A DNA stretch of 64,000 bases from assembly GCF_014843005.1 (NCBI RefSeq), contig NZ_JACYXM010000006.1, positions 310,001 through 374,000 on the forward strand, written 5' to 3'. Each line of letters opens with the position of its first letter. The stretch's first letter is position 1. Positions 1-64,000 of the stretch are shown here, in pieces. Under the pieces are notes generated by a model, which saw only the letters and a list, made by a program, of their open reading frames with translations, searched no databases and was not told where the DNA came from. The DNA is from Rhodanobacter sp. DHG33 (lineage in GTDB: Bacteria > Pseudomonadota > Gammaproteobacteria > Xanthomonadales > Rhodanobacteraceae). The position numbers and the translations under genes are program-made.

Positions 1-2
1 AG

Positions 3-440
3 CAATACCACACCGGCCTGGTGCTGCTGGGCAGCCTGCATAACGGCAGCGCGGACTGGACCCTGGTATCCGGCGGCAAGTCGCAGCGCTGGAACGACAA
101 GGCCGCCACCGAAGACACGCTGATGGCCAACGCCGGCAACGGCGTGGTGGATCGCCTCGGCAGGCAGCTCAACGTGATCGGCTCCACCGTCAACGACGAG
201 CGGCTGTGGGTGAGCGGCCTCGCCAGCGCGATGGACTACGCCAACGTGCTCAATCTGCTGCGCAACGATCCTTCTGTGCGCAGCGTCGCCACCTTGGGGG
301 CGGACAACGACGGCATGCTGTTCGAGGTGAAGTCGGTGATGCCGGCCGACGCGTTGACCGCGAACCTCGCCGCCAGCGGGCGGCTGATCCGCGGCGACGC
401 GCATCCCGATACCGATGCCAGCCTGCGCTGGTTGCATTGA
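3..440 (+). CDS. DUF2066 domain-containing protein, 3' part
   Basis: The reading frame is open from the left edge, so the N-terminal part lies outside the window; about 145 residues remain. The visible piece carries a motif-like stretch 'VSGLASAMDYANVLNLL' followed by alternating hydrophobic strands, which resembles the C-terminal part of DUF2066 proteins. In Xanthomonadales these sit immediately upstream of a PerM-type permease and hda, which is the order seen here. The function of DUF2066 proteins is unknown; full-length members are usually exported. The family call rests on this resemblance and on gene order, not on a domain search. A 260-base gap without an evident gene separates it from the permease. 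Confidence 0.65.
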   Translation, partial: QYHTGLVLLGSLHNGSADWTLVSGGKSQRWNDKAATEDTLMANAGNGVVDRLGRQLNVIGSTVNDERLWVSGLASAMDYANVLNLLRNDPSVRSVATLGADNDGMLFEVKSVMPADALTANLAASGRLIRGDAHPDTDASLRWLH

Positions 441-700
441 GGCGTGGCTGCACGTAGCGTCATGCATGACGACATTGCCATTCCCGCCACGCTGCGCGCG
501 GAACGCCCGAAGGGCGGCCCCGGGCAGGGCGGCACCACCGAATGACCCGATTTACTTGGTGTTTCCATGCGAAATGGATGCTCGCATCTCCCTGCGGTGC
601 GCTCGTCCTTCCGGCCGGTTCAGCTGTTCGCCAGCGGCATCGGCAGTCGCAGGCATGACGCCTCGAAACGAGGGGCAAGCATGATGTATTGGGGAACGCC

Positions 701-1888
701 TTGACTCACGAGAACCATCGCCGCTGGCAGATGCTGGCGATCATCGCGATCCTCGCCCTCGTGCTGTGGCGGCTGGGGCCGATGCTGATGCCGTTCGTGA
801 TGGCGGCGATGCTGGCCTACCTCGGCGATCCGCTGGCGGACCGGCTGGAGCGCCTGCGCATGAGCCGCAGTCTGGCGGTAAGCATCGTGTTCCTGGTGCT
901 GATCCTGCTGCTGGCGGGGGCGTTGCTGCTGCTGATCCCGCTGATCTCGCGCCAGGTCGAGAACCTGATCCAGAACGTGCCGCGCTACGTGGACTGGGCC
1001 GAACACACCGCTTGGCCGTGGCTGCAGGTCAAGCTGCACCTCGATCCGCGCACCTTCGACAGCGACCGGATGATCGCCACGATCAAGGAGCACATCGGTT
1101 CGGTGAGCGGCATCGCCGGCCAGGTGCTGGGCAAGGTGTCGCGCTCCGGGCTGGGCTTCGTGCTGTGGCTCACCAACCTGGTACTGATTCCGGTGGTGAC
1201 GTTCTACCTGCTGCGCGACTGGGACCGGCTGGTGGCAGCCATCGACCGGCTGCTGCCGCGTTCGATCGAGCCGACCGTCGCCTATCTCGCGCGCGAGTCC
1301 GACGCCGTGCTGGGCGCCTTCGTGCGCGGCCAGTTGCTGGTGATGCTTGCGCTGGGCGTGTACTACGGCGGCACGCTGTCGCTGGTGGCCGGCCTGTCGG
1401 TGGGCGTGCTGATCGGCATGGTGGCGGGCCTGCTCAGCTTCGTGCCCTACCTTGGATTCATCACCGGCTTCGGCGCTTCGATCATCGCCGCGCTGGTGCA
1501 GTACGGCGACTGGAGCCACGTGCTGATCGTCTGCGCCGTATTCGTGGTCGGACAGTTGCTGGAAGGCTATGTCCTGGTACCCAAGCTGGTCGGCGAGAAG
1601 ATCGGCCTGCATCCGGTGGCGGTGATCTTCGCAGTACTGGCCGGCGGTGAGTTGTTCGGTTTCCTCGGCGTGCTGCTGGCGCTGCCGGCCGCTTCGGTGG
1701 TGATGGTGCTGCTGCGCTACCTGATGGAGCGCTACCGGCAGAGCGAGCTGTATACCGAAGAGGGCGAGGCCGATCCCGCCATCCACGAGGTGGAGGTCGC
1801 GATCGAAGTCGCCGTGGGAGCGTCGGGCGGCTTGAAGACCGTGAACGTGACCGAGGCGGCTTCGGACGATCCGTCCCCCAAGCCATGA
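701..1888 (+). CDS. AI-2E family transporter / PerM-like permease
   Basis: Predicted inner-membrane protein of about 395 residues with a hydrophobic N-terminal pair of helices, a soluble segment (roughly residues 70-140), and a cluster of helices after residue 145. This matches the PerM/YhhT/TqsA family. The segment 'GLLSFVPYLGFITGFGASI' is the typical conserved P-x-x-G-rich region. Members export varied small molecules or ions (AI-2, Na+/H+); the substrate here cannot be told. I chose TTG at 701 because GGGGA lies six bases upstream; a TTG at 689 would put the only purine-rich site 13 bases away. The stop overlaps the hda start in ATGA, so the two are translationally coupled. The tail after residue 350 is acidic and not conserved. 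Confidence 0.85.
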   Translation: MTHENHRRWQMLAIIAILALVLWRLGPMLMPFVMAAMLAYLGDPLADRLERLRMSRSLAVSIVFLVLILLLAGALLLLIPLISRQVENLIQNVPRYVDWAEHTAWPWLQVKLHLDPRTFDSDRMIATIKEHIGSVSGIAGQVLGKVSRSGLGFVLWLTNLVLIPVVTFYLLRDWDRLVAAIDRLLPRSIEPTVAYLARESDAVLGAFVRGQLLVMLALGVYYGGTLSLVAGLSVGVLIGMVAGLLSFVPYLGFITGFGASIIAALVQYGDWSHVLIVCAVFVVGQLLEGYVLVPKLVGEKIGLHPVAVIFAVLAGGELFGFLGVLLALPAASVVMVLLRYLMERYRQSELYTEEGEADPAIHEVEVAIEVAVGASGGLKTVNVTEAASDDPSPKP

Positions 1889-2571
1889 TTCCCCAGCTGC
1901 CGCTCGCCCTGCGCTGGCCGCGCCGCCAGCGCTTCGAACATTTCCAGGCCGGTGCCAACGCCGCCGCACTCGCCGCGGTCGAACGGCTGGCGTGCGAACC
2001 CGGCGCACCATGGCTTTATCTGCATGGCCCCGCCGGCAGCGGCAAGAGCCATCTGCTGATGGCAGCCTGCCAGGCGGCCAGCGAGGCGGGGCGCGGCGTG
2101 CAATACCTGCCGCTGGCGAAATTTCCCGATCGGGCCGCCGCGATCCGCGGCGTGGCCGGCGGCGATCTGCTGGCACTGGACGACCTGGGCGCCATTGCGG
2201 GCCAGCGCGAAGCCGAGCACGCGCTGTTCGATCTCTACAACCGCGCCAAAGCGGAAGGCTCGGCCCTGCTGTTTGCCGCCGAAGCCGCACCTGCGCAACT
2301 GGGCCTCGGCCTGCCCGACCTGCGCTCGCGCCTTGGCGCCTGCACGCAGTTCGCGCTGAAGCCGCTGGACGATGCCGAGCGCCGCGACGTGCTCAAGGCG
2401 CAGGCCGGATTGCGCGGCATCGAACTGGACGAAGGCGTGCTCGACTGGCTGTTCGCGCGCCACACCCGCGACCTCGGCGCGCTGCTCGACCTGCTCGACC
2501 GGCTGGATCAGGCTTCGCTGGCCGCGCAGCGGCGGGTGACCATCCCGTTCCTGCGCGAGCTGCTGAAGTAG
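1885..2571 (+). CDS. hda: DnaA regulatory inactivator Hda
   Basis: 228-residue AAA+ protein related to DnaA domain III. It contains a Walker A 'GPAGSGKSHLL' near residue 50, a Walker B-like 'LLALDDLGAI' near residue 95, and an arginine-containing sensor region 'LPDLRSRLGACTQF'. Length and lack of a DnaA DNA-binding domain fit Hda, which together with the DNA-loaded sliding clamp stimulates ATP hydrolysis by DnaA to prevent re-initiation. The N-terminal 'MIPQLPLAL' resembles the clamp-binding motif QL[SP]LPL found at the start of Hda proteins. The start codon overlaps the stop of the upstream permease gene, as is common in this order. Confidence 0.92.
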   Translation: MIPQLPLALRWPRRQRFEHFQAGANAAALAAVERLACEPGAPWLYLHGPAGSGKSHLLMAACQAASEAGRGVQYLPLAKFPDRAAAIRGVAGGDLLALDDLGAIAGQREAEHALFDLYNRAKAEGSALLFAAEAAPAQLGLGLPDLRSRLGACTQFALKPLDDAERRDVLKAQAGLRGIELDEGVLDWLFARHTRDLGALLDLLDRLDQASLAAQRRVTIPFLRELLK

Positions 2572-2607
2572 CCGGATAGATCAACCGCAGACGATGGTGG
2601 ATTCCCC

Positions 2608-2862
2608 ATGCCCGACATCCAGTTCAGCAGCGACGAGAAGGAAATCCTCGTGCGCAAGATCAAGCTCTATTTCACGGAAGAGCTGAAACAGGATATCGGC
2701 CGCTTCGACGCCGAATTCCTGCTGGATTTTTTCGCGGCCGAGGTCGGCGCCTATTTCTACAACCGCGGTCTGTACGACGCTCAGGCCATCCTTTCCAGCA
2801 AGATGGACGAGCTCGGCGAGGCCATTTACCAGTTGGAGCGGCCGACCGAATTCAGGCGATGA
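2608..2862 (+). CDS. DUF2164 domain-containing protein
   Basis: 84-residue cytosolic protein without signal peptide or membrane segments. The sequence 'FSSDEKEILVRKIKLYF' followed by 'ELKQDIGRFDAEFLLDFF' and 'VGAYFYNRGLYDAQ' matches the short alpha-helical DUF2164 family, whose members are 80-90 residues. Its biochemical role is unknown. It follows hda after 36 bases and its stop overlaps the start of the next small frame in ATGA, suggesting co-transcription. Confidence 0.85.
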   Translation: MPDIQFSSDEKEILVRKIKLYFTEELKQDIGRFDAEFLLDFFAAEVGAYFYNRGLYDAQAILSSKMDELGEAIYQLERPTEFRR

Positions 2863-3104
2863 AAGCGCGTTTTCAGCTTGAGCGCTCGGCGGACGGCAGC
2901 TATGAAGTACGCTTGGAATCGGCACCCAAAGGCCTGAGCACCACAGGCATGATGTTGGGAGGCGCGGTCGGGCCGGTGGTGCCGGATGCCACACCGCCGC
3001 TACGGGATGAAGTGGTCGCAGAGCGCCTTGGCGATCCAGGCATCAGGCTATGCGGGCCGTTGCCCCGATCGGCGGTTAAGCCGTCGAGGACGACGGGACG
3101 CTGA
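2859..3104 (+). CDS. small hypothetical protein (doubtful)
   Basis: An 81-residue frame whose ATG overlaps the DUF2164 stop. The first 40 residues look protein-like (charged beta-type 'RFQLERSADGSYEVRLES'), while the last half is rich in Arg, Pro and Gly and resembles translated non-coding DNA. It ends four bases before the convergent suhB stop. It may be a real coupled gene, or a degraded gene whose 3' half has been replaced. I recognise no family. Confidence 0.35.
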   Translation: MKARFQLERSADGSYEVRLESAPKGLSTTGMMLGGAVGPVVPDATPPLRDEVVAERLGDPGIRLCGPLPRSAVKPSRTTGR

Positions 3105-3108
3105 TGCT

Positions 3109-3927
3109 TCAGGCCTTCAGCAGCTCTGGCGTGGCCTGTGCACCGATGGCGTCGGTCATCGCCTTCGCCACGTTGAGGTTGCCGGCGATGATATTGCCGC
3201 TTTCGGGGATGCCGTCGCGGCCGGCGAAGTCGCCATAGCGGCCGCCTGCCTCATGCACCAGCAGCGCGCCGGCAGCCATGTCCCAGGGCTTGAGGCCGAT
3301 CTCGAAGTAACCGTCGTAGCGGCCGGCGGCGGTGTAGGCGAGGTCCAGCGCGGCGGAGCCGGAGCGGCGGATGTCCTCGGCCTGGCCCAGCAGGGCGCGG
3401 GTCATCGCGAGCTGCGTGTCGAGATGGGCGCGCTGGCGGTAGGGGAAGCCGGTGGCGATCATCGCGCCGCCGAGGTTCTCGCGCTTGCCGACGCGGATGC
3501 GGGTGGGGCCGGTACCCTTGTCCAGGTAGGCGCCGTCGCCTTTGCTGGCGGTGAACAGCTCGCCGCGCAGCGGGTCGAACACCACGCCGTAGACCGGCAC
3601 GCCCTTGTCCAGCATGGCGATGGACACGCTGAAATGCGGGATGCCGCGCAGGTAGTTGTGGGTGCCGTCCAACGGGTCGATCACCCAGGTGAGCGGGTTC
3701 TTCTTGCCGATGGCGCCGCTTTCCTCGGCGAGGATGGCGTGATCGGGGTAGGCGCGGCGCAGTTCCTTGACGATCTCTGCTTCGGCCAGCTTGTCGACCT
3801 CGGAGGCGAAGTCCATGCGCTGCTTCTCGACGACGGCGAGGCCGTCGATGCGATTCATGTAGCGCAGGATCACGTTGCCTGCGGCGCGCGCGGCGCGTAC
3901 CGCGATGGTGATGGCGGGTCGGGTCAT
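3109..3927 (-). CDS. suhB: inositol-1-monophosphatase family protein SuhB
   Basis: 272 residues. Metal-binding and catalytic motifs of the inositol monophosphatase superfamily are intact: 'ILAEESGAIG' (first acidic ligand), 'WVIDPLDGTHNY' (D-P-L-D-G-T) and 'KPWDMAAGALLVHEAGG' (W-D-x-x-A-G). The family hydrolyses inositol-1-phosphate with Mg2+; in proteobacteria SuhB also acts with NusA/NusB/NusE in rRNA transcription antitermination. It diverges from trmJ with about 100 bases between the starts, the arrangement known from other gammaproteobacteria. Length and motifs are normal. Confidence 0.93.
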   Translation of the reverse strand: MTRPAITIAVRAARAAGNVILRYMNRIDGLAVVEKQRMDFASEVDKLAEAEIVKELRRAYPDHAILAEESGAIGKKNPLTWVIDPLDGTHNYLRGIPHFSVSIAMLDKGVPVYGVVFDPLRGELFTASKGDGAYLDKGTGPTRIRVGKRENLGGAMIATGFPYRQRAHLDTQLAMTRALLGQAEDIRRSGSAALDLAYTAAGRYDGYFEIGLKPWDMAAGALLVHEAGGRYGDFAGRDGIPESGNIIAGNLNVAKAMTDAIGAQATPELLKA

Positions 3928-4029
3928 GGCTTCGGCTGTCGAAAGAACGGGTTGCGGCCGGCGATTCTAGCAGAGCCGGGCCGCGGGCTGGCGTATCCTA
4001 GGCGGTCTTTAGCTTTGCCGGCGGTGCCC

Positions 4030-4788
4030 ATGACCTCTCTCGACCTCGCTTCCCTGTTCCGCTTCGTGCTGGTGCGCACCTCGCATCCCGGCAATATCGG
4101 CGGCGCGGCACGGGCGATCCGCACCATGGGTTTCACGCGGCTGGAGCTGGTGGCGCCGCAGCGTTTTCCCGACCGCGAGGCGGATGCGCTGGCGGCGAAC
4201 GCGGTGCAGGTGCTGGCCGAGGCGGGCGTGCACGACACGCTGGTCGGGGGGCTTGCAGGGGCGAGCTTCGCGCTGGGCCTGTCCGCACGACGGCGCGGGG
4301 TGAACCTGCCGGAGCTGTCGCCGCGCGAAGGTGCCGCCCAGGCACTGGCCGCGGCCGCCCGCGGCGAGCAGGTGGCCCTGCTGTTCGGCAACGAGCGCAC
4401 CGGGCTAGAGAACGATGAACTGGCGACCTGCCATGCGATGGTGCGCATTCCCAGCGTGGACGATTTCAGCTCGCTGAACCTTGCACAGGCCGTGCAGGTC
4501 ATGGCCTACGAACTGCGCCTGGCGCTGCTGGGCGATGTATTGCCCGAGCCGCCGCCCGAGCACGACGAGCCGCCCGCCGATGCGACGCAGATGGAGCGCT
4601 TCTACGCGCACCTCGCCGAGACGCTGGACGACATCGACTTCCACAAGGGCCGCGAGCCGACCACGATCATGCTGCGGCTGCGCAAGCTGTTCCAGCGCGC
4701 GCAGCCGGACCAGCGGGAGCTGCGCGTGCTGCACGGAATTCTGGCCGACGCACAGCGGATGGCGACGCTGGCGGGCGACAAGCGATAA
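4030..4788 (+). CDS. trmJ: tRNA (cytidine/uridine-2'-O-)-methyltransferase TrmJ
   Basis: 252-residue SPOUT-class methyltransferase. The N-terminal 'VLVRTSHPGNIGGAARAI' (motif 1) and the C-terminal knot motifs 'LLFGNERTGLENDEL' and 'IPSVDDFSSLNLAQAVQVM' identify the TrmJ group, which 2'-O-methylates position 32 of several tRNAs using S-adenosylmethionine. A longer upstream open frame exists, but ATG 4030 gives the conserved N-terminus and the region before it is antisense to suhB. The C-terminal tail after residue 170 carries the usual helical extension ('MERFYAHLAETLDDIDF'). Divergent from suhB. Confidence 0.92.
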   Translation: MTSLDLASLFRFVLVRTSHPGNIGGAARAIRTMGFTRLELVAPQRFPDREADALAANAVQVLAEAGVHDTLVGGLAGASFALGLSARRRGVNLPELSPREGAAQALAAAARGEQVALLFGNERTGLENDELATCHAMVRIPSVDDFSSLNLAQAVQVMAYELRLALLGDVLPEPPPEHDEPPADATQMERFYAHLAETLDDIDFHKGREPTTIMLRLRKLFQRAQPDQRELRVLHGILADAQRMATLAGDKR

Positions 4789-4798
4789 GGGTGGCGGC

Positions 4799-6124
4799 CT
4801 AGCCGTCCGCCTCGTCCGCGGCATCCTGCTTCGGCATGCGCGTCACCAGCAGCTTGTCGATGCGCGCGCCGTCCAGGTCCAGCACTTCAAAGCGGATGCC
4901 CTGCCAGACGAACACCTCGCCGACTTGCGGGATATGGCCCAGCGCGGCCATCACCATGCCTGCAGCGGTGCGGAATTCGTGCTCGGCCTCGCCGGGCAGG
5001 TGGTCGAGGTGCAGCAGCTCGCGCAGGTCGTCCGTGGCCAGGCTGCCGTCGACCAGCCAGCTGCCGTCGGTGCGCTCGACGATGGGCGCGTTTTCCGCGG
5101 TGTCGCCGTGCGCGAGCTGGCTGGCGCCGACCACGGCGGCGAGCAGGTCGTTGACCGTGACCAGGCCCTCGATGTCGCCGTATTCGTCCACCACCAGCGC
5201 CAGCGGCGTTTCGGCGTCGCGGAACTCTTCGAGCAGATCGAGCGCGCGCGCGGTGGCCGGCACATAGAGCGGCTTGGCGAGGTGCTCGAACAGCTGCGGG
5301 CGGCCCTCGGCGAAGGATTGCAGCAGGCGTTTCACTTCGACCACGCCCACCACCTCGCTCTCGTCGCCGCGATACACCGGATAGCGCGAGTAGGGGGTCT
5401 GCCGCAGCACTTCCACGTTGTCTTCGCGCGGCGCGGCCATGTCCAGCCACGCGATGCGCACGCGTGGCGTCATCACGCTGTCCACGCTGCGGTCGCCGAG
5501 GCGCAACACGCGGTTGACCATGGCGTGCTCGTCCGCATCCAGCACGCCCTGCTCGGCGCTCTCGGCCACCAGCAGGCGGATCTCCTCTTCCGTGGCGGCG
5601 GCGTGGCTGTGGCCGCGCACGCCCAGCACGCGCAGCAGCAGGTTGCTGGCGGTGTTGAGCAGCCAGACGAACGGCGCGGTGGCGCGCGACAGCAGCAGCA
5701 TGGGGATGGCCACGATGGCCGACACCTTCTCCGGCGCCGACAGTGCGAGGCGCTTGGGCACCAGTTCGCCGACCACGATCTGGATGAAGGAGATCAGCAC
5801 GAAGCCCAGCACCACGCCGATGATGCGGGCGTAGGGCTCCAGCCACGCGGTGTGGCCATCGTGCAGCAGGGTCGCGATGTGCGCGCCCAGCGCGTCGCCG
5901 GCCACCGCGCCGGTGACCAGCATGATCAGGGTAATGCCGACCTGGATGGTGGAGAGGAAGTATTCCGGATTCTCGGCATGCCGCAGCGCCACGGTGGCGC
6001 GGCGGCTGGCGCGTGCCATCTGCTTGAGGCGGCTCTTGCGCGAGGCGACTAGTGCCATCTCGGACAGCGCGAAGAAGCCGTTGCACAGGGCGAGCACGAG
6101 GACGAGCGCGATTTCGGTCAGCAT
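4799..6124 (-). CDS. CNNM/CorC-type hemolysin-family membrane protein
   Basis: 441 residues. The N-terminal DUF21/CNNM domain (about residues 1-195) contains four hydrophobic helices starting 'TEIALVLVLALCNGFFALSE' and the conserved 'GELVPKRLALSAPEKV'. Two CBS domains follow (about 215-335, including 'SVDSVMTPRVRIAWLD' and 'LVVDEYGDIEGLVTVNDLL'), and a CorC/HlyC domain ends the protein. Relatives (CorB/YfjD/MpfA) are implicated in Mg2+/Co2+ efflux; the label 'hemolysin' is historical. It is convergent with trmJ, ten bases apart, and appears monocistronic. Confidence 0.9.
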   Translation of the reverse strand: MLTEIALVLVLALCNGFFALSEMALVASRKSRLKQMARASRRATVALRHAENPEYFLSTIQVGITLIMLVTGAVAGDALGAHIATLLHDGHTAWLEPYARIIGVVLGFVLISFIQIVVGELVPKRLALSAPEKVSAIVAIPMLLLSRATAPFVWLLNTASNLLLRVLGVRGHSHAAATEEEIRLLVAESAEQGVLDADEHAMVNRVLRLGDRSVDSVMTPRVRIAWLDMAAPREDNVEVLRQTPYSRYPVYRGDESEVVGVVEVKRLLQSFAEGRPQLFEHLAKPLYVPATARALDLLEEFRDAETPLALVVDEYGDIEGLVTVNDLLAAVVGASQLAHGDTAENAPIVERTDGSWLVDGSLATDDLRELLHLDHLPGEAEHEFRTAAGMVMAALGHIPQVGEVFVWQGIRFEVLDLDGARIDKLLVTRMPKQDAADEADG

Positions 6125-6253
6125 CGCGTGGGGCGTGGGGCGGAATGCATGGAGGCAGTTTAGCGGCTAAACCGCGCCGTTACGGGGTGCATGCTGCGAT
6201 GCGAGGTAACTGTCCTGTAACATCGCGGCCATTCGACCCAAGGCGCGACCCGC

Positions 6254-6883
6254 ATGTTTTCACTGCAGACGATCTTCGGCAAAGGCGACAAGTTCTACGG
6301 CCTGCTCGAGCAGAGCGCCGAGGCGGCGCACGAGAGCGCCAAGGCGCTGCACGCGCTGGTCACCCAGGCCGATCACGCCCCGGTGATGGCCGCGTTCGCC
6401 GCTACCCGCGCGCGCGAGAAATCGCTGGCCGCGAAGATCAGCGAGGAACTGGTGAACACCTTCGTCACCGCGCTCGACCGCGAGGACATCGAGGCGCTGA
6501 ACACCGCGCTGTACAAGATCCCGAAGTCGGTGGAGAAGTTCGCCGAGCGCTACGACATCGTGTCCGTGCGTCTCGAAGGCGTGGATTTCGGCCAGCGCGC
6601 GCTGGTGCTGGAGCGTTCCACCATGGTGGTGGCCGAGATGATCGGCGAGCTGCGCCGCGGGCTGCGCATCGACCCCGTAAAGAAGCTGCAGGACCGCCTG
6701 CAGACGCTGGAGTCGGAGGGCGACCGCATGCTGCTGGCGCCATACCGCACGCTCTACGTCGAAGGCAACGACGCGATGAAGGCGATGCTGGCGAAGGATC
6801 TGTTCGAATTGATCGAGAAGGCCATCGACAAGTGCCGCGACGTCGGCAACATCGTCTACTCGATCGTGCTGAAGAACTCATGA
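6254..6883 (+). CDS. DUF47 (PhoU-like) protein, partner of phosphate transporter
   Basis: 209 residues, entirely helical and soluble, beginning 'MFSLQTIFGKGDKFYGLLEQ', the usual N-terminus of DUF47/TIGR00153 proteins. These are relatives of PhoU encoded directly upstream of Pit transporters and are thought to modulate phosphate uptake. Its stop codon overlaps the pit start (ATGA), so the two are surely co-translated. An imperfect inverted repeat (around 6157-6172) lies upstream, but I see no convincing PHO box. Confidence 0.9.
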   Translation: MFSLQTIFGKGDKFYGLLEQSAEAAHESAKALHALVTQADHAPVMAAFAATRAREKSLAAKISEELVNTFVTALDREDIEALNTALYKIPKSVEKFAERYDIVSVRLEGVDFGQRALVLERSTMVVAEMIGELRRGLRIDPVKKLQDRLQTLESEGDRMLLAPYRTLYVEGNDAMKAMLAKDLFELIEKAIDKCRDVGNIVYSIVLKNS

Positions 6884-8004
6884 GCCTCGGACTGGTCGTG
6901 GTGGTGGTGGCGATCGCGCTCGCCTTCACCTACATCAACGGATTTCACGACACCGCCAACTCCATCGCCACGGTGGTGGCGACCAAGGTGCTCACGCCCG
7001 GGCAGGCGGTGCTGCTGGCGGCGGTGACCAACCTGATCGGCGCGCTGTGGGGCACCGCAGTGGCGGCCACCATTGCCGCCGGCATCGTCAACACCGGCGT
7101 GGTGGATGCGGGGCCGCAGCTGCTGATCTGCGCGCTGCTGGCGGCCATCGTGTGGAACCTCATCACCTGGTGGCTGGGCCTGCCATCCAGTTCCAGCCAT
7201 GCCCTGGTGGGTGCGCTGGTGGGCGCGGCGATGGCCGAGGCCGGCGGCCATTTCAATGCGGTGGTCTGGTCGCAGGGCGGCGCGCACTGGTGGTTGGGCA
7301 AGGGCGTGATTCCCAAGGTGGTGGTGCCGATGGTGGCTTCGCCCATCGCGGGCCTGGTGATCGGTTTCCTGCTGATGGGCGGCCTCTATGCACTGCTGGC
7401 GTGGTTCTCGCGCCGCAGCGGCTGGCTCCGGTTGCTGGGTCGCACGCCCTTCGTCAACAGTTTCTTCGGCAAGGCGCAGATCGCCTCGGCCAGCGCGATG
7501 GGGCTGGCGCACGGCATGAACGACGCGCAGAAGAGCATGGGCATCATTGCGCTAGCGCTGGCCAGCGCTACCGCGGCGGGCCAGTTTGATCACCTGCCGG
7601 TGTGGCTGCACTTCCTGCGCATCAGCGGTTCCGCCCACGGCGGCTTCGTGGTGCCGGCGTGGGTGGCGGTGGTATGCGCGCTGACCATGGCCGGCGGTAC
7701 GGCCGGCGGCGGCTGGCGCATCATCAAGACACTGGGCCACAAGATGGTGAAGCTGCACCCGATCAACGGCTTCGCCGCCGAAGGCAGCTCGGCCATCGTG
7801 ATTCTGACTGCCTCGGCATTCGGCCTGCCGGTGTCCACCACCCATGTGGTGTCGTCCGCGATCATGGGCGTGGGTTCGGCCAAGCGTTCCAACGCCATCA
7901 AGTGGTCGGTGGTGGAGCGCATGGTGTGGGCGTGGATCCTCACCTTGCCGATCACTGCGCTGGTCGCGTGGGGTTTCGTCGCGCTCGCCCACCTGGTGGC
8001 TTGA
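6880..8004 (+). CDS. pit: low-affinity inorganic phosphate transporter, Pit family
   Basis: 374 residues, about ten hydrophobic segments. The Pit signature occurs twice, as expected for the internally duplicated family: 'YINGFHDTANSIATVVATK' near the N-terminus and 'GLAHGMNDAQKSMGIIAL' near residue 210. The C-terminal 'GLPVSTTHVVSSAIMGVG' is also typical. It transports metal-phosphate with protons across the inner membrane. The start overlaps the stop of the DUF47 gene. It is convergent with the next gene, one base apart. Confidence 0.93.
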   Translation: MSLGLVVVVVAIALAFTYINGFHDTANSIATVVATKVLTPGQAVLLAAVTNLIGALWGTAVAATIAAGIVNTGVVDAGPQLLICALLAAIVWNLITWWLGLPSSSSHALVGALVGAAMAEAGGHFNAVVWSQGGAHWWLGKGVIPKVVVPMVASPIAGLVIGFLLMGGLYALLAWFSRRSGWLRLLGRTPFVNSFFGKAQIASASAMGLAHGMNDAQKSMGIIALALASATAAGQFDHLPVWLHFLRISGSAHGGFVVPAWVAVVCALTMAGGTAGGGWRIIKTLGHKMVKLHPINGFAAEGSSAIVILTASAFGLPVSTTHVVSSAIMGVGSAKRSNAIKWSVVERMVWAWILTLPITALVAWGFVALAHLVA

Positions 8005-8005
8005 G

Positions 8006-8410
8006 TCAGAACGCGTCGCTGGTGCTGGCGACCAGTTGCTCCAGCTGGTCGCCGAGGCTGCCCAGTTCCAGGATCACGCGCTGCAGTTCGCCCTCATCGA
8101 GCAACTCGTAGGGCCGGTTCTCGCACAGGTGCAGGTAGGGCGCGCCGTCCAGGTCGGCGACGGCGAGAAAACCGCAGCGCTGTTCCCAATTGAAGCGCAG
8201 GCAGCGCTGCGCGTCCGCGCCCGCCAACGGGCCGATGGGCGTGGAAATGCGCAGATAGCGGTGGCCCGACTCCGCCTCCAGTTCGGCGAGATAGATGCCC
8301 TGATGGCGGCCATGGGGCAAGCTCAGGTCGAAGCTGATGAGATAGGGATCGTTCTGGCGCAGCCCGTGCAGGCCGCCCACATGGGAACGCACGGCTTCGA
8401 AGTGATGCAT
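8006..8410 (-). CDS. hypothetical protein, possible CesT/YbjN-like chaperone fold
   Basis: 134 residues, no signal peptide or membrane helix. The pattern of short beta strands flanked by helices ('HRYLRISTPIGPLAG', 'QRCGFLAVADLDGAPYLHLC', then a C-terminal helix rich in Leu and Glu) resembles the small peptide-binding fold shared by YbjN and type III secretion chaperones. That is a guess from the pattern; no type III secretion genes are in the window. It is transcribed alone, convergent with pit and divergent from the alkyltransferase-like gene. Confidence 0.6.
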   Translation of the reverse strand: MHHFEAVRSHVGGLHGLRQNDPYLISFDLSLPHGRHQGIYLAELEAESGHRYLRISTPIGPLAGADAQRCLRFNWEQRCGFLAVADLDGAPYLHLCENRPYELLDEGELQRVILELGSLGDQLEQLVASTSDAF

Positions 8411-8492
8411 GGTCGCTCCCCCAAAGTCTGGTAGATGGCCCTGCTACTCTGACACGTCTGCCAGCCGGCTTGGTCAAGGCTCCGTTATCGCC

Positions 8493-8828
8493 ATGCAAGA
8501 CAGCCATTCGCGCGTCTACGCTGCCATTGCCGCGATCCCGCCCGGCCGCGTGGCCAGCTACGGCGCCATTGCCGCCCGGGCCGGCCTTCCGGGCCGTGCG
8601 CGGCTGGTCGGCAAATTGCTGGGCGAAGTGCCCGATGGCATGGAGCTGCCATGGTTCCGCGTGCTGCGCGCCTCGGGCGAAATCGCCTTGCCAAAAGGCA
8701 GCCGCGGCTTCCGCGAACAGGTGCAGCGGCTGCGCGCCGAGGGCGTGGAAGTGAAGAACGGACGCGTGGCGCTCTCCGCGTTCGGGCTGGACGCGAATCT
8801 GGATCGGGCCTTGTGGGGAATGCCCTGA
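8493..8828 (+). CDS. alkyltransferase-like protein (ATL), MGMT family
   Basis: 111 residues, corresponding to the C-terminal DNA-binding domain of O6-methylguanine-DNA methyltransferases. It has the helix-turn-helix region 'PPGRVASYGAIAARAG' and then 'LPWFRVLRASGEIALP'. In true MGMTs this position reads P-C-H-R-V, and the Cys accepts the alkyl group; here it is P-W-F-R-V, so the protein cannot repair by transfer. Such ATL proteins bind O6-alkylguanine and hand it to nucleotide excision repair. ATG 8493 is preferred over an upstream frame start at 8409 because the conserved region begins immediately after it. Confidence 0.87.
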   Translation: MQDSHSRVYAAIAAIPPGRVASYGAIAARAGLPGRARLVGKLLGEVPDGMELPWFRVLRASGEIALPKGSRGFREQVQRLRAEGVEVKNGRVALSAFGLDANLDRALWGMP

Positions 8829-9040
8829 AGGCATCGCCAGGCAGTCCACGCCGAAGAGACCTTCCGTGTTTGCCGCTGTGGGTCCGTTAATCAGCCGGAA
8901 CACTCCATGAACCTCTGCGCCGGGGCGACGCATCGCGGGTCAACGTCGGCAAAGAGCCTGTCGTTGATCCTCTGGCGCGGACGCTACGCCGCATGCGGCA
9001 TCCGGTGGCGCGCATCACTGCCGACTGTTGGGAGGTTCGT

Positions 9041-9709
9041 ATGGAAAGGAAGATCGCAGGTCTTGTTGCGGGATTGATGGTCGCTGCCACGCTGGCCCCT
9101 GCCATGGCAAGCGCGCAGGTTTACGTGGTGCCGACACCCAGACCCCGTTTCGAGCGCATTCCGCCGCCGCGCCGCGGGATGCAGTGGCATCGCGGTTACT
9201 GGCGCTGGGGCTACGGTTCCTATGTGTGGGTGCCGGGTGCTTGGGCGCCGGTGGTCGTGGCGCCGGGTGCCTACTATCCGCAGCAGGTCGTGGTCGTGCA
9301 GCCGCCGCCGCCATCGCCGCCACCGCCGCGCGTGGAGCGCTTGTCTGCCGACGCGCTGTTTCCCTTCGATCGCGGTGGCGTGAACGACATCCGGCCGCAG
9401 GGCATCGCGGACATCCAGCAGATCGCCGTGCGCCTGAGGGCGCAGCCGTTCGACCATGTCGAGGTGGACGGCTATACCGACCGGCTTGGCGGGGCCGACT
9501 ACAACCTCAACCTGTCGCAGCGTCGCGCCGATGCCGTGCGCGACGTGCTGATCTCGCAGGGCGTGCCGGCGGAAAAGATCCGCGCGGTGGGTTTCGGCAG
9601 CCAGAAGCCGCTCGTGCAGTGTTCGGGCGGAGATATGGAAAGCGCTGCGCTGATCCGTTGCCTGCAACCCAATCGGCGCGTGGAAATCGTCACCTATCTG
9701 GGCGGTTGA
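9041..9709 (+). CDS. OmpA-family outer-membrane/peptidoglycan-associated protein
   Basis: 222 residues. A signal peptide (about 1-26, ending 'PAMASAQ') is followed by an aromatic, basic stretch 'GMQWHRGYWRWGYGSYVWVPG' cut here by family-typical Trp/Tyr repeats, a proline-rich linker near residue 90, and a C-terminal OmpA domain with 'YTDRLGGADYNLNLSQRRAD' and 'AVGFGSQKP' that should bind peptidoglycan. Two Cys in 'CSGGDMESAALIRC' could form a disulfide. A strong GGAGG five bases before ATG 9041 sets the start, rather than an upstream frame start at 8993. It probably links the envelope layers; specific role unknown. Confidence 0.85.
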   Translation: MERKIAGLVAGLMVAATLAPAMASAQVYVVPTPRPRFERIPPPRRGMQWHRGYWRWGYGSYVWVPGAWAPVVVAPGAYYPQQVVVVQPPPPSPPPPRVERLSADALFPFDRGGVNDIRPQGIADIQQIAVRLRAQPFDHVEVDGYTDRLGGADYNLNLSQRRADAVRDVLISQGVPAEKIRAVGFGSQKPLVQCSGGDMESAALIRCLQPNRRVEIVTYLGG

Positions 9710-9725
9710 TGGCCCGCGGCAAGTG

Positions 9726-9806
9726 CTGCAGGGACGCGCTTGTGTGCGCGAATGCTTTCGCTTCGTTCGAAGCTAAAGGCACTCGTACACAAGCGCGCTT
9801 CTGCAG
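9726..9806. repeat. long nested inverted repeat (REP-like hairpin)
   Basis: Between convergent ompA-like and PHA depolymerase genes lies an imperfect palindrome of about 80 bases. Outer arms 9726-9750 and 9782-9806 both carry CTGCAG and the shared core CGCGCTTGTGT; an inner pair (TGCTTTCGCTTCG near 9753 against CGAAGCTAAAGGCA near 9768) extends the hairpin. The core resembles the repetitive extragenic palindromes common in Xanthomonadales and Pseudomonas. It may terminate both converging transcripts. Confidence 0.7.
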
Positions 9807-9817
9807 GAGATGCGGTA

Positions 9818-11065
9818 TCAGCGTGCGTCGAATTTGCGGATGAACTCGCGCACCTGCGGATAGACGATCTCGCGCCAGCGCCGGCCGCTGAAGATGCCGT
9901 AATGACCGGCGCCTTCGATCACGCGGTGCGCACGGCGCTTGGCTGGGATGCTGCTGCACAGATCGTGCGCGGCCTGGGTCTGGCCGAGGCCGGAGATGTC
10001 GTCCAGCTCGCCTTCCACGGTAAGCAGGGCGCTGGTCTTGATTGCCGATGGCGTCACGCGCTCGCCGTTCACGTCCCACAGCCCGCGCGGCAGCTGGAAC
10101 TGCTGGAACACGGTGGCGATGGTGTCGAGGTAGAACTCCGCCGGCATGTCCAGCACGGCGTTGTATTCGTCGTAGAACTTGCGGTGCGACTGCGCGTCGT
10201 CCAGGTCGCCGCGCAGCAGGTTCTGGTAGAAGTCCCAGTGCGACTGCAGGTGACGGCCGGGGTTCATCGCGATGAAGCCGGCGTGCTGCAGGAAGCCGGG
10301 GTACACCTCGCGGCCGCGGCCGGGGTAGTTCGGCGGCACGGTGTGGATCACGTTGCCCTTGAACCACGACAGCGGCTGAGTGGTGGCGAGGTTGTTGACG
10401 CTGGTAGGGCTGCGCCGCGGATCGATCGGACCGCCCATCATGGTGAGGCTGTGCGGCACGGGCTCGCCGCGCGCGGCCATCAGCGACACCGCCGCCAGCA
10501 CCGGCACGGTGGGCTGGCAGACCGAAATCACGTGCAGCGACTCGGCGCCGATGTGGCGGATGAAGCGCTCGACCAGCGCTACGTAATCGTCCAGCCCGAA
10601 CGGACCGGCTTCCATCGGCACCATGCGCGCGTCGACCCAGTCGGTGATGTACACCTTGTGGTCGCGCAGCAGCGTGCGCACGGTGTCGCGCAGCAGCGTG
10701 GCGTGGTGGCCGGACAGCGGCGCCACCACCAGCACCACCGGGTCGTTCTTCATCGCCTCGATGGTGGCCGGGTCGTCGCTGAAACGCTTGAAGCGCTTGA
10801 GCTGGCAGAACGGCGTGTCCAGCGCCACGCGCTCGATCACCGCGATCTCGTGGCCGCGCGCCTCGATCTGGTGGATGCCGAAGGCGGGCTTCTCGTAGTC
10901 CTTGCCGAGGCGGTGGATCAGCTCGTAGCCCGCGGCCAGCCGCTGCGTGCCGGGCCAGGAGGCGAACGGGTTGTTCGCGTCGTTGAGCATCTGCGCGCTG
11001 GTGTCGGCGAAGTGGCTGAGCGGGCCGAGGAAGGCGCGTTGCCACTCGTGGATCTGATAGAGCAT
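9818..11065 (-). CDS. phaZ: intracellular polyhydroxyalkanoate depolymerase
   Basis: 415 residues with the N-terminal 'MLYQIHEWQRAFLGPLSHFA' typical of intracellular PHB depolymerases (PhaZa1 type of Cupriavidus). It belongs to the alpha/beta-hydrolase superfamily; the nucleophile is a cysteine in 'HVISVCQPTVPVLAAV' (near residue 183) where lipases carry Ser, which is the hallmark of this family. A C-terminal 'EGELDDISG' Asp and 'IEGAGHYGIFSGRRW' His complete the triad. It mobilises cytoplasmic PHB granules. An acetoacetyl-CoA reductase gene lies about 20 kb away; no PHA synthase is in the window. Confidence 0.9.
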   Translation of the reverse strand: MLYQIHEWQRAFLGPLSHFADTSAQMLNDANNPFASWPGTQRLAAGYELIHRLGKDYEKPAFGIHQIEARGHEIAVIERVALDTPFCQLKRFKRFSDDPATIEAMKNDPVVLVVAPLSGHHATLLRDTVRTLLRDHKVYITDWVDARMVPMEAGPFGLDDYVALVERFIRHIGAESLHVISVCQPTVPVLAAVSLMAARGEPVPHSLTMMGGPIDPRRSPTSVNNLATTQPLSWFKGNVIHTVPPNYPGRGREVYPGFLQHAGFIAMNPGRHLQSHWDFYQNLLRGDLDDAQSHRKFYDEYNAVLDMPAEFYLDTIATVFQQFQLPRGLWDVNGERVTPSAIKTSALLTVEGELDDISGLGQTQAAHDLCSSIPAKRRAHRVIEGAGHYGIFSGRRWREIVYPQVREFIRKFDAR

Positions 11066-11168
11066 GAGGCGACCGGCGTTGGCGAAAACCGATCCATCTT
11101 AGCGCCGTTGCGGATTCTTGTGTTGCGTTGCCGCAAGCACGTTCCCCAGAACGATCAAGCGCTTGGCT

Positions 11169-11654
11169 TCAGTCCATGCGCCGCACTTCGGTGTCCGCGG
11201 CGAAATCGTGCAGTGCGCGGCGGCGTGGATCGAACAACGCCACGGCAAACCACAAGGCCCATGCGACGAACACCGCCCACACCGTGACGTGCAGTCCGAG
11301 CGTGGGTTCCAGCGCCAACAGCAGCATGGGTGCGGCGGCGACCAGCACGCGTACCACGGCCTGTTGCAGGCTGATCGTGCCGCCGTCGTCGCGGCTCACG
11401 CGGATGCGCCAGGGCCGCATGCCGACGGTTTGTCCACCGCGTCGCCACGAAACGGTGAAGTAGGCGGCCACCACCGCGCCCTGCAAGATCTGATACCAGA
11501 GCGGAGCCGCGGCATGCGTGCCGGCGGCGATCAGTTTTCCGCCGGTGGCGATCTGGCACACGAGGCCCACCACCATCACGATGGCCACCACGATCAGCAG
11601 GTCGTACACCAGCGCGACCAGGCGGCGCCACAAAGGGCAGGGTAGGTTGCTCAT
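11169..11654 (-). CDS. RDD family membrane protein
   Basis: 161 residues with an N-terminal 'CPLWRRLVALVYDLLIVVAI' (R-x-x-A-x-x-x-D pattern that names the RDD family), and three or four hydrophobic helices. The mid region 'GGQTVGMRPWRIRV' is the conserved G-Q-T-x-G-M-x-x-x-x-I-R-V motif. Function is unproven; some members act as Na+/H+ antiporters. Starting at ATG 11654 puts the RDD motif at the very N-terminus. It diverges from xerD with 38 bases between starts, so the two promoters must overlap. Confidence 0.87.
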   Translation of the reverse strand: MSNLPCPLWRRLVALVYDLLIVVAIVMVVGLVCQIATGGKLIAAGTHAAAPLWYQILQGAVVAAYFTVSWRRGGQTVGMRPWRIRVSRDDGGTISLQQAVVRVLVAAAPMLLLALEPTLGLHVTVWAVFVAWALWFAVALFDPRRRALHDFAADTEVRRMD

Positions 11655-11692
11655 GCTTGCGCTCGCCGCGCACGACATCCAGCATCGCACGC

Positions 11693-12607
11693 ATGAAGAA
11701 GGAAGATTCCCCCAGTATCGCCGATGCGGATGCCGCGAGCATCGAGGCTTTCATCGAGCGCGTTTGGTCGGAAGACGGGCTCGCCGACCGCACGCTGGAA
11801 GCCTATCGCCGCGATCTCGAGGCGCTGGCGCGCTGGCTGGCCGGTCGCGGCCGGTCGCTGCGCGATGCGCGACGCGAGGACATCTCCGCCTACCACGGCG
11901 CGCAACCCGCGGCGGTGCGCTCGATGGCGCGGCGGCAGTCGGCGTTCCGGCGCTACTACGCGTTCCGCGCTCGCGAAGTGCCGGGTTTCGAGGACCCCAC
12001 GTTGCTGATCGAGCGCCCGCGCATGCCACGCAGCCTGCCCAAGGCCTTGGCCGAACGCGAGATCGAGGCGCTGCTCAACGCGCCGGATATCGACGGCATG
12101 CTGGGTCTGCGCGATCGCGCGATGCTGGAGCTGATGTATGCCTCGGGCCTACGCGTGTCCGAGCTGGTGGAGTTGCCGCTCGCCGCGCTGAATCCGCGGC
12201 AGGGCGTGCTGCGCATCACCGGCAAGGGCGGCAAGGATCGTCTGGTGCCGGTGGGCGAAGTGGCGCTGGGCTGGATCGAGAACTATCTCGCCAACGTGCG
12301 CCCCGCGCTCGCGAAAGGGCGCCAGCCTGCCGCGCTGTTCCTCAGCAAGCGCGGCGAAGGCATGACGCGGCAGATGTTCTGGACGCTGGTCAAGCGCCAT
12401 GCGCTCAAGGTCGGCATCCAGTCCAAGCGTATTTCGCCGCACGTGCTCCGCCACTCCTTCGCCACCCACCTGCTCAACCACGGCGCCGACCTGCGCGCGC
12501 TGCAGATGCTGCTGGGCCACAGCGCGCTCAGCACCACGCAGATCTACACGCTGGTGGCGAAGGAAGGGCTGAAGCGCCTGCATGCGCAGCACCATCCGCG
12601 GGGGTGA
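11693..12607 (+). CDS. xerD: site-specific tyrosine recombinase XerD
   Basis: 304 residues. The N-terminal SAM-like domain ('EAFIERVWSEDGLADRTLEAY' region, cited in part) is followed by the catalytic domain with the complete R-K-H-R-H/W-Y set: Arg in 'YASGLRVSELVEL', Lys in 'GKGGKDRLVPV', 'SPHVLRHSFATHLL', 'LLGHSALSTTQIYT' with the nucleophilic Tyr. Domain length and the tail match XerD, which with XerC resolves chromosome dimers at dif. ATG 11693 is preferred because the upstream extension to 11657 lies in the promoter overlap with the divergent RDD gene. It is followed by the DsbC-like gene, as in many Xanthomonadaceae. Confidence 0.9.
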   Translation: MKKEDSPSIADADAASIEAFIERVWSEDGLADRTLEAYRRDLEALARWLAGRGRSLRDARREDISAYHGAQPAAVRSMARRQSAFRRYYAFRAREVPGFEDPTLLIERPRMPRSLPKALAEREIEALLNAPDIDGMLGLRDRAMLELMYASGLRVSELVELPLAALNPRQGVLRITGKGGKDRLVPVGEVALGWIENYLANVRPALAKGRQPAALFLSKRGEGMTRQMFWTLVKRHALKVGIQSKRISPHVLRHSFATHLLNHGADLRALQMLLGHSALSTTQIYTLVAKEGLKRLHAQHHPRG

Positions 12608-12671
12608 CGGTGCGTCACTGTGCGAGAATCGCGGCTGCAAGGCCGATTCCCCGCGGCCATCGAGGTGCAAG

Positions 12672-13472
12672 ATGCTGAAGAAGTTGTTGCTGGCCGCGTG
12701 CGTCGGCGGATTCACCCTGACTGCCTGCGCGGCCGACAACTCCGCCGCTGCCGCGGCCAATGTTTCGGCAGCCGCCGGTCCGACCCTGGGCAGCGGCGTC
12801 GATGCGTCCGCGCTGCAGGTGGTGCAGCAGGCGCTCGACAGGCTGGCGCAGGGCGTGCAGGTGGACGTGGTGAACCGCGCACCGCTGCCGGGCTTCTACC
12901 AGGTGATCGCCTCGGGCCAGCTGGTCTACGTGAGCACCGACGGCAAATATCTGCTGAACGGCGACCTGGTCGACCTTGGTGCGAAGAGGAATCTCAACGA
13001 CGTCGCCTGGGCGACGTTCCGCAAGACCGAGCTGGCCAAGCTGCCGGCGACCGCGCACATCGAATACGCGCCGGCCAATCCGAAATACCGCATCACCGTG
13101 TTCACCGACGTCACCTGCCCGTACTGCCGGGTGCTGCACGAACACATGGCCGAATTGAACAAGGCGGGCATTGCGGTGGATTACGTGGCGTGGCCGCGCT
13201 CGGGCGTGGAAGACGAGGCCGGGCGCCCCACGGAGACCTACAAGGCCATGGTCTCGGCCTGGTGTGCCGCCGACCCCAAGGCTGCGCTCAATGGAGCGTT
13301 CGCGGGGCGCGAGCCCAAGTCGGCCAGTTGCGCCAATCCGGTGCGGCAGGAGTTCGAACTGGGCGTGAAGTTGGGCGTCACGGGTACGCCGGCGATCTTT
13401 ACCGCCAGCGGGCGCATGATCGGCGGCTATCTCACTCCGCCGCAGTTGCTGCAGGTGTTGCAGAAGGATTGA
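12672..13472 (+). CDS. DsbC-family thiol:disulfide interchange protein, probable lipoprotein
   Basis: 266 residues. The N-terminus 'MLKKLLLAACVGGFTLTAC' ends in a lipobox-like L-T-A-C, so it may be lipid-anchored instead of freely periplasmic. A small dimerisation-like domain ('GFYQVIASGQLVYVSTDGKY') precedes a thioredoxin-fold domain with the active site 'TDVTCPYCRVLHEHM' and a cis-Pro loop 'GVTGTPAIF'. A second Cys pair (in 'AWCAADPK' and 'SASCANP') is characteristic of DsbC. It should isomerise wrong disulfides in the periplasm with electrons from DsbD. The gene lies 64 bases after xerD, likely in one operon. Confidence 0.88.
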   Translation: MLKKLLLAACVGGFTLTACAADNSAAAAANVSAAAGPTLGSGVDASALQVVQQALDRLAQGVQVDVVNRAPLPGFYQVIASGQLVYVSTDGKYLLNGDLVDLGAKRNLNDVAWATFRKTELAKLPATAHIEYAPANPKYRITVFTDVTCPYCRVLHEHMAELNKAGIAVDYVAWPRSGVEDEAGRPTETYKAMVSAWCAADPKAALNGAFAGREPKSASCANPVRQEFELGVKLGVTGTPAIFTASGRMIGGYLTPPQLLQVLQKD

Positions 13473-13551
13473 GTGGGGGCTTTCGCAAGGAACAAAGCGG
13501 TTTCGGGCTGCGGCCCGCAATCGCTCTGTAATTTGCGGCAAGCGCCCCCAT
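13473..13551. repeat. long nested inverted repeat after the DsbC-like gene
   Basis: Directly after the stop codon is a 79-base imperfect palindrome. Outer arms GTGGGGGC (near 13473) and GCCCCCAT (near 13544) enclose TTTCGCAAG opposite TTGCGGCAAG, and an inner pair of 17 bases (13491-13507 against 13512-13528) matches at about 14 positions. It may act as terminator or RNA stabiliser. The architecture is like that of the element at 9726-9806 though the sequence differs. Confidence 0.6.
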
Positions 13552-13682
13552 TAACAGGTACCAGCGGGCAAACCAAGCTCCAGTTCCCCGCCCATACAGT
13601 CCCAACGATCGCCCACCAGCTTATGCCGTACTGCAGCATCAGCTAGAATGCGCGTTTCCACTCGCATAGCTCCGTTCCCCGC

Positions 13683-16600
13683 ATGATCGCACTCGACGGG
13701 CAGAGCGCCCTTTCGTCCTTCCGCCTCGAACGTCTCAACGCCCGCCTCGATGTGCTGCATCGCGGGGCGCGCGTGCAGGCTGCCTGGTTCGTGTATTTCC
13801 TCGATGCCGCCGCCGCGCCGGAGGGCGCGCTGCGCCAACGCCTGCTGGAAGTGCTGGAAGCCAAGGACGCCGCTCCCGCATCGGCCACGCTGTGGGTGGT
13901 GCCTCGACTGGGCACGATCTCGCCGTGGTCGAGCAAGGCCACCGACATCCTGCACGGCGCCGGCTTCGACCTGCGCCGGGTGGAGCGCGGCACGGCGTGG
14001 CAGCTCGCCGGCATGCCTGCAGCGGGTACGCCTGCCTATGAAGCGGTGCTCGGCCTCCTGCACGATGCGATGACGCAATCGGTGCTGGCTTCGCTGGATG
14101 CGGCGCAAGGCCTGTTCCTCGGCGGTCAGCCGGGCGACCTGGTGCACATCGTTCTGGGCGGGGACGCCAAGGCCGCGCTTTCCCAGGCGAACAAGGAGCT
14201 GGGCCTGGCACTGGCCGAAGACGAGATCGACTATCTCGCCGAGCGTTACGCCGAGCTGGGCCGCGATCCTACCGACGCCGAGCTTTTCATGTTCGCGCAG
14301 GCGAACTCCGAGCACTGCCGCCACAAGGTGTTCAACGCCAGCTGGACGGTGGATGGGCAGGAACAGGACAAGAGCCTGTTCGCGATGATCAAGAACACGC
14401 ACCAGCATTCGCCTGCCTACACGCTGTCCGCTTACAAGGACAACGCGGCGGTGATCGAGGGCAGCGTGGGCAAGCGCTTCTTCGCCGGCGAAAACGGCGT
14501 GTGGCGGGCGCGCGAGGAACGCATCGACTTCGCGATCAAGGTCGAGACGCACAATCATCCCACCGCCATCGCGCCGTGGCCGGGCGCCGCGACGGGCGCG
14601 GGTGGCGAGATCCGCGATGAAGGCGCGACCGGCCGCGGTGCCAAGCCGAAGGCCGGGCTCACCGGTTTCTCGGTGTCCGACCTGCGCATCCCCGGCCGTT
14701 CGCAGCCATGGGAGGTGGATCGTCCCTTGCCGCCGCGCATGGCCAGCGCGTTCGAAATCATGCGCGACGGCCCGCTGGGTGCCGCCGCGTTCAACAACGA
14801 ATTCGGTCGCCCCTGCCTCGGCGGCTATTTTCGCACCTATGAGCACGAGACCGGCGAAGCCGGCGTGCGCCGCGGTTACGACAAGCCCATCATGCTGGCC
14901 GGCGGCCTCGCCAACATCCGCAGCGCGGACGTGCAGAAGCACGAGATCCAGCCCGGCCACGCGGTGATCGTGTTGGGCGGCCCGGCGATGCTGATCGGCC
15001 TTGGCGGCGGTGCGGCGTCCTCGGTGGCTTCCGGCGCATCGAGCGCGGAGCTGGATTTCGCCTCCGTGCAGCGCGACAACGCCGAGATGGAGCGCCGTTG
15101 CCAGCAGGTGATCGACGCCTGCTGGGCGCGCGGCAGCAACAATCCCATCGTCAGCATCCACGACGTGGGCGCGGGCGGTTTGTCCAACGCGATTCCCGAG
15201 CTGCTCAACGACGCCGGCGTGGGCGGCGAGATCGATCTCTCGAAAGTGCCTTGCGACGATCCTTCGCTGTCGCCGATGCAGGTGTGGAGCAACGAATCGC
15301 AGGAACGCTACGTGCTCGGCATCGCGCAGGAAAACCTGCCCGAGTTCGAGGCGTACTGCGTGCGCGAGCGTTGTCCCTACGCCGTGGTCGGCACGGCCAC
15401 GGAAGCGCGCGTGCTGCGCGTCACCGATCCGCGCCGCGACCTTGCCGTGATCGACCTGCCGATGGACGTGCTGTTCGGCAAGCCGCCGCGCATGCATCGC
15501 GATGCCAAGCGCATCAAGCCGCGCGTGGACCTGGTGCCCGACCTCACCGGCATCGGCATGGACGAAGCGCTGCTGCGCGTGCTGCGCCTGCCCACCGTGG
15601 GCAGCAAGAGCTTCCTGATCAATATCGGCGACCGCACCGTGGGCGGCCTCAATCACCGCGATCCGATGGTGGGTCCGTGGCAGGTGCCGGTGGCCGACTG
15701 CGCAGTGATGATGGCCGATTTCGACGGCTACCGCGGCGAAGCGATGGCGATGGCCGAGCGTGCCCCGGTGGCATTGCTCGGCAGCGCCGACGCCGCGCGG
15801 CTGGCCGTGGGCGAGGCGATCACCAATCTCGCCGCGGCACCGATTGCCTCGCTGGGCGAGATCCGCCTGTCGGCGAACTGGATGGCCGCGGTGAACCACC
15901 CGGGCGAGGATGCCGCGCTGTTCGACGCGGTGAAGGCCGTGGGCATGGAACTGTGCCCGCAGTTGGACATCTCCATTCCGGTGGGCAAGGACTCGCTCTC
16001 CATGCAGACCGTGTGGAAGGACGGCGACACGCCGCAGCGCACGGTGTCGCCGGTATCGCTGGTGATCACCGGCTTCGCGCGCGTGGACGACGTGCGCCGC
16101 ACGCTCACGCCGCAACTCAAGCTCGACCGTGGTGACACCGACCTGTGGCTGCTGGACCTCGGCGCGGGCCGCGACCGTCTCGGTGCGTCCGCGCTGACCC
16201 AGGTGTTCAACCGCAGCGGCGGCGTGCCGCCGGACCTGGACGACGCCAAGCGCCTCAAGGCGCTGTTCGATCTGGTGCAGGAGGCGAATCGCGGCGGCCT
16301 GTTGCTGGCCTACCACGACCGCTCCGACGGTGGCGTCATCGTCACCTTGCTGGAGATGGCCTTCGCCGGCCACTGCGGCCTGGAAATCCAGCTCGACGGC
16401 TGGGCCGATGCCGCGTTGCGCACGCTGTTCAACGAGGAGCTGGGTGCGGTGCTGCAGGTGGCCAAGGCGAACCGCGAGGCCTTCGAGGCATTGCTGGTGA
16501 AGCACGACCTCGCCGGCATGGGCTATCGCATCGGCCGCCCCAAGGAAAAGCTGGGCATCAAGCTTTTCTCGGGTGGCGAGACATTGTTCAAGTGGAACTG

Positions 16601-17555
16601 GGGCACGCTGTACCGCGCATGGAACGAAACCAGCCATGCCATGCAGCAGCTGCGCGACAACCCGGCCAGCGCCGACGCCGAGCTGGAATGGCGGCTGGAC
16701 GACGCCGACCCGGGCATCAGCCCTAAGCTCACGTTCGACCCGGCCGAGGATATCGCCGCGCCGCTGATCCACGCGGCGATCGCCGGTGGCGCCAAGCCGC
16801 GCGTGGCGATCCTGCGCGAGCAGGGCGTCAACGGCCAGGTGGAAATGGCCGCCGCGTTCACCCGCGCGGGCTTCGAGGCAGTGGACGTGCACATGTCCGA
16901 CCTCGCCAGCGGCCGCATCAAGCTCGCCGATTTCCGCGGTTTCGCCGCGTGCGGCGGCTTCTCCTACGGCGACGTGCTGGGCGCGGGCCGCGGCTGGGCC
17001 ACCTCCATCCTCTACAACGATTACCTGCGCGCCGAATTCACGGCGTTCTTCGCCGATCCCACGAAGTTTGCGCTGGGCGTGTGCAACGGCTGCCAGATGC
17101 TGAGCCAGCTCAAGGAAATCATCCCCGGTGCGCAGCACTGGCCGAAGTTCCTGCGCAACGCCTCCGAACAGTACGAGGCGCGCGTGGCCACGCTGGAGTT
17201 GCTGGATTCGCCCAGCCTGTTCTTCAAGGGCATGGTCGGGTCGCGCATCCCGGTGGCGGTGGCGCACGGCGAAGGCCGCGTGCATTTCCCCAGCGTGTGC
17301 AGCCCGTCCAAGGCACAGGCCGCGGTGCGCTTCGTGGACAACCGCGGCAAGCCCACCGAGCACTTCCCGCTCAACCCCAACGGCTCGCCCGGCGGATTGG
17401 CCGGCTTCACCGCCGCCGACGGCCGCGTGACCATCCTGATGCCGCATCCGGAACGCGTGTTCCGCAGCGTGCAGATGAGCTGGCATCCGGAGTCCTGGGG
17501 CGAGGATTCGCCCTGGATGCGCATGTTCCGCAACGCGCGGGTATGGTGCGGCTGA
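13683..17555 (+). CDS. purL: phosphoribosylformylglycinamidine synthase (FGAR amidotransferase)
   Basis: 1290 residues, the length of the large single-chain PurL of gammaproteobacteria. It converts FGAR, glutamine and ATP to FGAM in purine synthesis. The order is an N-terminal PurS-like domain, linker, duplicated FGAM synthase ATPase halves ('[17 protein letters not shown]', '[20 protein letters not shown]', '[19 protein letters not shown]') and a C-terminal class I glutamine amidotransferase with '[12 protein letters not shown]' (nucleophilic Cys) and '[10 protein letters not shown]' (His). No Shine-Dalgarno site precedes ATG 13683; TAGAAT about 36 bases upstream could be a -10 box. The 3' end overlaps the next gene by 13 bases. 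Confidence 0.95.
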
Positions 17556-18292
17556 GCACAGCCGCGTCAGGGCGCCGGTGGCTGATCTGGCTGCTGGCGT
17601 TCGCTTGGTTGCTGTTGCTGGCCTGTCTGCCTTGGTGGCTGGATCTGCCGCTGCTGCTGGCCTGTGCATTGGCGCTGCTGTGGCGCATGGGACCGCTGCA
17701 GGGACGAGCCCGATGGTTGCGGCGTGGCCTGCGCTGGGGATTGCCGGGCCTGCTGCTCGCGATACTGCGCGCATTCGGTGCCGATCCGCTGGCATGGCTA
17801 GTGACTTTGCTGGCGGCGCTGGCAGGTTTTTCGCTGCTGATGCTGCTGGAAAATTGGCTGGATCGCGGCCGCGTGCGCGAACCCTCTCCCTCGGCCACGG
17901 GCGAATGGTCCGAACTGGCGATGGCGCCGATCGGGCCGGCGGCCGCGATCATCGAACTGCAGCTGCCGCACTGGCGCCTATTGGAAGAGGGGCTGATCGA
18001 TCCGCTGGGCGGTGAGCTCCGCTGGCACGACGGTGCGTTGCAGCTGGCGGATGGCAACCGGATCGACGGCGTCGAGCCACGCTGCGACTTCGCCGCCGAC
18101 GGCCGTTGGCTGGTGTTGTCGCTGGCGGCCCCGCGTGGTCTTCTGCTGTTGGATCGGCGGCAGGATCGCCGGCATCGCCTGCGCGGCTGGCAGCTGGCCG
18201 GTTGGTACGAAGGCCAGCCATGGCTGAGCCGAGACATGGAGCATGCGCCACTGGCCATCGCTCACGTGCTGGGGCACGACGAAGCCGATTGA
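17543..18292 (+). CDS. hypothetical inner-membrane protein
   Basis: 249 residues. The first 115 contain three to four hydrophobic helices rich in Leu and Trp ('[20 protein letters not shown]'), followed by a soluble C-terminal half with beta-rich segments ('[19 protein letters not shown]', '[21 protein letters not shown]'). Its ATG lies inside the last codons of purL in another frame, so it is probably translated by coupling. I do not recognise the family. The soluble half looks like a small beta-domain that could sit on either face of the membrane. Confidence 0.7.
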
Positions 18293-18431
18293 ACGCGATT
18301 CTTTCTGCGCGTCCCGCAAGTTTCCGCTTCCGCCCGACTGCATCTTTAAATCATCGACCCGCGCGGCTATCGCGCATCGGGCGCATCGCGCATACTTGCC
18401 GCCATCTCGCGCTTCCCGTTTCCCCAGCGGC

Positions 18432-19298
18432 ATGCCCAAGCTCAGCGTCATCGTCGTCTCTGCCGACAGCGGCCCAGGTCTGCGCGATTGCGTGCGCCGG
18501 GTGCTGTCCTGTACCACGTCGCTGGAACTGCTGTTGATCGACAACGCGTCGGGCGACGGCGTGCCGCAGGCGGTGGCGCGCGCGCATGACCACGACTCGC
18601 GCTTCCGGTTGATCCAGAACCGTACCAACCTCGGTTTCGGTCCGGCGGTGAACCGTGCGGCGGCACAGGCCACGGGCGACATCCTGCTTGTGCTCAATCC
18701 CGATTGCCTGCTCGACCAGGCCAGCCTGGATCGCCTGCTTGCCGTGTTCGCGCGCGAAAAACAGGTCGGTCTGCTCGGTGCCGTGGTCTGCGATGAGCAG
18801 GGCGTGCCGGACCCTGCCGCGTACCGGCGCGATCCGCTGTTGCGCCGCGCACTGGCCAGCCTGTTGGGCGGCAAGGGCGAGCGCGTCGAGATGGGAGGTG
18901 CGATGCCGGACCATCTCGTCGAGGCCGAAGCGGTATCCGGCGCGTTGATGCTGCTGCCGCGCCACTTGTTCGAGCGGCTGAATGGTTTCGACGAAGGCTA
19001 TTTCCTGCACTGCGAAGACCTGGACCTGTGCCGCCGCGTACGCGACGCCGGCTGGCGCGTGCTGCTGGCCGGCGACGTGCGCGTGCTGCACGGCAAGGGT
19101 GGTTCCAGCCGGCATCGTCCGGTGTTCGTGAGTCGCCACAAGCATCGCGGCATGTGGCGCTGGTTCCGCAAGTTCGATCCCGCCGCACGCAATCCGCTCG
19201 TGGCGGCGGCGGTGTGGCTCGGTATCTGGGGGCACTTCCTTTTGAAGGTTCCTGGCCAGTGGGTGGGCAGCATGAAAAGAAAAAACGCAGCGGGATAG
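18432..19298 (+). CDS. glycosyltransferase family 2 (WbbL/rhamnosyltransferase-like)
   Basis: 288 residues, GT-A fold. Motifs in order: 'LSVIVVSADSGPGL' N-terminal strand, 'LLIDNASGDG' (nucleotide binding), 'RTNLGFGPAVNRAAAQATGD', 'LLVLNPDCLLD' (DxD equivalent), 'SGALMLLPRHLFERLNGFDE' and 'EDLDLCRRVRDAGWRVLL' (ED motif). This pattern fits dTDP-rhamnosyl or similar sugar transferases working on surface polysaccharides. A C-terminal stretch from about residue 250 is moderately hydrophobic and may be membrane-associated. The gene is not in a polysaccharide cluster, so its acceptor is unknown. Confidence 0.85.
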   Translation: MPKLSVIVVSADSGPGLRDCVRRVLSCTTSLELLLIDNASGDGVPQAVARAHDHDSRFRLIQNRTNLGFGPAVNRAAAQATGDILLVLNPDCLLDQASLDRLLAVFAREKQVGLLGAVVCDEQGVPDPAAYRRDPLLRRALASLLGGKGERVEMGGAMPDHLVEAEAVSGALMLLPRHLFERLNGFDEGYFLHCEDLDLCRRVRDAGWRVLLAGDVRVLHGKGGSSRHRPVFVSRHKHRGMWRWFRKFDPAARNPLVAAAVWLGIWGHFLLKVPGQWVGSMKRKNAAG

Positions 19299-21458
<2,160 letters not shown>

Positions 21459-21651
21459 TGCGGCTGCCGCCGCTGCGGCGTCCCTTGAGACCCCGGCTTC
21501 GCCTGAATCCGGGAAATCGCGCACAGGATGCCTCCCCGGGAGGCCCTGGGGGCGCCGTGCGGCAGCCGGTAACGCATGGCATAATCAGCGATCTTTTATC
21601 GGGCGTTCAGCGGAAATTCCTGCTGGCGCCACAACTTGCGAGACGAGCCGA

Positions 21652-21981
21652 ATGAGTCTACCGATGTCTTTCACGCTGGCCCAGGCGGCCCCGGGCGCCG
21701 CGGGTGGCGGCCTGTCCATGATCATCATGATGGTGGTGCTGTTCGGCCTGATGTATTTCATGATGATCCGCCCGCAGATGAAGCGGCAGAAGGAGCATCG
21801 CACGATGGTCTCCGCCCTGGCCAAGGGCGACGAGGTGGTGAGCAACGGCGGCCTTGCCGGCCGCGTGGATGAAGTGGGCGAAACCTTCATCACCATCGAG
21901 ATCGCGCCGAACGTGAAGGTGAAGCTGCAGAAGGGCGCGGTGTCGCAGGTGCTGCCCAAGGGCTCGCTGAAATCCGCCTGA
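21652..21981 (+). CDS. yajC: preprotein translocase subunit YajC
   Basis: 109 residues with one N-terminal membrane helix ('MIIMMVVLFGLMYFMMIRPQ') followed by the cytosolic beta-barrel domain starting 'KRQKEHRTMVSALAKGDEVV', which is the conserved YajC core. YajC joins SecD and SecF in the SecDF-YajC accessory complex of the Sec translocon. A second ATG at 21664 is also possible. It lies 193 bases after tgt and 101 bases before secD. Confidence 0.94.
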   Translation: MSLPMSFTLAQAAPGAAGGGLSMIIMMVVLFGLMYFMMIRPQMKRQKEHRTMVSALAKGDEVVSNGGLAGRVDEVGETFITIEIAPNVKVKLQKGAVSQVLPKGSLKSA

Positions 21982-22082
21982 GCCGGTTCCACCGGTACGG
22001 GCATTCCATGAATCGATGACGGGCGGCCACGGACGGTCGGCTGGCTGACGTTTGCAACACGGATGGCTGCAAAGGATTACCG

Positions 22083-23969
22083 ATGAGCGATTTTCCCCGC
22101 TGGAAGTATGCGCTGGTCGTGCTGGCGATGCTGTTCGGCATCGTCTATGCGCTGCCCAATGCTTTTCGGCCGCTGCAGGCGGTGCAGGTCACTGCCAGCC
22201 AAGAGGGTGCCGCACCAGCCGACGACGCGCTGCGCCAGAAGGTGGCCGATGCGTTGGCCAAGAGCCATGTGGCAGCGAAGACCGTGGAGGTGCAGGGCGA
22301 CCATCTGCTCGCCACCTTCGCCAATGCTGACGACCAGAAGAGCGGCGCCGACGCGATCGGTGCCCTGCTCGGCGATAGCTATACGGTGGCGTTCAAACTG
22401 GAACCCACGGTACCGAACTGGCTGGCCGCCATCCACGCGAACTCCATGCCGCTGGGCCTGGATCTGCAGGGCGGCGTGCACTTCCTGATGCAGGTGGACC
22501 AGAGCGGCGTGCTCGACAAGCTGGAGAACAGCTATGCCGACGACATCCGCAGCCAGCTGCGCGACAAGAACGTCCGCTACGAATCGGTGACTCGCAGCAC
22601 CGTACCCGGGCAGGGCATCGTGGTGGTGCTGCGCTCAGACGCCGACCGCTCCAGCGCGGCGGACATGATCGCCGGCAACTCGCCCGACCTCGCGGTGACC
22701 GACGGCCCCAGCACCGGCGACCGTTTCGTGCTGTATGCCGCGATCAAGCCGACCAAGCTGCGCGACCTCTCGCTGGGCACGATTAAGCAGAACCTCGCCA
22801 CGCTGCGCAATCGCATCAATGCGCTGGGCGTGTCCGAGCCGCTGATCCAGCAGCAGGGCGACGACCACATCGTGGTCGAGCTGGCCGGCGTGCAGGATCC
22901 GGCGGGGGCGAAGAAGCTGATCGGCGCCACCGCTACGCTGGAATACCGCCCTGGTATCGGTTTCCCGGGCGATGCGCGTGCGGTGGAAGCTGCCCAGAGC
23001 GGCAGCATCCCGCCGGATGCCAATCTCTACTACACCAGCAACGGGAATGCGCCCGTGCTGGTCGGCAAACGCGCAATCGTCACCGGCGACCAGCTGGTGG
23101 ACGCCAGTTCCGGCGTCGATCAGCAGAACGGCACGCCTTCGGTGAACGTGACGCTGAACGCCTCCGGCGCGGCGAAGATGCAGGAGTTCACCAACAACAA
23201 CGTCGGCAAGCCGATGGCGGTGCTGCTCATCAACACCGAATACGAAACCAGCACGGTGAACGGCAAGGAAGTACGCACGCCCAAGACCATCATCAAGGTG
23301 ATTAACGACGCCACGATCCAGAGCCCGTTCGGCAAGGAATTCTCCACCAACGGCCTGGGCAGCCCCAAGGAGGCTTCCGACCTGGCGCTGCTGCTGAAGA
23401 GTGGTGCGCTGGCCGCGCCGATGGACATCGTCGAGCAGTACGTGATCGGCCCCAGCCTCGGCCAGGAAAACATCAAGAGGGGCTTCGAAGCGGTGATGCT
23501 TGGCCTCGCGCTGGTGCTACTGGCGGCAGCGATCTACTACAAGCTGTTCGGCCTCGTTGCCGACATCGCGCTGTTCTTCAACCTGTTGATCCTGGTGGCG
23601 GTGATGTCGCTGATCGGCGTCACGCTCACCATGCCGGGCATCGCGGGCATCGTGCTGACCTTGGGCATGGCGATCGACGCCAACGTGCTGATCTGCGAAC
23701 GCGTGCGCGAGGAACTGCGCAACGGCTCCACGCCGCATGCGGCGATCCATGCAGGTTACGACAAGGCCTGGGCCACGATTCTCGACGCCAACGTCACCCA
23801 CCTGATCGCCGCACTGGCGCTGATGACGATGGGTACCGGCGCGATCCGCGGCTTCGGCGTCACGCTGGGTATCGGTATCCTGACCTCGATGTTCACCTCG
23901 GTGGTGATGACGCACGCATTCACCGCGCTGATTCACGGCCGCCGCAAGCTCAAGACCCTGTCGGTCTAA
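22083..23969 (+). CDS. secD: protein translocase subunit SecD
   Basis: 628 residues. An N-terminal helix ('YALVVLAMLFGIVYALPNAF') is followed by a large periplasmic P1 domain with 'GLDLQGGVHFLMQVD' (the D-L-x-G-G-x motif), then five C-terminal helices holding 'GIAGIVLTLGMAIDANVLI' with the conserved G-M-x-[IV]-D-A-N-V motif that is linked to proton-driven export. SecDF uses the proton motive force to pull proteins into the periplasm. The secF start follows 16 bases after the stop. Confidence 0.95.
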   Translation: MSDFPRWKYALVVLAMLFGIVYALPNAFRPLQAVQVTASQEGAAPADDALRQKVADALAKSHVAAKTVEVQGDHLLATFANADDQKSGADAIGALLGDSYTVAFKLEPTVPNWLAAIHANSMPLGLDLQGGVHFLMQVDQSGVLDKLENSYADDIRSQLRDKNVRYESVTRSTVPGQGIVVVLRSDADRSSAADMIAGNSPDLAVTDGPSTGDRFVLYAAIKPTKLRDLSLGTIKQNLATLRNRINALGVSEPLIQQQGDDHIVVELAGVQDPAGAKKLIGATATLEYRPGIGFPGDARAVEAAQSGSIPPDANLYYTSNGNAPVLVGKRAIVTGDQLVDASSGVDQQNGTPSVNVTLNASGAAKMQEFTNNNVGKPMAVLLINTEYETSTVNGKEVRTPKTIIKVINDATIQSPFGKEFSTNGLGSPKEASDLALLLKSGALAAPMDIVEQYVIGPSLGQENIKRGFEAVMLGLALVLLAAAIYYKLFGLVADIALFFNLLILVAVMSLIGVTLTMPGIAGIVLTLGMAIDANVLICERVREELRNGSTPHAAIHAGYDKAWATILDANVTHLIAALALMTMGTGAIRGFGVTLGIGILTSMFTSVVMTHAFTALIHGRRKLKTLSV

Positions 23970-23985
23970 GGGCGGGATTCAATCC

Positions 23986-24942
23986 ATGGAAATCTTTAAC
24001 CACAACAGCAATATCCACTTCCTGCGCATCCGCGTCTTCAGCGTCGCGGTCGCCGCCGTGCTGATGATTGCCTCGATCGCGTTGCTCGCCACCAAGGGCC
24101 TGAACTACGGCCTGGACTTCACCGGCGGTGTCTCGCTGGTGGTGGATTACACCCAGCCGGTGCAGACCGGCGACGTGCGCGCCGCACTGGAAAAGGCCGG
24201 CCTCGAGAACACCATAGTGCAGAGCGTGGGCGGCAGCCGCGAGGTATCGATTCGCATGCAGCCCACCAAGGCGATGCTCGACACCAAGGGTCAGGTGGAC
24301 CTCGACAAGGTGTCCGGTGTGGTGATGCAGCCGCTGAAGGCCGCGCGTGCCGATGCCACGCTGAAGAGCCGTTTCTCGGTCAGTGCCGAAGTCGGCGCCG
24401 AGCTGAAGAGCGACGGCATGGTCGCCGCCGTGTTCGTGATGCTTGGCATCATGGCCTATCTGTGGATCCGCTTCGAACGCCGCTTCGCCATCGCCGCGGT
24501 GCTTACCGAAGTCCACGATACGTTGGTGACGCTGGGTATCCTTGCGTTGACGGGGCGCGAGTTCGACATGACCGTGCTGGCCTCGGTGCTGGCGGTGATC
24601 GGCTACTCCATCAACGACAAGGTGGTGGTGTTCGACCGCATCCGCGAGCTGTTCCGTCTCGCGCGCAAGGCCGAGCCCGAGGAAATCCTCAACCGCTCGA
24701 TCAACAGCACGCTGTCGCGAACCATCATCACATCGCTGTTCACCGGCATCACCATGGCCGCGCTGTTCTTCTTCGGTGGCTCGGCGGTGCACAACTTCGC
24801 GATCACGATGCTGATCGGCATCGTGGTGGGCACGCTCTCCTCGATCTTCGTGGCCAGTCCCATCCTGCTGTGGCTGGGCGTGTCGAAGAAGGATCTGATG
24901 CCGACGACCAAGGAAAACCCGGAGCTCGCCCGTCGCCCTTGA
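23986..24942 (+). CDS. secF: protein translocase subunit SecF
   Basis: 318 residues, six predicted helices with a short periplasmic domain after the first. Typical motifs: 'GLNYGLDFTGGVSLVVD' (D-F-x-G-G), 'YLWIRFERRFAIAAVLTEVHD' and 'SVLAVIGYSINDKVVVFDRI', which corresponds to the G-Y-S-[IL]-N-D-T/K-V-V motif of SecF. The C-terminal tail 'KDLMPTTKENPEL' is polar. It is the last gene of the operon, which ends in a strong hairpin 50 bases downstream. Confidence 0.95.
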   Translation: MEIFNHNSNIHFLRIRVFSVAVAAVLMIASIALLATKGLNYGLDFTGGVSLVVDYTQPVQTGDVRAALEKAGLENTIVQSVGGSREVSIRMQPTKAMLDTKGQVDLDKVSGVVMQPLKAARADATLKSRFSVSAEVGAELKSDGMVAAVFVMLGIMAYLWIRFERRFAIAAVLTEVHDTLVTLGILALTGREFDMTVLASVLAVIGYSINDKVVVFDRIRELFRLARKAEPEEILNRSINSTLSRTIITSLFTGITMAALFFFGGSAVHNFAITMLIGIVVGTLSSIFVASPILLWLGVSKKDLMPTTKENPELARRP

Positions 24943-24993
24943 GAGGGCTCCCGCTTGCGGGACAGGAGCTGGGGGAGTTTCCCCGCGGATAGC

Positions 24994-25029
24994 AAACGGC
25001 CCGGCACAGTCCGGGCCGTTTGCGTTTTT
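24994..25029 (+). terminator. rho-independent terminator of the secDF operon
   Basis: An 11-base GC-rich perfect stem (AAACGGCCCGG at 24994-25004 against CCGGGCCGTTT at 25011-25021) is followed by TGCGTTTTTG. It is the clearest terminator in the first half of the window. Confidence 0.9.
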
Positions 25030-25467
25030 GCTCAGCGCGATGTGCGGCTGCGCTTCGGCAGGGTGCTGGAGAAGGCGCTGGCCGATCCGCACTACTACCG
25101 CGTGCACCACGTGCGCGTGGATCGGGATCGGCCGCAGCTGCACTACTGCAATTTCGCTTTCATCTTCCCGGTATGGGACATCCTGTTCGGCACCGCGCTG
25201 TTCGGCGAGCCGGCATACCCCACCGGCGTGGGCGACCCGATGATGGATGCGGATAACCGCCGCGGCGTCGTGGGCCAGCAGCTATACGTGCTGCGCCGCT
25301 TCTGGGGCGTGCTGCGCCGCCGTGCCGGCTGGTGCCCTGGCGACGTGGCGTTCGACGAGGGTTATGCGCCGATGCCGGCACGGGATTTCGACCTCCAAGT
25401 GCCGGAAGCCAGCCAGATTCCGCTGGCACACGCGGGTATTCAGGCAGAGAGTTCGGCGTCCAGCTGA
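25030..25467 (+). pseudogene. remnant of a sterol desaturase/fatty acid hydroxylase gene
   Basis: An open frame directly behind the secF terminator has no credible start and translates to about 145 residues. 'YYRVHHVRVDRDRPQLHYCN' with 'FAFIFPVWDILFGTALFGEP' is the C-terminal histidine-box and W-D-x-L-F-G-T region of the fatty acid hydroxylase/sterol desaturase family. The N-terminal membrane helices and first histidine boxes, which would need some 150-200 codons more, are absent because the terminator of secF stands in their place. The family call is from pattern; the conclusion that it is a 5'-deleted remnant is inference. Its end overlaps the murU stop by 28 bases in convergent orientation. 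Confidence 0.65.
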
Positions 25468-26144
25468 GCCAGGCGTTGCGGCGTGCCCACGTCCGTCCAG
25501 CGGCCGCGATGCAGCGTGCCGGTCAGCGCGTTGCGCGCCATGGCCGCTTCCAGCAGGGGGCGCAGCTTGAACCGCGGCGGTTTCGCTTCGGCCCCCGGCG
25601 CATCGCCCACCGCTTCGCGCCATCCATCCAGCAGTTCGCGGCGGAACACGCCGATGCCGCTGTAGGTGAGCCGCGATTCGCCGCCGGCATGCAGCAGGCC
25701 TTGCGCATCCATCCGGAAATCACCGCCGGGATGGTGTGCGGGGTTGTCCACCATCAGCAGATGGGCAAGGCCGACGGGTTCGGCGGGCAGGGTGGCGAGA
25801 TCGGCGTCGCACCACACGTCGCCACTGATCGTCAGCACCGGCTCCGGCCCCAGCATGGGCAAGGCGTTGAGCATGCCGCCGCCGGTTTCCAGCGGTGTGG
25901 CGCCTTCGTATACATAGCGGATGCGCAGGCCCCAGCGCGAACCGTCGCCCAGCGTCTCGGGGAATTGTCCGGCGAGGTGCGAGGTGTTGATCGCCACGTA
26001 GTTCACGCCGACCGCGGCGAGTTTCTCCAGGTGCCACACGATCAGCGGCTTGCCGCCAACTGGCAGCAGCGGCTTGGGCGTGTGTTCGGTGAGCGGCCGC
26101 ATGCGTTCGCCCAACCCTGCCGCGAAAATCAGCGCATGCCTCAT
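25440..26144 (-). CDS. murU: N-acetylmuramate alpha-1-phosphate uridylyltransferase
   Basis: 234-residue nucleotidyltransferase of the glucose-1-phosphate type. The N-terminal 'MRHALIFAAGLGERMRPLTE' with following 'TPKPLLPVGGKPLI' is the G-x-G-x-R/x-x-P...K-P nucleotide-binding signature. Partnered with AmgK it makes UDP-MurNAc directly from recycled MurNAc, by-passing de novo synthesis, as described in Pseudomonas putida. Its start overlaps the amgK stop by four bases, which supports the pairing. Its own stop lies within the desaturase remnant. Confidence 0.87.
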   Translation of the reverse strand: MRHALIFAAGLGERMRPLTEHTPKPLLPVGGKPLIVWHLEKLAAVGVNYVAINTSHLAGQFPETLGDGSRWGLRIRYVYEGATPLETGGGMLNALPMLGPEPVLTISGDVWCDADLATLPAEPVGLAHLLMVDNPAHHPGGDFRMDAQGLLHAGGESRLTYSGIGVFRRELLDGWREAVGDAPGAEAKPPRFKLRPLLEAAMARNALTGTLHRGRWTDVGTPQRLAQLDAELSA

Positions 26145-27148
26145 GCCGCCACCTGCGTGAGGTCGCGACCCGTTGCATGCCGTTCGAGCAAGGCCGCGAA
26201 ATCCGCCAGCTCGGGATAGCTGCGCGCCACCTCGACTACGTAGCGATAAACCTGCGGCACGTCCTTGAGATAACCCGGTTTGCCGTCGCGATACCAGAGC
26301 CGGTAGAACTGCCCCAGCACGCGCACATGGCGGTGCAGGCCGGTGAGGTCGAACCAGCGGCGGAAGCGCGTGGCATCCACGGTATCGTCGATCACGCTCG
26401 CGCCCAGCAGGCGCAACCGGTACGACTCCACCCAGCCTAGCACGCGCTCGCGCGGCCAGGCGATGTAGGCATCGCGCAACAGCGACGCGAGGTCATACGT
26501 CAGCGGGCCGTGCAACGCGCCCTGGAAATCGATGATGCCCGGATTGTTCTCGTCCACCACCAGCAGGTTGCGGCTGTGGTAGTCGCGATGCACGAACACC
26601 CGCGGCTGCGCCATGGCGTTGTGCACGATCAGGTCGAATGCCGCTTCCAGCACGTCCCATTCGTCGCAGCTGGGCGTGTGGCCGAGATGGCGTTCGAGGA
26701 ACCATGTGGGCATCACCTCGAGCCCATTCACGAGCACCGTGCGATCGAAGGGCGGCAGGTCATCGCTGGCCACGCGGGTCTGCATGGCGAGCAGGGCATT
26801 CATCGCGTCGCCGTAGAGCCTGTCCGCACTGGCGTCGCTCAACTCGGCCAGATACAGCCGCGAGCCGAGATCTTCGATCAGCAGGAAGCCCTGTTGCAGG
26901 TCCTGCGCCGCCACCTTCGGCACGTGCAGTCCGGCCGTGGACAGACGCGCGTTCATCGCCAGCCACGGGCGCGGGTCTTCGCGCTCCGGCGGCGAATCCA
27001 TCACGATCCAGCTCTGGCCGCCGTGCGAGGTGCGCCAGTAGCTGCGGAAGCTGGCATCGGCGGAGGCGGATTCCAGGGTGAGGGAGGAATCGCCAAGCGT
27101 GTGACGGGCCCAGGCAAGGCGGGCAGCGGTACGGTCGTCGGATGTCAT
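26141..27148 (-). CDS. amgK: N-acetylmuramate/N-acetylglucosamine kinase AmgK
   Basis: 335 residues, aminoglycoside-phosphotransferase (APH) fold. The catalytic loop 'HRDYHSRNLLVVDENNPG' (H-x-D-x-x-x-x-N) and the metal-binding 'IIDFQGALHGPLTYDLASLL' (D-F-Q) are intact. The position directly before murU identifies it as the anomeric sugar kinase that phosphorylates MurNAc and GlcNAc in the cell-wall recycling route, not an antibiotic resistance enzyme. About 210 bases without a gene separate its start from the TonB receptor stop and should hold its promoter. Confidence 0.87.
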   Translation of the reverse strand: MTSDDRTAARLAWARHTLGDSSLTLESASADASFRSYWRTSHGGQSWIVMDSPPEREDPRPWLAMNARLSTAGLHVPKVAAQDLQQGFLLIEDLGSRLYLAELSDASADRLYGDAMNALLAMQTRVASDDLPPFDRTVLVNGLEVMPTWFLERHLGHTPSCDEWDVLEAAFDLIVHNAMAQPRVFVHRDYHSRNLLVVDENNPGIIDFQGALHGPLTYDLASLLRDAYIAWPRERVLGWVESYRLRLLGASVIDDTVDATRFRRWFDLTGLHRHVRVLGQFYRLWYRDGKPGYLKDVPQVYRYVVEVARSYPELADFAALLERHATGRDLTQVAA

Positions 27149-27357
27149 GGAGAGGGGTTGGTTGCGATGGCGTCGCAGGGAGCAAAGCCGGCCGCGCCGC
27201 GCACGCTGGTCTGGTGGCCGACGAACGGGCGGTTGTTTCCATCATCGAGGCGGGCGGCATGGCCCCTGTGCTTCATGCTGTTCACGGAACGATGGTAGCG
27301 GCATTTGCCGCTTCGATGCCGGTGGAATGCATGCGTACATGCCGCCGTCGGACCGCA

Positions 27358-29637
27358 TCACAGGCGCAGCTTCAGATCAGCCACGAAGGTCCGTTGCGGG
27401 AAGGGGTGGTAGAGGAAGTATTTCTCGTTCGTGAGGTTGTCCACGCCGAAACCGGCCGTCAGGTTGCTGTTGATCCGGTATTGGATACGCGCATCGAACA
27501 CGGTGAACGCGTCGAACGCGCCGAAGACGTGCGGCGTGTCGTCGGTGTTGTCCAGCGTGGAGTACTGCCGTCCGCTGTAACGGCCGGCGAGCGTGAACGA
27601 CCAGGCCTGGTCCGGGCGATACGTGGCCACCGCCGTGGCACGCCAGCGCGGCACGTAAGGCACGTGCTTGCCGTCGGCCGTGGTGCCTGCAGCGCTGGCG
27701 AAGCTGTCGTCGGACAGGATGGTGGAGTCGACGAAGGTCACGCTGCCCGACAGCTCCAGGCCCCGCAGCAGCACGTCGTCCCGTTGCATCGCGAGTTCCA
27801 CGCCGCGATTGCGCACCTCGCCCACGTTGACCACGTAGTTCACCGGCACCGGGTACTGCGCCAGGAAGGCGGTCTGCTGGATCAGCGCATCGCGGGTGTT
27901 TTCCTGGAACAGCGACAGGCGCACCAGACCGCCGTCCGTGGCGTGCTCGACGGCCAGCTCGCCGTCATAGGCGCGCTCGGGCTTGAGGTCGGGGTTGGGC
28001 GAGGTGTAGGTGGTGCCGGTGGAGACGAGCTGGTACAGCTCGCCCACGGTCGGAAAGCGCACGGACCTGGCCAGCGAGCCGGTGATGCGCCAGTCCGGCG
28101 CCAGGTCCCAGCGCAGCGTCGCCTTGGGCGAGAAGGCATCGCTCTTCTCGGACGGCTGGTGGATCGCCGTCTTGCCGCTGAAGTTGAAACCGTCGCTGGC
28201 CTGCCACCACTCGTAGCGGCCGCCCAGCGTGAGCAGCCAGTCCGTGGCGAAGCGCCACGCATCCTGTGCCCATACGGCGCGGGTGGAGGTCTTGCCGCTG
28301 CCGGCCGAATACAGGGTGGTGGTGCTTTGCGGGTCCAGCCAGTCCGTCAGATTGGTCGTGGGGTTCTTCAGCGTGTACTGGTCGGCATGGGCACCGGCCG
28401 TCACCTCCTGCGTGCCGTCGTAGCCGTCCGGGCGCCAGGTGCCGCGCAGGTCGGCCGTGGACCAGTTCGTGCCGGCGTAGCTGGCCAGGCGGCCATGGGT
28501 CGTCAGGCCGGTATCCGCCGCCACACCTGCCGGGGTCCATTGGCTGTCCCTGAGGAACGCGTAGTGCGTGACGACGAGCTCGCCGTCGAAGTCGCCCCGC
28601 GTGTCGGTCTTCAGCGTGGCGGCCTGCATCAGGTGGTCGGCGCCTAGGCCGTAGATGCTGCTGGCAAAGGCTGCCGCCTTGCCGTAGGTGGGTGCGCCGG
28701 CGGCGTTGTCCAGATAAGTCTGTGCCTGCGCCTGTCCCATGTCGTGCCAGTAGCCGAGCATGTAGCTGGCCTGCAGCCAGGGCGTGATGTCGTAGCTCAG
28801 CCGGCCGTTGAGATCCAGCGTGCGGGAATGCAGCAGGCCGCCCGCGCCCAGCACGTTGGCCGTCTGGCCGGTCTTGTTCCGTGCCGGGAGGGTGCCGCTG
28901 GTGCCGGTCGGGACACCGGGGCTGGTGATGAAGCTCAGCGGTTGGCTGAAGCTGTTCATCGCATTGGCGGAGAAGAAGAAGCCCCAGTTGCCGCTGTGTT
29001 CGCCCGCAGTGAACGTGGTCTGGCTCGTCCATAGATGATCGTGCGTGCCGTAGAGGTCGAAATCCTGCATGGCCTCGGTCTGCTTGAGGGTGACCTCGGG
29101 CTGGTCCGGCAGTTTGGTGTCGATGCGCAGCACGCCGCCCATCGAGTTGCCGGGATACGCTGCCGAGAACGGGCCGTAGAGCATGTCGATGTGGTCGATG
29201 CTGTCCGGCGACGCCATGCCCCAGCGCGGCGCGCCGATGGTGTTGTTGTTGGCGATCAGCGCGGAGACAGGCACGTCGTCGATGTAGACCAGGGTGCGTG
29301 CGCTGGAATTGACGCCCCAGTCGCGCGTGGCCAGCACGGGCTGGGTATCGCCGTAGTTCCGCTTGCGGATGAACACGCTGGGCAGGTATTTGGCGGCGTC
29401 TTCCACGTCCACCGCATTGACCGTCTCCTGGATCTGCGCGGCGGCGACGGTCACTTTCGTCGCAGGAAAACCGGCCTGCGTTTTGGGTTCCGAGCGTGCG
29501 GAAACACTCACGCCTTCCAAGGTCTTGGCGGAGGTCTGGGGTGGCGTGGGCGTGTTGTCCCAGGCAGCGGCAAGTGTGGGGGCAAGCAGTGTCAAGGCCA
29601 GCGCGGGACGCGCGCGGCGGAAGCCTGGAGAAGGCAT
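27358..29637 (-). CDS. TonB-dependent outer-membrane receptor
   Basis: 759 residues. A signal peptide (about 1-23) ends near 'TLAAAWD', followed by a TonB-box-like 'KTLEGVSVSARSEP'. The plug domain includes 'LVYIDDVPVSA' and 'IDMLYGPFSAAYPGNSMGGV', then a 22-strand barrel ends in 'RTFVADLKLRL'. The start at 29637 is chosen because the signal peptide begins there; the ORF continues upstream by 18 codons without one. The ligand is unknown. The neighbouring DUF2946 gene suggests metal uptake, since DUF2946 genes often sit with copper- or iron-related receptors, but this is association only. Confidence 0.88.
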   Translation of the reverse strand: MPSPGFRRARPALALTLLAPTLAAAWDNTPTPPQTSAKTLEGVSVSARSEPKTQAGFPATKVTVAAAQIQETVNAVDVEDAAKYLPSVFIRKRNYGDTQPVLATRDWGVNSSARTLVYIDDVPVSALIANNNTIGAPRWGMASPDSIDHIDMLYGPFSAAYPGNSMGGVLRIDTKLPDQPEVTLKQTEAMQDFDLYGTHDHLWTSQTTFTAGEHSGNWGFFFSANAMNSFSQPLSFITSPGVPTGTSGTLPARNKTGQTANVLGAGGLLHSRTLDLNGRLSYDITPWLQASYMLGYWHDMGQAQAQTYLDNAAGAPTYGKAAAFASSIYGLGADHLMQAATLKTDTRGDFDGELVVTHYAFLRDSQWTPAGVAADTGLTTHGRLASYAGTNWSTADLRGTWRPDGYDGTQEVTAGAHADQYTLKNPTTNLTDWLDPQSTTTLYSAGSGKTSTRAVWAQDAWRFATDWLLTLGGRYEWWQASDGFNFSGKTAIHQPSEKSDAFSPKATLRWDLAPDWRITGSLARSVRFPTVGELYQLVSTGTTYTSPNPDLKPERAYDGELAVEHATDGGLVRLSLFQENTRDALIQQTAFLAQYPVPVNYVVNVGEVRNRGVELAMQRDDVLLRGLELSGSVTFVDSTILSDDSFASAAGTTADGKHVPYVPRWRATAVATYRPDQAWSFTLAGRYSGRQYSTLDNTDDTPHVFGAFDAFTVFDARIQYRINSNLTAGFGVDNLTNEKYFLYHPFPQRTFVADLKLRL

Positions 29638-29736
29638 GTAGTCGATCCTGTGAACGGTAATGGCGTACGGCAACGCACCGCGCTTGCCCATCCACGAAGC
29701 GGGCGAACACGTAGCGTTTCCTTGTTCAGTAAGGGA

Positions 29737-30147
29737 TCAAGCGGACGGTGGCCCGCGCGAGCGTCGTTCGAGCAGGGTGGACAGTGGAGCGTCGCGCTGC
29801 GTATCGCGGACGGCAAACGGCGCGGCAGGCAGCGGAAGGATGGTGAGTACCAGCCCGGTCGCCAGGGCCGGGGAGTGGCACATCAGGGTGCAATACCCGC
29901 AAGGATCGGGAGCCTGCGGGGCATCCGGCGACTGGCCGCCGTGATGCATGGCGGCGTGCATGGGGCAGTCCATGTCCATGCTGGCGCTGGCCGTCGTGGC
30001 GAAGGCCAGCGTTCGCGAAACCGTCGGCGCGAACAGGATCAAGCCGATCGCCAGAAAGGCCAGCCAGGTCGCGATGCTGCGGTGGGCGCGCTTGCGGAAC
30101 AACATGTACCCGACAAAATCCGGATCTGAGGCGCGAAATGGTGTCAT
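29737..30147 (-). CDS. DUF2946 domain-containing protein
   Basis: 136 residues with one N-terminal membrane helix ('ATWLAFLAIGLILFAPTV'), a Met/His-rich segment ('SMDMDCPMHAAMHHG') and 'DPCGYCTLMCHSPAL', which is the C-x-x-C-x-x-x-C region of DUF2946. The Met, His and Cys clusters could bind copper. It lies 99 bases upstream of the TonB receptor in the same direction and probably belongs to its operon. A second in-frame ATG at 30105 gives a shorter version starting 'MLFRKRAHRS' and could be the real start. Confidence 0.8.
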   Translation of the reverse strand: MTPFRASDPDFVGYMLFRKRAHRSIATWLAFLAIGLILFAPTVSRTLAFATTASASMDMDCPMHAAMHHGGQSPDAPQAPDPCGYCTLMCHSPALATGLVLTILPLPAAPFAVRDTQRDAPLSTLLERRSRGPPSA

Positions 30148-30437
30148 GCCGCCACGGCGGCATCCAGCCGCGCGAATGCGGCAAAGCGTCGCTGGACGAT
30201 GTCGGAGGATGCGGGGCCAGCGCGTGAACACACGCTTCGATCCGCGCTTGAAAGCGCTTGGTGGCAGCGCGACCCGATGATTTGCGCAGGCGGCATCATC
30301 GCCGCACATGCCTCGGTGCTCGAGGGTACGGAATGCTTTTCGCGATCTTTTCCGCCCCAGGCCGGCCATCACCACCCGGATGGATTTCCACAGACGATGG
30401 TGAAGCCGCCAACAGACGGCTTCACCATGCGCGCGCT
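30148..30437. other. intergenic region with a 12-bp hairpin
   Basis: This 290-base gap separates the phaB stop from the DUF2946 start on the minus strand. A perfect 12-base stem (30397-30408 ATGGTGAAGCCG against 30417-30428, loop of eight) ends ten bases before the phaB stop and probably terminates phaB, although no T-run follows. The rest holds no convincing gene; it should include the DUF2946-receptor promoter. Confidence 0.55.
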
Positions 30438-31178
30438 TTACCAGCCCATGTAATGGCCGCCGTTGATCGCCAGGTTCGCGCCAGTGATCCAGGCCGCCTC
30501 CTCGCCAGTGAAGAAGGCCACGGCGTGGGCGATTTCGTCGGGTCGGCCGAGGCGGCCCACCGGGATCTGCGCCACGATCTTGGCGCGCACGTCTTCGGGC
30601 ACCGCCATCACCATGTCGGTGCCCACGTAGCCCGGCGAGACGGTGTTGACGGTGATGCCGAACTTGGCGTTTTCCTGCGCCAGCGAGATGGTGAAGCCGT
30701 GCATGCCGGCCTTGGCGGCGGCGTAGTTGGCCTGGCCGTACTGGCCCTTCTGGCCGTTGATGGAGCTGATCTGCACGATGCGGCCCCATTTGCGGTCGCG
30801 CATGCTTTCGATCACCGGGCGGGTGACGTTGAAGCAGGCGTTGAGGTTGGTGTTCAGCACCTCCGTCCACTGCTGGTAGCTCATCTTGTGGAAGGTGGTG
30901 TCGCGGGTGATGCCGGCGTTGTTGACCAGGATGTCCACCGGGCCGCACTTGCTGGCGATCTCCTGCACCATCGTTTCGCACGAATGGGGTTCGGAGACAT
31001 CGCCGGACACCATGCACACCTCGATACCTTCATCGGCCATGGCCTTGCGCCAGGCTTCGGCTTTTTCCGGGTTGCGGTAGTTGGTGGCGACCCGGTGTCC
31101 CTGCCGGGCGAGGTAGCGCACGATGGCGCTGCCGATGCCACCCGTACCGCCCGTAACCAAAGCCGTGCGCTGCGTCAT
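30438..31178 (-). CDS. phaB: acetoacetyl-CoA reductase
   Basis: 246-residue short-chain dehydrogenase, the exact length of PhaB enzymes. It reduces acetoacetyl-CoA to (R)-3-hydroxybutyryl-CoA with NADPH, the monomer supply step for PHB. The coenzyme motif 'LVTGGTGGIGSAIVRYLARQ', 'LVNNAGITRDTTFHKM', and the catalytic Ser-Tyr-Lys 'SSINGQKGQYGQANYAAAKAG' (cited in two parts by position) are intact, and the terminal 'INGGHYMGW' is typical. The AAGGAG upstream of ATG 31178 fixes the start, not the earlier frame start at 31211. No phaA or phaC is adjacent. Confidence 0.9.
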   Translation of the reverse strand: MTQRTALVTGGTGGIGSAIVRYLARQGHRVATNYRNPEKAEAWRKAMADEGIEVCMVSGDVSEPHSCETMVQEIASKCGPVDILVNNAGITRDTTFHKMSYQQWTEVLNTNLNACFNVTRPVIESMRDRKWGRIVQISSINGQKGQYGQANYAAAKAGMHGFTISLAQENAKFGITVNTVSPGYVGTDMVMAVPEDVRAKIVAQIPVGRLGRPDEIAHAVAFFTGEEAAWITGANLAINGGHYMGW

Positions 31179-31260
31179 GTCGAATCTCCTTGGAATGGAT
31201 GGCGGGCGCATGGCGCGACGATCAGCGACCGGCGTCGGCCCACAGAAGATTTATAACCAC

Positions 31261-32124
31261 TCAGATGACAAAGCAACCGCTGCGTTGCGGTATGCGCTCA
31301 GGATCGAAGCGCAGTAGCGCGCCCGCCAGCATTTCCTGCGCGTCGCCGGCGTCCGCGGGCGACGGCTGGCCGAGAAAATCCAGGGCATGGCGCAACGCCG
31401 GCAGCGGGTCGGCGGGATCGACCGGCAGCGCCTGCGTCGACTTGGACAGCTTGCGACCCTGCGCATCCAGCGCCAGCGGCAGGTGCCGGTAGCGCGGCCT
31501 GGGCAAGTCCAGCAGATGCTGCAGATAGATCTGCCGCGGCGTGGAATCGAGCAGGTCGCAGCCGCGCACCACCTCGGTGATGCCCTGGTGGGCGTCGTCC
31601 ACCACGCAGGCGAGCTGGTAGGAATACAGGCCTTCGACACGGCGTATCACGAAGTCGCCCGCGGTTTCGCGCAGGTTCTGCCGCTGCGGTCCCTGCAGGG
31701 CGTCGTCGAAGGCGATTTCGATATCCGGCGTGCGCAGCCGCCATGCGGGCTCGCGGTTCGGATCGGGCTGGCTCGCGCAGCGGCCGTCGCGGTGCGGCCC
31801 GAGGGCGGCCAGTTCGCTGCGGCTGCACCAGCAGGGAAAGACCGCATCGAGTTCGAGAAGCCGGGCTAACGCCGCGTCATAGGCGGTGCCGCGTTGCGAC
31901 TGGTGCAGCGCCGGCTCGTCCGCGGCCAGCCCGAACGCCGGCAGCGCGGCGAGGATGGCGGCGGCCGAGCCGGGCACCTCGCGTGGTGGGTCGATGTCCT
32001 CCATGCGCAGCAGCCAGCGGCCGCCGGCATGCCGCGCGCACAGCCAGCTGCCGACGGCTGCGACCAGCGAGCCGAAGTGCAGCAGGCCGGTGGGCGAGGG
32101 GGCATAGCGTCCGCGGTAATCCAT
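31261..32124 (-). CDS. gluQ: glutamyl-Q tRNA(Asp) synthetase GluQRS
   Basis: 287 residues, a truncated relative of the GluRS catalytic core that attaches glutamate to queuosine-34 of tRNA-Asp. The HIGH-like motif is 'YAPSPTGLLHFGSLV'; the KMSKS-like motif is 'GRKLSKSTQALPV'. The short zinc-binding segment reads 'CWCSR...RDGRC'; compared with E. coli, where a Tyr takes part before D-G-x-C, this protein has Arg at that place. Queuosine would be supplied through tgt elsewhere in the window. No tRNA-binding anticodon domain follows, as expected. Confidence 0.9.
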   Translation of the reverse strand: MDYRGRYAPSPTGLLHFGSLVAAVGSWLCARHAGGRWLLRMEDIDPPREVPGSAAAILAALPAFGLAADEPALHQSQRGTAYDAALARLLELDAVFPCWCSRSELAALGPHRDGRCASQPDPNREPAWRLRTPDIEIAFDDALQGPQRQNLRETAGDFVIRRVEGLYSYQLACVVDDAHQGITEVVRGCDLLDSTPRQIYLQHLLDLPRPRYRHLPLALDAQGRKLSKSTQALPVDPADPLPALRHALDFLGQPSPADAGDAQEMLAGALLRFDPERIPQRSGCFVI

Positions 32125-32174
32125 CCGCGGCAGTCTGCCTGCCCGGAAGCCGGCTGGCGAGAGCCGGCCGTCGG

Positions 32175-32696
32175 TCAGTCGTGCTGGTAGAGCGGGTAGA
32201 GGCTGGACTCCTCGCGCCCGATGCGCTGCGCCAGCAGCTCGCCGACCGCTGCGTAATCTTTGGCGAATTCCTCGTGCGATGACGCGTCGAGGGTGCCGGG
32301 TCCCTGGTACTTCTTGACGAAGTTCACCGCGCCGCGGGCGATGGTGTTCATCTCGCGGCGGAAGTCGCGCATCAGCTCCGCATTGTGCGCGTCTTCGCGA
32401 AGGCTCTGTTCGAGGTAGGTGTAGAAGCGCACGTTCTCGGTGAGGATGTGCGCCTCGAGCCGGGTCTTGAAGTTGACCAGCTCGCCGCGGATCTCGTCGT
32501 GGTGCCCATCCTGCAGCAGGTTGCCGATACGCTGGTACAGCGTCACCAGTTCGCCGTGGTCGCGCTTGAGCGAGTCGACCAGATTCGGGTCGTAATGGAT
32601 GGTGCGGTGAGCCGGTTCATCGGCGTGCGGTGCGGCGCGGACGCTATCGTCCGCCGCGCTGCTCTTTTGCTTGAACAGCTTGCCAAATATGCCCAT
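32175..32696 (-). CDS. hemerythrin domain-containing protein
   Basis: 173 residues. A basic N-terminus 'MGIFGKLFKQKSS' precedes a four-helix hemerythrin-like domain with ligand candidates His in 'LKRDHGELVTLYQRI', His in 'RLEAHILTENVRFY', and Glu/His near the end in 'RIGREESSLYPLYQHD'. Such proteins carry a di-iron centre and are used for oxygen or NO sensing, or in iron-sulfur repair. The N-terminal lysine-rich segment could associate with the membrane. GGGGGA before ATG 32696 supports the start. It is divergent from htpX. Confidence 0.85.
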   Translation of the reverse strand: MGIFGKLFKQKSSAADDSVRAAPHADEPAHRTIHYDPNLVDSLKRDHGELVTLYQRIGNLLQDGHHDEIRGELVNFKTRLEAHILTENVRFYTYLEQSLREDAHNAELMRDFRREMNTIARGAVNFVKKYQGPGTLDASSHEEFAKDYAAVGELLAQRIGREESSLYPLYQHD

Positions 32697-33003
32697 GTTG
32701 TCCCCCTGAGTGTGACCGAACCAGCCACATGCTGGGCTACTCTACGGGAAAGCCGCGGGCTGGCGTTGCGCAGTCAGTGCGCGTTTTCGGCAATTGCGGA
32801 AGATGGCGCATGCGCCACGAAAACTTTCGATGCGGCACCCGTGCGGCCACGCAAATTTCCGGCCCGGATCGCAAGCATTTGATGGGTTCCGACGGTGCCG
32901 GAACGGTGGTGCGAAGCCTGGTCCAACGCTTGAAACCCGCTGCCGGCGCCCCCACCACCATCGCGACTGCCCACTTTTTCACGTGACTGCCAAAGAGACA
33001 GCC
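32697..33003. other. divergent hemerythrin-htpX control region
   Basis: This 307-base gap carries the promoters of both genes. It has no ORF worth calling. The only recognisable element is the sigma-32-like promoter near 32929-32957. The rest shows no strong repeat. Confidence 0.5.
32929..32957 (+). promoter_or_regulatory. possible sigma-32 (heat-shock) promoter of htpX
   Basis: CTTGAAA at 32929-32935 is followed after 14 bases by CCCCACCA at 32950-32957. This fits the heat-shock pattern CTTGAAA-N11-16-CCCCATnT except at the last bases. Transcription would begin near 32965, about 40 bases before htpX. htpX is a known heat-shock gene in other gammaproteobacteria. Confidence 0.4.
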
Positions 33004-33894
33004 ATGCGCCGTATCGCACTATTTCTTGCTACCAATATCGCGGTCCTCTTTCTGCTGAGCATCGTCTGCCACCTGCTCGGTGTGGATCGGATGCAGGCCG
33101 CCCAGGGTTTCGGCGGCAGCACCGGCTTGCTGATCTATGCCGCCGTGTTCGGCATGGGCGGCGCCTTCATCTCGCTGGCCATGTCCAAATGGATGGCCAA
33201 GATGAGCACCGGCGCAAGGGTGATCGAACAGCCGGCCAACGAGACCGAACGCTGGCTGGTGGACACCGTGCGCCATCACGCGCAGAACGCCGGCATCGGC
33301 ATGCCCGAGGTGGCGGTCTACGACGCGCCGGAAATGAACGCCTTCGCCACCGGCATGACGAAGAACAGCGCCATGGTGGCGGTGAGCACCGGCCTGCTGC
33401 AGCAGATGGATCGCGAGCAGGTTGCCGCGGTGCTCGGCCACGAAGTCGGTCACGTCGCCAACGGCGACATGGTAACCATGACCCTGATCCAGGGCGTGCT
33501 GAACACCTTGGTGATCCTCGCCGCGCGCGTGGTGGGCCGGCTGGTGGACAGCTGGCTGTCCGGCGGTCGCGACGACAACCGCGGCGGCGGCATCGGCTAT
33601 TTCGTCACCGTGATGGTGCTGCAGCTGGTGTTCGGCCTGTTCGCCTCGATGATCGTGATGGCCTTCTCGCGCTGGCGCGAATTCCACGCCGATGCGGCCG
33701 GTGCGAAGCTGGCCGGGCGTGGCTCGATGATCTCCGCGCTGCAGCGCCTCAAGGGCGATCACGGCGAGAACACCCTGCCCAAGACGCTGGCCGCGTTCGG
33801 CATCTCCGGCCCGCTGGCGCAGGGTTTCCAGCGCCTGTTCATGAGCCATCCGCCGCTGGACGAGCGCATCGCGGCGCTGCAGAACGCTGCTTAA
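33004..33894 (+). CDS. htpX: membrane zinc metalloprotease HtpX
   Basis: 296 residues, M48B family. Two N-terminal helices ('[19 protein letters not shown]' and '[20 protein letters not shown]') precede the catalytic motif '[14 protein letters not shown]' (H-E-x-x-H), followed by two more helices and the third ligand Glu in '[16 protein letters not shown]'. It degrades misfolded inner-membrane proteins. The long upstream open frame to 32794 is not used: the conserved membrane anchor begins at ATG 33004 and a heat-shock-like promoter lies inside that upstream frame. Confidence 0.92.
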
Positions 33895-33926
33895 CTAGTG
33901 CGCTCCTCCCTGAGCGCAAAGAACAA

Positions 33927-33950
33927 ACCGGCATCCATGCCGGACTTTTC
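33927..33950 (+). terminator. terminator between htpX and htpG
   Basis: CCGGCAT (33928-33934) pairs with ATGCCGG (33937-33943) with a two-base loop region, followed by ACTTTTC. It lies 16 bases before htpG, so htpG would either need its own promoter or read-through. Confidence 0.5.
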
Positions 33951-33965
33951 GAGAAGCCAAATCAC

Positions 33966-35840
33966 ATGAATGCACCCGCCACCGAAACCCGCAAATTCGA
34001 AGCCGAAGTCGCCCAGGTGCTGCACCTGGTCACCCATTCGCTGTACTCGCACAAGGAGATTTTCCTGCGCGAGCTGATCTCCAACGCTTCGGACGCCTGC
34101 GACAAGCTGCGCTTCGAGTCGCTGGGCAAGCCCGAGCTGCTGGGCGGCGACGGCGAGCTGCACATCGACGTGAGCTGGGACGAGGCCGCGCGCACCATCA
34201 CCGTGCGCGACAACGGCATCGGCATGACGCGCGACGAAGTGGTGGCGAACATCGGCACCATTGCCAGCTCGGGTACGCGCCGTTTCCTCGAGGCGATGAG
34301 CGGCGAGCAGAAGGCCGACGCGCGGCTGATCGGCCAGTTCGGCGTGGGCTTCTATTCCGCCTTCGTGGTGGCCGACAAGGTCACCGTGCTCACCCGCCGC
34401 GCCGATGCGCCCGCGGGCGAGGGCGTGAAATGGGAGAGCGACGGCAAGGGCGAGTACGTGCTGGAGCAGGTCGAGCAGACCGAACGCGGCACGGCGGTGA
34501 TCCTGCACCTCAAGGCCGACGAGGACGAGTTCCTCAAGGCTTGGCAGCTGAAGTCGCTGATCCGCAAGTACTCCGACCACGTGGCTTTCCCGATCCGCAT
34601 GCCGAAGGAAGAAGACGGCAAGCCCACGGGCGAGTGGGAAACCGTCAACGACGCTTCCGCGCTGTGGGCCAAGCCGAAATCGGAGATCAGCGACGCGGAT
34701 TACATCGGCTTCTACAAGTCGTTGGGCCACGACTTCAACGATCCGCTGGCCTGGACGCACAACCGCGTCGAGGGTAGCCAGAGCTTCACCACGCTGCTGT
34801 ACATCCCCGAGCAGCCGCCGTTCGACCTGATGATGGGCGGGCGCGACGAGCGCAAGGGACTCAAGCTCTACATCAAGCGCGTCTTCATCATGGATGCGGC
34901 CGAGGAGCTGCTGCCGAACTATCTGCGCTTCGTGCGCGGCGTGGTGGACGCCGACGACCTGCCGCTCAACGTCAGCCGCGAAATCCTGCAGCACAACCGC
35001 CAGCTGGAGCGCATCAAGGCTGCCTGTGTGAAGCGCGTGCTGGACCTGATCGAGAAGCTGGCCAAGGACGAGCCGGAGAAGTTCGCCACCTTCTGCAAGG
35101 CCTTCGGCAACACGCTGAAGGAAGGCATCAGCGAGGATGCCAGCAATCGCGAGCGCATCGCCAAGCTCCTGCGCTTCGCCTCTACCAAGGGCGACGGCGC
35201 AAAGCAGACGGTATCGCTGGACGACTACGTCGGCCGCATGGCGGTGGGCCAGGACGCGATCTGGTACATCACCGCCGACAGCTATGCCGCCGCCGCGGGC
35301 AGTCCGCAGCTCGAGGCCTTTCGCGCCAAGGGCATCGAAGTGCTGTTGATGTTCGACCGCATCGACGAATGGATGGTCGGCTACCTCGGCGAATACGAAG
35401 GCAAGAAGCTGCGCAACGTGGCCAAGGGCGAGCTGCCGCTGGACGAGGCCGACAAGCAGAAGCAGGAAGAGGCCACCAAGCAGGCCGAGCCGCTGCTCAA
35501 GAAGCTCAAGGAACTGCTGGGCGATCGCGTGGGCGACGTGAAGGTTTCCGCGCGCCTCACCGATTCGCCGTCCTGCCTTGCGCTCAGCGACTACGAAATG
35601 GCGCCGCACCTCGCGCGTCTGCTGCGCGAAGCCGGCCAGGAGTTGCCGGAGAGCAAGCCTACGCTGGAGATCAATCCGCAGCACACGTTGCTCAAGCGCG
35701 TCGAAGCCGAGTCGGACGCGACGAAGGCGAAGGACCTGGCCACCCTGCTGCTGGAGCAGGCCGAGATCGCCGCGGGCGCGCAGCTGGCCGATCCGGCGGC
35801 TTTCGTGCAGCGCATGAACCGGGTGCTGCTGGACGCCTGA
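33966..35840 (+). CDS. htpG: molecular chaperone HtpG (Hsp90)
   Basis: 624 residues, normal for bacterial Hsp90. The N-terminal GHKL ATPase domain has 'LISNASDACDKLRFE' (catalytic Glu and Asn), 'DNGIGMTRDEV', and 'LIGQFGVGFYSAFVVADKV'. The middle domain holds 'LNVSREILQHNRQLERIK' with the catalytic Arg. The C-terminal dimerisation domain follows, ending 'QRMNRVLLDA', and lacks the MEEVD of eukaryotes. The open frame extends upstream, but ATG 33966 gives the conserved start. An intrinsic terminator follows 20 bases after the stop. Confidence 0.95.
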   Translation: MNAPATETRKFEAEVAQVLHLVTHSLYSHKEIFLRELISNASDACDKLRFESLGKPELLGGDGELHIDVSWDEAARTITVRDNGIGMTRDEVVANIGTIASSGTRRFLEAMSGEQKADARLIGQFGVGFYSAFVVADKVTVLTRRADAPAGEGVKWESDGKGEYVLEQVEQTERGTAVILHLKADEDEFLKAWQLKSLIRKYSDHVAFPIRMPKEEDGKPTGEWETVNDASALWAKPKSEISDADYIGFYKSLGHDFNDPLAWTHNRVEGSQSFTTLLYIPEQPPFDLMMGGRDERKGLKLYIKRVFIMDAAEELLPNYLRFVRGVVDADDLPLNVSREILQHNRQLERIKAACVKRVLDLIEKLAKDEPEKFATFCKAFGNTLKEGISEDASNRERIAKLLRFASTKGDGAKQTVSLDDYVGRMAVGQDAIWYITADSYAAAAGSPQLEAFRAKGIEVLLMFDRIDEWMVGYLGEYEGKKLRNVAKGELPLDEADKQKQEEATKQAEPLLKKLKELLGDRVGDVKVSARLTDSPSCLALSDYEMAPHLARLLREAGQELPESKPTLEINPQHTLLKRVEAESDATKAKDLATLLLEQAEIAAGAQLADPAAFVQRMNRVLLDA

Positions 35841-35861
35841 GCGCGTGGACTTCCGCGCAAC

Positions 35862-35891
35862 AAAAAGCCCGTCGCGAGCGACGGGCTTTTT
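35862..35891 (+). terminator. rho-independent terminator after htpG
   Basis: AAAAAGCCCGTCG (35862-35874) pairs with CGACGGGCTTTTT (35879-35891) around a four-base loop. Being A-rich on one side and T-rich on the other, it works in both directions and also serves the convergent gene at 35961. Confidence 0.92.
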
Positions 35892-35960
35892 GTTGCGATC
35901 ATCGCCGTCTTGGCAGGAGTCAGAAGTCGCTGCGTGCGTTTCCTGCCTGTCTGCGCGGAT

Positions 35961-36560
35961 TCACCGTGTATGGCTGGGCTGCGACGAAGAAGGCGAGGTA
36001 TTCGAAGTATTCGGGCTGTTGAAGGTAGTGTTCTGGACCGGCGGCTTGGCAGTCGTGGCTGGCGAAGACCGGTTGGTGCTCCGGTAGTTCGGCGGGAAGT
36101 CGCCGCGATAATGGTCCATGTGCATGAAGCGCCTGCCGCTCGGGAAGAAGTCGCGACTGGCCAGCGCGAGGCGATCGCCGTCGAGGTGCACCCAGTACCA
36201 GTTGCCCGGCGGCACGGGGTTGGTCGAGACGTAGGCGAAGTGGGCATTGTAATTGCCCGCGCCGTTCGGCTCGGCCTGGAGGGCCACGTTCATCACGAAC
36301 TGGCTCGGTATCGGCTTGCCGTTCTTGTCGGTGGCAGGCGCGTGGATCATCTCGTCCAGGTTGGTGTTCAACAGGCGGCTCATCTTCGGCGGAAGCGAAT
36401 AGGCCGGCGAGACTTCGGTGACCTTGCCATCGGCATTCACCTGCACCAGTACCGGCTCCACCCGATGCGGAAACGGGTTGAGCGTCATCAGGTCGTTGGC
36501 GATGGCGCCCGTATTGACCAGCAGGGCGACGGCTACGGCGGAAAACAGCTGCATCCTCAT
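35961..36560 (-). CDS. hypothetical exported protein
   Basis: 199 residues with a signal peptide ('MRMQLFSAVAVALLVNTGAIA') and a mature domain of beta strands ('VEPVLVQVNADGKVTEVSPAY', 'NYNAHFAYVSTNPVPPGNWYWVHLDG'; both cited in part for orientation). The last 35 residues are a low-complexity Ser/Thr/Asn/Pro tail. GGAG five bases before ATG 36560 supports the start. I recognise no family. The mature part reads like a small energy-transducer-type or substrate-binding beta domain, but this is only a guess. It is convergent with htpG. Confidence 0.65.
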   Translation of the reverse strand: MRMQLFSAVAVALLVNTGAIANDLMTLNPFPHRVEPVLVQVNADGKVTEVSPAYSLPPKMSRLLNTNLDEMIHAPATDKNGKPIPSQFVMNVALQAEPNGAGNYNAHFAYVSTNPVPPGNWYWVHLDGDRLALASRDFFPSGRRFMHMDHYRGDFPPNYRSTNRSSPATTAKPPVQNTTFNSPNTSNTSPSSSQPSHTR

Positions 36561-36666
36561 GTCAGTCTCCTTGTGACAGTGGATAAGGCCTATTTACGCC
36601 GCTCCATCGACCGGGTCAATCGGCGGAATGTGATGGGCGCCGCGGCCATCGGCCGGGCACTTTCTT

Positions 36667-36996
36667 TCATTCCGCGGGGGTTTTCCTGCGCCGCGGCTTC
36701 TTCTCCGAAGCTACCAGCAATTGCTGCAGGTAGGCGATGCCTTCTTCCTCCGGGAAAAAGGCCACCACGTCGGCCACGCTGAGCTGGTAGCGCTCACGCA
36801 GTACGAGGAATTCCTCGCGGGCGCGGGCGACGCGCGCCGCTTCGGCAGCCTTTTTGCCTAGGGGTTTGGCCTTCGGTTCGGGCCTGGCCTCGGGTTCCGG
36901 TTCGGGCTTCGGCGCAGGCTCCGGCTCGGGCCTGCCTTGGTCGAGGGCGGCAAGTTCGGCCTGAAACTGGCGGAAGTCGTAAGGCTTGGAATTCAT
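36667..36996 (-). CDS. hypothetical protein with Pro-Glu-Lys repeat linker
   Basis: 109 residues. Residues 1-20 look folded ('YDFRQFQAELAALDQGR'), followed by a proline/glutamate/lysine repeat (P-E-P-x-P-K-P-E style, about 22-47), then a lysine/alanine-rich helix and a C-terminal helix-turn region 'YQLSVADVVAFFPEEEGIA', ending in a basic tail 'KKPRRRKTPAE'. The alternating charged tails hint at a nucleic-acid-associated protein. Family unknown. Confidence 0.55.
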   Translation of the reverse strand: MNSKPYDFRQFQAELAALDQGRPEPEPAPKPEPEPEARPEPKAKPLGKKAAEAARVARAREEFLVLRERYQLSVADVVAFFPEEEGIAYLQQLLVASEKKPRRRKTPAE

Positions 36997-37118
36997 GGTG
37001 CAGGCATAGTGGAGCGGGGATGGGCCATTTTCGCATGCCGGCGGGTTGCGCGACGGTCTTTCGACGGCTGGCGGGATCGCGTCTAATGCGGCGCTGGTTC
37101 CCGCGAAGCGGCTGATCG

Positions 37119-38024
37119 ATGAGTGCCTTGCTGCTGCTGTTCGTCTGTTTGGCCCTGGGCGCGGCGGTGCGCCGCTTTGCGCAACCGCCGGCGGGCATCG
37201 TGCATGGCTTGAACTGGTGGGTGCTCAACATCGCGCTGCCGGCGCTGGTGCTGGAGCTGATCCCGGAGGTGAAGCCCGATCCGCGGCTGTGGTTTCCGGT
37301 GGCGGCGATCTGGCTCACCTTCTTCGGGGCTTGGCTGCTGTTTGCCTGGCTGGGGCGCCGGCTGGGCTGGTCGCGCGGGCGCATCGGCGCGCTGGTGCTG
37401 GTATGCGGGTTCGCCAATACCTCGTTCATGGGCTACCCGATGCTGCAGGCGCTGCACGGGCAGGCGGGCCTGGCGCTGGCCGTGGTGGCCGACCAGCTCG
37501 GCTGTTTTCCGCTGCTGGCTTCGGCCGGCGTGCTGGTGGCCGGCGTATACGCGGGGCGTACTGCCGATCCGTGGCAGATCGCGCGCCGGATCCTCACCTT
37601 TCCCGCCTTCCTTGCCCTGCTGGCGGGTGTGGCGGTCGGCATGCTCGGGGGCTGGCCAGCGGCGCTCGCGGGTGTGCTCCATTCGCTTGGCGGCACGCTG
37701 ACGCCGCTGGCGCTGTTCTCCGTGGGCCTGCAGTTTCGCCTGCAGGGCATCCGCCACCAGTCCGGCCCGGTGGCCTTCGGGCTCGGCTGGAAACTGCTGC
37801 TGGCGCCGGCGCTGTGCTGGCTGCTGGGCGTAGCGACCGGCACGGGTGGCCTGGTATTGACCGTGGGCGTATTGCAGGCCGCGATGGCGCCCATGGTTTC
37901 CGCGGCCATCATCGCGGACGAGCACGCGCTGGATCCGGAGTTGGCGAATACCCTGCTGGGCGTCGGTATCGTGCTGTCGCTGCTGACGGTGCCGCTGCTG
38001 AATTTGTGGTTGCCGGCGGGTTAG
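37119..38024 (+). CDS. AEC (auxin efflux carrier-like) family permease
   Basis: 301 residues with about ten hydrophobic helices. The segment 'CGFANTSFMGYPMLQALHG' (N-T-x-F-x-G-x-P) is the conserved AEC motif, and the C-terminal repeat contains 'LQAAMAPMVSAAIIADEHAL'. Bacterial members of this family move carboxylates or malonate; substrate here is unknown. It is convergent with the TRIC-like gene, stops overlapping by four bases. Confidence 0.85.
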   Translation: MSALLLLFVCLALGAAVRRFAQPPAGIVHGLNWWVLNIALPALVLELIPEVKPDPRLWFPVAAIWLTFFGAWLLFAWLGRRLGWSRGRIGALVLVCGFANTSFMGYPMLQALHGQAGLALAVVADQLGCFPLLASAGVLVAGVYAGRTADPWQIARRILTFPAFLALLAGVAVGMLGGWPAALAGVLHSLGGTLTPLALFSVGLQFRLQGIRHQSGPVAFGLGWKLLLAPALCWLLGVATGTGGLVLTVGVLQAAMAPMVSAAIIADEHALDPELANTLLGVGIVLSLLTVPLLNLWLPAG

Positions 38025-38653
38025 CCGGCGGAAGGCAGCCGCGGCAGATGCCAGCCCCAGAGCACCGCGCCCAGGCGCAGGCCGAGGATGACCAGCACGC
38101 CGGCGGTGATGGCCCAGGATGACCGCAGGCCGACGGCTTTCAGCAGAAGATAGACCACGATGCCGGCGATGGCCGCGCTGGCGTAGATGTCCCGGCGGAA
38201 GATCAAGGGAACCTGCGCGCTCATCATGTCGCGCAGCATGCCGCCGGCGGCGCCGGTCATGGTGCCCATCAGCACCACGACGATGGGCGAGTGCCCGTCG
38301 GCCTCGGCCACCTGCGCACCGCTGATGGCGAACAGCGCCAGGCCCAGCGCGTCGGCCACCAGCAGGGCATGGTTCAAGGGCGGCAGCCAGGCGTTCCAGA
38401 GCATGGAGAGCAGGGCCGCCGCCAGAATCACCACGAGATAGCGCGCGTCGCGTATCCAGAAAATCGGATGCCGGTTCAGCAGCAGGTCGCGCAGCGTGCC
38501 GCCGCCGATCGCGGTGATCGCCGCGAGGGCCAGTCCACCCAGCAGATCCATGCCGGCGTGCGCGGCCGTCAGGGCGCCGCTGATCGCGAACACGGCGACG
38601 CCGATCAGGTCGAACAGATAGAGCAGCAAGCGTGGCGTCCGGCTGTCGGTCAT
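38021..38653 (-). CDS. trimeric intracellular cation channel (TRIC/UPF0126) family protein
   Basis: 210 residues, seven hydrophobic helices in two repeats. Each repeat has the glycine-rich motif: 'AITAIGGGTLRDLLLNRHP' and 'GTMTGAAGGMLRDMMSAQVP'. The family comprises potassium-permeable channels resembling animal TRIC. ATG 38653 is preferred over 38689 because it starts directly before the first helix ('LLLYLFDLIGVAVFAISG'). Divergent from hslR, with 38 bases between starts. Confidence 0.87.
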   Translation of the reverse strand: MTDSRTPRLLLYLFDLIGVAVFAISGALTAAHAGMDLLGGLALAAITAIGGGTLRDLLLNRHPIFWIRDARYLVVILAAALLSMLWNAWLPPLNHALLVADALGLALFAISGAQVAEADGHSPIVVVLMGTMTGAAGGMLRDMMSAQVPLIFRRDIYASAAIAGIVVYLLLKAVGLRSSWAITAGVLVILGLRLGAVLWGWHLPRLPSAG

Positions 38654-38678
38654 GGCTGGGCCCAGTGGGAATCCGGGC

Positions 38679-38684
38679 GATAAT
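38679..38684 (+). promoter_or_regulatory. -10 box immediately before hslR
   Basis: GATAAT at 38679-38684 ends seven bases before the hslR ATG at 38692, within CGATAATGCC, a 10-base sequence also seen just before tgt. A leaderless transcript is likely. The same 38-base gap must hold the TRIC-like promoter on the other strand. Confidence 0.4.
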
Positions 38685-38691
38685 GCCATCG

Positions 38692-39099
38692 ATGAACGCC
38701 CCGCATACCGACAAACCGGCCGAAGTGCGTGCCGACGTGTGGCTATGGGCCGCGCGCTTCTTCAAGACGCGCAGCCTCGCCAAGCAGGCCATCGACGGCG
38801 GCAGGATCGACGTCAACGGCGTGGGCTGCAAACCGGCGAAAGCCCTGCGCGTGGGCGACGTGCTGAAGATCGGCCGCGGCGAGGAGCGGCTGGAAGTCGA
38901 GGTGCTGGCGCTGGCCGACAAGCGCGGCCCGGCCAGCGTGGCGCAGGCGCTTTACCGCGAGAGCGAGGCCAGCCGGCAGGCGCGCGAAGCATGGCGCGAG
39001 CAGCGCCGCCTGGTCGGCGTACAGGCGCCACGCCAGCGCCCGGACAAGCATGCACGCCGTGAATTGCGTCGCCTGAAGGACGATGCGGGCGGTTTTTGA
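38692..39099 (+). CDS. hslR: ribosome-associated heat-shock protein Hsp15 (S4 domain)
   Basis: 135 residues. An S4 RNA-binding domain spans about 10-75: 'VRADVWLWAARFFKTRSLAK', 'GGRIDVNGVGCKPAKALRVGD'. The Lys/Arg-rich C-terminal tail with 'RPDKHARRELRRLKD' is the pattern of Hsp15, which recognises stalled 50S subunits carrying nascent peptidyl-tRNA. Lengths agree (E. coli 133). The upstream frame to 38632 is antisense to the neighbouring gene and has no conservation. Confidence 0.9.
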   Translation: MNAPHTDKPAEVRADVWLWAARFFKTRSLAKQAIDGGRIDVNGVGCKPAKALRVGDVLKIGRGEERLEVEVLALADKRGPASVAQALYRESEASRQAREAWREQRRLVGVQAPRQRPDKHARRELRRLKDDAGGF

Positions 39100-39217
39100 G
39101 CAGGCTTTGCGCATTGCATCGCAGATTGCAGTGGTGTTTCTGCCTCACCATGCCTCGCAACGGCGGCCACGCCGGTCGGCGATTCCCGTCCGATGGGACG
39201 TGGCCAGGAGCACCGCA

Positions 39218-39766
39218 ATGGATGGTATGGGTTTTTTCAAGCGTTGGCTGGGCGGCGCGGAGGCTTCGGCGCAGCGGCCGGAGGATCGGAAGCAGGCGCC
39301 GACCGGTACGCGCATGCTGGTGGTGGACGACTCGCCCACGATCTGCGCGGTGCTGGGCCGCATGCTGGAGCAGGACGGTTACGCGGTGCAGAAGGCCGCC
39401 GACGGCGAGCGCGCGCTGGAACTGGCCAAGGCCGAGCTGCCCGAACTGATCTTCCTCGACATCGTCTTGCCGGGCATCAACGGTTTCGCCGTGCTGCGCG
39501 CACTGCGTCACGACCCGCTGACCGCGCGCATCCCGATCGTGATGATCAGCGGCAACCCGCAGGCCACCGAGCAGTTCTACGTGCAGCGCTACGGCGCCGA
39601 CGACTTCATCAAGAAGCCGTTCAACCGGCACGATGTCACCAGCAGCATCGGCCAGCTGGTTCGCTCGGGGCGGCTGCCTGCGCGCGATCTCGCCTTCGAG
39701 CGGATGCTCGTGCAGGGCCTGAAGGACGAAGTCGGCCATGCGGGCATGGCGTCCCTCGCAACCTGA
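39218..39766 (+). CDS. receiver-domain response regulator (PilG-like)
   Basis: 182 residues: short N-terminal 'MDGMGFFKRWLGG', a low-complexity linker, then a CheY-like receiver from about residue 33 ('RMLVVDDSPTICAVLGRML') with the phospho-acceptor Asp in 'LIFLDIVLPGINGF', Thr/Ser in 'IVMISGNPQATEQF' and Lys in 'DDFIKKPFNRHDV'. There is no output domain; the C-terminal 35 residues are unstructured. AGGAG at 39206-39210 supports ATG 39218. The region around the Asp and 'ATEQFYVQRYGADDF' is shared with the regulator at 46270. Probably acts by protein contact. Sequence resemblance to PilG/PilH type regulators of motility is only suggestive. Confidence 0.8.
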   Translation: MDGMGFFKRWLGGAEASAQRPEDRKQAPTGTRMLVVDDSPTICAVLGRMLEQDGYAVQKAADGERALELAKAELPELIFLDIVLPGINGFAVLRALRHDPLTARIPIVMISGNPQATEQFYVQRYGADDFIKKPFNRHDVTSSIGQLVRSGRLPARDLAFERMLVQGLKDEVGHAGMASLAT

Positions 39767-39790
39767 CGAAACGAGTTTCCCCGCGACGAA

Positions 39791-39820
39791 AAAGCCCGGA
39801 GGTGCGAGCCTCCGGGCTTT
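39791..39820 (+). terminator. rho-independent terminator after the first receiver gene
   Basis: AAAGCCCGGAGG (39791-39802) pairs with CCTCCGGGCTTT (39809-39820), followed by CTTTTG; a string of A on the other side allows bidirectional use with the gene at 39889. Confidence 0.9.
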
Positions 39821-39888
39821 CTTTTGATCCCCGCTTAAGTCGTTGCCACAACAAGCATCGACGAGCTGGGCAACGCCGAAACGGACGC

Positions 39889-40239
39889 TCAGTGTTTCTG
39901 CTTGTAGATATGGCGGCTGTTGCGGTTTTCGGAGCGGTTGAGGTTCTTCTTTTCCTGCTTGGTCAGGTGGCCGTTGTGCTTGGCCTCGTCCACGCTTTCG
40001 CGGCGGCCGATGTTCGCGTCGTGGGTTTCGTCGCGGGTGGCCTGCGCCTGCGTCATCGTGCCGTTCTTCAGGCCGTTGTCGATGCGGTTCTGCTGGTTGT
40101 CCAGGCGGTTGTTGACCTCGTTGACGCGCGGATGGCCGGGCACATCGGTTTGCGCAGCGGTCTGCGCCATGACCTGGCCACCGACCATGGCGCTTCCGAT
40201 GAGCAGACCGAACAGGACAATCTTCGACTTTGCATTCAT
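39889..40239 (-). CDS. small exported protein with two NG-x-[LM]-T repeats
   Basis: 116 residues. Signal peptide about 1-25 ('KIVLFGLLIGSAMVGGQVMA'), then a helical, charged mature domain with two similar modules: 'NGLKNGTMTQAQATRDE' and 'EAKHNGHLTKQEKKNLN', each a K/L-x-N-G-x-[LM]-T-x-[QE] pattern followed by E/N and R residues. The pattern recalls small periplasmic proteins of Proteobacteria with repeats of this sort, whose role is unknown. ATG 40239 is chosen because the signal peptide begins there; the longer frame to 40341 has no such signal. AGGAA lies upstream. Confidence 0.7.
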   Translation of the reverse strand: MNAKSKIVLFGLLIGSAMVGGQVMAQTAAQTDVPGHPRVNEVNNRLDNQQNRIDNGLKNGTMTQAQATRDETHDANIGRRESVDEAKHNGHLTKQEKKNLNRSENRNSRHIYKQKH

Positions 40240-40644
40240 GGCAATGTTTCCTTCGAGTAAGCGGATTGCATGATTGGGATGCGCCGCTTCGCCGTTGCCG
40301 GAAAAGCAGCATGCATGCGTCGAGTGGGCCAGCGCCTTCACTGCCTTGCCGATGGATCTCCTCCCGCGTCCTGCCCCATCGGTGCCCTTGGCTCACGCAG
40401 TTTCAGGAAACGAGCCGCCAGGAACGGTGTTGACAGTCTTTCCGGTAAAGATTTCGTTCGGTTCAGTTGGCGCACAACTTCATGTATCCGGGCTGTCCGC
40501 GATTGGGGGCGCGGCGGAAGAATGGTTTGCACCAGTCGCACGATCGACGGGCTGCGGCCATGCGGATCGGCGCCGCGACGAAGGCGGCGATCGGCGCGGT
40601 GTCCGTCATGGGCTTTCAGGGATCGCGCTCGGTGATTGCCAGGT
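40240..40644. other. 405-base region without a gene
   Basis: No frame here has coding character in either strand. The left end (near 40240-40320) should hold the promoter of the gene at 39889. The right end lies downstream of the TetR gene. TTGACA at 40430-40435 on the plus strand looks like a -35 box, but TTCGTT lies at the -10 spacing, so I do not call a promoter. Confidence 0.4.
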
Positions 40645-41235
40645 TCAGTCGATCAGCTCGTGTGCCGTGATGCGCGCCGCTGCACGTATTTCCTCGCGGA
40701 AAGCATCGTCCTCGATGGTGCGCGCCAGCACCATGCCGCCCACGCACAGCGCGGCGAGCGCGAGCCCATGCCGCCGCGCTTCCTGTGTTCCCGCGGATAC
40801 GTCGGCGCTTTGCGCGAGCATGCCGGCCATGCGCTCCAGCAGTTCGCGATAGGCGTGTTTCACGCCGGGGCTGGCGCGGGCCACGTCGGAGGGCAGAGCG
40901 ATCATCGGGCAGTGGCCTTCGATGTCGTCCAGGTGTTCGCGGGATAGGTAGACGTCGACCATCTGGCGGGCAAACGCCACCCCGCAGCGCTCCGGATCGA
41001 AGTCCAGCTGCGGCCAGCGATCGATTGGGTTGAAGTCCTGATAGGCCGCCACCGCTTCCACGAACAATTCCTCCTTCGTGCGGAAGTGGTTGTAGAAGCC
41101 GCCGCGGGTGAGCTTGGCGCTGGCCATGATCTCGTCGATCGAGACCTCGGTGAAACCCTTGCGGTTGAACAGCACGCGGGCGCACTCGACGATGCGCGCG
41201 CGGGTCTGCTGCTTGTGTTCGGTGCTGTACGGCAT
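40645..41235 (-). CDS. TetR-family transcriptional regulator
   Basis: 196 residues. The N-terminal helix-turn-helix is 'IDEIMASAKLTRGGFYNHF' with the TetR-type 'RARIVECARVLFNRKGFTEV' before it, and then 'RTKEELFVEAVAAYQ'. The C-terminal helical domain should bind a small ligand. ATG 41235 is preceded by a GGAAA-type site. It is divergent from a GST gene, with a perfect 18-base palindrome in the shared promoter region at 41279-41296, so it most likely represses both. Confidence 0.88.
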   Translation of the reverse strand: MPYSTEHKQQTRARIVECARVLFNRKGFTEVSIDEIMASAKLTRGGFYNHFRTKEELFVEAVAAYQDFNPIDRWPQLDFDPERCGVAFARQMVDVYLSREHLDDIEGHCPMIALPSDVARASPGVKHAYRELLERMAGMLAQSADVSAGTQEARRHGLALAALCVGGMVLARTIEDDAFREEIRAAARITAHELID

Positions 41236-41278
41236 GGCGGTTTCCTCCCGTGCCGGCACAGCGTAGCGCCGACGCTGA

Positions 41279-41296
41279 ATATGTTCTTGAACATAT
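41279..41296. promoter_or_regulatory. perfect palindromic TetR-type operator
   Basis: ATATGTTC (41279-41286), TT, GAACATAT (41289-41296) is a perfect inverted repeat with two central bases. It lies 43 bases before the TetR start on one side and 46 bases before the GST start on the other, and overlaps the AT-rich stretch that would carry the -10 boxes. It is the obvious operator. Confidence 0.8.
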
Positions 41297-41342
41297 ATAG
41301 ATGCGACGCAGACTGTGCTCCTCCATCACCGAGGAGCACCCC

Positions 41343-41969
41343 ATGAAGCTGTACTACGCCGAGACCTTCAATCCTCGCAGGGCCTGTGCGGTGGCGCGGT
41401 ATCTCGAAGCGCCGGTCGACTATGTGCGCGTCGACCTCGCGCGCGGCGAGCATCGGCAGCCGCCGTACCTCGCGCTGAACCCGAACGGCAAGGTGCCGCT
41501 GCTGGTCGACGGCGACCTGCGCCTGTGGGAGGCGGACGCGATCATGGTGCATCTCGCGGCGCAGGCCGGCTCGGACCTGTGGCCATCCGTTCCGGCGCAG
41601 CAGGTCGAGGCAGTGCGCTGGCTGTCCTGGAACCAGGCGCATTTCTTGCGGCACGGTGGCGCGCTGTACTTCGAGCATCTGATCAAGCCCTGGCTGGGCA
41701 TGGGCGAGGCGGATGCGGTCGCGGTGGCGGAGGCCGAGAAGTTCTTCCGGCATTTCGCGGCGGTCCTCGACGCGCATCTGGCTGCGCACGAATGGCTGGT
41801 GGGCGACCGGCTCGGCGTGGCGGATTTCGCCGTTTCCACGCCGCTGGGCTGGGCGAAGGAAGCCCGCTTGCCGCTGGAAGGTTTCGAACATCTCGCGCGC
41901 TGGCATGGGCAGCTACAGGCCCTGCCGGCATGGCGCGAACCGTTTCCGCAGATGGCCGCCGCGGCCTGA
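41343..41969 (+). CDS. glutathione S-transferase family protein
   Basis: 208 residues. The N-terminal thioredoxin-like domain has 'MKLYYAETFNPRRACAVARY' and 'LNPNGKVPLLVDGDLRLWEADAIM' (the conserved cis-Pro and S/E-A-D motif that binds glutathione); the helical C-terminal domain runs from about residue 85 with 'GDRLGVADFAVSTPL'. GAGGAG six bases before ATG 41343 sets the start. It is a candidate detoxification enzyme, under the divergent TetR regulator. The downstream reductase begins 21 bases after its stop. Confidence 0.88.
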   Translation: MKLYYAETFNPRRACAVARYLEAPVDYVRVDLARGEHRQPPYLALNPNGKVPLLVDGDLRLWEADAIMVHLAAQAGSDLWPSVPAQQVEAVRWLSWNQAHFLRHGGALYFEHLIKPWLGMGEADAVAVAEAEKFFRHFAAVLDAHLAAHEWLVGDRLGVADFAVSTPLGWAKEARLPLEGFEHLARWHGQLQALPAWREPFPQMAAAA

Positions 41970-41990
41970 CCTTCATCCGAGGTACCTGTC

Positions 41991-42575
41991 ATGCGCAGAC
42001 TCATTGCTTTCGAAATGGTGACGCTGGACGGTTGCTATGCCAGCACGGACGGCGACTTCGGCTGGACCCATCGGCGGGAACGCGATGCGGAATGGGATGC
42101 CTTCGTGCAGGGCAATGCGGGCAGCGGCGGCGAACTGGTGTTCGGGCGCGTCACCTACCAGATGATGGCGGCCTGGTGGCCCTCGCCGGCGGCGGCGCAG
42201 AACGAGCCGCTGGTGGCCGAGCGCATGAACGCGATGCCGAAGTTCGTCTGCTCGCACACGCTGCACACTGCCGCATGGAACAACACCACCGTGCTGGAGG
42301 GCGATGCGGTCGCGCGGCTGCAGGCGCTGAAGCGCGAGCCCGGCGCGGATCTGGTGATCCTCGGCAGCGGCGGCCTGGTGGCGTCGCTGGGGCAGGCCGG
42401 AGTGATCGACGAATACCAGCTGGTGATCATTCCGATCGTGCTGGGCAAGCGCGGCAGATCGCTGTTCGGCGGCTTCGATGGCGGCATGGATCTGCGCCTC
42501 GTCCAGTCGCGGCGCTTCGGCAACGGCAACATGCTGCTCTGCTACGAACCGCAGGTGCGCGCCGCGGAACATTGA
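41991..42575 (+). CDS. dihydrofolate reductase family protein (RibD-C-like)
   Basis: 194 residues. The beginning 'RRLIAFEMVTLDGCYASTDG' and the 'ELVFGRVTYQMMAAWWPSP' segment match the YyaP/YwjB group of DHFR-like proteins; 'DLVILGSGGLVASLGQAGVIDEY' is the C-terminal nucleotide-binding motif. It probably reduces some substrate with NADPH; real dihydrofolate reduction is not shown. Translation should start at ATG 41991 behind AGGTA. It closes the TetR-controlled cluster and a strong hairpin follows. Confidence 0.85.
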   Translation: MRRLIAFEMVTLDGCYASTDGDFGWTHRRERDAEWDAFVQGNAGSGGELVFGRVTYQMMAAWWPSPAAAQNEPLVAERMNAMPKFVCSHTLHTAAWNNTTVLEGDAVARLQALKREPGADLVILGSGGLVASLGQAGVIDEYQLVIIPIVLGKRGRSLFGGFDGGMDLRLVQSRRFGNGNMLLCYEPQVRAAEH

Positions 42576-42665
42576 GGCCGCATGCTTGCGTCCGCGCCGT
42601 CGCGATGGCACAAGCGCTGGCGAAGAAGCTGCGCGTGGCGATTGCCGATGCCGAGCCTGCATGCG

Positions 42666-42700
42666 AAACGGGCCGCCAGGAATTTCCTGGCGGCCCGTTT
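42666..42700. terminator. bidirectional hairpin after the reductase gene
   Basis: A perfect 15-base stem (42666-42680 AAACGGGCCGCCAGG against 42686-42700) with a five-base loop separates the convergent reductase and TonB receptor genes. It has T-runs on both ends (three each), so it should terminate from both sides. Confidence 0.75.
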
Positions 42701-42723
42701 GTCTGCCTGGTCAGAACGGAGAA

Positions 42724-45700
42724 TCAATAGTCGTAGGTGATGCCGAACTGCACGTAGCGCGGGCTTTCCAGGCTGTACGGCAACAGATGCTGGGGATTGA
42801 TCGAGGTGACCACCGTGCCGTTCTCGACGGTGGGGAAGCCCTGATTGTACTGGCCGTAGTACTGCGTGACGTTTTGCTCGTTGAACACGTTGTGGACCTG
42901 CAGCTGGAAGTCCAGCTTGTGGTTGGCGAAGGCCGGCCGGTAGTCAACCTGCAGGTTCAACTGATGCGTCCACGGCGTGAAGCCGGTGGTGCCGCCCGGC
43001 GTCGGTACGCCGTTGCACCAGTGATAGGACGAGCTGTAGCCGCCGGGATCGCTTTGGTTCGGGCCGTAGAAGCCGAGGCAGGACACCGGCGTGCCCGAGG
43101 CGATGCGGTAGGTGCCGCCGACGCTCCACTCCGGCGTGATCTGGTACGAACCGTACAGGCGCAGCTGGTGCTTCTGGTCGTTCGCCTGGAGGCCGTTGGC
43201 ATACGACATGATCTGGGCGAAGTCCCACTGCTCGGTGATCGACTGCGAGCTGCCGCCCTGGCCGATGTTCGATTCCACCGGCCCCTCGGTGTCGCCGTAG
43301 CTGCGCGAGAAGGTGTAGTCGATCTTGCCGTACCACTTGCCGTCGAACGGGTGCTCCAGGTACAGGTCCAGCGAGTAGTAGTTGCGCTTGAGCTGCGGGA
43401 AGCCGAAATCCGCGTTGGTCAGCTTCACTTCGCTATAGCCGCCGCTGCCGTTCGCGATCCGCAAGGTGTTGGCGACGCCCGGATTGATCAGGAGGCTGCC
43501 AAGGATGGCGCTGGGATCGATGGTGACCCCCTGCGCCGCGGCCGCGTTTTCGATGATGGCGGCGTTGGCTCCTTCGGAGCCGTACCAGTCGTCGATGGCG
43601 CGACCCAGCTTGTTGACGGTGCCGGTGGCGCCGTAAACCCAGCTCTGGCCGAACATCTTGAACTGCTGCTGCATGCCCAGCACGAACTGATCCTGGTACT
43701 CCGCCTTGAGGTTCGCGGACGTGGTCTCCTTGGCCGGGATCGAAGTGCCGTTTTCGCTGTTGACGTAGTAGGTGTTGTTCGGAAAGGTGTTCGGCACCAG
43801 CACCGGATTGACCGGCGTGCCGTCGGCATTGATGCCCGAGTACGTGTAGAACTGTTCCGTGTACAACGGATCGCTGGCCTCGCGCAGCGCCACGGAAGTG
43901 GGCATCGCCAGGTAGTAGCGGCCGGCGTTGCCGAACACCTTCATGCTGGAGTCGCCGAACACGTCCCAGCTGAAGCCGATGCGCGGCGCCCACTGCGGCT
44001 TGGTCAGGCGCAGGTAGGGCTCGCCTGCCGGGTTGAAGTTGGTGAACTGGTCGTTGCGCAGGCCGAGGTTGAGCAGGAAGTTCGGCGTGATCTGCCAGTT
44101 GTCCTGGATGTACTGCGCACGCTGCATCACCTCCACCGAGGCGCTGCTGGTGAACACGTACTTTTCCACGTAGCAGCCCTTGGTGCCGCCCACGCAGGGC
44201 GTACCCGGCCCAGCTGTCCCGACGCCGGCGAGTTGGATGATGTCGGCGCCCGGCGCGCCGGTCTGCCCGTAGCTCCAGGAATACCCCGGACCGCTCATCG
44301 ACACGCCGTCGTCCTTGTCGAGGCTGGTGTCGTTGTCGATGCCGAACTGGATGTCGTGATTGCCCAGCTTCCAGTCCAGATCCAGGCGCAGGTTGCGCAC
44401 CTCGGAACGGTGGGCCGGGTCGTTCAAGTTGAGGTAGAGGCTTGAGTTGTGGATGTAGCAGGAGGCGCACGACAGGTAGGCCGGGTTTTCGTTCGCAGTG
44501 CTTCCGACGTAGGTCAGGCTGGGGTCGTAGCCCGGGTAACCGGTGTAGTACGTGCCGTTCATCTTGCCGTACAGGAAGTTCAGCGTGAGGTTGTCGGTGA
44601 TGTACGAGGTGTACTTGGCGATCCAGATCTTGAAGGCGGTTTTCGAGCGATCGCCTTCGGCCTCGAATGAATTGGCCGTGCGAGTGGCGTTGTCGTAGTT
44701 GTAGTACTGCTCGGGGGCGTTCTGCGCCGAGTTGTAGATGCTGGTCAGCGACAGGATGTTGTTGGAATTGATGTTCCAGTCCAGCTTGCCGTAGAACTTG
44801 GGGTCGCTGTCCTTCCAGTAGCCGACGTTGCCGGCGTTGACGGTGCCCACCGTGTGCCCCTGCGACTTGTCGACTTCGGCCGACAGGAACAGGAACAGCG
44901 TGTCCTTGATCAGCGGACCGCCGAGGTAGGCGTCGTACACTGTGTTCCAGCTGCTGTTGGCCTGGCGGTATTGCTCGAGATTGCCGTACTCCTCGCCCGC
45001 TGTGGTGCTCAGCGGGTTGTTCCAGTAGATGTTGTTGGCGCTGCTCTGCGCGAAGGCCGGCTGCCACAGCACTTGGCCACCGAAGTGCCAGTCGTTGGTG
45101 CCGCTCTTGCCCACCTGGCTGATCACGCCGCCGGCCGAGCGGCCGTACTGCGCGCCATAGCCGCTGGTAAGGGTCTGCTGCTGGTCGATCGAGCCGTAGG
45201 GCAGCGTGATGCCACCGGTGTTGCTGAGCGGGTCGGTGGTGTTGAAGCCGTTGATGTAATAAGCGTTCTCGACGATGGACGAGCCGCCGAACGAAACCAG
45301 CGGCTCGCCGGTGGGGCCGGCGCCGAGCATGGACGCGCCCGAGATGGTGCCCGGCGCCAGCAGGGCGATGGCCGCCGAATTGCGCGCCAGCGGCAACTGG
45401 GTCAGCTGCTGCGAGGTGATGGTCAGGTTCTGGGTAGTCGAGGTCACGTCGATCGCGGGCAACGCATTCGCCGTCACGGTTACCGAGCTCAGCGTGCTGG
45501 TGTCCTTGCCGCCGGGTTGTGTGAAGTCGGCCTCGGAGGCACCGCCTGCGCTCGGATTGACGTGATTGTGGGTCTGCACCACGGCACCGTTCTGGATGAG
45601 ATTGACCGTGTAGTCGCCGACCGGCACGGTCACCGAATAGTGACCGGTGCTGTCGACCGGCACGGTGCGGTTGAAGCCCGCGCCGCCGATGACCTGCACG

Positions 45701-45852
45701 GTGGTGCCGGACGCGGGAGCACTGCCGAAGATGGTGCCGGTGGTCGCCTGGGCGAATGCCTGCCCGGACAGGCCTGCCCCCATCGCGATGGCCGCGGTCA
45801 GCGCGGTGCGGCGTGTGATGCGGCGCGACGATGCTTGGTGCTTGCTATTCAT
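42724..45852 (-). CDS. Oar-type TonB-dependent receptor with carboxypeptidase-regulatory domain
   Basis: 1042 residues. Signal peptide about 1-35 ('TALTAAIAMGAGLSGQAFA'), an N-terminal carboxypeptidase-regulatory-like beta domain ('VPVGDYTVNLIQNGAVVQTH'), a TonB-box-like 'STLSSVTVTANAL', a plug with 'YYINGFNTTDPLSN' and 'GYGAQYGRSAGGVISQVGKS', then a long barrel ending in the aromatic terminus 'VQFGITYDY'. This is the Oar type of the Xanthomonads and myxobacteria. Start at ATG 45852 follows GAGGGG. Ligand unknown; proteins of this sort have been tied to peptide or polysaccharide uptake. Confidence 0.88.
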   Translation of the reverse strand: MNSKHQASSRRITRRTALTAAIAMGAGLSGQAFAQATTGTIFGSAPASGTTVQVIGGAGFNRTVPVDSTGHYSVTVPVGDYTVNLIQNGAVVQTHNHVNPSAGGASEADFTQPGGKDTSTLSSVTVTANALPAIDVTSTTQNLTITSQQLTQLPLARNSAAIALLAPGTISGASMLGAGPTGEPLVSFGGSSIVENAYYINGFNTTDPLSNTGGITLPYGSIDQQQTLTSGYGAQYGRSAGGVISQVGKSGTNDWHFGGQVLWQPAFAQSSANNIYWNNPLSTTAGEEYGNLEQYRQANSSWNTVYDAYLGGPLIKDTLFLFLSAEVDKSQGHTVGTVNAGNVGYWKDSDPKFYGKLDWNINSNNILSLTSIYNSAQNAPEQYYNYDNATRTANSFEAEGDRSKTAFKIWIAKYTSYITDNLTLNFLYGKMNGTYYTGYPGYDPSLTYVGSTANENPAYLSCASCYIHNSSLYLNLNDPAHRSEVRNLRLDLDWKLGNHDIQFGIDNDTSLDKDDGVSMSGPGYSWSYGQTGAPGADIIQLAGVGTAGPGTPCVGGTKGCYVEKYVFTSSASVEVMQRAQYIQDNWQITPNFLLNLGLRNDQFTNFNPAGEPYLRLTKPQWAPRIGFSWDVFGDSSMKVFGNAGRYYLAMPTSVALREASDPLYTEQFYTYSGINADGTPVNPVLVPNTFPNNTYYVNSENGTSIPAKETTSANLKAEYQDQFVLGMQQQFKMFGQSWVYGATGTVNKLGRAIDDWYGSEGANAAIIENAAAAQGVTIDPSAILGSLLINPGVANTLRIANGSGGYSEVKLTNADFGFPQLKRNYYSLDLYLEHPFDGKWYGKIDYTFSRSYGDTEGPVESNIGQGGSSQSITEQWDFAQIMSYANGLQANDQKHQLRLYGSYQITPEWSVGGTYRIASGTPVSCLGFYGPNQSDPGGYSSSYHWCNGVPTPGGTTGFTPWTHQLNLQVDYRPAFANHKLDFQLQVHNVFNEQNVTQYYGQYNQGFPTVENGTVVTSINPQHLLPYSLESPRYVQFGITYDY

Positions 45853-46269
45853 CGAATACCCCTCGTGGCCAAACTGCTGTTTGGTTCGGTTGCGATGGTC
45901 GGATCGCCATCTGACCCGGCGCGTTTCTCTACGCGCCGGAGAAGTCAGGCCAACGGAACCCGCTCCTGACCTGGAATTGCCCGGAAGCATCCGCCTCGTT
46001 GCGAGGCGCCCCTTGACTCACTTCGGGCAAATCGAACCTACGAGTATCGAAAGAAAAAATCAAATAACAAAAAATTGTGAAAGTATGTATAGGTTCCGAT
46101 TCTTGAACTTTGCCTTTCGTTGAGGGTGGCGGGCTTGGTGCTAGCACTCCTGGCCTTGGGCGCGCACTGCGCCGCGATGCCCGCGCCCAAGGCAACAACT
46201 TGCGCTCCCCCATGCCGGCACGGAAACTGGCCCGACGCGGCCGTAGGTGTCCGCGAGGGGGGCAGGGGA
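45853..46269. other. divergent control region with AT-rich block and 12-bp inverted repeat
   Basis: This 417-base gap lies between the TonB receptor and the second receiver gene. Bases 46040-46110 are distinctly AT-rich compared with the rest of the window and probably contain the TonB receptor promoter with a leader of some 200 bases. On the other side is a perfect 12-base inverted repeat, GCCTTGGGCGCG (46153-46164) against CGCGCCCAAGGC (46182-46193). No gene is seen. Confidence 0.55.
46153..46193. repeat. perfect 12-bp inverted repeat before the second receiver gene
   Basis: Arms 46153-46164 and 46182-46193 are exact reverse complements with a 17-base spacer. It ends 76 bases upstream of the receiver start and might serve as an operator or as a leader hairpin. 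Confidence 0.6.
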
Positions 46270-46851
46270 ATGGCCGGTTTTGCTTTGTTCAAGCGCCTGG
46301 TGGGCGGCAACGACCGTCGCCATAGCGGGCCCCGCGTGCGTGCACCGGTGGCCACTCGTGTGTTGGTAGTGGACGACTCGGCGACGATCCGTGCGGTGCT
46401 GGGCAAGATGCTCGCGCAGGATGGCTACGAAGTGCTCAAGGCCGCCGATGGCGAAGCCGCCTTGGCGATGGCTCGAAGCGAGCAGCCGGCCCTGGTTTTC
46501 CTCGACATCGTGTTGCCCGGCATGTCCGGCTTCGAGGTGCTGCGCACCTTGCGCCGCGAAGCCGCGACGCAGCACGTTCCCATCGTGATGATCAGCGGCA
46601 ACGTGCAGGCCACCGAGCAGTTCTACGTGCAACGCTACGGCGCCGACGATTTCATGAAGAAGCCGTTCGGCCGCGAGGAGGTGTTCGAGCGCATCCGGCA
46701 GCTGGTGTTGGCCGGGCGCCTGCCCGGGCGCACGTCGACCGCCGAACCCGAGTTGCCGCAGGACGTGAGCCAGGCCGAGTGGGATGCGATTCCCGACATC
46801 GCGATGCCGGACGAGGCGCATATGACGCCGCCAAAACCGGACGATCAGTAA
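46270..46851 (+). CDS. receiver-domain response regulator, paralogue of the 39218 gene
   Basis: 193 residues: 'MAGFALFKRLVGG', linker, then a receiver from about residue 30 ('RVLVVDDSATIRAVLGKML', Asp in 'LVFLDIVLPGMSGF', 'IVMISGNVQATEQF', Lys in 'DDFMKKPFGREEV') and an acidic 55-residue tail. It has no output domain. AGGGGA before ATG 46270 decides the start; an upstream frame to 46120 covers the inverted repeat. Both the N-terminal F-K-R-x-x-G-G and the central part match the other regulator in this window, so the two arose by duplication. The kinase partner is not in the window. Confidence 0.82.
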   Translation: MAGFALFKRLVGGNDRRHSGPRVRAPVATRVLVVDDSATIRAVLGKMLAQDGYEVLKAADGEAALAMARSEQPALVFLDIVLPGMSGFEVLRTLRREAATQHVPIVMISGNVQATEQFYVQRYGADDFMKKPFGREEVFERIRQLVLAGRLPGRTSTAEPELPQDVSQAEWDAIPDIAMPDEAHMTPPKPDDQ

Positions 46852-46884
46852 GGGCCAGTCGCTGCATCCACGCTATTCCCAGTC

Positions 46885-46914
46885 AAACCCTCCCCATCAT
46901 GGGGAGGGTTTTTC
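46885..46914 (+). terminator. rho-independent terminator after second receiver gene
   Basis: AAACCCTCCCC (46885-46895) pairs with GGGGAGGGTTT (46901-46911), followed by TTC. Two more inverted repeats (46925-46942 and 46955-46972) lie between it and the katG stop. The main stem is symmetrical and could serve the convergent katG too. Confidence 0.88.
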
Positions 46915-46978
46915 GTTGGGAAGTGCGGCCATGAATGGCCGCCTGTTTGATTCTCGCGATCAGGGATGATCGCAAAGA

Positions 46979-49238
<2,260 letters not shown>

Positions 49239-49303
49239 CGTCCGGCGTGAAGCCGGAAAAGTATGCCGGGAGGCCCGTGACGGAGAGGTGTCGGTGCCGC
49301 TGC

Positions 49304-51880
49304 TCAGCGCAGCTGCTTGAGCCGGTAGAGCGCTTCCAGGGCGTCGCGTGGCGTCAGCGCGTCGGGGTCGATGGCGTCCAGTGCATGCTCCACCGCCGAC
49401 GGCGCGGGCGGCGCGAACAGGCCGAGCTGCGGCGAGGCGTCGGCGGCGGGTGCCGGCGCGCCGACGTGCGCGTGCATGCCGCGCTCCAGCTCCGCCAGCG
49501 TGCGTCGCGCATCGGCGATCACCGCTTTCGGCAAGCCGGCCAGTGCCGCCACCTGCAGGCCGAAGCTGCGATTGGCCGGGCCTTCCTTCACCGCGTGCAT
49601 GAACACCAGTTGCTCGCCGTATTCGACGGCGTCGAGGTGCACGTTGGCGATGCCGGCATAGTCGTTGGCGAGTTCGGTCAGCTCGAAATAGTGCGTGGCG
49701 AACAGCGTGAAGGCACGGCTGCTCGCGGCCAGATGCACCGCCGCAGCGCGCGCCAGCGCGAGGCCGTCGTAGGTGCTGGTGCCGCGGCCCACTTCGTCCA
49801 TCAGCACCAGGCTGTGCGCGGTGGCGTTGTGCAGGATGTTGGCGGTTTCGCTCATCTCCACCATGAAGGTGGACTGGCCGCGCGAAAGGTCGTCGCCCGC
49901 GCCGATGCGGGTGAAGATGCGGTCGACGGGGCCGATCGCGGCGCGGCTGGCCGGCACGTAGCTGCCGATGTGGGCGAGCAGCACGATCAGCGCGTTCTGC
50001 CGCATGTAGGTGCTCTTGCCGCCCATGTTCGGGCCGGTGATGACCAGCATGCGGCGATCGTCGTCGAGCATCAGGTCGTTCGGCTCGAACGGCTCCTCGC
50101 GCACCTTTTCCACCACCGGGTGGCGGCCGCGCTCGATGGCGATGCCGGGTTCGTCGGTGAGCTCTGGCGCCGCCCAGTCCAGCGTCTCGGCGCGCTCGGC
50201 CAGCGTGGCCAGCACGTCGAGTTCGGCGATGGCGGCGGCAGCCTGCTTCAGCGGCTCCAGCCGTCCGGTGAGCGTGTCGAGCAGCGCTTCGTACAGCGCG
50301 CGTTCGCGCATCAGCGAGCGTTCCTTCGCGCTGAGCACCTTGTCCTCGAACTGCTTGAGTTCCTCGGTGATGTAGCGCTCGGCGTTCTTGGTGGTCTGGC
50401 GGCGCGTGTAGTGCGTGGGCGCCTTGTCGGACTGCGCCTTGCTGACCTCGATGTAGTAGCCGTGCACGCGGTTGTAGCCCACCTTGAGCGTGGGGATGCC
50501 GCTGGCGGTCTTCTCGCGTTCTTCCAGCTCGACCAGGTACTGGTCGGCATGCGTGGAGAGCCGGCGCAACTCGTCCAGTTCGGCGTCGTAGCCGTCGTTG
50601 ACGACGCCGCCGTCGCGTTGCAGCACAGGCGGGTGTTCGACGATGGCGCGCTGGAGCAGGTCGGCGGTTTCGGCGTGGTCGCCGATGCGGTCGACCAGGG
50701 CGTGCAGCAGCGGGCTGTCGAGCGCTGCGATGCGCGCGCGCAACTCGGGCGCCGCCAAAAGACCATCGCGCAGCGTGGAAAGATCGCGCGGCCGCGCCGA
50801 GCGCAAGGCCACGCGGGCAAGGATGCGCTCCAGGTCGCCGATGCCACGCAGCTTCTCGCGCAGTGCCTCGTGCCCGCGGCTGTCGATCAGCGCGCCGATG
50901 GCCTGATGGCGCGCGCGCAGCACCTCGCGCGAACGCAGCGGCCGGTTGAGCCAGCGGCGCAGCAGGCGTGCGCCCATCGGCGTCACGGTCTCGTCGAGCA
51001 CGCCGAGCAAGGTGTGTTCGGTGCGACCGCTGGGATGCGTGTCGAGTTCGAGGTTGCGGCGCGTGGCGGCGTCCAGCGCGATGGTCTCGCCGGCCGATTC
51101 CACCGCCATGCCGCTGAGGTGCGGCAGCGCGCTCTTCTGGGTTTCCTCGACGTAGCCGAGCAGGCAGCCGGCGGCGCCGATGGCCAGCGGCAGCTTGTCC
51201 ACACCGAAACCGCCGAGGTCGCGCGTGCCGAAGAAACGGTTGAGCTCACGCCGTGCGGCGTCGCTCTCGAAATGCCATGGCGGCCGCTTGCGCAGGCCGG
51301 GCAGGGTGGCGACCAACTTCGGCCACGCCACGCTTTCGTCCACCAGCGTCTCGGCCGGTTGCAGGCGCGCGAGTTCCGCGGCCAGCGCTTCGGCGCCCGG
51401 CACCTCGCTGAGCAGAAAGCGGCCGCTGGAGAGATCCACCCAGGCGAGGCCGTAACCGTCCTTGGCGCCGGCGCTGATCGCCAGCAGCAGGTTGTCGCGA
51501 CGCTCCTCCAGCAGCGCGGCGTCGGTCACCGTGCCCGGCGTGACCACGCGCACCACCTTGCGCTCCACGATGCCCTTGGCCAGTGCCGGGTCGCCGATCT
51601 GTTCACAGATCGCCACCGACTCGCCGAGGCGTACCAGCTTCGCCAGGTAGTTCTCCACCGCATGGTACGGCACGCCCGCCATCGGGATCGGCGCGCCCGC
51701 CGACTGCCCGCGCTGGGTCAGCGTGATGTCCAGCAACCGCGCCGCCTTGCGCGCATCGTCGTAGAACAGCTCGTAGAAATCGCCCATGCGGAAGAACAGC
51801 AGCACGTCGGGATGCGCCGCTTTCGCGGTGAGGTACTGACGCATCAAGGGAGTGTGCAGGGAGAGATCGTCGTGGCTCAT
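49304..51880 (-). CDS. mutS: DNA mismatch repair protein MutS
   Basis: 858 residues. The mismatch-binding domain begins near the N-terminus with '[15 protein letters not shown]' containing the Phe-x-Glu motif. The connector, core and clamp domains follow; the ATPase has Walker A '[15 protein letters not shown]', Walker B '[16 protein letters not shown]' and the composite-site signature '[11 protein letters not shown]'. The C-terminal tail '[16 protein letters not shown]' is the usual tetramerisation/clamp-interacting end. It shares the window's largest repair cluster with recA on the other strand. Upstream of ATG 51880 there is no strong Shine-Dalgarno. Confidence 0.95.
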
Positions 51881-51954
51881 GCGTGACTGCGTATGGGTGG
51901 AACAGGGTGGCCGATCCGCGTTAACGTGCCGGTCTTGAAGATCGGGAGTCTCGC

Positions 51955-52464
51955 ATGGAGTTGTCGTCTGTTCCTACCGATGCCGCGCTGCGTGGGCTGG
52001 CGCAGGCGGTAGCGGACGAGACCCTGCGCCAGCGGCTGATGCTGGTGACCGCCGAGTCGTGCACCGGCGGCTGGATCGCCAAGACGCTCACCGACCTGCC
52101 AGGCAGCTCGGCTTGGTTCGATGCCGGCGTGGTGACCTACAGCTACGAGGCCAAGCAGGCCTTGCTGGGCGTCGACCCGCGCACACTGGAGCGCGTTGGC
52201 GCGGTGAGCGAGGAAATTGCCCTGGAGATGGTGTCCGGTGCACTGGCCCGTTTCGGCGCGGGCGTGGCGGTGGCGGTCACCGGCATCGCCGGCCCCAGCG
52301 GCGGCACGGCGGACAAGCCGGTGGGCACCGTCTGGATCGCATGGAAACGGCGCGGCGGTTATGCCCACGCGCAACCCTTCCATTTCGCCGGCGACCGCGA
52401 GGCGGTGCGCCGACAGACCGTGGCCGCGGCGCTGGCAGGCTTGCAGAAAACCCTGACCGAATAA
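51955..52464 (+). CDS. pncC: CinA-family nicotinamide-nucleotide amidohydrolase (PncC)
   Basis: 169 residues, corresponding to the stand-alone C-terminal CinA domain. '[20 protein letters not shown]' with its catalytic Ser/Cys surroundings, '[15 protein letters not shown]' and '[21 protein letters not shown]' are the conserved blocks. It deamidates NMN to NaMN in the pyridine nucleotide salvage cycle. It precedes recA by 124 bases, the arrangement found in many gammaproteobacteria, and is divergent from mutS with 74 bases between starts. Confidence 0.9.
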
Positions 52465-52588
52465 GGCGATTCCTGCCGGCAGCAAGGCTTGACCGGTGTG
52501 GGATACTGCGTGTTCGCCGTGATCGCAGCCCGTGAGATACACCCCGGGCATCATGGCCCCACATTCGCAGCCAACCGGAACCAAGACG

Positions 52589-53623
<1,035 letters not shown>

Positions 53624-53628
53624 TCGTG

Positions 53629-53692
53629 TTGCGTCTCCGTGCACGGAGACGCAAACCGTTTGTCCCGGATGGCACGATGCAGCCGTGCCATC
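53629..53692. repeat. two hairpins in the recA-recX gap
   Basis: TTGCGTCTCCG (53629-53639) pairs exactly with CGGAGACGCAA (53644-53654) around TGCA; a second stem, GATGGCAC (53668-53675) with GTGCCATC (53685-53692), follows. They begin six bases after the recA stop and probably limit read-through into recX. About 190 further bases lead to recX without a gene. Confidence 0.75.
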
Positions 53693-53878
53693 TAGCGTCC
53701 AGACTGGAGTTGTTCCCGAATCTTTGGCGCTGCTTGATAGTTCCGTCGGACCGAACGGCCATTGCTTCGGGCCAGCAAAAGGGAAGGCGGCTCAGGTGCT
53801 GAACCGACGTCCGAAAGATCACCACAGACGTGCCAGCGTGCGACATCGGCCAGATCTTGGCGCCAGGGCGGCTTCCCC

Positions 53879-54373
53879 ATGAAGCGCAAGCAGAGTGACA
53901 ACACCGACAAACCACGCCCCAGCGCCTACGACAAGGCGCTGGGCCTGCTGGCGCGCCGCGAACAATCGCGCCGCGAATTGCATCGCAAGCTCGACCTGGG
54001 CGGTTACGCCAAGGACGAATCCGACAAGGCGCTCGCCAGGCTGGGCGAACAGCGCTATCAGGACGACGAACGCTTCGCCGCCATGCTCCTGCGCAACCGG
54101 GCCGGACAAGGCTATGGTCCCGCGCGCATCCGCATGGAGCTGAAAACCCACGGCCTCGCCGACGCAACGATCCGCCGCCTGCTGGATGAGGCCGAAGTGG
54201 ACTGGCAGGCCAGCGCCGCCAACCAGCTGCGCCGCCGTTATGGCGGTAAGCCTGCCGCGGATCGCGAGGAGCAGGGGAAAAGGGCGCAATTCCTCCTGCG
54301 GCGCGGTTTTTCCGCCGCCACGGTAAGATATGCGACCCACGCCGACGTGGACGAAGCCGACGAGGAAGATTGA
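53879..54373 (+). CDS. recX: regulatory protein RecX
   Basis: 164 residues of mostly alpha-helical sequence. Three-helix repeats are typical of RecX: 'YDKALGLLARREQSRRELHR', 'ALARLGEQRYQDDERFAAML' and 'GYGPARIRMELKTHGLAD'. It binds and caps RecA filaments. ATG 53879 begins 'MKRKQSDNTDK'; the frame extends further upstream into the hairpin-rich gap without conservation. Its stop is 47 bases before alaS. Confidence 0.9.
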   Translation: MKRKQSDNTDKPRPSAYDKALGLLARREQSRRELHRKLDLGGYAKDESDKALARLGEQRYQDDERFAAMLLRNRAGQGYGPARIRMELKTHGLADATIRRLLDEAEVDWQASAANQLRRRYGGKPAADREEQGKRAQFLLRRGFSAATVRYATHADVDEADEED

Positions 54374-54420
54374 TCGCGGCGGAGTAGCGGCGTGTCTCCT
54401 CGCAGCCATCGCCGCCACGC

Positions 54421-57060
<2,640 letters not shown>

Positions 57061-57067
57061 GCATGAC

Positions 57068-57114
57068 ATCGGGTGCAATATGCGCAGGGCATACCCGAGC
57101 GCATTGCACCCGAT
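57068..57114 (+). repeat. 12-bp inverted repeat behind alaS
   Basis: ATCGGGTGCAAT (57068-57079) pairs exactly with ATTGCACCCGAT (57103-57114), spacer 23 bases. It begins eight bases after the alaS stop. No T-run follows, so it is either a weak terminator or a protein- or RNA-processing site before csrA. Confidence 0.65.
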
Positions 57115-57311
57115 AGGGATGCTAGTTAGTATCGCTTGAGCATCAGGGTTTGCCGGTTGCGTACGACAAATGAGTCGCAGCAGCAGGTGGCCGTGTTGAG
57201 AATCGTAAAGGCGGCAACGCCGTAGTGATTCGATCGTTTGAACTGAGGCAGCGGCAGGGGGAAAATGCCGCTGCAGCAGGTCTGGAACCAGGAACCAATG
57301 GAGCTGCAACC

Positions 57312-57515
57312 ATGTTGATTCTAACCCGCAGGGTTGGCGAAACCCTGATGATCGGCGACGAGGTAACCGTCACCGTTCTGGGAGTGAAGGGCAATCAGGT
57401 GCGCATTGGCATCAATGCCCCCAAGAACGTTGCCGTGCACCGCGAAGAGATCTACCAGCGCATCAAGAACGGCCACGAACCAGGCGCAGCTCCCGGCGGC
57501 GACGACCAGCACTGA
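57312..57515 (+). CDS. csrA: carbon storage regulator CsrA
   Basis: 67 residues beginning '[20 protein letters not shown]', with '[20 protein letters not shown]' and 'REEIYQRI' in the conserved RNA-binding core. CsrA dimers bind GGA in leader RNAs to control translation and mRNA stability. The ATG at 57312 is standard for the family although no strong Shine-Dalgarno is close. The 250-base leader between alaS and csrA holds an inverted repeat at 57068 and is probably the csrA promoter region. The terminal ten residues differ among species. Confidence 0.96.
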
Positions 57516-57585
57516 TCGCAGTCTCAGTCTTTACGTCGAGCCGGTCGGCAGGTATCCTTGCCGGCTCGCAGCGACACCAGAACCC

Positions 57586-57678
57586 GGAGAGATGCCCGAG
57601 TGGCCGAAGGGGCTCCCCTGCTAAGGGAGTATAGGGTCAAAAGCCTTATCGAGGGTTCGAATCCCTCTCTCTCCGCCA
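57586..57678 (+). tRNA. tRNA-Ser (anticodon GCU)
   Basis: A 93-base class II tRNA with CCA encoded. The acceptor stem GGAGAGA (57586-57592) pairs with TCTCTCC (57668-57674), discriminator G, then CCA. The anticodon stem CTCCC/GGGAG encloses CTGCTAA with GCT as anticodon; the long variable arm identifies serine. It reads AGC and AGU codons. It is the normal neighbour of csrA in this lineage. Confidence 0.95.
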
Positions 57679-57719
57679 GATACGCAAAACGCCCCGAACG
57701 GGGCGTTTTGCGTATCTGG
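57676..57719 (+). terminator. 20-bp perfect hairpin abutting the tRNA CCA end
   Basis: CCAGATACGCAAAACGCCCC (57676-57695) is an exact reverse complement of 57700-57719 with a four-base loop. The hairpin begins in the CCA of the tRNA. It contains AAAACGCCCC/GGGGCGTTTT, so it terminates tRNA-Ser transcripts; RNase processing would have to cut at the base of the stem. Confidence 0.85.
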
Positions 57720-57818
57720 CGAGTCTGGTTCGCGCGGCGATATCGCAGCCTCCGAGACACTGGCGACAGCATGCAGTCCACGGTCGCCGGAAACAGGCGC
57801 AGGCTTTACCATGCGCGC

Positions 57819-58355
57819 ATGTCTGAACCTGCCATTCCCCGTTTCCGCGCGGCCGCCATGGCCGACGTCCCCGCCATCGTGGCCCTGGTCGAATCCGCCT
57901 ATCGCGGCGATTCCGGCCGGCGCGGCTGGACCACCGAATCCGATCTACTGGATGGCCAGCGCACCGACGCCGCCGGCGTGGCGGCATTGCTGGATCAGCC
58001 GCACGGCTTGCTGCTGCTGGCCGAGGGCAATGGCGTGCTGCTGGCCAGCTGCCATATCGAGCGGCAGGGCGATTCCGGCTACTTCGGCATGTTCGCGGTC
58101 GACCCGCTGCAGCAGGGCGGCGGCCTCGGCAAGGCCGTGCTGGCGGAAGCCGAGCGCATCGCGCGCGAAACCTGGCAGTGCCGCGCCATGCACATGACGG
58201 TGATCGTGCAGCGCGCGGAGCTGATCGCCTTCTACGAGCGCCGCGGATACCGCCGCACCGGCGAATTCCAGCCCTTCCCGTACGGGGACGAGCGTTTCGG
58301 CATCCCGCGCCGCGACGACCTGCGTTTCGAAGTGCTGCGCAAGGAGCTCGCATGA
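57819..58355 (+). CDS. GNAT-family N-acetyltransferase
   Basis: 178 residues. The acetyl-CoA-binding motif A is 'FAVDPLQQGGGLGKAVLAEAE' (Q-x-x-G-x-G-x-A variant; cited in the known pattern) and motif B with 'IAFYERRGYRRTGEF' is near the end. The N-terminal region 'RFRAAAMADVPAIVALVESA' is the usual first strand and helix. Its substrate is unknown. The final codons overlap the start of the Rieske gene (four bases), which suggests a functional pair or at least co-translation. Confidence 0.87.
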   Translation: MSEPAIPRFRAAAMADVPAIVALVESAYRGDSGRRGWTTESDLLDGQRTDAAGVAALLDQPHGLLLLAEGNGVLLASCHIERQGDSGYFGMFAVDPLQQGGGLGKAVLAEAERIARETWQCRAMHMTVIVQRAELIAFYERRGYRRTGEFQPFPYGDERFGIPRRDDLRFEVLRKELA

Positions 58356-58678
58356 GCCTTGCGGGCGAGGGCTGGGTGCGCGTCGGCGCGCGCAGCGAAC
58401 TGTTGCCGGGCGAGTTCAGAGTGGTGTTCGACGGCGACACGCCGATCGCCGTGTACAACATCGACGGCGCCCTGTATGCGGTCGAGGATGTCTGCACGCA
58501 CGACGGCGGCGATCTCGCCGGCGGCGAGGTGATCGGCTTCGAGGTGGAATGCCCGCGCCACGGCGCGCGCTTCGACCTGCGCACCGGCGCGGTCACCTGT
58601 CCGCCCGCCTATGAGCCGATAGCGAGCTTTCCCGTGCGCGAGCAGGACGATGCGATCTGGACGCGCGACGATCGCTGA
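58352..58678 (+). CDS. Rieske-type [2Fe-2S] ferredoxin
   Basis: 108 residues. The Rieske cluster motifs are 'DVCTHDGGDLAGGEV' (C-x-H) and 'ECPRHGARFDLRTGAVTCPP' (C-P-x-H), with spacing of about 17 residues, so two Cys and two His bind the cluster. As a single-domain protein it is a small soluble electron carrier similar to those in dioxygenase systems or NirD-like proteins. No oxygenase lies close by. The start overlaps the GNAT stop. Confidence 0.88.
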   Translation: MSLAGEGWVRVGARSELLPGEFRVVFDGDTPIAVYNIDGALYAVEDVCTHDGGDLAGGEVIGFEVECPRHGARFDLRTGAVTCPPAYEPIASFPVREQDDAIWTRDDR

Positions 58679-58740
58679 AGGCGCGCAGGTAGCCTGCTGC
58701 CGGGTTGCCCTCTGCTTTTGGCGGGGCTGAATCCGCAGGC

Positions 58741-59541
58741 TCAGAAGTGGTACACGAACGCCAGCGATTCGGACGGCTGGTTGCGCGAACCGAAGCGCGT
58801 CACCAGCGGGCTGCCGCCGGCGTTGCCGAGCAGGCGTTCCCAGCTCAGCGCCAAGGCGAGGCCGGTGTGCTGGCTGGTGGGCACGAACAGGTCGTATTCC
58901 AGCGATGCCGACTGGCTGCCGGCGCCGGGGTGCCAGGCGGGTACGGCCAGCGTGTCCGCCTGGGCGGGGCTGATGCCGAAGAAGCGGTCCATGGCCGCGC
59001 CGTTCATCGCCTGCCAGCGCATTTCGAACGAATGCTGCAGCAGCCAGACGGGCGGCAGGTCCCATTCGCCGTAGGCCTCGAGGTAGGCCCCCGCACCGTC
59101 GATATCGTGGCTGAGGTCGATGCCCGCATCGACCTGTTTGGCGAGCTGCCACTCCAGGTACCCCCCCGCAGTGAGGCGTGGCGACAACGGTGCGATCTTG
59201 CCGCGCAGCACGCCGAGGTCGTCGCTGTCGCGGCCCCATTGGTAATCGCCGTAGAAACCGCCGTGCAATACCGGGCCGCCGATCAGGTCGAGCTGCAGGC
59301 CGTCCAGGGTCGAAAGACTGAGATGGTCGGGGATCTCGATGTCGATGAAGGGGATCGGCTGGTTGCGTGCCGTGCTGGCGCCGGGCCATGCCGCCATGCG
59401 CTCCATGCCGGCACCGATGGCATAGGTGGGCTGGTCGCCGTCGTCGGCGAGGCAGCGCGTCGTCCATGGCAGCGCGATGAACAGGCAGGCGCACAGGGCA
59501 AGGCGACGGAGGGGGCCCGTAGTCGGAAATAGGCGGGTCAT
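58741..59541 (-). CDS. MipA/OmpV family outer-membrane protein
   Basis: 266 residues. Signal peptide about 1-32 ('LALCACLFIALPWTTRCLA'), then beta-barrel strands with alternating hydrophobic residues, ending 'SLAFVYHF' with a terminal Phe as in outer-membrane proteins. 'GLGAGMERMAAWPGA'-like early strand ('YAIGAGMERMAAWPG') matches the start of MipA/OmpV domains. Relatives are MltA-interacting proteins or porins. It has its own promoter and is divergent from the HAD gene. Confidence 0.82.
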   Translation of the reverse strand: MTRLFPTTGPLRRLALCACLFIALPWTTRCLADDGDQPTYAIGAGMERMAAWPGASTARNQPIPFIDIEIPDHLSLSTLDGLQLDLIGGPVLHGGFYGDYQWGRDSDDLGVLRGKIAPLSPRLTAGGYLEWQLAKQVDAGIDLSHDIDGAGAYLEAYGEWDLPPVWLLQHSFEMRWQAMNGAAMDRFFGISPAQADTLAVPAWHPGAGSQSASLEYDLFVPTSQHTGLALALSWERLLGNAGGSPLVTRFGSRNQPSESLAFVYHF

Positions 59542-59675
59542 GGGGGCCGCATCATAAAAGCCGGAGCGGGCGATTTGCCGGCCTGGCGCCCGCCGGCTCA
59601 GCCCCCGTTGGGGAAAGGGGGCCGAAAGGCAGGGTTTCTAACCTGCATCCCATTGTTGATAGGTGTGGATTTCCG

Positions 59676-60374
59676 ATGCCCTCGTCTGGCTGGACCATTC
59701 TGTGTGATTTCGACGGCACCATTTCCGTCGAAGACGTGATCGACTCGCTGCTCGATCGCTTCGGCCGTCCCGGCTGGGAAGTGCTGGAGCAGGATTGGCG
59801 CGCCGGTCGCATCGGCTCGCGCGAGTGCATGTCGGGCCAGGTCGGGCTGCTGCAGATGACGCGCGCCGAGCTGGACGAGCACCTGCGCGAGCTGTGGATC
59901 GACCATGCCTTCCCGGGCTTCGTGGCCAAGGCGCGCGAGCTCAACGTGCCGATCCGCATCGTCAGCGATGGCCTCGACTATGCGATCCACCAGATCCTCG
60001 GCCGCTACGGCCTGGACAACCTGCCGCTGGCCGCCAACCACCTTGCGCCGGCCACGCCACCGAAGCAGTGGCAGCTCACCTCGCCGTTCCAGGCCGAGGG
60101 CTGCCGCAGCGGCACCTGCAAGTGCGCCTGCGTGGCGCAGGCCCGCACCACGGGCGCCAAGACTCTGCTGATCGGCGACGGCGCTTCGGACTTCTGCGCG
60201 GCCGACCGTGTGGACTTCGTGTTCGCCAAGCACCGCCTGATCGAGCACTGCCGCGCCGCCGGCATCCCTTACATGCCGATCACCGGCTTCGAGGATGCGC
60301 TGGAATACCTGCCGCGCCTGCTCGACGGCACCCTGGTGCACCACGCGCGCTATCACGAAGCAGCGGCGGCCTGA
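59676..60374 (+). CDS. HAD-IB phosphatase, MtnX-like
   Basis: 232 residues, HAD superfamily. Motif I is 'ILCDFDGTISVEDVID' (D-x-D), motif II Ser in 'RIVSDGLDYAIHQIL', and motif IV is 'LLIGDGASDFCAADRVDF' (G-D-x-x-x-D). This matches 2-hydroxy-3-keto-5-methylthiopentenyl-1-phosphate phosphatase (MtnX) and phosphoserine phosphatase-like proteins. No other methionine-salvage genes are in the window, so MtnX function is doubtful. A Cys-rich insert 'GCRSGTCKCACVAQ' (C-x4-C-x-C-x-C) is unusual. It is followed 54 bases later by a class III aminotransferase. Confidence 0.82.
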   Translation: MPSSGWTILCDFDGTISVEDVIDSLLDRFGRPGWEVLEQDWRAGRIGSRECMSGQVGLLQMTRAELDEHLRELWIDHAFPGFVAKARELNVPIRIVSDGLDYAIHQILGRYGLDNLPLAANHLAPATPPKQWQLTSPFQAEGCRSGTCKCACVAQARTTGAKTLLIGDGASDFCAADRVDFVFAKHRLIEHCRAAGIPYMPITGFEDALEYLPRLLDGTLVHHARYHEAAAA

Positions 60375-60428
60375 CCGGCCGCTTCGCTGTTTGTTGCATC
60401 CCTCAATACCGTTCCCCGGAACCCGACC

Positions 60429-61829
60429 ATGACCATCGACAAGAACGCCGTCGGTTTCATCGACGACGCGCAACTGCTCGCCGACGAGGCCAAGTACAGC
60501 TCCTTCGGCGACACCGTGCACTACGTGGATCCGCCGAAGATCTTCCGCCACGGCGAAGGCAGCTGGATGATCGACACCGCCGGCACGCGCTTCCTCGATC
60601 TGCAGATGTGGTACTCGGCGGTCAACTTCGGCTACGGCAACAAGCGCCTCAACGACACGCTGAAGAAGCAGATCGACGTGCTGCCGCAGGTGGCCAGCCA
60701 GTACCTGCACCAGACCCGCATCGAGCTCGCCAAGACCATCGCGCTGGACGCGAAGAAGAAGTTCGGCCTCGACGGCCGCGTGCACTTCAACGTGGGCGGC
60801 GCGCAGGCGATCGAGGATTCGCTGAAGCTGGTGCGCAACGCCAGCAACGGCAAGAGCCTGATGTTCGCCTTCGAGGGCGGCTATCACGGCCGCACCCTGG
60901 GCGCCTCGTCGATCACCTCCAGCTACCGCTACCGCCGCCGCTTCGGCCACTTCGGCGAGCGTGCGATGTTCCTGCCGTTCCCGTATCCGTTCCGCCGCCC
61001 CAAGGGCATGACGCCGGAAGAGTATTCCGACAGCTGCGTGCGTCAGTTCGAGCGCCTGTTCGAGACCGAATACAACGGCGTGTGGGACCCCAAGACCAAC
61101 CAGTGCGAATACGCCGCGTTCTACGTCGAGCCGATCCAGGGCACCGGCGGCTACGTGCTTCCGCCGATGGGTTTCTTCAAGGGCCTGAAGAAGGTGCTGG
61201 ACAAGTACGGCATCCTGATGGTGTCCGACGAAATCCAGATGGGCTTCTGGCGCACTGGCAAGCTGTGGTCGATCGAGAACTTCGGCGTGACGCCGGACAT
61301 CGTGGTGTTCGGCAAGGCGCTGACCAACGGCCTGAATCCGCTGTCCGGCCTGTGGGCGCGCGAAGAGCTGATCAACCCGACCCTGTTCCCGCCGGGCTCC
61401 ACCCACAGCACGTTCAATTCCAACCCGCTGGGCACCGCGCTGGGTCTGGAAGTGATCAAGATGGGCTACGAGCTGGACTACGAGACCACCGTGCCGAAGA
61501 AGGGCGCGCACTTCCTCGAAGGCCTGCGCGAGCTGCAGAAGAAGCACAAGGAAATCGGCGACGTCGACGGCCTCGGTCTCGCGCTGCGCGCCGAGATCTG
61601 CACCGACGACGGCTTCACGCCGAACAAGGCGCTGCTCGACAAGATGGTCGACATCGGCCTCGCCGGCGACCTGGAGCACAACGGCAAGAAGATCGGCCTC
61701 GTGCTCGACGTGGGTGGCTGGTACAAGAACGTGATCACGTTCGCGCCGTCGCTGGACATCACGCATGAGGAGATCGATCTGGCGATCTCGCTGCTGGATC
61801 AGTTGCTGACGAAGGCCAAGAAGGGCTGA
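60429..61829 (+). CDS. class III (PLP-dependent) aminotransferase
   Basis: 466 residues. The PLP fold-type I features are 'VGGAQAIEDSLKLVRNAS', 'FEGGYHGRTLGASSIT', 'VSDEIQMGFWRTGKLW' (Asp for the pyridine N) and the Schiff-base Lys 296 in 'VVFGKALTNGLNPLSGLW'. It is a transaminase of the omega-amino acid/acetylornithine type, but the exact substrate cannot be told; annotation as 'aspartate aminotransferase family' is usual for relatives and not informative. A terminator follows 24 bases after the stop. It seems to form a two-gene operon with the HAD phosphatase. Confidence 0.9.
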   Translation: MTIDKNAVGFIDDAQLLADEAKYSSFGDTVHYVDPPKIFRHGEGSWMIDTAGTRFLDLQMWYSAVNFGYGNKRLNDTLKKQIDVLPQVASQYLHQTRIELAKTIALDAKKKFGLDGRVHFNVGGAQAIEDSLKLVRNASNGKSLMFAFEGGYHGRTLGASSITSSYRYRRRFGHFGERAMFLPFPYPFRRPKGMTPEEYSDSCVRQFERLFETEYNGVWDPKTNQCEYAAFYVEPIQGTGGYVLPPMGFFKGLKKVLDKYGILMVSDEIQMGFWRTGKLWSIENFGVTPDIVVFGKALTNGLNPLSGLWAREELINPTLFPPGSTHSTFNSNPLGTALGLEVIKMGYELDYETTVPKKGAHFLEGLRELQKKHKEIGDVDGLGLALRAEICTDDGFTPNKALLDKMVDIGLAGDLEHNGKKIGLVLDVGGWYKNVITFAPSLDITHEEIDLAISLLDQLLTKAKKG

Positions 61830-61852
61830 TAGTCGGTCGCTAGCTGCAGACG

Positions 61853-61885
61853 AAAGGCCCGGCGGGAAACCGCTGGGCCTTTTTC
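61853..61885 (+). terminator. rho-independent terminator after the aminotransferase
   Basis: AAAGGCCCGGCGG (61854-61866) pairs with CCGCTGGGCCTTT (61870-61882), one mismatch, with TTC after it. The next gene starts 120 bases further on. Confidence 0.85.
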
Positions 61886-62005
61886 ATGTGCGGGACTTTC
61901 GCTACGTGCCTCCAGTCGCGAAGAGGCTGCGTGCGGCGCGGTCCGCCATGTTAAGTTGCCTGGACTTCGCGCATCGTGGCTGCTGCGCTTTCTTCTGGAG
62001 ATGCC

Positions 62006-64000
62006 ATGTTCGTTCGCCGGTTTCTGTCTGCCGTGCTGCCTGGTCTGCTGATCGCCACTGCATTGCTGCCGCAGGCGGCGCTGGCCGAGCCGCTGCAATT
62101 CCGCATCACCGAAGGCGACGTCGTGAACGCGTTCTACCAGGACGGACCCGTCGCCGCGCACCTGCTGCTGACCTCCGGTGTGCAGCCGCGCGCGCTGGTG
62201 GCCTTTCCCGCCGGCAACAGCGGCGTCGGCATCTGGTTCGACGCGCCGACTACGGCCGTGCAATGGCACCTGGACAGCGTGCACGCGCTCAATACAAAAG
62301 ATGCGCAGAGCCGACCGCTGCATGGCATCGAGGCCGAGGCCACGCTGGTCGCGCCTTCGCCGTTGAGCATCAAGGACGCTGTGCTCGGCAGTGTACGGGT
62401 GCTGCGCGACTATCAGCTGCTGCACACATATCCGGACGAAACCGCCGCAAAGCCCGTACGCGAGGGCAATACGTTGACGTGGGCGCGTGCGCGCCTTGAC
62501 GGCGCGCCGGGCTACGAGATCGCGGTGACGGTAGAGCAGGGCCAACTCGACGGCGGCCAGGGGCGGCCGTGGACGCTGCGGCAGGACGGCACGGGCAAGC
62601 CGCTGCACCTGCGCCTGCGCGCGTTGACGGGAGAGAAACCGCTGACACCGTTCGCGGCCGACGCGTTGTTCACTCCCAAGGCCGGCCTCGACCAACGTGA
62701 CCGCAACGCACTGCGTTTCCTCAGCTATCGCGAGAAGTTCATCGCCGGCTCCTGGCGCTTCGACACTTATTTCGGCCGCGACACGTTGATGTCGTTGCGC
62801 CTGCTGCTGCCGGCGCTACAGCCGCAGGCGGTGGAGGACGGGCTTGCCTCCGTGCTCGATCGCCTTTCGCCGGATGGACAGGTCGCGCACGAAGAAGATA
62901 TCGGTGAGTTTGCCGTGCTCCGCCACCGCAAAGAGCACACCAGCGGCGACGCACCGTTCTACGACTACAAGATGATCGACAGCGACGTCATGCTTGCGCC
63001 GGTCGCCGCGGCGTACCTGCTCGACAGCGCGGATGGCCCGGCCCGCGCCAGGGCGTTTCTCGCGCGCAAGCTCGACTCCGGCGAATCCGCGGGTGCCGCG
63101 CTGCAGCGCAATTTCGCCCTCGTGCTTCGTTATGCGCAGCCGTTCGCGCGCGATCCGGTGGCGAGGAACCTCCTCGCGCTCAAGCCCAACGAGAAAGTCG
63201 GCGAATGGCGGGACAGCGAAACCGGCCTTGCGGGCGGGCGCATCCCTTACGACGTCAATGCGACCCTGATGCCGGCCGCGCTGGATGCCATCGCGCGCCT
63301 GCAGAAGGCGGGATTGGTGGCGGCGAGTACGGATGCCAAGGACGCCATGTCGCCGGCACAACTGGCATCCATCTGGTCGCGCAGCGCGCCGCCTTTGTTC
63401 AAGGTGGAGCTGCCTGCCGCCGCGGCGCGTGCGGACGTGGCGAAATACGCCAAGGCGCAGGGCGTGGACGATGCAGCGGCCCTGGCCAGCCTGCCCGCGG
63501 GCGGCGAACTGACGTTCAATGCGCTCTCGCTCGATGCGCAAGGCAAGCCGATTCCCGTGCTGAATTCAGACGACGGCTTCGCCCTGATGTTCGGCCATCC
63601 CGACGCAGCGCAACTGGATATGGCGCTTGCCGCGATATTCCGCCCGTTTCCCGCAGGTCTGATGACCGGCGTCGGCATGGTGGTTGCCGACAGCGCCTAT
63701 GCCAGCGGCGACATCCAGCAGCTTCTCGGGCGCAACGCCTATCACGGCGCCGTTGTCTGGTCGTGGCAGCAGGCCTTGATGGCCGCGGGTCTGGCGCGCC
63801 AACTCCAGCGTACCGATCTGCCGGCACCCACGATGGCCGCCCTGCGGAAAGCGCAGCAGCAGCTCTGGCAGGTGATCCATGCGAGCGGCGACATGAGCAC
63901 GTCCGAGCTGTGGTCGTGGAATTATGTCGATGGCCGCTACGTGGCGAGGCCTTTCGGCCAGGGCAAGAGCGACGCCGACGAATCCAATGCCGTGCAGCTG
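62006..64000 (+). CDS. secreted six-hairpin glycosidase-like protein, 3' end outside window
   Basis: At least 665 residues, open to the right edge. ATG 62006 follows TGGAG. Signal peptide about 1-27 ('VLPGLLIATALLPQAALA'). The central part has features of (alpha/alpha)6-barrel glycosidases of the glycogen-debranching (GDE-C) type: 'WRFDTYFGRDTLMSLRLLL' (the G-R-D-T motif), 'HEEDIGEF' (candidate acid), 'FYDYKMIDSDVMLAPVAA' and 'RIPYDVNATLMPAALDAI'. Relatives cleave alpha-1,6-linked glucans. As it is exported, it may act on alpha-glucans or other polymers in the periplasm or outside. The family call is from motif pattern; no search was done. Confidence 0.7.
   Translation, partial: MFVRRFLSAVLPGLLIATALLPQAALAEPLQFRITEGDVVNAFYQDGPVAAHLLLTSGVQPRALVAFPAGNSGVGIWFDAPTTAVQWHLDSVHALNTKDAQSRPLHGIEAEATLVAPSPLSIKDAVLGSVRVLRDYQLLHTYPDETAAKPVREGNTLTWARARLDGAPGYEIAVTVEQGQLDGGQGRPWTLRQDGTGKPLHLRLRALTGEKPLTPFAADALFTPKAGLDQRDRNALRFLSYREKFIAGSWRFDTYFGRDTLMSLRLLLPALQPQAVEDGLASVLDRLSPDGQVAHEEDIGEFAVLRHRKEHTSGDAPFYDYKMIDSDVMLAPVAAAYLLDSADGPARARAFLARKLDSGESAGAALQRNFALVLRYAQPFARDPVARNLLALKPNEKVGEWRDSETGLAGGRIPYDVNATLMPAALDAIARLQKAGLVAASTDAKDAMSPAQLASIWSRSAPPLFKVELPAAAARADVAKYAKAQGVDDAAALASLPAGGELTFNALSLDAQGKPIPVLNSDDGFALMFGHPDAAQLDMALAAIFRPFPAGLMTGVGMVVADSAYASGDIQQLLGRNAYHGAVVWSWQQALMAAGLARQLQRTDLPAPTMAALRKAQQQLWQVIHASGDMSTSELWSWNYVDGRYVARPFGQGKSDADESNAVQL

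Follow-up and report, generated by a model that had tools for sequence, protein, structure and literature searches.

Sequence comparison places two receiver-only response regulators of Rhodanobacter as old paralogues with a candidate membrane anchor

RR1 and RR2, two proteins encoded in the 64,000-nucleotide stretch of Rhodanobacter sp. DHG33 analysed here (the window), are, judged from their sequences, two old paralogues of one single-domain response regulator family. Both open reading frames sit at the coordinates given for them by an initial annotation (Table 1), and much of its description of the genes holds. Each protein carries a receiver with the phosphorylation residues and a single Pfam domain, Response_reg, with no output domain; the two share an exact QATEQFYVQRYGADDF-x-KKPF block and an FKRxxGG motif close to the N-terminus. 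A purine-rich stretch precedes both starts (AGGAG; GAGGGGGGCAGGGGA), and each gene has its own terminator-like element, a strong hairpin for RR1 and a stem with a T-run for RR2. The proteins are 61% identical across 166 aa and are mutual best matches in their own genome (62%), where further receivers recovered by the search are at most 39% identical, mostly over part of the length. Across the family, the acidic pair, the acceptor Asp and the Ser are present in 165/165 copies, and the Lys in 164/165. The AlphaFold model of RR2 has a receiver pLDDT mostly >90 and an isolated helix at residues 5-11. RR1 and RR2 resemble CheY-like single-domain regulators in being receivers only, with the full DD/D/S/K set and no output domain, but their family stands apart through its N-terminal amphipathic segment, its arginine cap and the tail motif conserved among RR2-like copies. 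For each protein the 25 top-ranking NCBIfam models (of 96 and 99) all stayed below their own cut-offs, PHROGs matches were only to families of unknown function, and the solved structures among the best 60 of 131 were generic receivers such as PleD.

Table 1. Coordinates of the features discussed, numbered from the first letter of the window.
Feature	Position	Strand	Remark
RR1, receiver-only response regulator	39218..39766	+	182 aa
RR1 N-terminal amphipathic segment, anchor candidate	39227..39256	+	residues 4-13 (MGFFKRWLGG)
RR1 receiver domain	39317..39646	+	residues 34-143; acidic pair D37 D38, acceptor D81, S111, K133
RR1 C-terminal LAT	39755..39763	+	
Intrinsic-terminator-like hairpin 3' of RR1	39791..39820	+	hairpin scan
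RR2, receiver-only response regulator	46270..46851	+	193 aa
RR2 N-terminal amphipathic segment	46279..46308	+	residues 4-13 (FALFKRLVGG); low-confidence helix 5-11
RR2 arginine cap, family R-R-x(3-4)-R motif	46315..46335	+	residues 16-22 (RRHSGPR)
RR2 receiver domain	46360..46698	+	residues 31-143; acidic pair D35 D36, acceptor D79, S109, K131
RR2 tail motif, conserved in RR2-like copies	46771..46812	+	residues 168-181 (QAEWDAIPDIAMPD)
Hairpin and T-run 3' of RR2	46887..46913	+	9-bp stem; direct reading, absent from hairpin scan list
Hsp15-like S4 protein	38632..39099	+	95.4 bits, under NCBIfam cut-off of 148
Presumed MutS, other flank of the syntenic interval	49304..51880	-	named by recognition

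The initial annotation regarded the two genes as duplicated, and had made this depend on their being each other's closest relatives in a tree. In the family tree they are not. RR1 falls in a clade with single copies of five other genera (bootstrap 99, SH-aLRT 98) in the receiver tree, and forcing all g1 copies into one clade gives a p-AU of 0.0195; a recent duplication within the genus is thereby ruled out. Because RR1 and RR2 are not closest relatives, the duplication is better understood as an old one, and in that form it stands. In the quick family tree, L154 is omitted and L138, on a long branch, is probably mis-cut. In a MutS tree with g24 as the chosen outgroup, g4, g8, g10, g14, g18, g19 and g20 fall among or beside g1, and therefore loss of one or the other copy across genera is the simplest account of the distribution. 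We infer that the duplication postdates the split from g24.

We tentatively propose, with somewhat less than even confidence, that RR1 and RR2 are membrane-tethered single-domain regulators acting by docking, in some lineages on c-di-GMP turnover. The N-terminal segment would fasten the receiver to the inner membrane; a kinase from another locus would phosphorylate it, and the phosphorylated receiver would then dock onto a partner protein, which in some lineages is probably an enzyme making or breaking cyclic-di-GMP. RR2 retains the arginine cap and the IPDIAMPD tail. RR1 lacks both while keeping anchor and receiver, and would therefore most likely serve a different partner or drain phosphate from the same kinase; it may also be turned over via its Ala-Ala-like C-terminus.

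As first described, the N-terminal segment is separate from the receiver; its conservation extends across the order and, judged by eye, to distant members, and for this reason a membrane anchor is its likeliest reading. The initial annotation had staked the shared anchor on the presence of the motif in orthologues, and there it is, in 147/165 family copies (RR1 and RR2 among them) vs 18/1009 control N-termini and 120/2940 shuffles. The motif was defined after the sequences had been viewed, and its search covered as many as 104 aa ahead of the receiver in the family vs the first 45 aa of the controls, a bias that favours the family. The median helical moment of the segment is 0.61 in the family vs 0.41 in controls, with 11% of controls attaining the family's median and RR1 itself at just 0.50. 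For the N-terminal helix of RR2, AlphaFold gives a low-confidence mean pLDDT of 54 over residues 1-10. Conservation across families is of a hydrophobic/basic pattern, not of exact residues. The C-terminal end of MinD is a membrane-targeting sequence, and MinD of the same genome ends in KKGFLQRVFGG. Its GFLQRVFGG resembles the start of RR1 (MDGMGFFKRWLGG) and of RR2 (MAGFALFKRLVGG), both of which show the MinD-type pattern of a short hydrophobic/basic amphipathic sequence at a terminus, although the element is at the C-terminus of an ATPase in MinD and at the N-terminus of a receiver in RR1 and RR2. A helix of this kind, short and amphipathic with a conserved Phe/Leu face, could just as well bind protein, and the segment survives internally in an HD-GYP fusion at locus L217 (FSGLRKLFGRR), so that it might be a docking helix for a partner protein or for the receiver itself rather than an anchor. 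We judge this improbable in view of the likeness to the MinD end, the conservation of pattern over residues and a tether length that varies widely.

The putative anchor is followed in RR2 by the arginine cap, and in the family the anchor-to-cap distance runs from 3 to 63 residues while the cap-to-receiver distance is nearly fixed, as expected of a tether. The cap is present in 106/107 copies outside the RR1 clade and in 0/58 RR1-type copies, and a C-terminal [LIMV]A[ATV] in 41/58 RR1-type proteins vs 0/107 others, L154 having been assigned by hand to the RR1 clade for these cap and tail counts. The stricter [LIMV]AA ends 34/58 RR1-clade proteins, 0/107 others and 16/1009 controls; LAA, MAA or IAA are frequent ends among RR1-clade relatives, and RR1 of the window ends in LAT. 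The ssrA-like ClpXP degron rule is a C-terminal hydrophobic-Ala-Ala, and RR1-clade ends may be degron-like in this sense. The RR1 tail, initially called basic, is roughly neutral (RDLAFERMLVQGLKDEVGHAGMASLAT), and the RR2 tail is acidic as described; the complete difference between the two tails holds for this pair but not in 12 g19 genomes, in which the RR1-type copy has an IPDIAMP tail as well. These systematic differences in tail and linker are consistent with the divergence of partners that had been suggested.

A more far-reaching idea, which we regard as a long shot, is that the R-R-x-x-P-R cap binds c-di-GMP. The ancestral RR2-type protein would then be a membrane-tethered switch, combining phosphorylation and c-di-GMP, on a local c-di-GMP enzyme, and RR1 a c-di-GMP-blind copy made short-lived by C-terminal proteolysis; if true, the pair would split one signal into c-di-GMP-gated and ungated branches at the membrane. 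Pfam gave no PilZ match in RR1 or RR2, and the resemblance is just a short R-R-x-x-x-R in the linkers of most relatives. Cle proteins, with their C-terminal arginine-rich motif [YF]xGP[DE][RK]R (PMC5677366), likewise join a CheY-like receiver to a short arginine-containing extension outside it and have a c-di-GMP link, but the Cle peptide is C-terminal, whereas the RR2-type element is N-terminal, reads R-R-x(3-4)-R and has a putative c-di-GMP role. Read by eye, the Cle motif is absent from the C-termini of RR1 and RR2.

The links between the family and c-di-GMP enzymes are seen in other lineages. In another family (f10; one genus), 10/12 loci have an HD-GYP match at a distance of 83-172 bp from the match to the regulator, and one further locus, L217, encodes a fusion of DUF3391, HD_5 and receiver. 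A second fusion is indicated in G223, in which HD_5 and receiver matches lie on one contig and one strand in open frames of the same length (613 aa), the receiver match containing one TAG. HD_5 is rare in this setting: six relatives each have 2-3 matches. In uniting a DUF3391-HD-GYP phosphodiesterase with a family receiver, L217 resembles HD-GYP response regulators of the RpfG/NosR type, but its receiver is C-terminal and the window receivers stand alone; the best NCBIfam model accompanying this likeness, NF053512, reached 113.6 bits vs a cut-off of 400. In f2g58, an EAL-GGDEF match lies 39-288 bp from the regulator in 6/8 loci; elsewhere the regulator gene adjoins a PAS-GGDEF-EAL gene (L284) or a REC-GGDEF gene (L276). 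With 31-49 matches in each of six relatives, GGDEF genes are abundant, and lone adjacencies to them are therefore weak evidence. Within the order, no GGDEF, EAL or HD-GYP match (E <= 1e-10) was found in 25/30 genera over stretches of at most 19 kb, some limited by contig ends. The Rhodanobacter genome has 15 GGDEF matches, none linked to the RR1/RR2 locus, and neither an HD-GYP protein nor an HD_5 match was detected in it; one further HD-GYP protein search lacked a positive control. The HD-GYP partner therefore does not carry over to this genome, in which it is unsupported as a candidate.

Consistent with the statement that no kinase lies between or beside the two genes, no histidine kinase was detected anywhere in the 64 kb, since the sole HATPase_c match in the window range is at HtpG; genome-wide there are 40 such matches, including HtpG and other non-kinases. 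RR1 and RR2 could be imagined as a phosphate sink or relay, working with a single hybrid kinase in the manner of CheY1/CheY2 or Spo0F; the N-terminal segment would only bring them to this membrane kinase, and no output protein would be under their direct control. The absent output domain, the full phosphorylation residues, the lack of an adjacent kinase and the many kinase-like ATPase matches elsewhere all fit this scheme. We nonetheless find it unlikely, for it leaves the conserved arginine cap, the IPDIAMPD tail and the HD-GYP fusion unexplained, and with one copy in 72/92 family genomes that have a match and two in 20/92 (E <= 1e-30), a two-copy sink is not the general rule.

Membrane-tethered docking also has to be weighed against a role in motility. 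The initial annotation had likened the pair to PilG/PilH, an identity ruled out by a separate pilG-pilH-pilJ-chpA-like cluster on contig C22 (two receivers, a PilJ-type receptor and a ChpA-like kinase). The window genes do not lie inside a pil-chp cluster beside PilJ and ChpA; their neighbours are Hsp15, KatG, MutS and others, which across the bacterial family are uninformative on function, and an Hsp15-like gene is close to the regulator gene in 10/13 f1 genera. RR1 and RR2 are, like PilG/PilH, two receiver-only paralogues, and RR1 shares 29-38% identity with the two receivers in the pil-chp-like cluster; the Xanthomonas proteins have REC at 14-127 and 2-115 and hence no such N-terminal extension (PMC7029496). 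RR1 and RR2 may still form a two-branch switch. Xanthomonas single-domain regulators are known to act on motility (PMC8995066, PMC11973254, PMC7029496, PMC7698356), and at L288 the regulator gene lies beside type IV minor-pilin-like genes, recognised by eye. It seems doubtful to us, however, that RR1 and RR2 regulate a type IV pilus or flagellum through a motor protein, in the manner of PilG/PilH or of Xanthomonas EmvR and McvR: the genome has its separate cluster, none of the compared genes around RR1 and RR2 was recognised as a motility gene, and EmvR (134 aa, D59), McvR (D55), RR35 (128 aa) and Xcc PilG/PilH offer little or no room for anchor and cap.

EpsW (PMC12802240) is a single-domain regulator acting post-translationally on a partner protein, a likeness to the docking proposed here; an anchor is unmentioned in its abstract, and both window proteins score below the 200-bit cut-off of the EpsW model NF041866 (P0002, 74.4; P0001, 58.4). 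BtsR of Stenotrophomonas, which has D58 and an operon kinase (PMC11404848), was set aside as a different kind. Among the literature matches listed, with subscription journals sparsely covered, there was no receiver-only regulator with such an N-terminal architecture.

Single-domain response regulators are numerous, and the targets of many are not known. This family offers handles for target finding in its putative anchor, its near-fixed arginine element and its pair of alternative tails; in addition, a naturally occurring fusion names one partner type, an HD-GYP phosphodiesterase. The RR1 and RR2 types are cleanly separated at sites outside the tree-building alignment, so that their division of labour is directly testable via element swaps.

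The window carries two anciently diverged forms, RR1 and RR2, of a family of single-domain regulators whose N-terminal tip resembles a membrane anchor and which is marked by an arginine cap. A domain search bore out the initial annotation in finding both proteins to be receivers with no output domain, and their start sites and terminators (the RR2 hairpin seen by eye) are as it described. It had also placed no kinase beside or between them; consistent with this, the search of the 64-kb window yielded no histidine kinase, its sole HATPase_c match coinciding with the position of HtpG. RR1 and RR2 are 61% identical across 166 aa, and in a search of their own genome (38 matches) each was the other's best match, the remaining receivers reaching at most 39% identity. 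The closest named relative of RR2 found, in a listing that may omit very near records, belongs to Rhodanobacter sp. 7MK24 (90%; L050).

Receiver-only regulators of the window
Feature	Position	Length	Description
RR1	39218-39766	182 aa	receiver-only response regulator
RR2	46270-46851	193 aa	receiver-only response regulator

With RR1 as query (E <= 1e-30), 92/147 genomes and 13/26 genera of the organism's own family (f1) were matched; with RR2 as query, 108/298 genomes and 29/89 genera of the order. These sets overlap, and their union, counted by hand from the tables, is 143 distinct genomes including the own one. From the surroundings of 140 matched genomes and the window, with two genomes left out, we took 165 copies, a set that excludes any second copy lying on a different contig, as most second copies of family f10 do. 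A class-wide profile search (E <= 1e-32) matched 107/281 genomes, mostly across the receiver only, and the 14 best members from outside the order (L276-L289) were kept. A phosphorylation-site residue varies naturally in one g14 copy (L154), where the conserved receiver lysine is replaced (FISMPF vs the usual FIKKPF).

In a tree built on receiver columns alone, excluding cap and tail, RR1 groups with the single copies of genera g8, g10, g14, g18 and g20 and with the downstream copies of g19, and RR2 falls outside this RR1 clade. The clade is strongly supported (bootstrap 99, SH-aLRT 98; 78 rows, 37 of them RR1-type), and constraining all 21 copies of the window genus, g1, to one clade was rejected (p-AU 0.0195). 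On this evidence RR1 and RR2 are not each other's closest relatives, an outcome that the initial annotation had named as counting against the duplication. The receiver phylogeny indicates instead that the pair is old, one copy or the other having been retained by different genera.

The forms also differ around the receiver. Outside the RR1 clade, the arginine cap, R-R-x(3-4)-R, precedes the receiver in 106/107 copies, the exception being the fusion protein L217; within the clade it occurs in 0/58. An arginine stands at -18 from the acidic pair in 105/107 copies outside the clade and at -13 in 104/107, whereas 3 to 63 residues separate the anchor-like segment from the cap; the cap is therefore part of the receiver module. 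By eye, an R-R-x-x-x-R-like linker is kept in 13/14 members outside the order, L288 lacking the RR pair. The cap is similar to RxxxR, a motif of PilZ domains, and any c-di-GMP binding by it would be putative; a Pfam search found no PilZ domain in RR1 or RR2, and RR2 lacks a strict RxxxR because its cap, RRHSGPR, has the x4 spacing common to 14/106. The cap is likewise similar to the arginine peptide carried by Cle proteins (PMC5677366).

Behind the receiver, IPD[IV][AG][ML] is present in 39/42 RR2-like copies of g1, g4, g13, g19 and g24, in 12/58 RR1-clade copies, every one from g19, and in 0/65 others. RR1-clade copies end in [LIMV]A[ATV] in 41/58 cases (0/107 elsewhere; 19/1009 controls) and in the strict [LIMV]AA in 34/58 (0/107; 16/1009). 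Such ends resemble ClpXP degrons; RR1 itself terminates in LAT. Low-complexity tails hundreds of residues long follow the receiver in L239 and L242 (f2g78) and L202 (f3g28).

Ahead of the receiver, the pattern hydrophobic-x-x-hydrophobic-[KR]-x-hydrophobic-hydrophobic was found in 147/165 copies, compared with 18/1009 control proteins of the same loci (first 45 residues) and 120/2940 shuffles, the pattern having been composed after the sequences were seen and the family scanned across a longer stretch than the controls. Among the 18 copies without it are near misses (e.g. FQRIFGG) and one that lies at a contig end. The helical moment, a measure that does not depend on the exact pattern, has a median of 0.61 in the 147 pattern-bearing copies vs 0.41 in controls, 11% of which reach the family median; RR1 and RR2 score 0.50 and 0.60. 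A comparable segment was seen by eye in most of the 14 members outside the order. In the AlphaFold model of RR2 the receiver is confident, and residues 5-11 are predicted, at low confidence, as a helix of their own. RR1 GFFKRWLGG resembles the C-terminal end of the genome's own MinD, KKGFLQRVFGG, which we take to bind membrane.

Gene neighbourhoods connect some relatives to c-di-GMP. In f10 (a single genus, g35), 10/12 loci have an HD-GYP phosphodiesterase match (DUF3391 + HD_5) at a distance of 83-172 bp from that of the regulator; in L217 the two are joined as one 654-aa protein, and in the twelfth locus, L225, the stretch ends near the gene. A second fusion is indicated in genome G223: the HD_5 match and the receiver match each fall in a 613-aa open frame, on the same contig and strand, although the receiver match contains one TAG. 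Since HD_5 is rare here (2-3 matches in each genome), chance nearness to the regulator is unlikely. In 6/8 loci of f2g58, an EAL-GGDEF match lies 39-288 bp from the regulator, with an HD-GYP match beyond it at 1.3-1.5 kb. GGDEF enzymes also adjoin the regulator in L284 and L276, weaker evidence because GGDEF genes are common, with 31-49 matches in each of six relatives' genomes. Among the 14 distant loci, 8 have a c-di-GMP-enzyme match, three within 2 kb. Counting against the link, the stretches taken from 25/30 genera of the order, including g1, g14, g18, g19 and g20, held no such match, and the own genome, with 15 GGDEF matches, yielded no HD_5 match; the link is thus shown in some relatives and not in Rhodanobacter.

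The usual order in f1 is transporter - Hsp15 - regulator - (KatG, TetR, GST) - MutS; among the 13 f1 genera having the regulator, an Hsp15-like gene is near it in 10 (at least some loci each) and MutS is within the stretch in 9. Surroundings differ in g15, g26 and g9. Two copies were found in g1 (Hsp15 - RR1 - ... - RR2 - MutS) and g19 (RR2-like - Hsp15 - RR1-like), with a single copy in 3/12 g1 genomes. The g1 copies do not form one compact operon, since their gap ranges from ~0.2 to 6.5 kb. Between RR1 and RR2, a TonB-dependent Oar-like receptor (42724-45990; OMP barrel plus weak matches to CarboxypepD_reg and plug) was matched at the same place in just one of 11 other g1 stretches (L112, 48%). 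Adjoining RR1, 39889-40341 encodes a small protein without a Pfam match, signal-peptide-like by eye, and similar proteins occur in several g1 and g19 stretches. In g26, a MiaA-like IPP transferase lies directly downstream of the regulator in 6/10 stretches (L189-L193, L197; Pfam checked in L190), near a 730-aa frame without a Pfam match that may be spurious. Four distant members share a GAF-domain gene as a neighbour of the regulator (L279, by Pfam; L280, L282 and L289, by eye).
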